This document shows, piece after piece, positions 1-38,861 of a stretch of DNA of 38,861 bases (the stretch's first letter is position 1; each line of letters starts with the position of its first letter). Source of the stretch: Nitriliruptoraceae bacterium (GTDB lineage: Bacteria > Actinomycetota > Nitriliruptoria > Nitriliruptorales > Nitriliruptoraceae); NCBI GenBank assembly GCA_007136095.1, contig SLHP01000151.1:1-38861 (forward strand), read 5' to 3'. The notes beneath the pieces are model-generated. The model saw only the letters and a list, made by a program, of their open reading frames with translations, was not told the DNA's origin and ran no database searches. Both the position numbers and the translations under genes were made by a program.

Positions 1-1041
1 CATCACGGTCATCCCCCCCGCTCCGGCGCCGAACGCGAGCACCATGATCACGTCGGACGCGCCCGTCTGGAGGACGACGGGCAGGGCCAGGCCCACCCCC
101 ATCAGCACCAGGCAGGTGACCAGTACCGGCCGGGTCGCAGCGCGCTTCGCCGCCGCGCCGACGGCCAGTCTGCCGACCACCTTCGCGATGCCGAGGAGGC
201 TCGCGATCGCTGCGGCCCGTCCTGGGGTCCGGCCGGAGGCGACCAGCGCCGCCACCAGGTGCACTCCGATGGCCTGGGTCGCGGATCCGCCGAGCACATG
301 GGCGAGCACGATGCGTCGGAGGCGTGGGCTTGTGGCCAGGGTCGGCGCGTCGAGCGGAGTGTCGCGCCCATCGTCGGCGCCCGACGTGGCAGCGGATGGG
401 GGGGCACCGTCGTCCGGATCGGGAGCGGCTCGGAGGCCGCCGGATGTCTCCGACGGCTCAGGAGCCACGATGCTCCCGGTGCGCGGCACCCAGAGCAGGC
501 AGAGCGGCGCCGACAGCAGGACGTGACCGATGGCGAGTACCACCAGCGCGGCCCGCCAGCCGACAGCGTCGACCAGCACGGCGGCCAACGGGATGAAGAT
601 CGTGCTGGCCAGGGCGCCCAGCAGGGTCACGCCCAGGATCCCCTCCCGTCGCTGGCCCGGCGCATGCCGGACGATCGTGGCGAAGGCCGGTTCGTACAGC
701 GACATCGCCATGCCGATACCGATCACGACCCAGGCCGCGAGGTAGATCGGGTAGAGGTTCGTCACCGACCACACCAGCACGCCAGAACCCCCGATCACGG
801 CACCGAGCGTCATGACCGTGCGTCCCCCGTGCAGGTCGATCGTCCGGCCGATCACCGGAGCGCAGAGCCCGGAGACGGACAGCCCGACGGTCGGTCCGGC
901 GGAGAGTGCCGCCGTTGACCAGCCCAACTCCACCGTCATGGGCTCGAGCATGACGCTCACGGCGTAGAGCAGCAGTCCGAACCCGGCGGTGGTCGTCACC
1001 GCGAGGGCGACGAACATCCGGCGCGTCGCACCGGTTGTCAC
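1..1041 (-). CDS. MFS transporter, C-terminus beyond window edge
   Basis: Major facilitator superfamily permease, probably an exporter or small-organic-acid carrier in the cytoplasmic membrane; the substrate cannot be read from the sequence. The frame is open for 347 codons to base 1 with no stop, so the C-terminal part is missing. Visible are six N-terminal hydrophobic segments, an MFS loop 2-3 motif ([10 protein letters not shown], near residue 70), a long hydrophilic central loop rich in Pro, Asp and Ala, then further hydrophobic segments. I chose GTG 1041 because a GGAGG lies about 10 bases upstream; GTG 1047 and ATG 1017 are alternatives. The gene diverges from the mscR remnant. Family assignment is firm, function is not. 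Confidence 0.85.
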
Positions 1042-1076
1042 CTCCACCGATCCTCCGCTCAACGGTCCGCCCACTG

Positions 1077-1094
1077 TATCGATGGGTATCGATG
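1077..1094. repeat. direct repeat TATCGATG, two copies 10 bp apart
   Basis: TATCGATG occurs at 1077-1084 and 1087-1094, one helical turn apart and each containing the palindrome ATCGAT. The pair lies 36-53 bases upstream of the MFS start and may overlap its promoter. An operator is possible, but no adjacent regulator is visible. Confidence 0.3.
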
Positions 1095-1276
1095 CCCCGG
1101 TCATCGTCGATGCGACGACCGTGCAGGTGGCCGACCGGGCTCGCCACCCGTTTGCCCGGCGGAACCCATCGGACGTTCCCGATGTGTTGGTGCGGTCTCG
1201 CACGGCGGTTGGCGACCCTTGCGAGGGGTCGGGACGGGAGGTCCGACCGCGACGCCGACACGGGAGAGGCAGGCTC

Positions 1277-1774
1277 ATGGCACAGCAGGATCGAGGTGTG
1301 GTCGCCCACGGCGAGGAACAGCCGGTCCGCGTGGAGGTCATCGTGGTCCCGGACCCGGGTCCCGGTGAGGCGGTGGTGGCGATCCAGGCGTGCGGCGTCT
1401 GCCACACGGACCTGCACGACGGCGAGGGTGGCATCAACGACGAGTTCCCGTTCCTGCTCGGCCACGAGGCCGCGGGTGTCGGCGAGGTGGTCGGCGAGGG
1501 TGTCACCGACGTCGCGGCGGGCGACTCCGTGAGACTCAACTGGCGAGCGGTCTGCGGCAGTTGCCGGGCCTGCGCCCGTGGTGAGGCCCAGTACTGCTTC
1601 GACACATGCAACGCGGCCATCGCGGGCGCCAAGGTGGCTGGTGCCACCACCATCATCGCCGTCGACATCGATCCCCGGAAGCTCGACTCCGAGACGATCA
1701 CACTGGACGACATCGAGGCGGCGTTCGACAAGATGCACCGCGGCGAGGTCCTGCGATCCGTGGTCCTGCTGTGA
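1277..1774 (+). pseudogene. mscR: mscR-like S-(hydroxymethyl)mycothiol dehydrogenase with two internal deletions
   Basis: Remnant of the zinc-dependent mycothiol-linked formaldehyde dehydrogenase. The family is about 360 residues long; this frame has 165. The N-terminal GroES-like part is well kept: GVCHTD near 40-45 and LGHEAAG near 61-67 (catalytic zinc), and four Cys of the structural zinc loop at 93-107. After residue ~112 the sequence jumps to the middle of the Rossmann fold ([19 protein letters not shown]), and after ~137 to the C-terminal tail ([10 protein letters not shown] to the end). The glycine-rich NAD motif and most of the coenzyme domain are absent. Both junctions keep frame, so the ORF looks intact but should not encode an active enzyme. 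The ATG follows GGGAGAGG. The stop overlaps the GTG of a truncated MBL hydrolase. Identification rests on remembered MscR sequences. Confidence 0.85.
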
Positions 1775-1920
1775 CCGCCCGGATCGAGCACCTGGTCACT
1801 TCCGGCACGTTCAGCCTCGACGGCGGCACCTGGGAGGTCGACAACAACGTCTGGATCGTCGCTGCCTCCCGGCGCGTCCCGCGACCGATCAGCCGGTGGG
1901 TGCGGGGATGTACTGGTTGA
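1771..1920 (+). pseudogene. truncated metallo-beta-lactamase-fold hydrolase (mscR partner)
   Basis: About 30 codons from GTG 1771 (TARIEHLVTSGTFSLDGGTW onward) match the N-terminus of the MBL-fold hydrolase that follows mscR in mycobacteria and other actinomycetes. Similarity ends near base 1860 and the frame stops at 1920 after unrelated sequence. The HxHxDH metal motif that defines the family is absent, so no function is expected. The 3' end overlaps the convergent hydrolase gene ending at 1889. With the gutted dehydrogenase next to it, the whole formaldehyde-detoxification operon has decayed here. Confidence 0.75.
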
Positions 1921-3049
1921 GGAACGCGCGGAGGTCGGCCTCGAACCGGGCCCGATCGGTGTTCCACTCACGGACGTGTTCGACCCCCTCGTACTCCTCG
2001 TAGATCACCAGGTCCGGACGTGCGTCGGCCAGTTCCCGGCTGGGTTCGATCGGGACCGTGGAGTCCAACGTGCCATGGGTCACCAGCAGCGGGGTGGACA
2101 GTTCGTCGGCGTCGCGGGCGTGTTCGAGGTTGCTGAACACCATCCCCGACCGCAGCCGGGTCACGATCTTCGCGGACACCAGGAGCGGACGGATCAACGG
2201 CCCCGGGATGTCGCGTGCCTGCGCCTGTTGGACCAGCGTTGCGTCCATCGACACCAGCGGTGAGATCAACGCGGCTGCCTCGACGTCCCCGGCTCCGTCG
2301 GCCCGTCGCAGGTAGTTGAGGATGATGCCCGCGCCCTGGCTGTAGCCGACCAGGACGAAGGAATCGGCGTCCTCGGTCTCGCGCAGGTGGTCGATGGCCA
2401 CCTCAAGATCACGCCACTCGACGTCGCCGAACCGCCCGTAGCCGTCGGGGTCGGCCGGCGCGTCCGGATCGTTGCGGATCGCGACCGCCAGGCCGGGCAG
2501 GCCCAACTCGGAGGTGATGGTCAGGGCCCGGTTGGCCTCGTCCTTCTCCGCACCGCGTCCGTGGACGAGGACCGCCCAGGTGCCGGTGGTGTCCATGCCG
2601 GGCTCGACGACACGCCAGGACGGCAACAGCCCGAGTTCCCCTTCGATGTCGATCGTGGTCGTCGTCAGGCCGAGCGTCTCCTCCGGCGACCCGGCGAACG
2701 TGGCCACCGACGCCTGTCCGAGGTCACCCACATCGGGCCAGGCGCCGGAGAGCAGAGCCCCGGACCGCTCGACCCCGTCGGCGGTGGTCGTGGTGTTCCC
2801 CTGGAGCGCGAGCAGCCCGCCGGCCGTCTGGAACCCCACGATGGGAAGGTCGACGAGATCCCCCTCGGTCGCGGCAAGGGTGAGCGTGCTCGTGGACTCG
2901 TCGGTCGCCACGACCTCGACGTCGTAGACCGGGTCTCCCGGGACCGGCGCCGGCAGCAGTTCGTCGCTGTAGTACCACCCGCCGGCCCCCAGTCCCGCGG
3001 TGGCCAGCACGAGCGGCCCGATGAACGACAAGAGCAGTACACGGCGCAT
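1889..3049 (-). CDS. membrane-anchored alpha/beta hydrolase
   Basis: Serine hydrolase of the alpha/beta fold, 386 residues, probably held outside the membrane by one N-terminal hydrophobic segment (about residues 4-27) with no clear cleavage site. A poorly conserved, Thr/Val-rich extracytoplasmic region covers about 30-160. The hydrolase core follows with an HGRG oxyanion segment, the nucleophile elbow GYSQGAG, an acid in HGTLDSTVP and the His in GVEHVREWN, so the triad looks complete. Substrate is unknown; esterase or peptidase activity is possible. ATG 3049 is chosen because GGGAG lies just upstream and the longer open frame before it has weak codon bias. It is convergent with the MBL remnant and divergent from rsmI. 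Confidence 0.85.
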   Translation of the reverse strand: MRRVLLLSFIGPLVLATAGLGAGGWYYSDELLPAPVPGDPVYDVEVVATDESTSTLTLAATEGDLVDLPIVGFQTAGGLLALQGNTTTTADGVERSGALLSGAWPDVGDLGQASVATFAGSPEETLGLTTTTIDIEGELGLLPSWRVVEPGMDTTGTWAVLVHGRGAEKDEANRALTITSELGLPGLAVAIRNDPDAPADPDGYGRFGDVEWRDLEVAIDHLRETEDADSFVLVGYSQGAGIILNYLRRADGAGDVEAAALISPLVSMDATLVQQAQARDIPGPLIRPLLVSAKIVTRLRSGMVFSNLEHARDADELSTPLLVTHGTLDSTVPIEPSRELADARPDLVIYEEYEGVEHVREWNTDRARFEADLRAFLNQYIPAPTG

Positions 3050-3157
3050 CGACGTTCTCCCACGTCGTCCATCTGCCTGGTCCGCGATCGGACCTGCAGC
3101 AGCAACGAGCCCGGTCGGACCGACCCCGAGCGCAGGAGCATAGGAGTTCGCCACGCT

Positions 3158-3185
3158 GCCGCCCGCCATAGGCTCTGCGGGCGGC
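3158..3185. repeat. perfect 9-bp inverted repeat between divergent genes
   Basis: GCCGCCCGC at 3158-3166 and GCGGGCGGC at 3177-3185 can pair around a 10-base loop. It lies between the divergent hydrolase and rsmI starts, which argues against a terminator. Its role is unknown, and such repeats are common at this GC content. Confidence 0.3.
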
Positions 3186-3253
3186 GGATCGAACGTGTCC
3201 CCGGTCATCGGTGTGATCGCGGGTGGTGGGGCAACAGACCCAGAGGAGTCGAG

Positions 3254-4087
3254 GTGGCAGCGATCCTGACGGTCGTCGCGACCCCGATCGGCAACCTCGG
3301 CGACCTGTCTCCGCGCGCTGCCGAGGCACTGCACACCGCGGACCTGGTGCTGGCGGAGGACACCCGGCGGACCGGCAAGCTGCTCCAGCACATCGGCAGT
3401 CAGGTTCCCCAGCGGTCGCTGCACGATCACAACGAGCGGGACCGGATCGACGAGGTGCTCGCGGTCCTGGCCGAGGGTCGGCGGGTCGTGCTCGTCTCCG
3501 ATGCCGGTACTCCGGCGGTCTCCGATCCGGGCTACCGGCTGATCGCGGCGGCGGTCGCGGCCGGCATCCGCATCGAGCCGATCCCGGGGCCGTCAGCGGT
3601 CCTGGCCGCGCTGGTCGCCTCCGGCCTGCCGAGCGACCGGGTCGCGTTCGACGGATTCCTGCCCCGGAAGGGTGCGGCTCGCAGCGAGCGCCTGGCTGCC
3701 CTGGCCACTGAGCGCCGCACGATGGTGCTGTTCGCCTCACCCCACCGGGCGTCGGCCGATCTCGGTGACCTGGCGGCCGCGCTCGGCGCCGATCGGCGCG
3801 CGGTCGTCGCCCGCGAACTGACCAAGCTGCATGAACAGTTGCTGCGGGGCACGCTGGGGGAGCTGGCATCCACGACCTCGCAGGGTCTGAGGGGTGAGGT
3901 GACGATCGTCATCGACGGCGCGCCGGATCCGGTCGCTGCGCCGGTCTCCGCTGCCGAACTGGTTCGCCGGGTCCGCGATCTGATCGCGACCGGGGTCAGC
4001 AAGAAGCAGGCGATCGCGACCGTGGCGGAGGCGGCGCAGGTGCCCAAGCGGGACGTCTACCAGGCGGTCGTCGACGCGGGTTCCTGA
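3254..4087 (+). CDS. rsmI: 16S rRNA (cytidine1402-2'-O)-methyltransferase RsmI
   Basis: SAM-dependent tetrapyrrole-methylase-fold enzyme that 2'-O-methylates C1402 in the ribosomal decoding centre. The 277 residues match the family's usual length. Family motifs are present in order: TPIGNLGDLSPRA (about 9-21), AEDTRRT (about 35-41), SDAGTPAVSDPG (about 83-94) and PGPSAVLAALVASGLP (about 114-129). A helical C-terminal region ends in VPKRDVYQAVV, typical of RsmI. I chose GTG 3254 because AGAGGAG lies upstream and TVVATPIGN follows at the expected distance. tatD comes next after 246 bases; metG, often found between them in actinomycetes, is absent. Confidence 0.95.
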   Translation: MAAILTVVATPIGNLGDLSPRAAEALHTADLVLAEDTRRTGKLLQHIGSQVPQRSLHDHNERDRIDEVLAVLAEGRRVVLVSDAGTPAVSDPGYRLIAAAVAAGIRIEPIPGPSAVLAALVASGLPSDRVAFDGFLPRKGAARSERLAALATERRTMVLFASPHRASADLGDLAAALGADRRAVVARELTKLHEQLLRGTLGELASTTSQGLRGEVTIVIDGAPDPVAAPVSAAELVRRVRDLIATGVSKKQAIATVAEAAQVPKRDVYQAVVDAGS

Positions 4088-4333
4088 CCCACCGAGGCCG
4101 CTCACGGACGTGGTCCGGTGACCGGAACGCTCCCTGGTGTTCCCCCAGCGCACACAGGATCCCGCTGGTAATCTCCGGGGCTTCGAGGCCATCCGTCGCA
4201 GCCGGCTCACCAATCTCCCGGCGCCGCGCACCGCTGCCGCTGGCGCCCATCTGGGGTAGCGAGGGGTCTTGGGTTGGCGAGAGACCATCCCGGCCCGCCA
4301 GGGCACCATCCACCCACGGGGGTACCGACCGCG

Positions 4334-5101
4334 ATGCCATACGTCGACACGCACTGCCACCTCGATCATCACGATGGTCTCTCCACCGCCGACCAGGTCG
4401 CGCGGGCGCTCGAGGCGGACGTCTCGACCATGATCACGGTCGGCACCGATATGGCCTCGTCGACGCAGGCGGTCGCCACCGCACAGCGTTTCGAGGGCGT
4501 CTGGGCCGCGGTGGGCGTCCACCCCAACGACTCGATGGAAGCCACGCCGCAGGTGTTGGAGGTGATCGGGCGCCTCGCGCAGGACGACGCCGTCGTCGCG
4601 ATCGGGGAGACCGGCCTGGACTACTACCGGGACCACACCACCCCCTCGCAGCAGGAGGCCAGCTTCCGGGCGCACATCGATCTGGCCAAGCAGCACGACC
4701 GTGCCCTGGTGATCCACTGCCGCGAGGCCTGGGACGACTGCCTCAAGATCCTGGAGGATCAGGGTCCGCCGGCGCGGGTCGTCATGCACTGTTTCTCGGG
4801 TGACCTGGACGTCACCGCACGGTGCGCTGAGGCGGGCTGGTACCTGTCGTTCGCCGGGAACGTGACCTTCGCCAACGCGCAGAGCCTGCGCGATGCGGCG
4901 GCGGCCACCCCGCTGGACCTGCTGCTGACCGAGACCGACTCGCCCTTCCTCACCCCGCATCCCCACCGTGGCAAGCCCAACGACCCGTCCTACGTGCCGT
5001 TGACGCTGCACGCCCTGGCTGCAGCCCAGGATCGTGCGCCTGGGGAGGTCGAGGAGGCGGTCCTGGCCAACACCAGGCGGGCGTTCGCGCTGCCGGACTG
5101 A
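4334..5101 (+). CDS. tatD: TatD family metal-dependent hydrolase
   Basis: TIM-barrel amidohydrolase-superfamily nuclease; characterised TatD proteins are Mg-dependent DNases active on single-stranded ends. At 255 residues it has the normal length. The metal ligands are visible: DTHCHLD near residue 4 (HxH pair), the Glu of IGETGLDYY near 94, the His of VIHCREAW and MHCFSG, and the Asp of TETDSPFLTP near 200. ATG 4334 puts the metal motif at the N-terminus as usual; an upstream TTG at 4274 would add 20 poorly conserved residues. A TAATCT hexamer about 160 bases upstream may be a -10. It precedes the rpf-rsmA-ispE block, as in many actinomycetes. Confidence 0.93.
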   Translation: MPYVDTHCHLDHHDGLSTADQVARALEADVSTMITVGTDMASSTQAVATAQRFEGVWAAVGVHPNDSMEATPQVLEVIGRLAQDDAVVAIGETGLDYYRDHTTPSQQEASFRAHIDLAKQHDRALVIHCREAWDDCLKILEDQGPPARVVMHCFSGDLDVTARCAEAGWYLSFAGNVTFANAQSLRDAAAATPLDLLLTETDSPFLTPHPHRGKPNDPSYVPLTLHALAAAQDRAPGEVEEAVLANTRRAFALPD

Positions 5102-5163
5102 CCTGGCCGATAGGCCAGTGTGGAGGTGCACGGACCCCGTCAGCCGACCTACCCTTCGGGGCT

Positions 5164-6342
5164 ATGCGTTCATTCCTGGGCCGTTCGGTCCCCTCTTTCC
5201 GTTGGTCCTCTCTCCTAGGACTCCTCTCCCTCGGTGTTCTCGCCGCGGGCCTCCTCGCGTGGTCGAACACCGTTGAGGTCGACATCGACGGTGAGGTGAC
5301 GTCGGTTCGAACCTACGTCGACACCGTCGGTGATGTCCTCGACCGCCTGGCTGTCGACGTGGATCACGGCGACGAGGTCAGCCCCGACCTCGATGCGCCG
5401 GTCGAGAGCGGCATGCTCATCGAGGTCGCGCGGGCCTCCACCGTCGACGTGCTGGTCGACGGGCTGTTCCTCAGTCGGGTCGTCGCACCGGTCGACACGG
5501 TCGCCGACGTGCTGGCGGAAGCGGACCTCGCACAACTGCCGGACGACGGTGCTCGGGTCACGCCTGCTCTCGGCTCATCGGTCGACGACGGTGATGCGAT
5601 CGAGGTGTGGACCCCGCAGGACGTCCGGATCGCCGTCGACGGCGAGACCCTGACGGTCGAGACCCTGATCCAAGATGTCGAGAGCCTGCTCGAGGCCGAA
5701 GGCATCGAACTCGGCGACGACGACCGCATCAACGTCGCTCTCGAAGCACCCCTGGTGTTCGTCGACGACGTCGTGATCGAACGGGTGGAGTACGTCGACG
5801 AGGTCGACGAGGTGGTGCTCGAGCACGACGAGGTCCGTCGCGAGACCGACGATCTGGACCAGGGGAACACCCGTGTCGACGTCGAGGGTGAAGACGGTCT
5901 GCGCCACGACACATGGCAGGTCAAGCTCGTGGACGGCGACGAGGTCGACCGGGAACTGGTGGACGAGGAGATCGTCCGCGAACCGACGGATCGGGTCGTG
6001 CTCGTCGGCACCCGCACCCCGCCGCCCCCGCCCCCGCCGTCGTCCTCCTCTTCGGGGTCGCGCAGCGCGCCCAGCGGTGTGCCATCCGCTGACGATCCGG
6101 TCTGGACCCGGCTGGCAGAGTGCGAGTCCAACGGCAACTGGTCGAACGTCTCGGGCAACGGGATGTACTACGGCGGGTTGCAGTTCCACCCGGATACCTG
6201 GCGATCCGTCGGAGGCAGCGGCATGCCCCATCACGCATCGCGCGCGGAGCAGATCTACCGGGCCCAGCGGCTCCTGGCGAAGCCCTGGGCGACCTGGGGT
6301 AACCAGTGGCCGGCCTGCTCACGGATGCTCGGGTTGAGCTGA
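5164..6342 (+). CDS. RpfB-like resuscitation-promoting factor
   Basis: Secreted or membrane-anchored muralytic enzyme that cleaves peptidoglycan glycan strands and promotes exit from dormancy in actinomycetes. The 391-392 residues include an N-terminal hydrophobic anchor (about 15-33), three DUF348 (YabB-like) repeats starting near 38, 92 and 153, a G5 domain (about 205-283), a linker with seven consecutive Pro and then Ser, and a C-terminal Rpf transglycosylase domain (about 308-391). The catalytic Glu is retained in LAECESNGNW and the typical YYGGLQF motif follows. The architecture matches RpfB of Mycobacterium; the central region is strikingly acidic (Asp/Glu/Val-rich). It sits between tatD and rsmA as in related genomes. 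Confidence 0.93.
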   Translation: MRSFLGRSVPSFRWSSLLGLLSLGVLAAGLLAWSNTVEVDIDGEVTSVRTYVDTVGDVLDRLAVDVDHGDEVSPDLDAPVESGMLIEVARASTVDVLVDGLFLSRVVAPVDTVADVLAEADLAQLPDDGARVTPALGSSVDDGDAIEVWTPQDVRIAVDGETLTVETLIQDVESLLEAEGIELGDDDRINVALEAPLVFVDDVVIERVEYVDEVDEVVLEHDEVRRETDDLDQGNTRVDVEGEDGLRHDTWQVKLVDGDEVDRELVDEEIVREPTDRVVLVGTRTPPPPPPPSSSSSGSRSAPSGVPSADDPVWTRLAECESNGNWSNVSGNGMYYGGLQFHPDTWRSVGGSGMPHHASRAEQIYRAQRLLAKPWATWGNQWPACSRMLGLS

Positions 6343-6408
6343 CCGGGTTCGGCGTAGGCTCCCCCGGTCCATCACTCCGGCCGACGAGGCGCTGCCATCA
6401 CCGATCCG

Positions 6409-7233
6409 TTGACTCCTCCCGAGGTCCGTGAGTTGCTGTCGGCCCATGGGCTCGCGCCGCGCCGGTCCGCCGGCCAGAACTTCGTGGTCGACCCGAACAC
6501 GGTGCGTCGGATCATCGCGGCGGCCGACCTCGATGCGACGGACACCGTCGTGGAGATCGGGCCCGGCCTCGGGTCGCTCACGCTGACCCTGGCGGACGCG
6601 GTGCGCCGGGTCATCGCGATCGAGATCGATGCCGGCTTCGTCGAGGTCCTGCGCACACGGATCAGCGACCGCGACGACATCGAACTCGTCCACGCTGATG
6701 CGATGCAGGCCGACCTGGGCGCACTCATCGGGTCCGGAAGCGCGCGGCTGGTCGCCAACCTCCCCTACAACGTGGCGACGCCACTGGTGGTGCACGCCTT
6801 CGACTGCGCTGCCATCACCGACGCGTTCGTGATGGTCCAGCGTGAGGTCGGAGAGCGCTGGTGCGCCGCTCCGGGCGATCGTCTCCGCGCCGGCATCAGC
6901 GTCAAGCTCGACCTGGTCGCCCATGTCGAGGTGGTGTTCACGATCCCCCGCAACGTCTTCTACCCGGTGCCCAACGTCGACAGCGTGATGGTGAGGCTCC
7001 GCCGGCGCGACGACGCCCCCGATCCTGCGGAGCGACGGTGGGTGGGCAGGGTCGTCGAGGCGGCTTTCGCCCAACGTCGTAAGACGCTGCGCAACACCCT
7101 GCGCGCGATCGCCCCTCCGGGTCACCTCGATGCAGCTGCCGCGGCCACGGGGATCGACCTCGGTGCCCGCGCCGAGACGCTGTCGACCGATGAGTTCCGT
7201 GCGTTCGCTGCCGTACTGCGCGATGGCACCTGA
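6409..7233 (+). CDS. rsmA: 16S rRNA (adenine1518/1519-N6)-dimethyltransferase RsmA (KsgA)
   Basis: Dimethylates the two adjacent adenines of the 3' terminal helix of 16S rRNA, a late small-subunit assembly step. Motifs: AGQNFVVDPNTV (about 21-32), VEIGPGLGSLTLTL (SAM motif I), AIEIDAG (motif II), the catalytic NLPYNVATPLV and the C-terminal FAQRRKTLRNTL. The only canonical start after the in-frame stop at 6355 is TTG 6409, which has no good ribosome site. ATC 6397 lies 7 bases after a GAGG and would give an N-terminus (M)TDPLTPPEVR, so the true start may be 6397. ispE follows closely, as is common in actinomycetes. Confidence 0.94.
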   Translation: MTPPEVRELLSAHGLAPRRSAGQNFVVDPNTVRRIIAAADLDATDTVVEIGPGLGSLTLTLADAVRRVIAIEIDAGFVEVLRTRISDRDDIELVHADAMQADLGALIGSGSARLVANLPYNVATPLVVHAFDCAAITDAFVMVQREVGERWCAAPGDRLRAGISVKLDLVAHVEVVFTIPRNVFYPVPNVDSVMVRLRRRDDAPDPAERRWVGRVVEAAFAQRRKTLRNTLRAIAPPGHLDAAAAATGIDLGARAETLSTDEFRAFAAVLRDGT

Positions 7234-7344
7234 CGGGCTGACCGTCGCGGCGGGCGGTGGGCGCGTCAGGAGGGGGCCACGCGTCACCGTACGATGGTGG
7301 TGCCCCGGGAGGGAGAGCCCGGTGGCCCGGATGGGAGGGACAGG

Positions 7345-8313
7345 GTGAACGACCGCGCGTCGACATCCGTCTCCTGTGTCAGTGTCCGCGTGCCGTCCAA
7401 GGTCAACCTCTTCCTCGCGATCCGCGACCGACGTCCCGACGGGTACCACGAACTCGTCACCGTGCTCCAGACGGTGTCGATCTACGACACGGTCAAGGCA
7501 CGGCTCGACAGCCCGAACGCCGCGCATCCGGCGGCACGTCGGTTCATGGAACTGGCGTTCACCCAGGACGGTGGCGGGCAGGTCCCCGCCGATGACACCA
7601 ACCTCGCCGTCCGTGCCGCGCGCTGTCTGATGGAGGCAATCGGGGTCGGCACCAGCGACCGTGACGGTCATCCCGACGTTCCGATGACCCGTCTGCACCT
7701 CAGCAAGGCGATCCCGGTCGCCGCCGGCATGGCCGGCGGATCGGCCGATGCGGCGGCGGCCCTGGTGGCCCTCAACCATCTGTGGGAGGCCGACCTGGAT
7801 CGCGACGAACTGCGCGCCCTGGCGGCCGACCTGGGAGCGGACGTGCCGTTCTGCATCGGCGGCGGGACCGCGCTGGCGACGGGCATCGGCACCGCGACCG
7901 CCCAGGTCCTGGCGCGCGGCGCGTATGCCTGGGTGGTCGGCATCAGCGATCGACCCCTGTCGACCGCGGAGGTCTACCGCGCCCACGACGAGGTTGGCCG
8001 TCGCTCCGACATCGAGCCGGACGCGGTGCTCCAGGCACTGCGGACCGGCGATGCCGAGGCCCTCGGTGCCGCGCTCCACAACGACCTCGAGGTGGCCGCA
8101 TGCCACCTCCGGCCCGAGCTGGCCGACGACAGAGCGGCTCTGCTCGACGCCGGGGCCCTGGGTGCGATGGTCAGCGGATCCGGTCCGACGGTGGTCGGCC
8201 TGGCGGAGTCGGCCGAGCATGCCGCGTCGATCGCGGCGCTGGTCGCTGACCGGTTCGACCGGGTCGAGGTCGCGCTGTCCCCTGCGGGTGGTCCGGAGAT
8301 CGTTCGGGACTGA
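7345..8313 (+). CDS. ispE: 4-diphosphocytidyl-2-C-methyl-D-erythritol kinase IspE
   Basis: GHMP kinase that phosphorylates the 2-hydroxyl of CDP-methylerythritol in the MEP isoprenoid pathway. The 322 residues show the N-terminal substrate motif VPSKVNLFLAI and RRPDGYHEL, the ATP-binding glycine-rich loop IPVAAGMAGGSADAAAAL (about 134-151), DVPFCIGGGTAL and the C-terminal GHMP motif MVSGSGPTVVGL. GTG 7345 is preceded by GGGAGGGACAGG, a strong ribosome site. An insertion of about 20 residues relative to short homologues lies between the substrate motif and the ATP loop (PNAAHPAARRFMELAFTQDG), as in several actinobacterial IspE. No ribosomal terminator-like structure is evident before the tRNA gene downstream. 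Confidence 0.95.
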   Translation: MNDRASTSVSCVSVRVPSKVNLFLAIRDRRPDGYHELVTVLQTVSIYDTVKARLDSPNAAHPAARRFMELAFTQDGGGQVPADDTNLAVRAARCLMEAIGVGTSDRDGHPDVPMTRLHLSKAIPVAAGMAGGSADAAAALVALNHLWEADLDRDELRALAADLGADVPFCIGGGTALATGIGTATAQVLARGAYAWVVGISDRPLSTAEVYRAHDEVGRRSDIEPDAVLQALRTGDAEALGAALHNDLEVAACHLRPELADDRAALLDAGALGAMVSGSGPTVVGLAESAEHAASIAALVADRFDRVEVALSPAGGPEIVRD

Positions 8314-8418
8314 CGTCGCCGGCTCGTGGCCCGCGTCACCGTGCCGGTGGGTGTCACGGTCGACGGCCGAACCGGCGTGTGGGCTGCGTTACCCTTCCGC
8401 GCGGTGCTACGGCCCCGA

Positions 8419-8493
8419 TGGGGGGTGGTGTAACCGGCAACACGCCAACCTTTGGAGTTGGAATCCAGGGTTCGATCCCCTGCCCCCCAGCCA
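8419..8493 (+). tRNA. tRNA-Gln (anticodon TTG), CCA encoded
   Basis: A full cloverleaf can be drawn: acceptor TGGGGGG 8419-8425 pairs with CCCCCCA 8483-8489, discriminator G 8490, encoded CCA 8491-8493. The D arm begins at 8428. The anticodon stem CCAAC/GTTGG encloses the loop CTTTGGA, giving anticodon TTG, which reads CAA and by wobble CAG. The T arm is CAGGG-TTCGATC-CCCTG. It lies between ispE and the convergent purE. Confidence 0.96.
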
Positions 8494-8544
8494 CCCAGGA
8501 TCTGCGATGGATCGTTCGCGCCCCGGTCCGGGGGAACCGTGACG

Positions 8545-9099
8545 TCAGGCGGAGAAGCCGAAGCCCCCGGTGCCTCCGGACAGTTTGCGCTGGACGCGCT
8601 CGTCCTTCTCGTGGGACGCCTCCCGGAGTTCCTCGCGGTGCTCGTCCAGCGCGGTCGTGAGCTCAGGGTCGCCAGCCGCGAGGATGCGGACGGCGAGCAG
8701 CCCCGCGTTGTGGGCGCCGCCCACCGCGACCGTCGCGACCGGGATCCCGGACGGCATCTGCACGATCGACAGCAGTGAATCCAACCCGTCGAGGTGGCGG
8801 AGGGGAACCGGGACCCCGACGACCGGCAACGACGTCACTGACGCCAGCATCCCCGGGAGGTGTGCGGCTCCGCCTGCACCGGCGATCAGCACCTGCAGGC
8901 CGCGGCCCGCCGCCTCCTGGCCGTAGGCCAGCATCCGTTGCGGGTCGCGGTGGGCCGACACGACGTGGACCTCGTGCGCGACCTCGAAGCGGTCGAGCGC
9001 CTCGACCGCGCCCTGCATGACGCTGAGGTCGGAGTCGCTGCCCATGACGACGCCGACACGCGGGGCGTCAGAGCCGGATGGTGCGGTGGCCTCGTTCAT
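8545..9099 (-). CDS. purE: N5-carboxyaminoimidazole ribonucleotide mutase PurE
   Basis: Class I PurE, which moves the carboxylate of N5-CAIR to give CAIR in purine biosynthesis. The 184 residues include GVVMGSDSDLSVM near 16-28 (phosphate site), VVSAHRDPQRM near 46-56 with the catalytic His, and IAGAGGAAHLPGMLAS near 73-88. The GGAHNAG segment near 129 completes the active site. The C-terminal tail (after about 165) is charged and has a Gly-rich end. It lies 78 bases downstream of purK on the same strand, so the two are probably cotranscribed and work in sequence. It converges with the tRNA-Gln gene. Confidence 0.96.
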   Translation of the reverse strand: MNEATAPSGSDAPRVGVVMGSDSDLSVMQGAVEALDRFEVAHEVHVVSAHRDPQRMLAYGQEAAGRGLQVLIAGAGGAAHLPGMLASVTSLPVVGVPVPLRHLDGLDSLLSIVQMPSGIPVATVAVGGAHNAGLLAVRILAAGDPELTTALDEHREELREASHEKDERVQRKLSGGTGGFGFSA

Positions 9100-9177
9100 G
9101 GTCTCTACCTCCGGTGGCGGATCGGGCCGGTGTCCTGCAGAGCGTGTCGGCGGGGCGATGGGCGCCTGGGGCCGCGG

Positions 9178-10335
9178 TCAGCCGGTCTGGTCACGACCAA
9201 CCAGCAGGTTGGTGGCCGCCCAGGCCCGCTCGCGTGCGACCTCGACGTTGTCGCCGAGCACCGTGATGTGACCGAGTTTCCGGCCGGGGCGGGATACCTT
9301 GCCGTACAGGTGGATCTGTGCGTCTGCGATCCCGAGAGCAGCGGGCAGACGGTCCGCGATCCGATCGGGACCGTCGGGCCCAAGCAGGTTCACCAGCGCG
9401 GCCACGGGGGTCCGCATCGACGTGTCGCCGAGTGGCCAGTCCAGCACGGCGCGCAGGTGGTTGTGGAACTGCGACGTTGTGGAGGCCTCGATGGTGGCAT
9501 GCCCGGAGTTGTGCGGCCGCAGCGCCAGTTCGTTGATCGTCAGGGCACCGTCGCGGCCGACGAACAGCTCGACCGCGATGATCCCGACACCGTCGACCGC
9601 GTCCGCGACCCGGGTCCCGAGCTCGATGGCCGCTGTGGCCACGCTGTCGTCGACCCGTGCGGGTTGGATGAGCTCGACGCAGATCCCGTCCCGTTGCACC
9701 GTCTCGATCAGCGGGTAGGCGACGTGTTGGCCGCCGGGCCGCCGAGCCAGCAACACGGCCACCTCGATGTGGATGTCGACGAGGGCTTCGACCATCCAGT
9801 CGCCGCCCCGCGACAGGACGTCCGCAGCCTGATCCGGCCCGTCGACGACCGCGACCCCGCGGCCGTCGTAGCCACCTCGCCGGGCCTTCATGACCACGGG
9901 CCAGCGGTGCTCCGCCGCGAACGCGACGACCTGGTCGACGTCCTCGACCGCAGTGAACGCCGGGACGGGCAGACCGAGCGCATCAAGCTGCGTCCGGGCA
10001 TGGAGCTTGTCCTTGGCGTGCAAGAGTGCCGCAGCGTGGGGACGAACGGGGTGTCCGGCGGCGGCCAACACCTCGAGGTGCGATTCGTCGACCAGTTCGT
10101 GGTCCAGGGTCACCACGTCCACCTCGCCGGCGAAGGCGGTCAACGCAGCGAGGTCGTCGGGCTCACCGATCCGGTGGGAGGCGCCCGCCAGGACGGCGGG
10201 GTCGGTCGGGGTGGTGGCCAGGACGTGGAGCTCGATCCCCAGGTCGATGGCAGCCGCATGGGTCATCCGGGCGAGCTGTCCACCGCCGACCATGCCGACC
10301 CGGGCCGTCGCGGCCGTCACGTGGTGGCCCAGCAT
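9178..10335 (-). CDS. purK: 5-(carboxyamino)imidazole ribonucleotide synthase PurK
   Basis: ATP-grasp enzyme that carboxylates AIR with bicarbonate and ATP to N5-CAIR, the substrate of PurE encoded next. The chosen frame has 385 residues, normal for the family. It starts with the preATP-grasp motif VGMVGGGQLARM (about 12-23), followed by VVMKARRGGYDGRGV (ATP-lysine loop), VAVLLARRPGG and the C-terminal NELALRPHNSGHATIEA with the Mg-binding residues. ATG 10335 and GTG 10320 are both possible and neither has a strong ribosome site; the longer open frame upstream is Arg/Pro-rich and looks non-coding. A 47-codon ORF on the same strand precedes it by 122 bases. Confidence 0.94.
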   Translation of the reverse strand: MLGHHVTAATARVGMVGGGQLARMTHAAAIDLGIELHVLATTPTDPAVLAGASHRIGEPDDLAALTAFAGEVDVVTLDHELVDESHLEVLAAAGHPVRPHAAALLHAKDKLHARTQLDALGLPVPAFTAVEDVDQVVAFAAEHRWPVVMKARRGGYDGRGVAVVDGPDQAADVLSRGGDWMVEALVDIHIEVAVLLARRPGGQHVAYPLIETVQRDGICVELIQPARVDDSVATAAIELGTRVADAVDGVGIIAVELFVGRDGALTINELALRPHNSGHATIEASTTSQFHNHLRAVLDWPLGDTSMRTPVAALVNLLGPDGPDRIADRLPAALGIADAQIHLYGKVSRPGRKLGHITVLGDNVEVARERAWAATNLLVGRDQTG

Positions 10336-10401
10336 CGATCGGACGAAGCGGTCGGCACGGGGACCTCGCAGTGGGTGCTGGCATCGAGTGCCGGAGCGTA
10401 G

Positions 10402-12627
<2,226 letters not shown>

Positions 12628-12669
12628 GCGCGATACCGGTCCCGAACGGCAGAGTAGGAAGGCGTCCAC

Positions 12670-14118
12670 GTGCCCGCACCTGATCAGACCGCGCCCACGC
12701 CGTCGCTTCCCGACGACGATGCTCACCATGAGGCGGCAGGCGACGTTGCCGTGGTCGTCCTCGCGGCCGGCAAGGGCACGCGGTTCCGGTCGGATTTGGC
12801 CAAGGTGCTGCACCGGGCGGCGGGTCGGACGCTCGTGCATCATGTGTTGGAGGCGGTCCGGCCACTGGACGTCGGGCAGGTCGTGGTCGTCGTTGGACAT
12901 CAGGCCGACGAGGTCGGTGCCGAGGTCGAGGCGGCCGGCCTGGACGGACTCTCCACCGTCGCCCAGGTCGACCAACGGGGGACCGGGCATGCGGTCCAGC
13001 AGGCGATGCCGGCCCTGGCCGAGGGCATCCGCCGGGTGCTCATCCTGCCGGGGGACACCCCCCTGCTCACCCCGGATGCGCTCCGCGGCCTGTTCACCGC
13101 CACCGGTGGTGAGGTGCCGGCCTCGATGCTGACCACCGTCTTCGATGACCCGACCGGCTACGGCCGGGTCATCCGGTCCGCGGACGGTTCGGTCGACCGT
13201 GTCGTCGAGCAACGGGATGCGACGCCGGACGAACTGGAGGTGCGTGAGGGCAACGCCGGCATGTACCTCGTCGACCGCGGCCTGCTGGATGACGCGCTGA
13301 CCCGGTTGGGCGACGACAACGCACAGGGTGAGCTCTACCTGACCGACATCGTGGGCATCCTCCGCGGGGACGGGCACGCGATCGCGCCGGTGGTCGCTCC
13401 TGAGTCCGTGATCGCCGGTGTCAACGATCGGGCCCAGTTGGCCGCTGCGGCGGCCGTGCTCCGTGAGCGGCACCTCGATCACCTGCTCCGCGAGGTCGGG
13501 GTCACCGTCGTCGATCCGGTGACGACGCACCTCGATGTCGATGTGGAGGTGGCGCGCGACGCGGTCCTGCTCCCCGGAACGATCCTCGAACGGGGGACAC
13601 GGATCGGCGAGCGCGCGGTCGTCGGACCCAACTGCCACCTGACGGCCTGCGATGTCGGCCCCGATGCGACGGTCCATTCGACCCGAGCGCAGGACGCGGT
13701 CGTCGGTGAGGGCGCGGAGGTGGGTCCGTTCGCCCATCTGCGCCCCGGGACCCGTCTGGGTGTCGCCACCAAGGTGGGGGCGTACGTGGAGACCAAGAAC
13801 GTCCAGGTCGGTGAACGCAGCAAGATCCCGCACCTGGCCTACGTGGGTGACACCAGGATCGGGACCGGCGTCAACGTCGCCTGCGGGGTCATCACGGTCA
13901 ACTACGACGGGCGCAACAAGCACCGGACGACGATCGAGGACGATGCGTTCGTCGGCTGTGACACCATGCTGGTGGCGCCGGTGACCATCGGACGCGGCGC
14001 CTACACGGCAGCGGGATCGACCATCACCGATGACGTACCTCCCGGATCACTGGCCATCGCCCGTTCGCGTCAGGTCGTCAAGGAGGACTGGGTGGCCAGG
14101 CAGGACGACGGGCGCTGA
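12670..14118 (+). CDS. glmU: bifunctional GlmU, UDP-N-acetylglucosamine synthesis
   Basis: Acetylates glucosamine-1-phosphate and couples the product to UTP, supplying UDP-GlcNAc for peptidoglycan. The 482 residues begin with about 27 hydrophilic residues, then the uridyltransferase domain: VVVLAAGKGTRFRSDLAKVLH (the signature, with Ala for the usual Pro before KVLH), QRGTGHAVQQ and LILPGDTPLL. From about 265 a left-handed beta-helix of hexapeptide repeats forms the acetyltransferase, with the typical GPFAHLRPGTRLG, KVGAYVETKN, HLAYVGDTRIG and ITVNYDGRNKHRT. GTG 12670 follows GTAGGAAGG. It lies 42 bases after leuA and just before prs, a common actinobacterial pair. Confidence 0.96.
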   Translation: MPAPDQTAPTPSLPDDDAHHEAAGDVAVVVLAAGKGTRFRSDLAKVLHRAAGRTLVHHVLEAVRPLDVGQVVVVVGHQADEVGAEVEAAGLDGLSTVAQVDQRGTGHAVQQAMPALAEGIRRVLILPGDTPLLTPDALRGLFTATGGEVPASMLTTVFDDPTGYGRVIRSADGSVDRVVEQRDATPDELEVREGNAGMYLVDRGLLDDALTRLGDDNAQGELYLTDIVGILRGDGHAIAPVVAPESVIAGVNDRAQLAAAAAVLRERHLDHLLREVGVTVVDPVTTHLDVDVEVARDAVLLPGTILERGTRIGERAVVGPNCHLTACDVGPDATVHSTRAQDAVVGEGAEVGPFAHLRPGTRLGVATKVGAYVETKNVQVGERSKIPHLAYVGDTRIGTGVNVACGVITVNYDGRNKHRTTIEDDAFVGCDTMLVAPVTIGRGAYTAAGSTITDDVPPGSLAIARSRQVVKEDWVARQDDGR

Positions 14119-14203
14119 GGCGCGCTCCGCACCGGTGCTGCGACGGGGGAACGAGACCGCTAACGTCCGCACTCCGCCACCCGCTCCGCCGTCGGGATGA
14201 TCG

Positions 14204-15190
14204 ATGGAAGTCGTCACCAAGAAACGGATGATGATCTTCTCGGGATCATCCAATCCTGAACTCGCCCGTGAGGTTTCCGACCATCTGGGCATGCGTCTGG
14301 GCGAGGTGAAGCTGTCACGCTTCGCCAACGGTGAGCTGTACGCCCGCTACGCCGAGTCCGTGCGGGGCGCCGACGTCTTCGTCCTGCAATCGCACCTCTC
14401 GCTCCCGGGCGGGATGAGCATCAACGACTTCATCATCGAGCAACTCGTCATGCTCGACGCGCTCAAGCGGGCCTCGGCGAAACGAACCGTGGCGGTGATC
14501 CCGTACTACGGCTACAGCCGGTCGGACAAGAAGGCCCTGGCACGTGAAGCGATCGCGGCACGCATGATCGCCGACATGTACGAATCGGTCGGGGTCGACC
14601 GGATCATGTCGGTCGACCTGCACACCGGACAGATCCAGGGCTTCTACCACGACCCCTTCGATGCGTTGACCGCGCTCCCCCTGCTCGTCGGTTGGGTGAA
14701 GGAGAACACCGAGGGTGGTGACCGGATCATCGTCTCACCAGACGCCGGTCGGGTCCGTCTCACCGAGAAGTTCGCGGGACATGTCGGTGCGTCGATCGCC
14801 ATCCTCCACAAGCGACGCGACCCGAGCCAACACAACGTGTCCGTGTCGCTGGACGTCATCGGTGATGTCACGGGCAAGACTGCCATCCTCGTCGACGACA
14901 TGATCGATACCGCCGGCACGATCTGCGGTGCGGCGGAGTTGCTGATGGAGCGGGGCGCAAAGCGCGTCATCGCGCTCGCGACCCATCCGGTGTTCTCCGA
15001 GCCGGCGGCCGAGCGGCTCCACAACTCCGTGCTGGAGAAGGTGGTGGTGACCAACACCCTGCCGATCCCGGCAGAGCGACGTTTCGACAAGCTCGTGGTG
15101 CTGTCGATCGCCCCGATACTGGCCTCGGCGCTGCGTGCCGTCTTCGAGGACCAGTCGGTCTCGGAGATCTTCCAGGGCGAGAACGTCTAG
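14204..15190 (+). CDS. prs: ribose-phosphate pyrophosphokinase
   Basis: Makes PRPP from ribose-5-phosphate and ATP for purine, pyrimidine, histidine and NAD synthesis; a soluble enzyme. Length 328 residues is normal. It shows the N-terminal FSGSSNPELA, the FANGELYARYAESVRGADVFVLQS region (about 44-67), the metal-binding VDLHTGQIQGFY, the ribose-phosphate loop VSPDAGRV and the PRPP signature ILVDDMIDTAGTI (about 228-240). The VSPDAGRVRLTEKF segment deviates slightly from the usual VSPDxGGVxRAR. ATG 14204 is used; an ATG at 14228 is possible, since MMIFSGSSN follows directly. It comes 85 bases after glmU. Confidence 0.95.
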   Translation: MEVVTKKRMMIFSGSSNPELAREVSDHLGMRLGEVKLSRFANGELYARYAESVRGADVFVLQSHLSLPGGMSINDFIIEQLVMLDALKRASAKRTVAVIPYYGYSRSDKKALAREAIAARMIADMYESVGVDRIMSVDLHTGQIQGFYHDPFDALTALPLLVGWVKENTEGGDRIIVSPDAGRVRLTEKFAGHVGASIAILHKRRDPSQHNVSVSLDVIGDVTGKTAILVDDMIDTAGTICGAAELLMERGAKRVIALATHPVFSEPAAERLHNSVLEKVVVTNTLPIPAERRFDKLVVLSIAPILASALRAVFEDQSVSEIFQGENV

Positions 15191-15364
15191 TCCAGCGCCC
15201 GGCGCGTGACCGGCGGGGCCACGATCGGTCCGGTCCCCGTCGGTCCGGTGTCCACGGTGCCGGAATGGGCGAGGTCGGCCGTGGAGGCCCGTTCCCTGCA
15301 CTCTGCGGTCCCCGGCTGGATCTCGATGGCGGTATCTTGAGAGAGGCCTTGAACAGGAGCGTTC

Positions 15365-15823
15365 GTGCCGGACCGACCAGCCCACGACCTCGCCCCGAAC
15401 GCATCCACCGCCGCACGGGACGTGGACCCATCGGTGGATCCGAACGAAGCGTTGACCGTGGAGGCCGTGGGACGCTTCACCGAAGGCTTCGAGCGGCTGA
15501 TCCGGGCTCGTGGTGCCCTCTATGAGTTCCATCAGCAGATGGGCCGATGCGACGCCCTGCTCGGGGAAGCGGTCGACCTGCTGCATGCCGCCGGTCACCA
15601 CGATCTGGCACGGGACCTCGACACCACACTCCTCGGGCGCAATGCGATCCCCGATCAGTGGACCTTCGAGATCGTCGAGGCCTTCGACGAGACCTACTAC
15701 GAGGTGGCCGCCGCCTTCGAACGCCGCGTGCGCGAAACCTTGTCGGATGGCCGCCGCCACGTGAACGAGGCGCAGATGAAGGCCGCGAGGCGTTCCTCCG
15801 GGCCGGACGACGACCGCAGCTGA
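15365..15823 (+). CDS. conserved-looking hypothetical protein, unrecognised
   Basis: A 152-residue ORF from GTG 15365, with CAGGAGC 6 bases upstream and a possible -10 TATCTT about 25 bases upstream. Third-position G/C bias is like that of its neighbours, so it is probably real. The product is soluble, with a disordered acidic N-terminus (about 1-30) and predicted helices from about 40 to 135 containing conserved-looking segments GALYEFHQQMGRCDALL and EAFDETYYEVAAAFERRVRE, then a basic tail. No signal peptide, membrane segment or catalytic motif is seen. It sits between prs and rplY. I recall no family name; a small helical binding protein is all that can be said. Confidence 0.7.
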   Translation: MPDRPAHDLAPNASTAARDVDPSVDPNEALTVEAVGRFTEGFERLIRARGALYEFHQQMGRCDALLGEAVDLLHAAGHHDLARDLDTTLLGRNAIPDQWTFEIVEAFDETYYEVAAAFERRVRETLSDGRRHVNEAQMKAARRSSGPDDDRS

Positions 15824-16302
15824 CGCCGAGACCTCGACATCCGGTGCGAGGCGCTCGGACAACGAGATGTGCCGCGGTCAGCTTCGGCCGGCAGCCACTG
15901 CACGCGACCAGATAGCTCCTCTGTCTCGGCCGCCTCGAGCAGGTGTCGCGACCCAGGTCCGCCGGTCGCTGTCGATGGCTGGTGGCATCGTTCCGACGCG
16001 GTTGTTGCTGATGAGGTGACGCCGGTAGCCTACGCTTCGTCAGCGGCGCTCTTCGAGGCGCCGACCCACCTGGTCGTGCCCGTCCGACGATCCCGTCCGA
16101 CGACGATCCCGTTCGACGATGTCCGACCAGCTGTTCCTCCCGCCGTCACCCGTCCGACCATCGACGCACTGTCGTCCGGTCAGGGGAAACGGCGACCCCG
16201 GCGTGGCGGGCACCTCCCGCGCACACCGACCCCGCGTGACATCTCGCCGCCATCTTGCGTGACCGACCCGCGACGGGGACCTTCGCTCCAGGAGTATGAA
16301 CG
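15824..16302 (+). other. 479-bp gene-free interval ahead of rplY
   Basis: No coding frame with good codon bias is seen. A weak promoter-like pair (TTGTTG 16002-16007, then TAGCCT/TACGCT at 16026-16036) would give a 5' leader of about 260 bases for rplY. Within it, GTCCGAC occurs at 16082, 16095, 16121 and 16152, with GTTCGAC at 16111, and GACGATCCCG at 16086 and 16102. The leader may fold, but no known riboswitch is recognised. Confidence 0.4.
16082..16158. repeat. GTCCGAC short direct repeats
   Basis: Four exact GTCCGAC copies (16082, 16095, 16121, 16152) and one GTTCGAC (16111) occur in 77 bases upstream of rplY. Spacing is irregular (13-31 bases). They may be a protein-binding cluster or sequence drift. 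Confidence 0.35.
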
Positions 16303-16995
16303 TTGTCGAACCAGATCAAACTCACCACCGAGCCCCGTGACAAGCAGGGGAAGGGTGCCTCCGGCCGCCTGCGTCGTGAGGGCCGTGTTCCGGCGATCAT
16401 CTACGGCTACCAGGTCGAGCCCACCACGGTGAGCGTCGATGCGCTGGAGCTCTACCACACCCTGCACACCGAAGCCGGCCGCAACGTGCTGCTCCGTCTG
16501 GACATCAACGGAGACACCCACCTCGCGGTGGCCCGTGACCTGCAGACCCACCCGGTGCGTGGCGACTATGTCCACGTCGATCTCCTCGCGGTCAACAAGG
16601 ACGTCCCGATCACCGTCGAGGTCCCGGTCCACCTCACCGAGGAGGACGATGTCGCTGACGACGGTGGTGTGCTCAACCAGATCCTCTACACCGTTCCCAT
16701 CCTGGTCCGGCCTCTGGACACGCCGAACTCGCTGGAACTGTCGGTCGAGGGTATGGAGATCGGTGATGTGCGCCGGGTCGAGGACCTGCGCGACGCGCTG
16801 CCTGCCGGTGCCGAGTTCGATATCGACCCCGAGCGCACCGTCATCACGATGAACGCGCCGATCTCCGAGGAGGAGCTCGAAGCCCTCGAAGAGAGCGCCG
16901 GGATCGAGGAGGACGAGCCGGAGGTCATCGGCGAGGAGTCCGGCGAAGCCCAGGCCTCCACCGACGCGGACACCCAGGCGTCCGACGAGGACTAG
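16303..16995 (+). CDS. rplY: 50S ribosomal protein bL25, long CTC form
   Basis: Ribosomal protein that binds 5S rRNA; this is the long CTC/TL5 form with an extra C-terminal domain, 230 residues. The N-terminal 5S-binding domain has the typical EPRDKQGKGASGRLRREGRVPAIIYG (as two adjoining segments, about 10-36). The second domain runs from about 100 to 190 and includes PNSLELSVEGMEIGDV. An acidic tail closes the protein. TTG 16303 is chosen because CCAGGAG lies 8 bases upstream; the ATG at 16296 is in another frame and reaches a stop soon. It precedes pth, its usual partner in many bacteria. Confidence 0.94.
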   Translation: MSNQIKLTTEPRDKQGKGASGRLRREGRVPAIIYGYQVEPTTVSVDALELYHTLHTEAGRNVLLRLDINGDTHLAVARDLQTHPVRGDYVHVDLLAVNKDVPITVEVPVHLTEEDDVADDGGVLNQILYTVPILVRPLDTPNSLELSVEGMEIGDVRRVEDLRDALPAGAEFDIDPERTVITMNAPISEEELEALEESAGIEEDEPEVIGEESGEAQASTDADTQASDED

Positions 16996-17006
16996 CACCT
17001 CCGGGT

Positions 17007-17040
17007 CCGGTGGGCGCCCCGCCGGGCGGATGCCCACCGG
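17007..17040 (+). terminator. stem-loop after rplY
   Basis: CCGGTGGGC at 17007-17015 pairs with GCCCACCGG at 17032-17040, with a 16-base GC-rich loop that can fold further. It lies 12 bases after the rplY stop. No T-run follows, so termination is uncertain; it may instead stabilise the 3' end. Confidence 0.4.
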
Positions 17041-17097
17041 TCCGGTTGTCGGAACCTCGATGTCGCCGCGAGCTGACACAGAGCCGGAGGGGGAGTC

Positions 17098-17679
17098 GTG
17101 ACGGACGACCGTTGGCTGGTCGCCGGTCTGGGCAACCCCGAGGCCGAGTACGGCGGCACACGCCACAACGTCGGGGCGGACGCCGTCCGCTCATTCGCGA
17201 GCCGCGAGCACGTCGAGTTGGCGCGCAACAAGCGCACCCGCTCCGAGGTCGCCGAGGTCCGCGCCGACGGCCAGCGCATCGTCCTGACGATCCCGTCGTC
17301 GTACATGAACCGGTCCGGCGATCCGGTCCAGGCCACCGCCAACTGGTTCAAGATCCCCGCGGAACGTGTGATCGTCTGTCACGACGACCTCGACGTCGGT
17401 GTGGGGGCCATCAAGGTCAAGCGGGGCGGCGGGCACGCGGGCCACAACGGGCTCAAGGATGTGGACCGCGCGCTCGGTACCCGCGACTACCTTCGTATCC
17501 GGATCGGGATCGGTCGGCCGCCAGGCCGGATGGCCGGGCGCGATTTCGTGCTCCGGAGGTTCTCGCCCGCAGATCGTGAACTGATCGATATCGCCCTCCA
17601 GAACGTCGGTGACGCGGTGTGCTCGCTGGTGACCGACGGCCTGGAGCCGACCCAGAACCGTTTCCACGCCACCGGCTGA
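17098..17679 (+). CDS. pth: peptidyl-tRNA hydrolase
   Basis: Releases peptides from prematurely dropped peptidyl-tRNA so the tRNA can be recycled. At 193 residues it has standard length. Active-site elements are present: GLGNPEAEYGGTRHNVG near 10-26 with the catalytic His and substrate Asn, SYMNRSG near 68-74 (second Asn), HDDLDVGVG near 97-105 (Asp) and RGGGHAGHNGLKDV near 110-123. The C-terminal lid segment follows. GTG 17098 is preceded by GAGGGGGAG. It lies 102 bases after rplY, with a hairpin between them. Confidence 0.96.
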   Translation: MTDDRWLVAGLGNPEAEYGGTRHNVGADAVRSFASREHVELARNKRTRSEVAEVRADGQRIVLTIPSSYMNRSGDPVQATANWFKIPAERVIVCHDDLDVGVGAIKVKRGGGHAGHNGLKDVDRALGTRDYLRIRIGIGRPPGRMAGRDFVLRRFSPADRELIDIALQNVGDAVCSLVTDGLEPTQNRFHATG

Positions 17680-17734
17680 CCCACACCGGCCACCGGTGTG
17701 CGACCATCCACATCCGTGATGAAGGGATCGATCC

Positions 17735-18388
17735 GTGAAGGACAGGATCCGTCAACTCCGCGCTGCGTGGTCGCAGCTGCGGGAGGTCGACGACAAAGCG
17801 ATCGCCCTGATCCTGCTGGGCGCGACGGCCGGGCTGCTGCTCGGGGTCGGGCTCGGCTTCCTGATCACGATCTGGGCCATGCCGGTCTTCGGGCTGATGT
17901 TCGCGGTGCTGGGTGCGCTCATCGTCTTCAACCGACGGGTCCAGAAGGCGCAGTACAACGCCATCGAGGGCCAGCCAGGCGCAGCCGCCGCGGTCCTGAA
18001 CATCATGCGTGGACAGTTCTTCGTCACCCCGGCGGTCGCGGTCAACGCCAAGCAGGACATGGTGCACCGGGTGGTCGGACGGTGCGGGGTCGTGCTCGTC
18101 GGGGAGGGGTCCGGTCAACGGGTCAAGGGTCTCCTGGCCAAGGAGCGCAAGCGACTCAAGCGCGTCGTGGGTGATACGACGATCACCTCGATCGTGGTGG
18201 GCGACAACGAGGGCCAGGTGGCGTTGAACAAGCTGCAGACCACGGTCAACAAGTTGCCCCGCGAGCTGAAGAAGAGCGACGTGCCGAAGCTGGAACGTCG
18301 TCTCAAGCCCCTGGATCGGGGCGCTCCGGTGCCCAAGGGCATCGATCCGCTGGCTGCGTCCAACCGCAAGCGGCCGAAGCCGCGGTGA
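17735..18388 (+). CDS. DUF4191 membrane protein
   Basis: Member of an uncharacterised actinobacterial membrane protein family (DUF4191; Rv2219-like from memory), 217 residues. Two hydrophobic segments, about 23-43 and 47-65, anchor it; the rest is predicted cytoplasmic with conserved segments EGQPGAAAAVLNIMRGQF, MVHRVVGRCGVVLVGEG, RVKGLLAKERKR and ITSIVVGDNEGQV. The C-terminus is basic. In Mycobacterium the homologue sits near lipA/lipB; here it stands between pth and mfd. GTG 17735 is preceded by GAAGGGA. The stop overlaps the GTG of mfd by four bases, so the two are translationally coupled. No biochemical role is known. Confidence 0.85.
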   Translation: MKDRIRQLRAAWSQLREVDDKAIALILLGATAGLLLGVGLGFLITIWAMPVFGLMFAVLGALIVFNRRVQKAQYNAIEGQPGAAAAVLNIMRGQFFVTPAVAVNAKQDMVHRVVGRCGVVLVGEGSGQRVKGLLAKERKRLKRVVGDTTITSIVVGDNEGQVALNKLQTTVNKLPRELKKSDVPKLERRLKPLDRGAPVPKGIDPLAASNRKRPKPR

Positions 18389-21300
18389 CCGACTCTCTGC
18401 CACCATCGGCGGCCGGTGAGGTCGCGCAACCAGGCACGGTCGACGACGTCCTCGACCCTGGCGTCGCAACGGGCGCCCTGGCGCCATCACTGCGTCGCGG
18501 CCGCGATGTCTGGGACGGTGGCCCACCGCCGGGCGATGTGGTCGCGTCCCCGGCGGTCCGCCCGTACCTGCTGAGCCTGTTGGCCGAGCAGGCCGCGCCG
18601 CTGCTGGTCCTCGTGCCCCGGACCTCCGATGCGGAGGCCGTCACCGACGGCCTGTCGGCCTACCTCGGCGAGGCGCGGGTCGGGATGTTCCCGGCCTGGG
18701 AGACCCTGCCGCACGAGCGTCTGTCGCCGCAGCCACGCACGGTCGGGAGGCGGCTGGCGATCCTCGACCGCCTGCAGCACCCGGACCAGCACGACGAGCC
18801 GTTGCTCGCGATCGTGGCGCCGGTCCGTGCGGCGCTGCAGCCCATGGACCCCCGGCTCGGGCAGCAGCGGCCGATCGTCCTCGGGCGCTCCTGGGAGGGC
18901 TTCGAGGCGCTCGTCGACGGGTTGGCGGCGCTCGGCTACAGCCGGACCCCGCAGGTGGAGGCCCGCGGCGAGTTCGCCGTGCGGGGCGGCATCATCGATG
19001 TGTTCCCGACCGCCGGCGACCACGCCGTGCGGGTCGAGTTCTGGGGCGACGACATCGAGTCGCTGCGGGCGTTCTCCGTCGGCGACCAACGGTCGACCAA
19101 CGCGGTCGACGAGGTGGTCATCGATGCCGCTCGGGAACTGGTGCTGGAAGACGATCTGCGCGAACGGGCCCGCGCCGCCATCGCCGACTGGCCGCAGTTG
19201 ACGAGCGAACTGGACCAGCTCGCCGAGGGGCAGGTCTTCGACGGCGCGGAGTCCCTCGTCACGATGCTGACGTCGGAGCCGGCGCTGCTGGTCGATTTCC
19301 TCCCTGGATCCGCCGGGCTCGCGCTGATCGATCCGATGCTCCTCGAGGAGCGGGCGACCAAGTTGCGCGAGGAGGCCGAGGTCCTGGCGGATACGGCCTG
19401 GCAGACGGTCGCGAGTGTCGGTGGTGAGCCCCCGGTCGGTCAGGACGGGTTCGCCCGACCAGGAGACCTGTTGGAGCGGGGACCCCGGTCGATCTGGCGT
19501 CTCGGGCCGTTCACCTCGGACGTCACGGGGAGCCGTGGCCTGCAGGCGACCCCCTGGGCCTCCTTTCGGGGCGACATCGTCACGCTCGCCGAACGGCTGC
19601 GGGGCCTGCTCCGCGACGGCGCCCGCGTCGTCGTGTCCGTCGATGCCGACGGTCCGGCCCGACGCATCGCCGACGTCCTGGCCGAGCAGGGAGTCCCCGC
19701 CTCCGTCGCCACCGAACTGCCCGTCGAACCGCCCGGCGCCAGGGTCGAGATCGCGGTCAGCCGCCTGCGCACCGGGTTCCTGTCCGAGGATCTCGACCTC
19801 GCGGTGCTCGGCACGTGGGACGTGTTCGGCCCCCGCCGGCGTCGCGCCAGCCGCCGCATGGGAACGCGCACGACGGCGGCGGACGCGGTGCTCCAGTTGG
19901 CCGAGGGTGACGCCGTCGTGCACCACACCCATGGCGTCGGGCGCTACCGCGGCATGGTCACGCGTGAGTTCCCGGGGATGGACGGCCGTACCGCCAAGCG
20001 CGATTACGTGCTGCTCGAGTACGCCGATGGCGACACCCTGTACGTGCCCTCCGACCAGGTCGACGCGATCGCGCGTTACCAGGGGGGCGAGACGCCCTCG
20101 GTCATGAGCCTCGGTGGGGCCCAGTGGGAGCGTGCCAAGAACCGCGTCCGCAAGGCGGTCCGGGACATCGCGGCAGACCTCATCCGCCTGTACACGGCAC
20201 GGATGCACTCGCAGGGCACGGCGTTCAGTCCGGATGGGGCGATGCAGGCGGAACTCGAGGATTCCTTCGCGCACGTGGAGACCACCGACCAGCTCACCGT
20301 CGCGGACGAGATCAAACAGGACATGGAGGCGCCGCTGCCGATGGACCGCCTGCTGGCCGGTGACGTCGGCTTCGGCAAGACCGAGGTGGCGATCCGTGCC
20401 GCCGGCAAAGCCGTGTTCGACGGCTACCAGGTCGCCGTGCTCGTGCCCACCACGATCCTGGCGCAACAGCACCTCGAGACCTTCCGTGAACGCTTCTCGG
20501 GCTTCCCCGTCGTGGTCGCGGAGCTCAGCCGGTTCGTGACCGACAAGGACCGCCGCCAGACCATGGCCGGTCTGGCCGCCGGCACCGTCGATGTCGTGAT
20601 CGGCACGCACGCGCTGCTCGCCAAGAGCGTCGAGTGGAAGAACCTGGGCCTCGTGATCGTCGACGAGGAGCAGCGCTTCGGTGTCGCGCAGAAGGAGCGA
20701 CTCAAGGAACTGCGCACCTCGGTGGACGTGTTGTCGATGTCCGCCACCCCGATCCCGCGCACCCTGGAGATGGCGGTCTCCGGGATCCGGGATCTGTCGA
20801 CCATCGAAACCCCGCCGGAGGACCGGCAACCGGTCATGACCGCCGTGCAGCCGTTCGACGAGGCGCAGGTCGCGTTGGCGATCCGTCGGGAGCTCCTGCG
20901 TGACGGACAGATCTACTACGTCCACAACCAGGTCAGCTCGATCCACCGGGTGGCCGCCGGGATCGCCGAACTGGTGCCCGACGCCCGGGTCGAGGTCGCC
21001 CACGGGCAGATGGACGAACGGCAGCTCGAGCGGATCATGGTGCGGTTCTGGGAGCACGAGTTCGACGTGCTCGTCTGCACCACCATCATCGAATCCGGAC
21101 TGGACGTCTCCAACGCGAACACGCTCATCATCGAGCGCGCGGACCTGCTCGGGCTCGCGCAGCTGCATCAGCTTCGAGGTCGCGTCGGACGGTCCGCCGA
21201 GCGTGGCTACGCCTACCTGCTGTTCCCCGAGGGTGCATCGATCACCGAGCCGGCGTACGAGCGGCTCAAGACCCTCGCGGAACACACCCGCCTGGGGTCC

Positions 21301-21903
21301 GGGCTGGCGATCGCGATGCGCGACCTGGAGCTCCGGGGCGCCGGGAACGTCGTCGGCGCGGAACAGTCCGGGCACGTGGCCGCGGTCGGCTTCGACATGT
21401 ACTCGCAGCTGCTCAAGGAGGAGGTGGCGGAACTCACCGGGCAGCCGGCTGAGGAACAGATCGACATCAAGCTCGAGCTGCCGATCGATGCCCACCTGCC
21501 GCACGACTACGTCGAGGATGCGACCCAGCGCCTGGAGCTCTACAAGCGGATCTCCGCGGTGCGCGACGCGGGCGGCGTCAAGGACGTCCGCGCCGAGCTG
21601 ACCGACCGGTTCGGGCCACTCCCCGAACCGGCGGAGCGCCTGGTGACCATCGCGGCCCTGAAGGCGGCCCTGCGTCGATGGGGCGTGACCGAGGTCACCC
21701 TGACGCCTCGTGACCAGCTGCGCATCGCGCCCGTCGACCTCAAGGACTCGCAGCTGGTCCGCATCGAGCGCCGCTTCCCGAAGGCCGTGCTCAAGCGCGA
21801 ACAGCAGGTCCTGCTCATCCCATTGCCCCGGCCGAAGCCCGATGACCTGGTCGCCTGGGTGGCGGGGACGGTGCGCGAACTGTTCGCCGCCCCGAAGCGC
21901 TGA
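18385..21903 (+). CDS. mfd: transcription-repair coupling factor Mfd
   Basis: Translocase that removes RNA polymerase stalled at DNA damage and recruits UvrA. The 1172 residues follow the standard order: UvrB-like N-terminal domains (about 30-470), with FPAWETLPHERLSP near 93, the RNA-polymerase-interaction domain (about 505-570, with GDAVVHHTHGVGRYRGM), SF2 helicase motifs (GDVGFGKTEVA near 652-662, VPTTILAQQ, DEEQRFGV near 756-763, SATPIPRT, HGQMDERQLE, TTIIESGLDVSNANT, QLRGRVGRS) and the C-terminal TRCF domain (about 1010-1120). The GTG start overlaps the DUF4191 stop. It converges with the SnoaL gene 36 bases downstream. Confidence 0.97.
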   Translation: MTDSLPPSAAGEVAQPGTVDDVLDPGVATGALAPSLRRGRDVWDGGPPPGDVVASPAVRPYLLSLLAEQAAPLLVLVPRTSDAEAVTDGLSAYLGEARVGMFPAWETLPHERLSPQPRTVGRRLAILDRLQHPDQHDEPLLAIVAPVRAALQPMDPRLGQQRPIVLGRSWEGFEALVDGLAALGYSRTPQVEARGEFAVRGGIIDVFPTAGDHAVRVEFWGDDIESLRAFSVGDQRSTNAVDEVVIDAARELVLEDDLRERARAAIADWPQLTSELDQLAEGQVFDGAESLVTMLTSEPALLVDFLPGSAGLALIDPMLLEERATKLREEAEVLADTAWQTVASVGGEPPVGQDGFARPGDLLERGPRSIWRLGPFTSDVTGSRGLQATPWASFRGDIVTLAERLRGLLRDGARVVVSVDADGPARRIADVLAEQGVPASVATELPVEPPGARVEIAVSRLRTGFLSEDLDLAVLGTWDVFGPRRRRASRRMGTRTTAADAVLQLAEGDAVVHHTHGVGRYRGMVTREFPGMDGRTAKRDYVLLEYADGDTLYVPSDQVDAIARYQGGETPSVMSLGGAQWERAKNRVRKAVRDIAADLIRLYTARMHSQGTAFSPDGAMQAELEDSFAHVETTDQLTVADEIKQDMEAPLPMDRLLAGDVGFGKTEVAIRAAGKAVFDGYQVAVLVPTTILAQQHLETFRERFSGFPVVVAELSRFVTDKDRRQTMAGLAAGTVDVVIGTHALLAKSVEWKNLGLVIVDEEQRFGVAQKERLKELRTSVDVLSMSATPIPRTLEMAVSGIRDLSTIETPPEDRQPVMTAVQPFDEAQVALAIRRELLRDGQIYYVHNQVSSIHRVAAGIAELVPDARVEVAHGQMDERQLERIMVRFWEHEFDVLVCTTIIESGLDVSNANTLIIERADLLGLAQLHQLRGRVGRSAERGYAYLLFPEGASITEPAYERLKTLAEHTRLGSGLAIAMRDLELRGAGNVVGAEQSGHVAAVGFDMYSQLLKEEVAELTGQPAEEQIDIKLELPIDAHLPHDYVEDATQRLELYKRISAVRDAGGVKDVRAELTDRFGPLPEPAERLVTIAALKAALRRWGVTEVTLTPRDQLRIAPVDLKDSQLVRIERRFPKAVLKREQQVLLIPLPRPKPDDLVAWVAGTVRELFAAPKR

Positions 21904-21939
21904 GCGATCCGGTGAACCTGTCCGATCGACGGATCGTCG

Positions 21940-22371
21940 TCACCCTGAGCTGGTCGGCTCGGGCAACACCCCCAGCTGCTGCATGAACTCGAGGTTGTCG
22001 GCATGGGCCCAGTGTGCGGCGATCCTGGCCTGGTCATCGAAGTGGAAGAAGTCGCTGCCCTCCAGGGTGAAGGGCCGTCCCGAGCCGGGGATGCCCATGA
22101 ACTCGCCTTCGTGGGTCCCGGTGTTGCGGAAGCGGGCGGCCACCCGGCCTCCCTCGGCCACCACATCGAGCACCTCGATGTGGAAGTCGGGGAACGCTTC
22201 GAAGGCCGACTGCATGAACCTCAGGTAGTCCTCGCGTGTCTGGCCGAGCTCCACAGGCATGCAGTGAGCGACGTTGTCCTCGGCGAGACACTGGTCGACG
22301 GCGTCGATGTCGTGCTGGTTGATCGCCTCATAGAGACGGAGCATGGTCTGGCGGTTACTGGTCGTGCGCAT
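21940..22371 (-). CDS. SnoaL-like ester-cyclase-family protein
   Basis: A 143-residue protein of the NTF2-like SnoaL group (polyketide-cyclase-related; often annotated ester cyclase). Typical features: LRLYEAINQHDIDAVDQCLAED (about 10-31), REDYLRFMQSAFEAFPDFHIEVLDVVAEG (as adjoining segments, about 46-74), TGTHEGEFMGIPGSGRPF and the C-terminal ADNLEFMQQLGVLP. The fold binds small hydrophobic molecules, but activity cannot be predicted from sequence. It lies downstream of a cupin gene on the same strand (38 bases), probably one operon, divergent from a BTAD regulator. No secretion signal. Confidence 0.85.
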   Translation of the reverse strand: MRTTSNRQTMLRLYEAINQHDIDAVDQCLAEDNVAHCMPVELGQTREDYLRFMQSAFEAFPDFHIEVLDVVAEGGRVAARFRNTGTHEGEFMGIPGSGRPFTLEGSDFFHFDDQARIAAHWAHADNLEFMQQLGVLPEPTSSG

Positions 22372-22409
22372 GTGATCACTCCTCCGGGAGCGGCTGAACC
22401 GCTCGGCGC

Positions 22410-22778
22410 TCAGGCGTTGGCAGCAGCGGCGGCCAGGGTCTCGTCCACGTACCGCGCCTCCGACACCGGGCAGATGTCGATCCAGACCACGCCCGGCTCG
22501 GTCCAGGCGGTGTGACCCGCCGGCCAGTGGAAGAACTCACCGGCGCGGGTGACCTCCTCGGTCCCGTCGGCGTAGCGCAGGGTGATCTCGCCTTCCAGCA
22601 CACGACCCCAGTGGGGGACCGGGCACCGGCCCGCAGGCAGGGGCGCGAAGAAGGCGCCGAGGTCGAGGCCCGGTGGTAGCGTGAACAGGCTGACGCGCAT
22701 CTCGCCGAGATCCTCGGCGAGGATCTCCAGGCCCCCATCCTTCATCACGACGGTCATCTCGTCACGTGTCTTCTTCAT
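22410..22778 (-). CDS. cupin-domain protein
   Basis: A small beta-barrel cupin, 122 residues. It has a cupin-like strand set, with CPVPHWGRVLEGEITLRYADG as motif 1 (only one clear His, plus Glu), and GEFFHWPAGHTAW as motif 2 (His residues about 88 and 94). Cupins of this size bind a metal and act as isomerases, dioxygenases or sensors; the ligand is not evident. ATG 22778 follows GGGAACGGAAG. It heads the cupin-SnoaL pair and diverges from the large BTAD regulator, with a set of 11-bp-spaced repeats between them. The regulator is therefore a likely controller of this pair, though this is inferred from arrangement. Confidence 0.8.
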   Translation of the reverse strand: MKKTRDEMTVVMKDGGLEILAEDLGEMRVSLFTLPPGLDLGAFFAPLPAGRCPVPHWGRVLEGEITLRYADGTEEVTRAGEFFHWPAGHTAWTEPGVVWIDICPVSEARYVDETLAAAAANA

Positions 22779-22839
22779 CTTCCGTTCCCTCCGGTGGGTC
22801 GACTCATTAGCCTTGATGAGCGCACCGTGGCCGAGGGCC

Positions 22840-22867
22840 GTGCAGTTCCTGTGCAGTCGCTGTGCAG
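22840..22867. promoter_or_regulatory. three GTGCAG repeats at 11-bp spacing, possible SARP-type site
   Basis: GTGCAG begins at 22840, 22851 and 22862, exactly 11 bases apart, and each is followed by a T or G. SARP proteins with a BTAD domain are known to bind direct heptamers repeated at about 11 bp, and such a regulator starts at 22923. The usual distance from repeats to -10 is not matched by the -10-like sites seen on either side. Confidence 0.45.
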
Positions 22868-22922
22868 GTCCCAGCCGTTCAGGGTCATGCCGCCTACCAG
22901 CTCCGGGGCGACGGGACGAGTG

Positions 22923-25900
22923 ATGGAGCCGCAGTTCAGGATCCTCGGGCCGCTGAGGGCCTCCGCCGGAGAGCAGCCGGTCGAGCTCGGCGGTCCGAAG
23001 CCCCGCCGGCTGCTGGCGATGCTGCTGCTCAACGACGGCGAGGTGGTCTCCGCCGACCGTCTGATCGAGGCTGTGTGGGAGCATGAACCACCGGCACGCG
23101 CCGAGGCGACCCTGCGTAGCCACGTCGCGAACCTCCGGCGCAGCCTGACCACCGCAGGGCTCGATGGCCTGTTGCTCACGCGGTCGCCCGGCTACCGCCT
23201 CGAGGTGGCCCCGGAGCACGTGGACGCCACCCGCTTCGAGCGTCTCGTCGCCGAGGGGCGAGCCGCGCTCGAACGCACGGATGCGCGGCAGGCGGCACGC
23301 CAGCTGCGGGAGGCGCTGGAACTCTGGCGCGGGCCGGTCCTCCAGGACCTTGACGCACCGCGGTTCGCGGAGGCGGTAGCCGCCCGGCTCGATGAGCTCC
23401 GGCTGACCGCGCTGGAGGCCCGTATCGACGCCGAGCTGGCGCTTGGCCGGCACCGTGAACTCATCGCAGAGCTCGGGGGGCTCGTCGACAGCCATCCCTT
23501 CCGTGAACACCTGTGGAGCCGGCTCATGCTCGCCCTGTACCGGTCAGGACGCCAGGCCGACGCCCTGGAGGCGCTGCGTCGCTACCGGGTGCGCCTCGAA
23601 CATGAGCTGGGCCTCGCGCCCGGGCAGGAGCTGAGCGATCTGCAGACGGCGATCCTGCGGCACGACCCCGATCTGGTCGACGCGTCGGGACACGACGGTT
23701 CGGAGCCGGCTCGCACCGATCGCCCGCCACCGGGTCGTGGTCCTGCACCCCCGGATGCCCTCCTCGACGTCGTGCGCCGCGTCCCGATGGTCGGCCGTGT
23801 CGCTGAGCTCGATCAGCTCCGCCGGATGTGGCGGGAGGTTCGAGCAGGCGCGCGACGGATCGCACTGATCTCCGGTGAGGCGGGAGTCGGCAAGACGCGG
23901 CTCGTCGCCGAACTGGCCGCGAGTACCTCGGACGGCGCGACCGTGTTCGTCGGTCGGTGCGAACAGGCAGCCCTGATCCCCTACCAGCCGGTGACCGATG
24001 CGCTGCGTGGCAGCCCCGACGTCGGAGACGCGCTGGACGAGCTTCCCGAGGTCGTTCGCGCTCGGCTCGAGCCGTTGCTCGATCCCCACGCCGGCCGCCC
24101 GACCGACGAGACCCCGGGAACGGGGGACCCCGAGCTGCAGCGCTCCGCGCTGTTCGATGCCGTCGGCCAGCTCGTCGGCCGGATGGCCAGCAGGGTTCCG
24201 GTGGTCCTCGTCGTCGAGGAGGCGGAGTACATCGATCAGGCGAGCTCGCGCCTGCTCCGCCACCTCGCCCGCAACCTTCCCGGGCAGGTGTTGCTGCTGA
24301 TCTGCTTCCGGGATCCACCGGGCAACCGGCACCCTCCGCTGTTGGAACTGCTCGCCGACCTGGAGGGGCGCGGTGTCGCCGATCGCCTCGTCCTCGGCCC
24401 GCTCGCCGAGCGCGACCTGGAGGAGCTCGTCGCGGCGTGGACCGGTGAGCCGGCTCCCACCGGGTTCGTCCACACGCTGTGGTCCACCACCGGCGGGAAC
24501 CCCTTCTACGCCAGCGAGGTGGTCCGTGAGCTCGTCGATCGCGGCAGCCTGGACCATGCCGGCGATGCAGGGCGGGTGCCGCGCAGCGTGCGCGACGTGT
24601 TGCGCAACCGGCTCAGCACGCTGCCCGCCCTGACCCAGGGGATCATCGGCTGTGCCGCGGTCCTCGGGCAGGAGGCCACCCTCGACCTCCTCGTGGAGGT
24701 GGCCGACCGATCCGTCGACGAGATCGTGGTGGGGCTGGAGGAGGCGTTGCAGGCGGGCTGGCTCGTGGAGGCCGGTCATCCGTGGGAGGCGATGTATGCG
24801 TTCCGTCACGCGCTCATGCGCCAGGCCGTCCACTCGGACCTCCCCGCGCCTGATCGACAGCGGCTGCACCTGCGCGCCGCCGACGCGCTGGAGTCGGCGG
24901 GACTGCGCCGGCCATCGGACCTGGCAGCGGCCGCCGGTCACCTGCGTGCCGCGGGTCCCTTCGCAGATCGCCGACGGACGGCGAGCTTGAGCCTCCGTGC
25001 CGCCGAGGCATCGGCGGACCTCTACGCCTGGGACGAAGCCGTCGGACACGCCGAGGCCGCCGTCGCGATCCTGGATCGCGACGGCGCACCACCGGCGCGC
25101 CAGGGCGAGGCTGCGGTCGCCGCCGCCGAGCTCCTGCGTCGTTCGAGCCTGGACTACGAACGGGCCATCGATCACCTCGATGCGGCCCTCGGGCACTGTC
25201 GCGCGGCCAGCGATGAGGTCGCCGTCGCCACGGTGCGCAGCCAACTGGGGCGGCTGCTGTCGATGCACCACAGCGTGATGGACATCCCGACGGCGATGGA
25301 GCACTTCAGCGCCGCCGAGAGGGTGCTCGTCGACGGCGAGGCAGCCTTCGATGTCCGACTCGGGCAGGCACTGGCCGCTCTGTTCGGGGTACGGACCGAA
25401 CAGGGCATCGCCGCCTCGCAACGGGCTGTGACGCTTGCCGAAGCGATGCAGCGGAGGGATCTGGTCGCCATGGTGCGCCCGACGCAGGCGAGCCACCGCT
25501 ACCACCGGGGCCAACTCGCGGACGCACACGTGTTGCTCGACGATGCGTGGGCGACCGTGGAGGAACTGCGCGACCCGCATCTCGGGTGGGAGACGGTGAC
25601 CGCGCCGGCGCTGGCCAACAACGTCTACCTGCTCGACCCGGTGACGACCGAGAGATGGTGTCGACGCGCGTTGGCCCTGCCGGGGCTGGACACGATCGGG
25701 CACGCACGCCGTGGGGTTCTCGACCAGCTCGTCTACGCGTTGGCGATGATGGGCCGGATGGACCCGGCCCGTGGCCATCTGGACGAGCTACCGGCCGACG
25801 CGGTGAGCCGTCGGCTCCTGCTCCTCCAGGCAGGGGAGTGGGAGAGCGTGGAGGCGTCGTGGGAAGGAGCGGTCAGCAACGACCTGCAGCACGGCGACCT

Positions 25901-26414
25901 CCTCAATGCTGCACTCAACGCCTCCTGGCTCGGGCAGGTGCGATGGCTGCTGGGCAGCCGCGACGGAGCACTCGGGTCGCTGCGGCAGGCGTTGGACATC
26001 AACCTCGGTGGGCCGCAGGTGCCCGGGGAGTTGATGACCCGCGCGGAGCTCGCGCGCTACCTCGCTGTGGTGGGGGATATCGACGAGGCCGGCGAGCACC
26101 TGGCCCGCTGTGACGCCATCCTGGCCGCCGGGGAGGACTGGCGCGGGCGGGGCGGCCACGTCGAACTCGCCCGTGGTGCCGTCGCCGCGGCGCGAGGTGA
26201 GCACACGGCGGCTGATGCTGCCCACGAGTTCGCGTTGGCGACCTTCAGAAGGCACCAGCTGCCCTGGTGGCGTTGCGAGGCCCTGTGCGGGTGGGCCCAC
26301 TGGCTCGACGCCGCGGGGCGAGCGGAGCGTGCTGCGGCGAAGCGTCGTGCTGCCAGCAAGCTGTACGAGGAACTCGGCTCCCACCCGCGATGGCGAGCGC
26401 GGGTCGGCGACTGA
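22923..26414 (+). CDS. BTAD/SARP-type transcriptional regulator with AAA ATPase domain
   Basis: A 1163-residue regulator of the AfsR/SARP family, likely soluble. Residues about 1-95 form the OmpR-like DNA-binding domain (LRSHVANLRRSL, then YRLEV), about 98-245 the BTAD domain, about 280-640 an AAA/STAND ATPase with Walker A GEAGVGKT near 320 and a Walker-B-like VVLVVEEAEYID, where the usual two Asp are Glu-Glu. The rest is a helical TPR-like region rich in Ala and Leu. There is no C-terminal LuxR helix-turn-helix. ATG 22923 follows a GTG at 22920; GGGACGAG lies nearby. It diverges from the cupin-SnoaL pair and converges with an MFS gene. Confidence 0.88.
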   Translation: MEPQFRILGPLRASAGEQPVELGGPKPRRLLAMLLLNDGEVVSADRLIEAVWEHEPPARAEATLRSHVANLRRSLTTAGLDGLLLTRSPGYRLEVAPEHVDATRFERLVAEGRAALERTDARQAARQLREALELWRGPVLQDLDAPRFAEAVAARLDELRLTALEARIDAELALGRHRELIAELGGLVDSHPFREHLWSRLMLALYRSGRQADALEALRRYRVRLEHELGLAPGQELSDLQTAILRHDPDLVDASGHDGSEPARTDRPPPGRGPAPPDALLDVVRRVPMVGRVAELDQLRRMWREVRAGARRIALISGEAGVGKTRLVAELAASTSDGATVFVGRCEQAALIPYQPVTDALRGSPDVGDALDELPEVVRARLEPLLDPHAGRPTDETPGTGDPELQRSALFDAVGQLVGRMASRVPVVLVVEEAEYIDQASSRLLRHLARNLPGQVLLLICFRDPPGNRHPPLLELLADLEGRGVADRLVLGPLAERDLEELVAAWTGEPAPTGFVHTLWSTTGGNPFYASEVVRELVDRGSLDHAGDAGRVPRSVRDVLRNRLSTLPALTQGIIGCAAVLGQEATLDLLVEVADRSVDEIVVGLEEALQAGWLVEAGHPWEAMYAFRHALMRQAVHSDLPAPDRQRLHLRAADALESAGLRRPSDLAAAAGHLRAAGPFADRRRTASLSLRAAEASADLYAWDEAVGHAEAAVAILDRDGAPPARQGEAAVAAAELLRRSSLDYERAIDHLDAALGHCRAASDEVAVATVRSQLGRLLSMHHSVMDIPTAMEHFSAAERVLVDGEAAFDVRLGQALAALFGVRTEQGIAASQRAVTLAEAMQRRDLVAMVRPTQASHRYHRGQLADAHVLLDDAWATVEELRDPHLGWETVTAPALANNVYLLDPVTTERWCRRALALPGLDTIGHARRGVLDQLVYALAMMGRMDPARGHLDELPADAVSRRLLLLQAGEWESVEASWEGAVSNDLQHGDLLNAALNASWLGQVRWLLGSRDGALGSLRQALDINLGGPQVPGELMTRAELARYLAVVGDIDEAGEHLARCDAILAAGEDWRGRGGHVELARGAVAAARGEHTAADAAHEFALATFRRHQLPWWRCEALCGWAHWLDAAGRAERAAAKRRAASKLYEELGSHPRWRARVGD

Positions 26415-26429
26415 TCCCAGGAGCTGCGC

Positions 26430-27674
26430 TCAGACCTCCTCGAGGTCCTCGAGTTCGACGCCCTTGGTCTCGGGCAGCCACCAGAAGCCGATCGCCACGA
26501 CCATGACCACGATCCCGATCGTGAAGGACGCGGCGGCGAACCCCCCGGTGAGGTCGGCCAGGAACCCGAAGGACATCAGGCCGCCGACCGCTCCCGACAC
26601 CCCGGCGATCGTCTCCCAGCCGGCCACGGTGGCGCGGATGTTGGTCGGGACCAGTTCGGCCACCAGTGCGCCGGTGGGCGGCGCGAAGGCGCTGCTGGTG
26701 GCCAACGCCAGCAGGTAGCCGACCATCAGGGCGTTCTGCCCGCCCGAGTAGGCCAGCGCCACCGAGGCGCCCGTCGCGGCCATCGACAACCCGGCGGTGA
26801 GCGTCCGTCCGAAGCGATCCGCACCCCAGCGACCGGCGAGGATGCCGATCAGGCCCGCTGGTCCCGCACCGAGGACCAGCATCGACAACAACAGCGGAGA
26901 CGCCCCGAGGACCCGCTCGCCGTAGACGAACAGGAAGGTGAAACCGGGCCCGGTGGCCAGCGCGATGCACCCGGTCAGCACCGCCAGCAGCACGACACGC
27001 CCGACGTAGCGTCGGGGGATCCGGCCGGGCAGCCCGACCGCGGGGACCCGGTCCTCCGCGATCCGTGGCTCACGGATCTTACGGGCCAGCAGGGGGAGCA
27101 GCAGCAGGGGGATCACCGCGAGCGCCATGACGACCCGGAACGACGGTTCCCCGGGCAGGACGCCCCGGGTGACCGCGATGATCCCGGCCCCCAGTCCGTA
27201 GGCGGCGGCGATCAGTGCCAACGCCGCTGACCGGCCCTGTGAGCGGGACTCCTCGGCGGCGACCACGCCGGACAGCAGGCTCACGGTCGTCAGCGCCGGC
27301 CGCGCCATCGCCACCAGCGCGACGTACCACCAGAAGCCGGGCGCCAGCGCCGCCAGCGAGGTCAGCGCCAACCCGATGGTCGCGACGGCCAGCAGGACAG
27401 ATCGCCGCCCGACGCGATCCGCGAGGGCAGCAGCCGGGAGGCTGCCGAGCGACGCCAGGCGGATGACGGCGAGCGCGATCCCCACCGTGGTGACCGGCAC
27501 GCCGATCTGGGCGAGCGCCTCGTCGGCCGAGGGTTCCCCGAACGTCGCAGCGACATCACCGATCACCGTGGTGACCGAGAACTGGCCGATCCCGGCCGCC
27601 ACGGAGAGCACCGACACCGTCAGGACCGGCGCGGTCAGCCAGACCGGCCGGCTCGACGGTTGGGTGGTGGCCAC
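26430..27674 (-). CDS. MFS transporter
   Basis: Major facilitator superfamily permease, 414 residues, with twelve hydrophobic segments and the conserved loop motif LADRVGRRSV near residue 82 and its second-half counterpart RWGADRFGRTL. A drug or metabolite exporter is plausible, but the substrate is unknown. The cytoplasmic C-terminus ends in the acidic VELEDLEEV. GTG 27674 is preceded by GGAGGAGAG, a strong ribosome site. It is divergent from the exonuclease III gene (150 bases apart) and convergent with the BTAD regulator, 15 bases from its stop. A functional link to the regulator is not shown. Confidence 0.9.
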   Translation of the reverse strand: MATTQPSSRPVWLTAPVLTVSVLSVAAGIGQFSVTTVIGDVAATFGEPSADEALAQIGVPVTTVGIALAVIRLASLGSLPAAALADRVGRRSVLLAVATIGLALTSLAALAPGFWWYVALVAMARPALTTVSLLSGVVAAEESRSQGRSAALALIAAAYGLGAGIIAVTRGVLPGEPSFRVVMALAVIPLLLLPLLARKIREPRIAEDRVPAVGLPGRIPRRYVGRVVLLAVLTGCIALATGPGFTFLFVYGERVLGASPLLLSMLVLGAGPAGLIGILAGRWGADRFGRTLTAGLSMAATGASVALAYSGGQNALMVGYLLALATSSAFAPPTGALVAELVPTNIRATVAGWETIAGVSGAVGGLMSFGFLADLTGGFAAASFTIGIVVMVVAIGFWWLPETKGVELEDLEEV

Positions 27675-27824
27675 GCTCTCTCCTCCGGTAACCGGGGTAC
27701 ACCATGGCGTCGTTGCCGTCGCTCCCGGCACCTCCTTGGTGGTACGTGAGGACGGTAGCCGCGGTGCATCGACGCCCGCTGTGGGGCTGCGCTCGACGGG
27801 CTGCCCGCCGGTACGGTCCCGTCC

Positions 27825-28610
27825 ATGCGACTCATCAGCTGGAACGTCAACTCGCTCCGGGCCCGCCTCCCACGGGTCCTCGAGCTGTTGGAACAGCATG
27901 CTCCGGATGTCGTCTGTGTCCAGGAAACCAAGGTCACCGCCGAGACCTTCCCCCACGATGCCCTGGCCGCCGTCGGCTACCGGGCCGTCGAACACTCCGA
28001 GGGTCGGTGGAACGGGGTGGCCCTGCTGGTCCCGGAGGCCGCGGAGGTCACCGGCGTCTCGACGGGGCTGCCCGGTGAACCGGATCCAGCCGAGGCCCGG
28101 TGGATCGAGGCGACGGTCGACGGGGTACGCACGATCAGCGTGTACGTGCCGAACGGTCGCGAACCCGATCACCCGATGTTCGCGGCCAAGCTCACGTTCC
28201 TGGACGCTGCCAGGCAGCACCTCCGGGGACTGGTCGACGCCGGACCGACCGTGCTCGCCGGTGACGTGAACGTGGCGCTCGAGGACCGGGACGTCTGGGA
28301 CGTCGCGGCGTTCGTCGACGCGACCCACGTCACCGCGCCGGAGCGGGAGCGACTCTCGGCGCTGCTCGAGCTGGGACTGACCGATGCGTTCCGGCGCATC
28401 TCACCGGATGGTGAAGGCTTCACGTGGTGGGACTACCGCATGGGAGCGTTCCGGCGCGGCATGGGGATGCGGATCGACTACGCACTGGCCAGCCGCCACC
28501 TCGAGGTCGTCGCCTGCGAGGTCGACACCACCTTCCGGCGGGCCAACGACGCCGGTGACAAGCCCTCCGACCACGCGCCGCTGGTGGTCGACCTGGACGT
28601 CACCGACTGA
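27825..28610 (+). CDS. xth: exodeoxyribonuclease III family protein
   Basis: EEP-fold AP endonuclease/3'-exonuclease acting in base-excision repair, 261 residues. Motifs are complete: ISWNVNSLRARL (about 4-15), VVCVQETKVT with the metal Glu (about 29-38), VYVPNGREPDHP, LAGDVNVALEDRDVWD (about 145-160) and the C-terminal SDHAPLVVDLDV with the catalytic Asp-His. The FTWWDYRMGAFRRGMGMRIDY stretch (two adjoining segments near 202-222) is characteristic of XthA. It diverges from the MFS gene and stops 35 bases from the end of the convergent flavoprotein gene, with no hairpin seen. Confidence 0.94.
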   Translation: MRLISWNVNSLRARLPRVLELLEQHAPDVVCVQETKVTAETFPHDALAAVGYRAVEHSEGRWNGVALLVPEAAEVTGVSTGLPGEPDPAEARWIEATVDGVRTISVYVPNGREPDHPMFAAKLTFLDAARQHLRGLVDAGPTVLAGDVNVALEDRDVWDVAAFVDATHVTAPERERLSALLELGLTDAFRRISPDGEGFTWWDYRMGAFRRGMGMRIDYALASRHLEVVACEVDTTFRRANDAGDKPSDHAPLVVDLDVTD

Positions 28611-28645
28611 TCACACACCGTGGTCATCCGTGCCACGCATGGCGC

Positions 28646-29875
28646 TCACCGTGCGCCCACCAGGTCGTGGTCGTCGGGGCAGGCGCCCCGTCCCGTGGCG
28701 ATGCGGTCACTGCGGACCGGGTCGTCGCCACGAACCGCAGCGGCGATCCGCAGCGCAGCTCGGCGTTGGCCGACCAGGTTGCCTGCGGTCGGACCGAGCC
28801 GCAGTGCCGCTCCGAAACCGCTGAGGTGGACGCGGGTTCCCGGCCAGGACAGGTCCGCCGCCAGGTCCGGCAGCCCGTGGGCGATCGTGGTGGGGAAGGA
28901 GGTCACGAGGTCCTGGCACAGCGGATCCAGCCCGACGTCGATGCGACCCCCCGTGGCGCACCACATCGCATCGGCCAGGACGGCGCGATCGTCGGTGCAG
29001 CGGACACGGACGCGATGCCCGATGGCATCGCATCCCACCACCTCGACACGTTCGCGCAGGTCGATGACGCCCGCCTCGATGCAGCGGTCAAGATCCCGCC
29101 GGACCCGGGCGGGGACACTGCCGCCACCGCGGGCGGTGTCGATCGTGCGGCGGCGGATGAACGCGTCCGGCTCCTGTTCGAACGGGCGGCGCTTGCGGGG
29201 TCCGAGCCAGCTCGGATCGGTGTCGAAGCGACGGACACGGAGACGCCGGCGGGCCAGCATGGTCACGCGGGCCCCGCGGCGGGCCGCGCCGATGGCCAGG
29301 TGTGCGGCCGACAGACCACCACCGACGATCACGACGTGTCCCCCGACCGGCGTGTTCGCGACGTTGGCCCGTTCGGTGTCCGCGAACACCTCGGTGCCGG
29401 CTGCGTCTCGCAGCCCGTCGGGCACCAGGGAACGCCGGGCGTTGGTCGCCAGGACGACCCGGTCCGGCTGTCGGGAGGAGCCGTCGGTCAGCCGCACCTC
29501 CGCTCGACCGTCTATGTGGATCCGGAGCCCGGTGACACCGGTCGGGGTCACGCGGTCGGTGAGGCCGCGCCGCTCGATCATCTCGTCGACGAAGGCATCG
29601 AACAGACCGGTCGTCGGCAGCTGGGTCCCGCCGCTGGCGATCAACCCCTTCCCGGCGGCGAACTCGAGCATCCCGAACGGGTCAGGATGGGGGTGGTGGA
29701 CCGCGGGGGAGCGCAGGTTCGGGATGTCCTGCGCGGCGAAGCGTCGATGCCAGGCGGCCATCCACGTCCCGGACGGATCCACGACCTCGACGTCGGCATC
29801 GACACGCTGGCACGTCAGGGTGGTCGCACAGGCCAGGCCTGCGGGGCCGGCGCCGACGATCAGGATGCTGGTCAT
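28646..29875 (-). CDS. FAD/NAD(P)-binding oxidoreductase, third gene of metal operon
   Basis: A flavoprotein of 409 residues. The FAD motif GAGPAGLACA (about 7-16) starts the protein and a second dinucleotide motif VIVGGGLSAAHLAIGAARRG (about 169-188) follows. The segment NLRSPAVHHPHPDPFGML near 53-70 is rich in His and Pro and recalls SidA/IucD-type or thioredoxin-reductase-like flavoproteins; reductase or N-hydroxylase activity is possible. There are no membrane segments. Its ATG overlaps the stop of the FeoB-like gene (ATGA), indicating translational coupling. It converges with exonuclease III. Its presence next to a FeoB-like permease suggests reductive handling of a metal or metallophore, but no such activity is shown. 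Confidence 0.85.
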   Translation of the reverse strand: MTSILIVGAGPAGLACATTLTCQRVDADVEVVDPSGTWMAAWHRRFAAQDIPNLRSPAVHHPHPDPFGMLEFAAGKGLIASGGTQLPTTGLFDAFVDEMIERRGLTDRVTPTGVTGLRIHIDGRAEVRLTDGSSRQPDRVVLATNARRSLVPDGLRDAAGTEVFADTERANVANTPVGGHVVIVGGGLSAAHLAIGAARRGARVTMLARRRLRVRRFDTDPSWLGPRKRRPFEQEPDAFIRRRTIDTARGGGSVPARVRRDLDRCIEAGVIDLRERVEVVGCDAIGHRVRVRCTDDRAVLADAMWCATGGRIDVGLDPLCQDLVTSFPTTIAHGLPDLAADLSWPGTRVHLSGFGAALRLGPTAGNLVGQRRAALRIAAAVRGDDPVRSDRIATGRGACPDDHDLVGAR

Positions 29876-31551
29876 GCCAGGCCCCGCAGGAGCAGTGCTC
29901 CGCCCCAACTGACCACGGCGGCGAGCAACAGTGCACCGACCGCCTGGCGCCAGAGCAACCGTGCCGCGATGCGTCGACCACGCTCCCGGGCGATCGTCAG
30001 GGCGGTGACCAGGCACGGCACCAACGCCCCGGCCAGGAGCAGCGCCGCCAGGAGTTGTGGACCGTCGAGTATCTCCACCGTTCCCGGCTCGGCGAGCAGC
30101 AGCAGCCCGTCCTTGCGGATCGATGCGAGCACGACGGGTAGTGCGACCTCCGTGGGCAACCGCAGGAGGCCCATCATCGGCGCCAGCGGTCGCGCCAGGC
30201 GCTCGAGCAGGCCGGTCGCCGCCAGGAGTGACGCGGTCACGGTGATGGCGAGGAAGATCGGCAACGCCTTGATCGTGACGTGGCGCAGGGTGGCGCCGGC
30301 CTCGCGGCGGATGTCGGTCCACTGCGGCCTCATCAGGAAGGCGCGTCCGCGCAACAGGTGCAGGTCGAGCGAAACCGGGTCGGTGCCCTCTGCCCGGGCG
30401 ATGAGTCGCGCGTGGACCAGCGCCACGCCGAGCAGCACGCTCAGGTAGGGGACGACCAACGCCGGTCGCTGGGCGGCCGCCAGCACGCCGAGGGTCGCGC
30501 CCAGCTGGTAGGAACAGGCGCTACCGAACGCGATCGCGCCGATCGTCGCGTCCCGGGTACAACCCGAACACGACCGGGTCGAGATGACCGCCGGCACGTT
30601 GCAGCCGTGGCCGGCGACGATCCGGACGAGGTCCCGACCAGTCAGACCGAACGGCCGGACCAGGGGATGCACCGCCGTGGTGAGCCGGTCGAGCAGGCCG
30701 CTGGCCTTGAGCACGCCGAGGAGCAGCGCGAGCACCACGACGACGGGCAGGGCCCAGACCAGCAGGAGCGGTCCCATGGTGATCAGGCCATAGTCGCCGG
30801 CGATGACGTCCGCGAGCGGCCACGGCAGGCGGGTCGCTGCCTCGGCGATGGGTTCCAGTCCGGCTTCGACGAACGGTTCGATGGCGTCCGCAACCGTGAT
30901 GGCAAGCCACACGGAGGCGATCGCCGGAGCCAACAGGATGGTCAGCCCGGCGATGGGCCCGACCCATCGGTGCTCGAGGATCGTCGGTGGGGGCTCGATC
31001 CGCCAGCCGACCCGTGCCAGCACCGGACCCCGGGTGAACTCTCCGGGATCCGCCAGGGCGGCCCGCAGCTCAGCGACTCCCGCGGCACCGTCACGGGCGT
31101 CGAGCGCGATGAACGGCACGCCCGTCGCTGCGGCCACGCCGGCCAGCGCTCGGCGGGCGGCGACGGTGTCCTGCACGCGGTCCCAGTTGGTCACCGCGAC
31201 CACACCCCGCCGACCGGCGACCACGGGGAGCAGCTCGGCGAGCTCGTCATCGAGGTGGGTTGCCCGCAGGACCAGCAGCACGTCCGCGTCCTGGTCCAGG
31301 GCCCGCAGCGCCGTCGCGGTGGTGGCCGCATCGATCCGGTGCACGATGCCGGGCGTGTCGACGATGTCGCGTGCACCGTCGCTGTAGGTCTCGATCGCCA
31401 ACGTCGAACCCGCGACGTTCTGGGCGCGCGACCGCGTACCCGTCAGCGCGCCGGGGAGGGTCGACTTGCCCGACGACTCGGGGCCGACGAGGACCAGCGG
31501 CCTCGTGCCGGTTGCTGGTGGTGGGCTCGGTGGGGTGCTCGATCGCCTCAT
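29872..31551 (-). CDS. FeoB-like GTPase-permease
   Basis: A short FeoB-related protein of 559 residues (classical FeoB is about 600-800). The N-terminal G domain has G1 GPESSGKST (23-31), G3 DTPG (65-68) and a G5-like LDARDG (150-155); the G4 position reads NWDR instead of NxxD, so guanine specificity may be altered. Residues about 195-559 form the membrane part, with the gate motif GHGCNVPAV (314-322) followed by an unusual CxxC (CSGC, 328-331) and a further Cys at 346. ATG 31551 shares its A with the upstream stop (TGATG). No FeoA or FeoC is encoded nearby. It probably imports a divalent cation; the upstream box suggests zinc-linked control rather than iron. Confidence 0.8.
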   Translation of the reverse strand: MRRSSTPPSPPPATGTRPLVLVGPESSGKSTLPGALTGTRSRAQNVAGSTLAIETYSDGARDIVDTPGIVHRIDAATTATALRALDQDADVLLVLRATHLDDELAELLPVVAGRRGVVAVTNWDRVQDTVAARRALAGVAAATGVPFIALDARDGAAGVAELRAALADPGEFTRGPVLARVGWRIEPPPTILEHRWVGPIAGLTILLAPAIASVWLAITVADAIEPFVEAGLEPIAEAATRLPWPLADVIAGDYGLITMGPLLLVWALPVVVVLALLLGVLKASGLLDRLTTAVHPLVRPFGLTGRDLVRIVAGHGCNVPAVISTRSCSGCTRDATIGAIAFGSACSYQLGATLGVLAAAQRPALVVPYLSVLLGVALVHARLIARAEGTDPVSLDLHLLRGRAFLMRPQWTDIRREAGATLRHVTIKALPIFLAITVTASLLAATGLLERLARPLAPMMGLLRLPTEVALPVVLASIRKDGLLLLAEPGTVEILDGPQLLAALLLAGALVPCLVTALTIARERGRRIAARLLWRQAVGALLLAAVVSWGGALLLRGLA

Positions 31552-32678
31552 CAACACAGACAGTCGTCGTTGCAGCACGACAGGTCGTCGAGGAAGAACC
31601 GGTGCTCCCGCAGTTCCCCGAGGGGCTCGGTGTCGACCTCCAGTCGCTCACCGATGTCGCGCGCGACGATGGCGAAGCGCTGGCGAAACTTGTAGATGAA
31701 GCAGAAGATCGCCTCGCGGTGGGCGAGGGCTGGACCGGCCAGGTAGAGGCCGGGGACCACGGTGGAGCCATCGTTCTCCTCGAAGAGTTCGACCCGGCCG
31801 TGCTCGTCGAACTTGAAGCGATCGCGGATGATGGAGAGCGAGCCCTCGAAACCGATGGCCAGCAGTGGAGGGCCGTCCGTCGGGTGGGCCTCGCCGTCGG
31901 AGGTCGTCACGAACCAGCCGTCGCCGGCTGCGGTCACGGTGTCGACGGACACTCCGCCGATGAGTTCCAGCCGATCCGTGTCGTCGGCGGCTCGGAGCCG
32001 TCCCTGCGTGTACGGCGACAGGATGCGTGACGGGTCGGCGTCGATGACGTCCCAGGGTGCGTCCGGGTCGATGACGGTGACGCGCTTCCCCCGGGCGATC
32101 AGGTTGGCGGCCGCATCGATCCCGGACTCGTACCCGCCGATGATCACGGCGTCGTCGCCCGGATGCTCGCCCCAGGAGGTGATGTTCACCGTCGGGATGC
32201 CGTGTCCGGCCCCCGGGAAACCGGTGTGTCGCGGGTACTGCGCTTCCCCGGCGGCCCACACCACGTTGCGGGCGATCAAGTCGCCACCGTCGGCCACCTC
32301 GACGGTGAGGTGGCCGTCGTCACGTGGCACGACGTCGGTGACCTCGATGCCCGTGCGCACCTCGATCTCGTCCAGGCGGGCGACCATGTCGAGGTAGGCC
32401 GCGTACTGCGCACCGGTGGGGTGTTCTTCGGTCAGCGACAGGGCGGGCGAGGTATCGGGTGTGATGGCGTTGAGATCGACCAGCCCGAACTGGTTCCCAG
32501 TGAACGACGGGGTGATGAGCCGCATGTCGGGCGGCCACCGCAGGAACGAGGCGCCGACGCCGTGGCGGTCGACGACGGTTGCTGCGACGCCGAGACGCCG
32601 GAGCGTCGACGCGACGCCGAGTCCGGCAGGTCCTGCGCCGATGATCACGACATCGTGGATGGCTGCTGATGATGGCAC
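31551..32678 (-). CDS. YpdA/CzcO-like flavoprotein with C-terminal Cys cluster
   Basis: An FAD/NAD(P)-dependent oxidoreductase of 375 residues resembling YpdA and CzcO. It has GAGPAGLGVA (14-23) for FAD, GASFLRWP, a second motif VIIGGYESGIDAAANLI (about 178-194) for NAD(P), and a C-terminal YLAGPALAH segment. The last eight residues are CCNDDCLC (CCxxxCxC), which could bind metal or form a redox disulphide. It leads the three-gene operon; its stop overlaps the FeoB-like ATG. A 7-1-7 inverted repeat overlaps the predicted promoter at 32708-32736. No secretion signal is present. Confidence 0.86.
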   Translation of the reverse strand: MPSSAAIHDVVIIGAGPAGLGVASTLRRLGVAATVVDRHGVGASFLRWPPDMRLITPSFTGNQFGLVDLNAITPDTSPALSLTEEHPTGAQYAAYLDMVARLDEIEVRTGIEVTDVVPRDDGHLTVEVADGGDLIARNVVWAAGEAQYPRHTGFPGAGHGIPTVNITSWGEHPGDDAVIIGGYESGIDAAANLIARGKRVTVIDPDAPWDVIDADPSRILSPYTQGRLRAADDTDRLELIGGVSVDTVTAAGDGWFVTTSDGEAHPTDGPPLLAIGFEGSLSIIRDRFKFDEHGRVELFEENDGSTVVPGLYLAGPALAHREAIFCFIYKFRQRFAIVARDIGERLEVDTEPLGELREHRFFLDDLSCCNDDCLC

Positions 32679-32707
32679 GGAGCACTGATCCTGATCGGTG
32701 GCTAGAG

Positions 32708-32736
32708 AGCGTAACCGTTCTAGGAACAGTTCTCAA
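32708..32736 (-). promoter_or_regulatory. predicted promoter of flavoprotein-FeoB operon
   Basis: On the minus strand, TTGAGA (plus positions 32731-32736) and TACGCT (32708-32713) are separated by exactly 17 bases. The Zur-like box at 32721-32735 covers the -35 and half of the spacer, so bound repressor would block polymerase. Confidence 0.55.
32721..32735. promoter_or_regulatory. candidate Zur/Fur-family box, flavoprotein operon
   Basis: TAGGAAC-A-GTTCTCA is a 7-1-7 interrupted palindrome (five inner pairs match well), as expected for Fur-family operators, here with the form GGAACnGTTCYCA. The right half and following AATAC closely match the box at 34527-34541 in the znuA/znuC intergenic region. 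It lies 43 bases upstream of the flavoprotein start. Confidence 0.6.
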
Positions 32737-32862
32737 TACTGGGTTGCCCTCGGACGCGAGGAGCATCCCCGGCGCACCCGTCTGCCACCTGCGATGCCCC
32801 GCAACATGCGTTGAGCCCGCCACGGGGGCGGGCTCAACGGGTCGCTCGGTGCTGCGGTGTGC

Positions 32863-33162
32863 TCAGTGCTCGTCGTAGTGGTCGCCGTGTTCGGCGTGGC
32901 GGTGACCGTCGTGGATGTAGTCGACGTGGTCGTCGTGCTGCAGTGTGTCGTGACCGCAGTCGGGACCGTGCGCATGATCGTGCGGCGTGGCAACGGCATG
33001 GACACCAGCCAGGTCGTGCTCGTCGACGTGGTCGTCGTGCTGGTGGTGGGCGTGACCATCATGCAGGTAGTCGACGTGGCCATCGTGCTCCACCGCCGGG
33101 TGACCGCAGTCGGGCCCGTGGACGTGGGTGTGGTCGTCGTGGACGGTGCAGGTCGAACTCAT
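32863..33162 (-). CDS. His-rich two-repeat small protein, probable zinc-binding
   Basis: A 99-residue protein with 27 His and two Cys in the repeats, soluble and without a signal peptide. Residues 15-49 and 65-99 are two 35-residue repeats in perfect register (HGPDCGH, then HxxHVDYxHDGHxH, then DEH), joined by a short linker. Such His-rich proteins occur in other actinomycetes and are sometimes named 'zinc transporter permease', but there is no membrane segment here. Zinc or nickel buffering is the simplest reading. ATG 33162 lies about 30 bases from the predicted transcript start. The gene follows arsR on the same strand, with an ArsR-type operator in its promoter. Confidence 0.8.
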   Translation of the reverse strand: MSSTCTVHDDHTHVHGPDCGHPAVEHDGHVDYLHDGHAHHQHDDHVDEHDLAGVHAVATPHDHAHGPDCGHDTLQHDDHVDYIHDGHRHAEHGDHYDEH

Positions 33163-33198
33163 CAGCGATCCGATGGAAGGGGGCTTGTTGCTCTGCAA

Positions 33199-33227
33199 AG
33201 CGTAACATCGATACATCGCGATGTAAA
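33199..33227 (-). promoter_or_regulatory. promoter with operator for His-rich gene
   Basis: On the minus strand, TTTACA (plus 33222-33227) and TACGCT (33199-33204) are exactly 17 bases apart. The 14-bp perfect palindrome TACATCGCGATGTA (33212-33225) lies across the -35 and spacer, and a further ACATCG copy is at 33205. This is where an ArsR-family repressor would be expected to act, and arsR lies just upstream. Confidence 0.6.
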
Positions 33228-33334
33228 GATAGTTGTGGCTGATCCATCCGCCCGGCGATCGACGCCCGTCTGTGGCTGCCTGCCGCGGAGCCGTGTAGCC
33301 GGCCGGCCTGTCTGAGGCCGCCTCGCTACACGCG

Positions 33335-33652
33335 TCAGTCGACCTCGCTGGCGTGGACGATGGCATCCTCGACGATATGGGCGACGTGGTTGTCGACGAG
33401 GAAGTAGCTCACGGAACGGCCCTTGCGGTGGCGCTCCACGAGGCGGGCGGCTCGCAGGGTGGCCAGATGCTCGGAGACGCGCGGCTGGGCAAGCTCCAGC
33501 GCGTCCACGAGTTCGTGGACGGCGCGCTCCCCGCCGGCGAGTTCGCGGACGATCGCGACCCGCGTCGGGTTCGACAGCGCACGGAACATCTCCGTCGTGC
33601 GCTCGAGTGCGGCCGGGTCGGCTTCCGTGATCGACACCTGGGGTCCTCGCAT
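33335..33652 (-). CDS. ArsR/SmtB-family zinc-sensing repressor
   Basis: A 105-residue winged-helix repressor. The core (about 20-85) has SNPTRVAIVRELAGGERAVHELVDAL (adjoining segments), the recognition helix AQPRVSEHLATLRAARLV and the wing RHRKGRSVSYFL. The C-terminal alpha-5 helix carries D87, H89, H100 and E103, in the spacing DxH-x10-HxxE, identical in pattern to the SmtB zinc site. No alpha-3 CxC site is seen. Such proteins release DNA when zinc is high. It lies 48 bases downstream of znuC on the same strand and 172 bases upstream of the His-rich gene, whose promoter holds a palindrome. Confidence 0.88.
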   Translation of the reverse strand: MRGPQVSITEADPAALERTTEMFRALSNPTRVAIVRELAGGERAVHELVDALELAQPRVSEHLATLRAARLVERHRKGRSVSYFLVDNHVAHIVEDAIVHASEVD

Positions 33653-33699
33653 GGGATGCGGCAGTCTACGTGCGGTATCCGCCGAACGAGGATCAGGCG

Positions 33700-34455
33700 T
33701 CAGGACAAGCGGTGCTGATGGGGGTCATCGAGCACGACGCTGCCGTCGTCGAGCACGTGGAGATGTCCGCCGTAGGCGACCGCGAGGTTCTCGGCGGTCA
33801 GGACCTCCCCTGGTGGACCCGCCGCCACGATCTCCGTGGCGATCAGGATGACCTGGTCGGCCAGCCGAGCCGTCCCGACATCGTGCGTCGTCAGCGCCAC
33901 CGCGGTCCCCCGGTCGCGCTCGGAGGTCATCACCGAGGTGATCGTCTCCTGCGTGATCAGGTCCAGCCCCGTGATCGGTTCGTCGAGGAGCAACACATCC
34001 GCCTGCTGGGCCAGGCCCTGCGCCACGTAGGTCCGTTGACGCTGTCCGCCGGAGAGTTCGTGCAGTTGGCGGTTGGTGAGATCACCGAGTTGCATCCGTT
34101 CGACCGCATCATCGATCGCCCGACGGTCCTGCCGGGACAGCCGCCGGTGGAGTCCCGTGTGTGCGTAGGTTCCCATGCGGACGGTCTCGATCACGGTGAG
34201 CGGCAGGGCCTCGTTCGCGACCGTCGACTGCAGGACGTGGGCAACGCGCTGGCGTCCCTGCTTCGGTGGTCGGCCGTGCACCAGGACCCGACCCTTCGTC
34301 GGGCTCACCAGCCCAGAGATCGTCGACAGCAGGGTGGACTTCCCTGAGCCGTTCGGGCCGATGATGGCCACGACACTGCCCGTCCGGATGTCCACGGTCG
34401 CGTCCCGCACGGCCTCGATGGGCCCGTAGGAGACGTCGAGGTGGTCGATGTGCAC
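33700..34455 (-). CDS. znuC: zinc ABC transporter ATP-binding protein ZnuC
   Basis: Cytoplasmic ATPase of the zinc-uptake ABC system, 251 residues. It has Walker A GPNGSGKST (about 37-45), the Q-loop, the signature LSGGQRQRT (about 134-142), Walker B VLLLDEPITG and a switch His in THDVGTA. The frame is open further upstream, but that part would run through the operator; GTG 34455 follows GAGGGAGCGGG and begins just before the conserved VHIDHLDVSYG. It is divergent from znuA and znuB, which supply the solute-binding protein and permease, and shares their intergenic box. arsR follows after 48 bases, probably in the same transcript. Confidence 0.92.
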   Translation of the reverse strand: MHIDHLDVSYGPIEAVRDATVDIRTGSVVAIIGPNGSGKSTLLSTISGLVSPTKGRVLVHGRPPKQGRQRVAHVLQSTVANEALPLTVIETVRMGTYAHTGLHRRLSRQDRRAIDDAVERMQLGDLTNRQLHELSGGQRQRTYVAQGLAQQADVLLLDEPITGLDLITQETITSVMTSERDRGTAVALTTHDVGTARLADQVILIATEIVAAGPPGEVLTAENLAVAYGGHLHVLDDGSVVLDDPHQHRLS

Positions 34456-34526
34456 GGCAACGTCCCGCTCCCTCGGCGCGCCCTCGGGCGCCTGGCGCGC
34501 GCTACGTGGCGTTCTGGTTGGCGGTT

Positions 34527-34541
34527 CAGGAACGGTTCCCA
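34527..34541. promoter_or_regulatory. candidate Zur box between znuC and znuA
   Basis: CAGGAAC-G-GTTCCCA is a 7-1-7 interrupted palindrome with a perfect core GGAAC-G-GTTCC. With its following ATTAC it aligns to the box at 32721-32735. It lies in the 198-base interval between the divergent znuC and znuA starts and could control both. Confidence 0.6.
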
Positions 34542-34653
34542 TTACTCTCCCCGGTGCGGAGTGCAGGACAGTAGCGGCTGATGTGAGAGACCGACGGCTG
34601 CTGAAGAAGACAACGAGTCGCCACCCGTTCATCCACGATCGAAGAGTTCACCG

Positions 34654-35901
34654 ATGTCCTTGTTCAGACAGAAGCATGCCACCACGTCCCTGCCGATGCG
34701 CGCCGTCGCGCTCATCGCGGTCCTCGGTTTCGCCCTTGCCGCCTGCGGTGAAGCTGAGATCGAACCAGAAGAGGCGGCCGAGGAGACCGACGAGGTCGAG
34801 GAAGCCGACGAGGTCGAGGAAGCCGAGCCGGAGGGTGACGGACCCCATGTGGTCGTCACGACCAGCATCCTGGGCGACATCGTCGCAACGCTCGTCGGTG
34901 ACGACGGCCGTGTGGATGTGATCATGCCTCCGGGTGCGGACCCCCACGGGTTCCAGCCATCGGCGTCCGACGCTGCCATGATGCGTGAAGCGGACCTGGT
35001 GGTCGCCAATGGGCTCGACCTCGAGGAGAACCTCGTCTCGGCACTCGACGCCGCGGAAGAAGAAGGCGTCCGGGTCTTCACCCTCGCCGACAAACTCGAC
35101 CCGATCGACTTCGACTGGGACGGTCCGCACAGCCATGGTGACGATGACCATGGGTACGACGACGACGATCATGGGCATAACGACGATGGTCATGGGCATG
35201 ATGACGATGGTCATGGGCACGACGATGATGGTCATGGGCATGACGATGATGGTCATGGGCATGATGACGATGACCACGGGCACGACGATGATGGTCATGG
35301 GCACGACGACGATGACCACGGGCACGACGACCACGATGACCATGACCACGGTCCCGAGGACCCGCACGTCTGGTTCGACCCGGTCCGGATGGCCGAGGGT
35401 GTCCAGATGCTCGCAGCTGAACTCGCTGATGTCGACACCCGCCTCGACGCCACCGAGTGGGAGAGTCGCGGAGAGGACTACGCCGCGGAACTGATGGAAC
35501 TCGACGAGGAGATCGCGGAGATCCTGTCCGCCGTGCCGGCTGGGAACCGACAGCTCGTCACCAACCACGACGCCCTGGGCTACCTTGCCGCCCGCTACGA
35601 GTTCGAGGTGTTGGCAACGGTGATCCCGGGTTCATCCACGCAGGCTGAGGCTGACGCAGCCGGCTTCGCGGCGCTGATCGAGACGGTCGAGGACGCCGGC
35701 GTGACCGCGGTCTTCGCGGAGAACACCGATTCCACGACGCTTGCGGACCAGTTGGCCAGCGAGGTGATCGGTCGCAGCGACCTCGAGGTCGAGGTCGTCC
35801 GGATCTACACCGATGCCCTCGGCGAGGACGGCAGTGGCGCCGAGACCTACCCGGGCCTGCTGCGGACCACGTCGACGCTGATCGCTGACGCACTCAGTTG
35901 A
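34654..35901 (+). CDS. znuA: zinc ABC transporter substrate-binding lipoprotein ZnuA
   Basis: Cluster A-I solute-binding lipoprotein that captures zinc for the ZnuB/ZnuC importer, 415 residues. A signal peptide (about 10-30) ends in the lipobox LAAC with Cys31. An acidic Glu-rich linker (about 32-60) precedes the first lobe, with the ligand His of PHGFQPS near 97. A long His/Asp-rich loop (about 160-232) holds nine 7-residue units ending in HGH, encoded by 21-bp tandem repeats. The second lobe includes DPHVWFDP, NHDALGY and AENTDS, completing the metal site. The stop overlaps the TTG of znuB. The length exceeds typical ZnuA because of the loop. Confidence 0.94.
   Translation: MSLFRQKHATTSLPMRAVALIAVLGFALAACGEAEIEPEEAAEETDEVEEADEVEEAEPEGDGPHVVVTTSILGDIVATLVGDDGRVDVIMPPGADPHGFQPSASDAAMMREADLVVANGLDLEENLVSALDAAEEEGVRVFTLADKLDPIDFDWDGPHSHGDDDHGYDDDDHGHNDDGHGHDDDGHGHDDDGHGHDDDGHGHDDDDHGHDDDGHGHDDDDHGHDDHDDHDHGPEDPHVWFDPVRMAEGVQMLAAELADVDTRLDATEWESRGEDYAAELMELDEEIAEILSAVPAGNRQLVTNHDALGYLAARYEFEVLATVIPGSSTQAEADAAGFAALIETVEDAGVTAVFAENTDSTTLADQLASEVIGRSDLEVEVVRIYTDALGEDGSGAETYPGLLRTTSTLIADALS
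35149..35337 (+). repeat. 21-bp tandem repeats encoding the His/Asp loop of ZnuA
   Basis: Nine units begin at 35149 and recur exactly every 21 bases, encoding HG(H/Y)(D/N)DD(G/D). Mixed CAT/CAC and GAT/GAC codons show that the copies have diverged silently. Such arrays vary in number by slippage and could tune loop length. Confidence 0.9.
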
Positions 35902-36770
35902 TCTCGACCCTGATCGAGCTGGTCACCGAACCGTTCGCCTTCATGTTCATGCGCAACGCGCTCATGGCGGGGCTGCTGACGGTGGTGGCCAGCTCGCTCA
36001 TCGGGACCTGGGTCGTGATGCGTGGGATGGCCTTCATGGGCGATGCGCTCGCCCATGGGGTCCTCCCGGGCATCGCGATCGCGTTCATCCTCGGCGGGTC
36101 GTTGATGCTCGGTGGTGCGCTCAGCGCTGCGGTCATGATCGCCGGGGTCTCGCTGGCCAGCGCGCGCAGCCGGCTCGGCGAGGACACCGCGATCGGCCTG
36201 TTGTTCGTCGGGATGTTGGCGGCTGGTGTCGCCATCATCTCCAAACGCGGGGCTTACGCCGGGGACCTGACGACGATCCTGTTCGGCGACCCGATCGGGG
36301 TCACGCGGTCTGACCTTCGCACCACGGCGATCGCCGCCGCCGTGACGATCATCCTCACGATCGTGTTCTACCGACCTTTCCTGGCGTTGTCCTTCAGTCG
36401 CGACAAGGCGCAGGTCCTCGGACTCCACCCGCAGCTGGCGCACCTGGCGATGCTCGGCCTGGTCGCGCTGGTGGTGGTCACCTCGTTCCGGACCGTCGGA
36501 ACGTTGCTGGTTTTCGCCTTCATCGTGGCGCCGCCTGCCACCGCAGCCCTGGTCTCGCGCCGGGTCCCGATCATGATGGGCGTGTCGATGGTGATCGGCG
36601 CACTCGGCGTCTTCATCGGGCTGCTGGTCAGTTTCCACGCAGGGACGGCGACGGCTCCGACCATCGCCGGCCTCACCGTGGTGGCCTTCTTCCTGATCCT
36701 CGCGATCAAGGAGGCCCGGTCGGGCGCGCAGCGCTACCGCCGCGGCCGCTCACTGCTCACCGCGGGTTGA
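35898..36770 (+). CDS. znuB: zinc ABC transporter permease ZnuB
   Basis: Integral membrane permease of the zinc importer, 290 residues, ABC-3 family. About eight to nine hydrophobic segments are visible, with the family segment MRGMAFMGDALAHGVLPGIAI near residues 42-62 (two adjoining segments), the coupling-helix region VLGLHPQLAHL near 172-182 and GTLLVFAFIVAPPATAAL near 203-220. The C-terminus is short and basic. TTG 35898 overlaps the znuA stop (TTGA), giving translational coupling. It converges with the Zur-like gene, leaving 44 bases. Confidence 0.93.
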   Translation: MISTLIELVTEPFAFMFMRNALMAGLLTVVASSLIGTWVVMRGMAFMGDALAHGVLPGIAIAFILGGSLMLGGALSAAVMIAGVSLASARSRLGEDTAIGLLFVGMLAAGVAIISKRGAYAGDLTTILFGDPIGVTRSDLRTTAIAAAVTIILTIVFYRPFLALSFSRDKAQVLGLHPQLAHLAMLGLVALVVVTSFRTVGTLLVFAFIVAPPATAALVSRRVPIMMGVSMVIGALGVFIGLLVSFHAGTATAPTIAGLTVVAFFLILAIKEARSGAQRYRRGRSLLTAG

Positions 36771-36814
36771 AGCAGCGGCGGGTTGAGGCAGCGCCCACCG
36801 GGAATGACGGTGGG

Positions 36815-37279
36815 TCAGGCGCAGATCTCGCACGTGCCGACGAGTTCGAACCGGTGCGAATCGACGATGAAGTTCTGCTGGGCGAGGGCCTCGTCCGCGG
36901 CACTGGCCAGCGCCTTCTCGATCGTCGGCGGGAGCACCACGTCGTCCAGGCGGCCGCAGGCGGTGCACACCAGGTGGTGGTGGTGTTCTGAGAGTTCCTC
37001 GGTCAGTTCGTACCGGGCGACGTCGTCGGTGGATGCCAGGCGGTGCACCGCGCCGCACTGTTCGAGGATGGCGAGGTTGCGGTACAGCGAACTCTGCGAC
37101 TGGGTCGCGCCCCGGTCCATCAGCTCCGGGATCGTGACCGGCCGCTCGGCAGCCTGGAGGAGCTCCACGAGTTGACGCCGCCCCAGCGTGTAGCGCTGGC
37201 GCGTACGACGCAGCTGCTCGTCGACGGTCGCGTGGATGTCGGTTGCGTGGGTGTCGGTTGCGTGGGTGTCGGTAGCCAT
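36815..37279 (-). CDS. zur: Fur-family regulator, probably Zur
   Basis: A 154-residue winged-helix regulator of the Fur family, most likely zinc-sensing given its neighbours. It has the DNA-binding part (about 20-85, with TQSQSSLYRNLAIL), HHHHLVCTACG near 104-114 (metal site 1 and first CxxC) and CEIC at the C-terminus, the second CxxC of the structural zinc. The N-terminus carries three 5-residue repeats ATDTH/ATDTH/ATDIH, encoded by 15-bp repeats. ATG 37279 is used; the open frame continues upstream to 37321 without clear bias. TACCCT lies 7 bases from the ATG and could be a -10 of a near-leaderless transcript. It converges with znuB. Confidence 0.9.
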   Translation of the reverse strand: MATDTHATDTHATDIHATVDEQLRRTRQRYTLGRRQLVELLQAAERPVTIPELMDRGATQSQSSLYRNLAILEQCGAVHRLASTDDVARYELTEELSEHHHHLVCTACGRLDDVVLPPTIEKALASAADEALAQQNFIVDSHRFELVGTCEICA

Positions 37280-37441
37280 GCCCCCAGGGTAGGGCACGTT
37301 CTCGGAATGGTGCGACATCACGCGCTGGCGGATCTCGTGGTGCGCGGGATCGAGCGGCGACGCCCGCCGGCTAGACTCCTACCGTCGCAGACCCGGTCCG
37401 GGTGACGACTTCCTCCGCTCCCTTGACGCCTCGGAGCCCTT

Positions 37442-38374
37442 GTGCGCACACCCCGCCGCGCGGTCGCGGCCCTGTCCATCCTCGTGCTCATCCTCGTCGG
37501 ATGTGGTTCCGACGTCCCAGCGTCCGCCGCCGCGACGGTGGACGGCACGCAGATCCCACGGTCCCAACTCGAGGATGCGGTCACCGACATCACCGACCGG
37601 ACCGGCAGCATCGACGGCGCGGACTCGGAGGTACGGACCGCGGTGGTCGAGCCGCTCCAGCGGCAACTGCTCAGCCTGTTCATCCAGGCCGAGATCATCC
37701 GCGAGGTGGCCGACGAACGCGGCATCGAGATCGATGACCAGGCCATCGAGGAGCAGATCGAGGCCGACACCGCCGAACTCGGCGGCGAGGACGAGTTCAC
37801 TGAGGTGCTGGCGCAGTCCCAGCTCACCCTGGAGGTCTATCGCGACGTGTTGCTGCCCGCGCAGCAGCGGGTCGAGGCCATCCGCGAGAGCCTGCAGGCG
37901 GACCTGCCCGACACCGAGGTCCGCACGGCACGGCACATCCTGGTCGATGACGCGGACGAGGCCCAGGAGATCATCGAACTGCTCGACGATGGGGCGGACT
38001 TCGCCGAACTCGCCGAGGAGCGTTCCCAGGATCCCGGCAGCGGTGCCCAGGGTGGCGACCTCGGACCGGCGCCACGCGGTTCGTACGTCGAGGAGTTCGA
38101 GGAGGCCGTCTGGGAGTCCGAACTCGACGTCGTCGTCGGCCCCGTGGAGACGCAGTTCGGGTTCCACATCATCGAGGTGACCGACGAAGCGGTCCTGTCG
38201 GGCGAGGATCAGGACCCGGGAATCCAGGCGCAGGCACTCGACGCGCAACTGTCGGAGTTGCTCCAGAGCTCGTTCGGTGAGGCCGATGTCGAGGTCGATC
38301 CGGCGTTCGGTGCCTGGGACAGCGACCTTGGTGAGGTCGTCGACGAGGCTCCGGCCGGCTCCGGCGATCAGTAA
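37442..38374 (+). CDS. SurA/PrsA-like peptidyl-prolyl isomerase lipoprotein
   Basis: Extracytoplasmic foldase of the SurA/PrsA type, 310 residues. A signal peptide ends in the lipobox LVGC (Cys near 21), then a helical SurA-like N-domain (about 28-150), with the segment PRSQLEDAVTDI, and a parvulin domain (about 155-250) marked by RHILVDDADEAQEI, DGADFAELAEERSQDPGSGAQGGDLG (adjoining segments) and VGPVETQFGFHIIEV. An acidic tail follows. The GTG is preceded by GGAG 8 bases upstream. It lies 3 bases before mazG, suggesting one transcript, and diverges from zur. Confidence 0.9.
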   Translation: MRTPRRAVAALSILVLILVGCGSDVPASAAATVDGTQIPRSQLEDAVTDITDRTGSIDGADSEVRTAVVEPLQRQLLSLFIQAEIIREVADERGIEIDDQAIEEQIEADTAELGGEDEFTEVLAQSQLTLEVYRDVLLPAQQRVEAIRESLQADLPDTEVRTARHILVDDADEAQEIIELLDDGADFAELAEERSQDPGSGAQGGDLGPAPRGSYVEEFEEAVWESELDVVVGPVETQFGFHIIEVTDEAVLSGEDQDPGIQAQALDAQLSELLQSSFGEADVEVDPAFGAWDSDLGEVVDEAPAGSGDQ

Positions 38375-38377
38375 CTG

Positions 38378-38861
38378 ATGCCGGAGCCCCAGCGTCGGAT
38401 CGTCCTGGTCGAGACCTCGGCGGCCCTGCCCGGGCTGTTGCCGTTCCAGGCGTGGGACGCACTGGCGCTCGCAGATGAGATCCTCGTCCGCGATCGTGAG
38501 AAGCATCCCAGCGTGCCCTACCTGTACGCGGCCGGACTGGACCTGGTCACCGTCGAGCCCGCTTCGCTGGAACGGGGAGACCTCGATCTGACCCGCCCTG
38601 GTTCCGCGGACGATCGTCGGCTGGCCAAGGCGTTGGTGGAGCGGGCCCTCGGCGACGGGGTCCCGGTGTTCCTCCTCGGCCCCGATGACGACGGGTTGGC
38701 GAAAGCGCTCGCCGGTATGAGCGCCGAACCGGACGTCGAGATCGAACTGGTCTTCCTCGCCCCCATCCCCGCCGGAACCGAACTGCTGGGTCTGGTCGAG
38801 GTGATGCGCCAACTCCGCGACCCACAGACGGGCTGTCCGTGGGATCTGGAGCAGGACCACA
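38378..38861 (+). CDS. mazG: nucleoside triphosphate pyrophosphohydrolase MazG, N-terminal part
   Basis: Only 161 codons are inside the window; the frame is open to the last base. Residues 1-125 are a tetrapyrrole-methylase-like or degenerate N-terminal extension seen in many actinobacterial MazG proteins. From about 134 the MazG start appears: LLGLVEVMRQLRDPQTGCPWDLEQDH, with the motif GCPWD. The enzyme hydrolyses non-canonical or all NTPs to NMPs and pyrophosphate and helps in stress survival. ATG 38378 comes 3 bases after the parvulin stop. Confidence 0.88.
   Translation, partial: MPEPQRRIVLVETSAALPGLLPFQAWDALALADEILVRDREKHPSVPYLYAAGLDLVTVEPASLERGDLDLTRPGSADDRRLAKALVERALGDGVPVFLLGPDDDGLAKALAGMSAEPDVEIELVFLAPIPAGTELLGLVEVMRQLRDPQTGCPWDLEQDH

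What the first reader, a model, noticed from the sequence alone, without database searches (positions are those of the whole stretch)
31551..32736. Flavoprotein plus FeoB-like permease plus flavoprotein under a zinc-type box: candidate undescribed metal-uptake system
Seen: three genes (31551-32678, 29872-31551, 28646-29875) overlap stop to start, and a 7-1-7 inverted repeat overlaps the first gene's -35. A closely similar box lies in the znuA/znuC gap, and the Zur-like regulator is nearby. Known: FeoB carries ferrous iron, and CzcO/YpdA flavoproteins reduce small substrates. Inferred: the trio is induced in zinc shortage and couples a reductase to a G-protein-gated permease for zinc or another divalent metal. 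I recall no described system with this composition.
Basis: partly seen in the sequence, partly recalled or inferred. Interest (0 to 1): 0.75.

Follow-up and report, generated by a model that had tools for sequence, protein, structure and literature searches.

The report
Zinc-starvation FeoB-like permease with flavoproteins
This soda-lake bacterium carries a gene set, apparently switched by its zinc regulator, in which a shortened relative of the iron transporter FeoB is paired with an NAD(P)H flavoprotein that ends in four cysteines; the same pair recurs in zinc-starvation gene clusters of about ten bacterial and archaeal phyla, including Klebsiella hypervirulence plasmids, and I found no description of it as a system.

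Summary
In detail: three overlapping genes (32678-28646, minus strand) sit behind a 15-bp palindrome at 32721-32735 that matches the box in the znuA/znuC gap at 34527-34541. A matrix trained only on znu boxes finds a box before gene 1 in all 15 loci examined. In this 3.06-Mb genome a zero-mismatch box occurs only before gene 1. The FeoB-like family is a clade apart from canonical FeoB, with a G domain and gate core but no GDI or FeoB_C domain, and an added CxxC. In 53 named loci from about ten phyla, gene 1 is nearby in 51. Zinc-starvation genes flank it in 39 of 49 loci outside the window's family, against 0 of 27 canonical FeoB loci. Zur-type boxes precede the operon in 9 of 9 Bacillota and 5 of 5 Gammaproteobacteria tested. 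Gene 1 ends in a flexible CCx(2-4)CxC tail. Gene 3 is optional (8 of 49). Most likely this is a zinc (or substitute metal) importer with a thiol/metal-handling flavoprotein. Control by Zur is strongly supported by sequence; the ion, its direction and the redox role are inferred. I found no description of the pair in the open literature searched.

The parts
32721..32735 (.). Zur-type operator TAGGAACAGTTCTCA (7-1-7) before gene 1, overlapping a TTGAGA -35-like hexamer
   Evidence: znu-trained PWM score 23.1; only zero-mismatch site in the genome; a box is conserved in 15 of 15 loci
31551..32678 (-). Gene 1: NAD(P)H/FAD flavoprotein, YpdA/TrxR-like fold, invariant Cys326 and C-terminal tail CCNDDCLC
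   Evidence: Pyr_redox_3; nearest structure 3d1c (TM 0.88-0.92); tail cysteines in 43-46 of 47 homologues; tail flexible (pLDDT 43)
29872..31551 (-). Gene 2: FeoB-like permease: G domain (TxxD in place of NKxD), two Gate repeats, no GDI (FeoB_Cyto), no FeoB_C, extra CxxC (328, 331)
28646..29875 (-). Gene 3: second FAD/NAD(P)-binding flavoprotein; optional partner, zinc-linked also in cyanobacteria, Metabacillus and haloarchaea
34527..34541 (.). Zur-type operator CAGGAACGGTTCCCA in the divergent promoter region of the zinc ABC genes
33700..34500 (-). Zinc ABC transporter ATPase, AztA-like (ZnuC role); 34500 is a position inside a longer ORF (33700-34632), exact start not settled
34654..35901 (+). 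Zinc-binding protein AztC/ZnuA-like with a His-Asp-rich loop
35898..36770 (+). Zinc ABC permease AztB/ZnuB-like
36815..37321 (-). Fur-family regulator, presumed Zur
   Evidence: syntenic with znu and the trio in relatives

Best explanation
It is a Zur-repressed zinc-starvation module. When zinc falls, the Zur-like Fur protein (36815-37321) leaves the operator at 32721-32735 and the operon is transcribed together with the znu/azt importer. Gene 2 is a reduced, thiol-rich relative of FeoB in which a small G domain gates a two-repeat membrane core; it most likely brings Zn2+ (or a metal that can stand in for it) into the cell, with the CxxC and three further membrane cysteines as soft ligands on the path. 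Gene 1 is an NAD(P)H flavoprotein whose flexible four-cysteine tail most likely receives the metal on the inner face and/or is kept reduced by the flavin, so that thiol ligands stay available for handing the metal on (for example to COG0523 chaperones, its commonest neighbours). Gene 3 is an accessory flavoprotein present in a minority of lineages. Shown: gene structure, family relations, conserved operators, zinc-starvation context. Inferred: ion, direction, redox and hand-over steps.
For: Operators: all 15 loci carry the znu-type box before gene 1, Markov shuffles 0 of 400 each, background windows 2.5%. Own genome: zero-mismatch box only at gene 1; other one-mismatch sites are the znu box and three that overlap open reading frames. 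Zur-type boxes before the operon in 9 of 9 Bacillota loci (TCGTAATNATTACGA, 0-2 mismatches) and 5 of 5 Gammaproteobacteria (E. coli motif of PMC6103462, 0-2 mismatches on the better strand). Context: gene 1 nearby in 51 of 53; zinc markers 39 of 49 versus 0 of 27 canonical FeoB loci, Fisher 1e-12. Examples: Klebsiella and Pantoea plasmids with FolE2, DksA, CysS, ZigA and HisI or a QueD-like gene, Paenibacillus with C-minus S14 and L33, Haloferax, a divergent class I aldolase sharing the box. Cysteines: CxxC in nearly all family members, 0 of 27 canonical; tail.
Against: No transport, binding or expression was measured. Zur regulons also hold zinc-sparing enzymes and other functions, so Zur control alone does not give the ion. 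Gene 1 also occurs without the FeoB-like gene (Acaryochloris pREC1, Paracoccus, Enterococcus), so it need not be a transporter subunit. Three of the five membrane cysteines seem to lie where canonical FeoB proteins also have cysteine. G4 is TxxD, so GTP use is uncertain. Ten of 49 loci show no zinc marker within the DNA held. The tail is lost or changed in a few members (Nitrosopumilus, one Verrucomicrobia MAG).
Confidence: 0.62

Rival explanations
1. Zinc-starvation importer of another metal: the FeoB-like permease still carries Fe2+ (or Co2+, Mn2+), supplying iron- or cobalt-dependent substitutes that replace zinc enzymes; the flavoprotein reduces Fe3+ or chelates for it.
For: FeoB fold and GCNVPA core; no FeoB_C-bearing FeoB was found in this 92%-complete genome; Haas 2009 argues that some Zur-regulated substitutes (e.g. 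Cam) may use Fe (PMC2770081); zinc-starved Cupriavidus can substitute cobalt for zinc (PMC11340326 abstract).
Against: No FeoA beside any of 53 loci; the G domain lacks GDI and the protein lacks FeoB_C; operators are of the Zur kind, shared with znu in the window's family; the added CxxC suits a softer ion.
Confidence: 0.2
2. Thiol-metallophore route: gene 1 (and 3) reduce or oxidise a small disulfide/dithiol zinc ligand (as TrxB and AhpF do with thiolutin, or GliT with gliotoxin) and the permease takes up or releases that ligand or its zinc complex.
For: Nearest folds are disulfide reductases (YpdA/Bdr, TrxR); dithiol zinc ligands and FAD disulfide reductases are linked in B. subtilis (PMC12288471); in E. 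faecalis an unassigned pyridine nucleotide-disulphide oxidoreductase appears with S14, L33 and CobW under gliotoxin (PMC10533825).
Against: No ligand-making genes were seen to recur across the annotated loci; the FeoB-type core is a metal-ion path; whether the E. faecalis protein H7C719 is in this family was not tested.
Confidence: 0.1
3. Zinc-sparing enzymes: the flavoproteins replace zinc enzymes, like other Zur-regulated paralogues, and merely share the operon with the permease.
For: Many neighbours are zinc-free substitutes; gene 1 stands without the permease in some loci.
Against: Pairing of gene 1 with this one permease in 51 of 53 loci, mostly within 200 bp; a four-cysteine tail is an odd trait for a zinc-free substitute.
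Confidence: 0.08

Closest known systems
FeoB ferrous iron transporter (TIGR00437, Pfam FeoB_N / Gate / FeoB_C / FeoB_Cyto)
   Same: N-terminal G domain, two Gate repeats, GCNVPA core; best structural matches are NFeoB domains
   Different: Separate clade (support 100); 90.3 bits against a cut-off of 315.65; no GDI (FeoB_Cyto), no FeoB_C, TxxD G4, added CxxC; no FeoA; Zur context
S. aureus 3d1c flavin-containing putative monooxygenase (structural-genomics entry, no function known to me)
   Same: Same family as gene 1 over its full length, 32% identity, includes the SCCEVSCTC tail
   Different: Its own gene context was not examined
YpdA/Bdr bacillithiol disulfide reductase
   Same: Fold, TM 0.71-0.82 in most chains
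   Different: About 20-24% identity; 69.3 bits against a cut-off of 339.9; the YpdA alignment ends before the cysteine tail
Zur regulon of C. glutamicum cg0794 (COG0523) / cg0795 (oxidoreductase)
   Same: An oxidoreductase of unknown function repressed by Zur beside a COG0523 GTPase (PMC2823685)
   Different: No FeoB-like gene named; which flavoprotein family cg0795 belongs to was not tested
pLVPK zinc island and COG0523-linked Zur clusters (Haas 2009)
   Same: pLVPK-type Klebsiella plasmids hold the pair, and the pLVPK cluster was already predicted Zur-regulated (PMC2770081)
   Different: The main text does not mention FeoB, COG0370, TrkA or COG2072

Membership tests
FeoB | FeoB_N G domain with NKxD G4 | tested here: not met
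   G domain present by structure and P-loop, but FeoB_N is 26.0 bits, just under its cut-off 27, in the window protein; it passes in four relatives. G4 reads T-x-x-D in 51 of 54
FeoB | Two Gate domains around GCNVPA | tested here: met
   Gate x2, 1.6e-21; GCNV invariant
FeoB | FeoB_C and cytosolic helical (GDI) domain | tested here: not met
   Present in E. coli FeoB, absent in all five family members scanned
FeoB | Equivalog score TIGR00437 | tested here: not met
   90.3 bits, cut-off 315.65
FeoB | FeoA partner gene | tested here: not met
   0 of 53 family loci; only 2 of 27 controls with an E. coli FeoA query, so weak by itself
FeoB | Transports Fe2+ | not testable with these tools
   needs transport assay
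Zur regulon member | Zur-type operator at the promoter shared with znuABC | tested here: met
Zur regulon member | Zinc-dependent repression by Zur | not testable with these tools
   needs EMSA or transcripts
YpdA/Bdr | TIGR04018 equivalog score | tested here: not met
   69.3 bits, cut-off 339.9
Gene 1 family of 3d1c | Full-length homology with C-terminal cysteine tail | tested here: met
   profile E 1.8e-108 over 6-375, tail aligned
AztABC zinc transporter (neighbour) | NCBIfam AztA/B/C cut-offs | tested here: not met
   210.2/220, 276.4/280, 270.3/350 bits; best models but below cut-off

The most novel reading that the evidence does not exclude
A new class of zinc importer: a G-domain-gated, FeoB-derived Zn2+ channel whose transport is coupled to an NAD(P)H flavoprotein that passes zinc along a redox-kept four-cysteine tail, spread across Bacteria and Archaea as part of the zinc-starvation response. 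It would add a family beside ZnuABC and ZIP, and a role for flavin chemistry in zinc trafficking.
Probability: 0.4. Interest if true: 0.88.

Novelty: new variant of a known kind. Interest (0 to 1): 0.76.

Why it matters
Zinc limitation is a main way in which hosts and rival microbes hold bacteria back, and the known import routes are few. A conserved, Zur-boxed permease plus flavoprotein in about ten phyla, on Klebsiella hypervirulence plasmids and in haloarchaea, points to an uptake or trafficking route that standard annotation files under iron ('ferrous iron transporter B'), 'nucleoside recognition domain' or 'oxidoreductase'. It also gives a testable role to a flavoprotein family known to me only from a structural-genomics entry (3d1c), and may bear on the unexplained Zur-controlled oxidoreductase of C. 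glutamicum and the zinc-depletion oxidoreductase seen in E. faecalis.

Tried and rejected
Canonical FeoB iron uptake: rejected as a family label, kept as a rival for the ion. The trio as a fixed unit: rejected, gene 3 is optional. Zur control of the His-rich and ArsR genes between trio and znu: no box (best 5-7 mismatches). Separate boxes at the FeoB-like gene where it is split from gene 1: none at the gene itself; instead a shared box sits in the divergent gap before a class I aldolase that leads its operon. Other zinc-box genes in the own genome: the three remaining one-mismatch sites overlap open reading frames, and no zinc marker was found near them or near the core-pattern sites. Enterococcus plasmids: gene 1 stands alone without zinc markers. 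The S. aureus hit of gene 3 (27%, beside Na+/H+ antiporter genes) is probably outside the family. Paper searches on FeoB with zinc starvation, pLVPK or COG0523, and on czcO, gave no description of the pair; subscription papers were not searchable.
Full report
1. Observation. The three genes are real and overlap stop to start: gene 1 31551-32678, gene 2 29872-31551, gene 3 28646-29875, all on the minus strand. Gene 1 is a Pyr_redox_3 flavoprotein, gene 2 has two Gate domains behind a GTPase domain, gene 3 is a Pyr_redox_2/NAD_binding_9 flavoprotein. A 15-bp palindrome lies 43 bases before gene 1 and a near copy lies in the divergent promoter of the zinc ABC genes; the window holds two such sites where shuffles give 0.03. 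The Fur-family gene next to the zinc ABC genes is the likely Zur. The host is close to Nitriliruptoraceae MAGs (inferred from matching contig lengths).

2. Is the operator real? I collected the same locus from relatives, which with the window gives 15 gene 1 promoters. A weight matrix trained only on the boxes of the zinc ABC promoters scores 17.8 to 25.7 at every one of them, the window's at 23.1; none of 400 Markov shuffles per promoter matched this, and 2.5% of random 220-bp windows pass 12 bits, true boxes included. In the whole own genome the pattern TRRGAAYNRTTCYYA with no mismatch occurs once, before gene 1; with one mismatch it adds the zinc ABC box and three sites that overlap open reading frames. 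The pattern was refined by looking at both sets of promoters; the matrix test was not. Relatives of the His-rich gene and the ArsR gene that lie between have no such box.

3. The same pair elsewhere. Plasmid records already showed the pair in zinc-starvation islands: Klebsiella and Pantoea (FolE2, DksA, carbonic anhydrase, CysS, COG0523/ZigA, HisI or QueD-like genes, Fur-family regulators), Paenibacillus (COG0523, S14 and L33 paralogues that lack the paired CxxC zinc-ribbon motifs), Haloferax and Haloarcula (S14, COG0523) and Acaryochloris (ZigA and several Fur-type genes). A genome-wide scan returned 53 loci of this FeoB-like family and, after a sharp drop in score (E 3e-68 to 2e-27), 27 canonical FeoB loci that serve as controls. 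The 53 come from Cyanobacteriota, Planctomycetota, Chloroflexota, Nitrosopumilus, haloarchaea, Acidobacteriota, Verrucomicrobiota, Bacillota, Pseudomonadota and Actinomycetota (plus one Gracilibacteria bin that may be misbinned cyanobacterial DNA). Gene 1 is present in 51 of 53 and in 0 of 27 controls; the two without it are a 7.8-kb contig and a match 0.9 kb from the end of the DNA held. Zinc-starvation markers flank 39 of 49 loci outside the window's own family and 0 of 27 controls, Fisher 1e-12; among loci longer than 13 kb it is 33 of 37 against 0 of 17. The controls are mostly Pseudomonadota, so they are not matched by phylum, and the marker queries came largely from pair-bearing loci. 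Gene 3 is present in 8 of 49 (haloarchaea and cyanobacteria), but its relatives also stand in zinc clusters without the pair: Picosynechococcus with HemB and FolE, Leptolyngbya with ZnuABC, COG0523 and HemB, Metabacillus with COG0523 and S14. In Actinomycetota the family is rare: 11 of 397 sampled genomes, eight in the window's family and three outside it, and those three also hold gene 1, with COG0523, zinc ABC genes or gene 3.

4. Zur boxes outside the window's family. In Bacillota the B. subtilis-type box TCGTAATNATTACGA (motif from memory, consistent with a B. anthracis Zur EMSA primer in PMC6336718) lies 14-82 bases before the operon's presumed first gene in 9 of 9 loci with 0-2 mismatches; in Gammaproteobacteria the E. 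coli motif TRWNAYRWTATAWYRTNWCA (PMC6103462) lies 14-70 bases before gene 1 in 5 of 5 with 0-2 mismatches on the better strand; shuffles reach this in 0-2 of 500. Three lineages with different box sequences thus place the pair under a zinc box. In two relatives of the window the box is shared with a divergent class I fructose-bisphosphate aldolase (class I enzymes are metal-free, from general knowledge), which leads the operon ending in the FeoB-like gene; this again fits zinc sparing.

5. The permease. The family and canonical FeoB fall on two sides of one branch with support 100 (quick method, long branches noted). The predicted structure (pLDDT 89) has a G domain (19-167) followed almost at once by the membrane helices from 197, so the cytosolic helical GDI domain of FeoB is missing; FeoB_C is missing too. 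Best structural matches are NFeoB domains. G1 and G3 are intact, G4 is TxxD rather than NKxD. Five membrane cysteines are conserved in 53-54 of 54 aligned members: 317, 346 and 513 lie where canonical FeoB also has cysteine (judged by eye), while the CxxC at 328/331 is absent from all 27 controls and from E. coli FeoB; two Acidobacteriota members have SxxC.

6. The flavoprotein. Gene 1 has one invariant cysteine (326, 47 of 47) and a C-terminal CCx(2-4)CxC tail (43, 45, 46 and 46 of 47 per cysteine). A few members vary (SC..CxC or TC..CxC in two Bacillaceae, only CxC in Nitrosopumilus; some Verrucomicrobiota extend past the tail). The model is confident (pLDDT 92.5) except for the tail (43), so the tail is probably flexible. 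The nearest solved structure, 3d1c from S. aureus, is the same family including the tail; next are YpdA/Bdr and thioredoxin reductases. A flexible cysteine tail on a flavin disulfide reductase-like fold could work like the tails of mammalian thioredoxin reductase and MerA (my knowledge, not tested): it can carry thiols or bound metal between a partner and the flavin.

7. Mechanism. Shown: zinc-type operators, zinc-starvation company, a FeoB-derived permease with extra soft ligands, a flavoprotein with a four-cysteine tail, tight pairing. Inferred: import of Zn2+ or a substitute metal through gene 2, and thiol-based acceptance or reductive release of the metal by gene 1, then hand-over to COG0523 chaperones. 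Because gene 1 also occurs without the permease beside COG0523 (Paracoccus) or ZigA (Acaryochloris pREC1), its role is probably zinc handling in general rather than a transporter subunit only.

8. Known or new. Haas 2009 (PMC2770081) predicted the Klebsiella pLVPK cluster to be Zur-regulated but its main text names neither the permease nor the flavoprotein. C. glutamicum Zur represses an unexplained oxidoreductase, cg0795, next to COG0523 (PMC2823685). E. faecalis makes an unexplained pyridine nucleotide-disulphide oxidoreductase together with S14, L33 and a CobW protein under gliotoxin, which that paper links to zinc depletion (PMC10533825); E. faecalis does carry gene 1 homologues, but the identity of H7C719 was not tested. 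I found no description of the pair as a system. I file it as a new variant of a known kind: FeoB-type permease, new clade, new context, new partner.

9. Verdict. Limits: MAG assemblies, database annotation, no experiment, open-access literature only.

Noticed in passing
window 32863-33159 and 33335-33652 (minus): A 98-aa His/Asp-rich protein with two similar HGPDCGH..EHDGHVDYLHDGH units follows an ArsR/SmtB gene; an ACATCGCGATGT palindrome lies before it. Conserved beside the trio in Nitriliruptoraceae and without a Zur box, so perhaps a zinc-excess buffer.
   Followed up: partly
L043 5594-6475 and L045 11939-13012: Class I fructose-bisphosphate aldolase, divergent from gene 1 over a shared Zur-type box and followed by the FeoB-like gene: a candidate metal-free replacement for zinc class II aldolase.
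   Followed up: partly
L043 6475-6765, L045 11649-11939: A 96-aa protein (no Pfam match for the L043 copy) between the aldolase and the FeoB-like gene.
   Followed up: no
L023 7989-9117 (Klebsiella pK54798): Gene 1 is split into two reading frames in this and other Klebsiella virulence plasmids, while other plasmids hold it intact (L027).
   Followed up: no
L148 8908-10041 (Enterococcus faecalis plasmid): Gene 1 homologue ending CSGCEVRCNC with no zinc marker in the 19 kb held; may relate to the oxidoreductase H7C719 of PMC10533825.
   Followed up: partly
L100 9001-10635 (Methanocalculus chunghsingensis): A FeoB relative lying far from both groups (end branch 2.25), next to a second, canonical feoA-feoB pair.
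   Followed up: no
L060 (Nitrosopumilus MED-G94): The pair occurs divergently in a marine archaeon of the ammonia-oxidising genus Nitrosopumilus, near a znuB homologue, with a shortened cysteine tail (CxC only).
   Followed up: no
L021 11815-12696 (Paracoccus sp. MA): A second COG0523 plus FAD-oxidoreductase pair, of a different flavoprotein length class, in the azt zinc cluster: flavoproteins seem a repeated partner of COG0523 GTPases.
   Followed up: no
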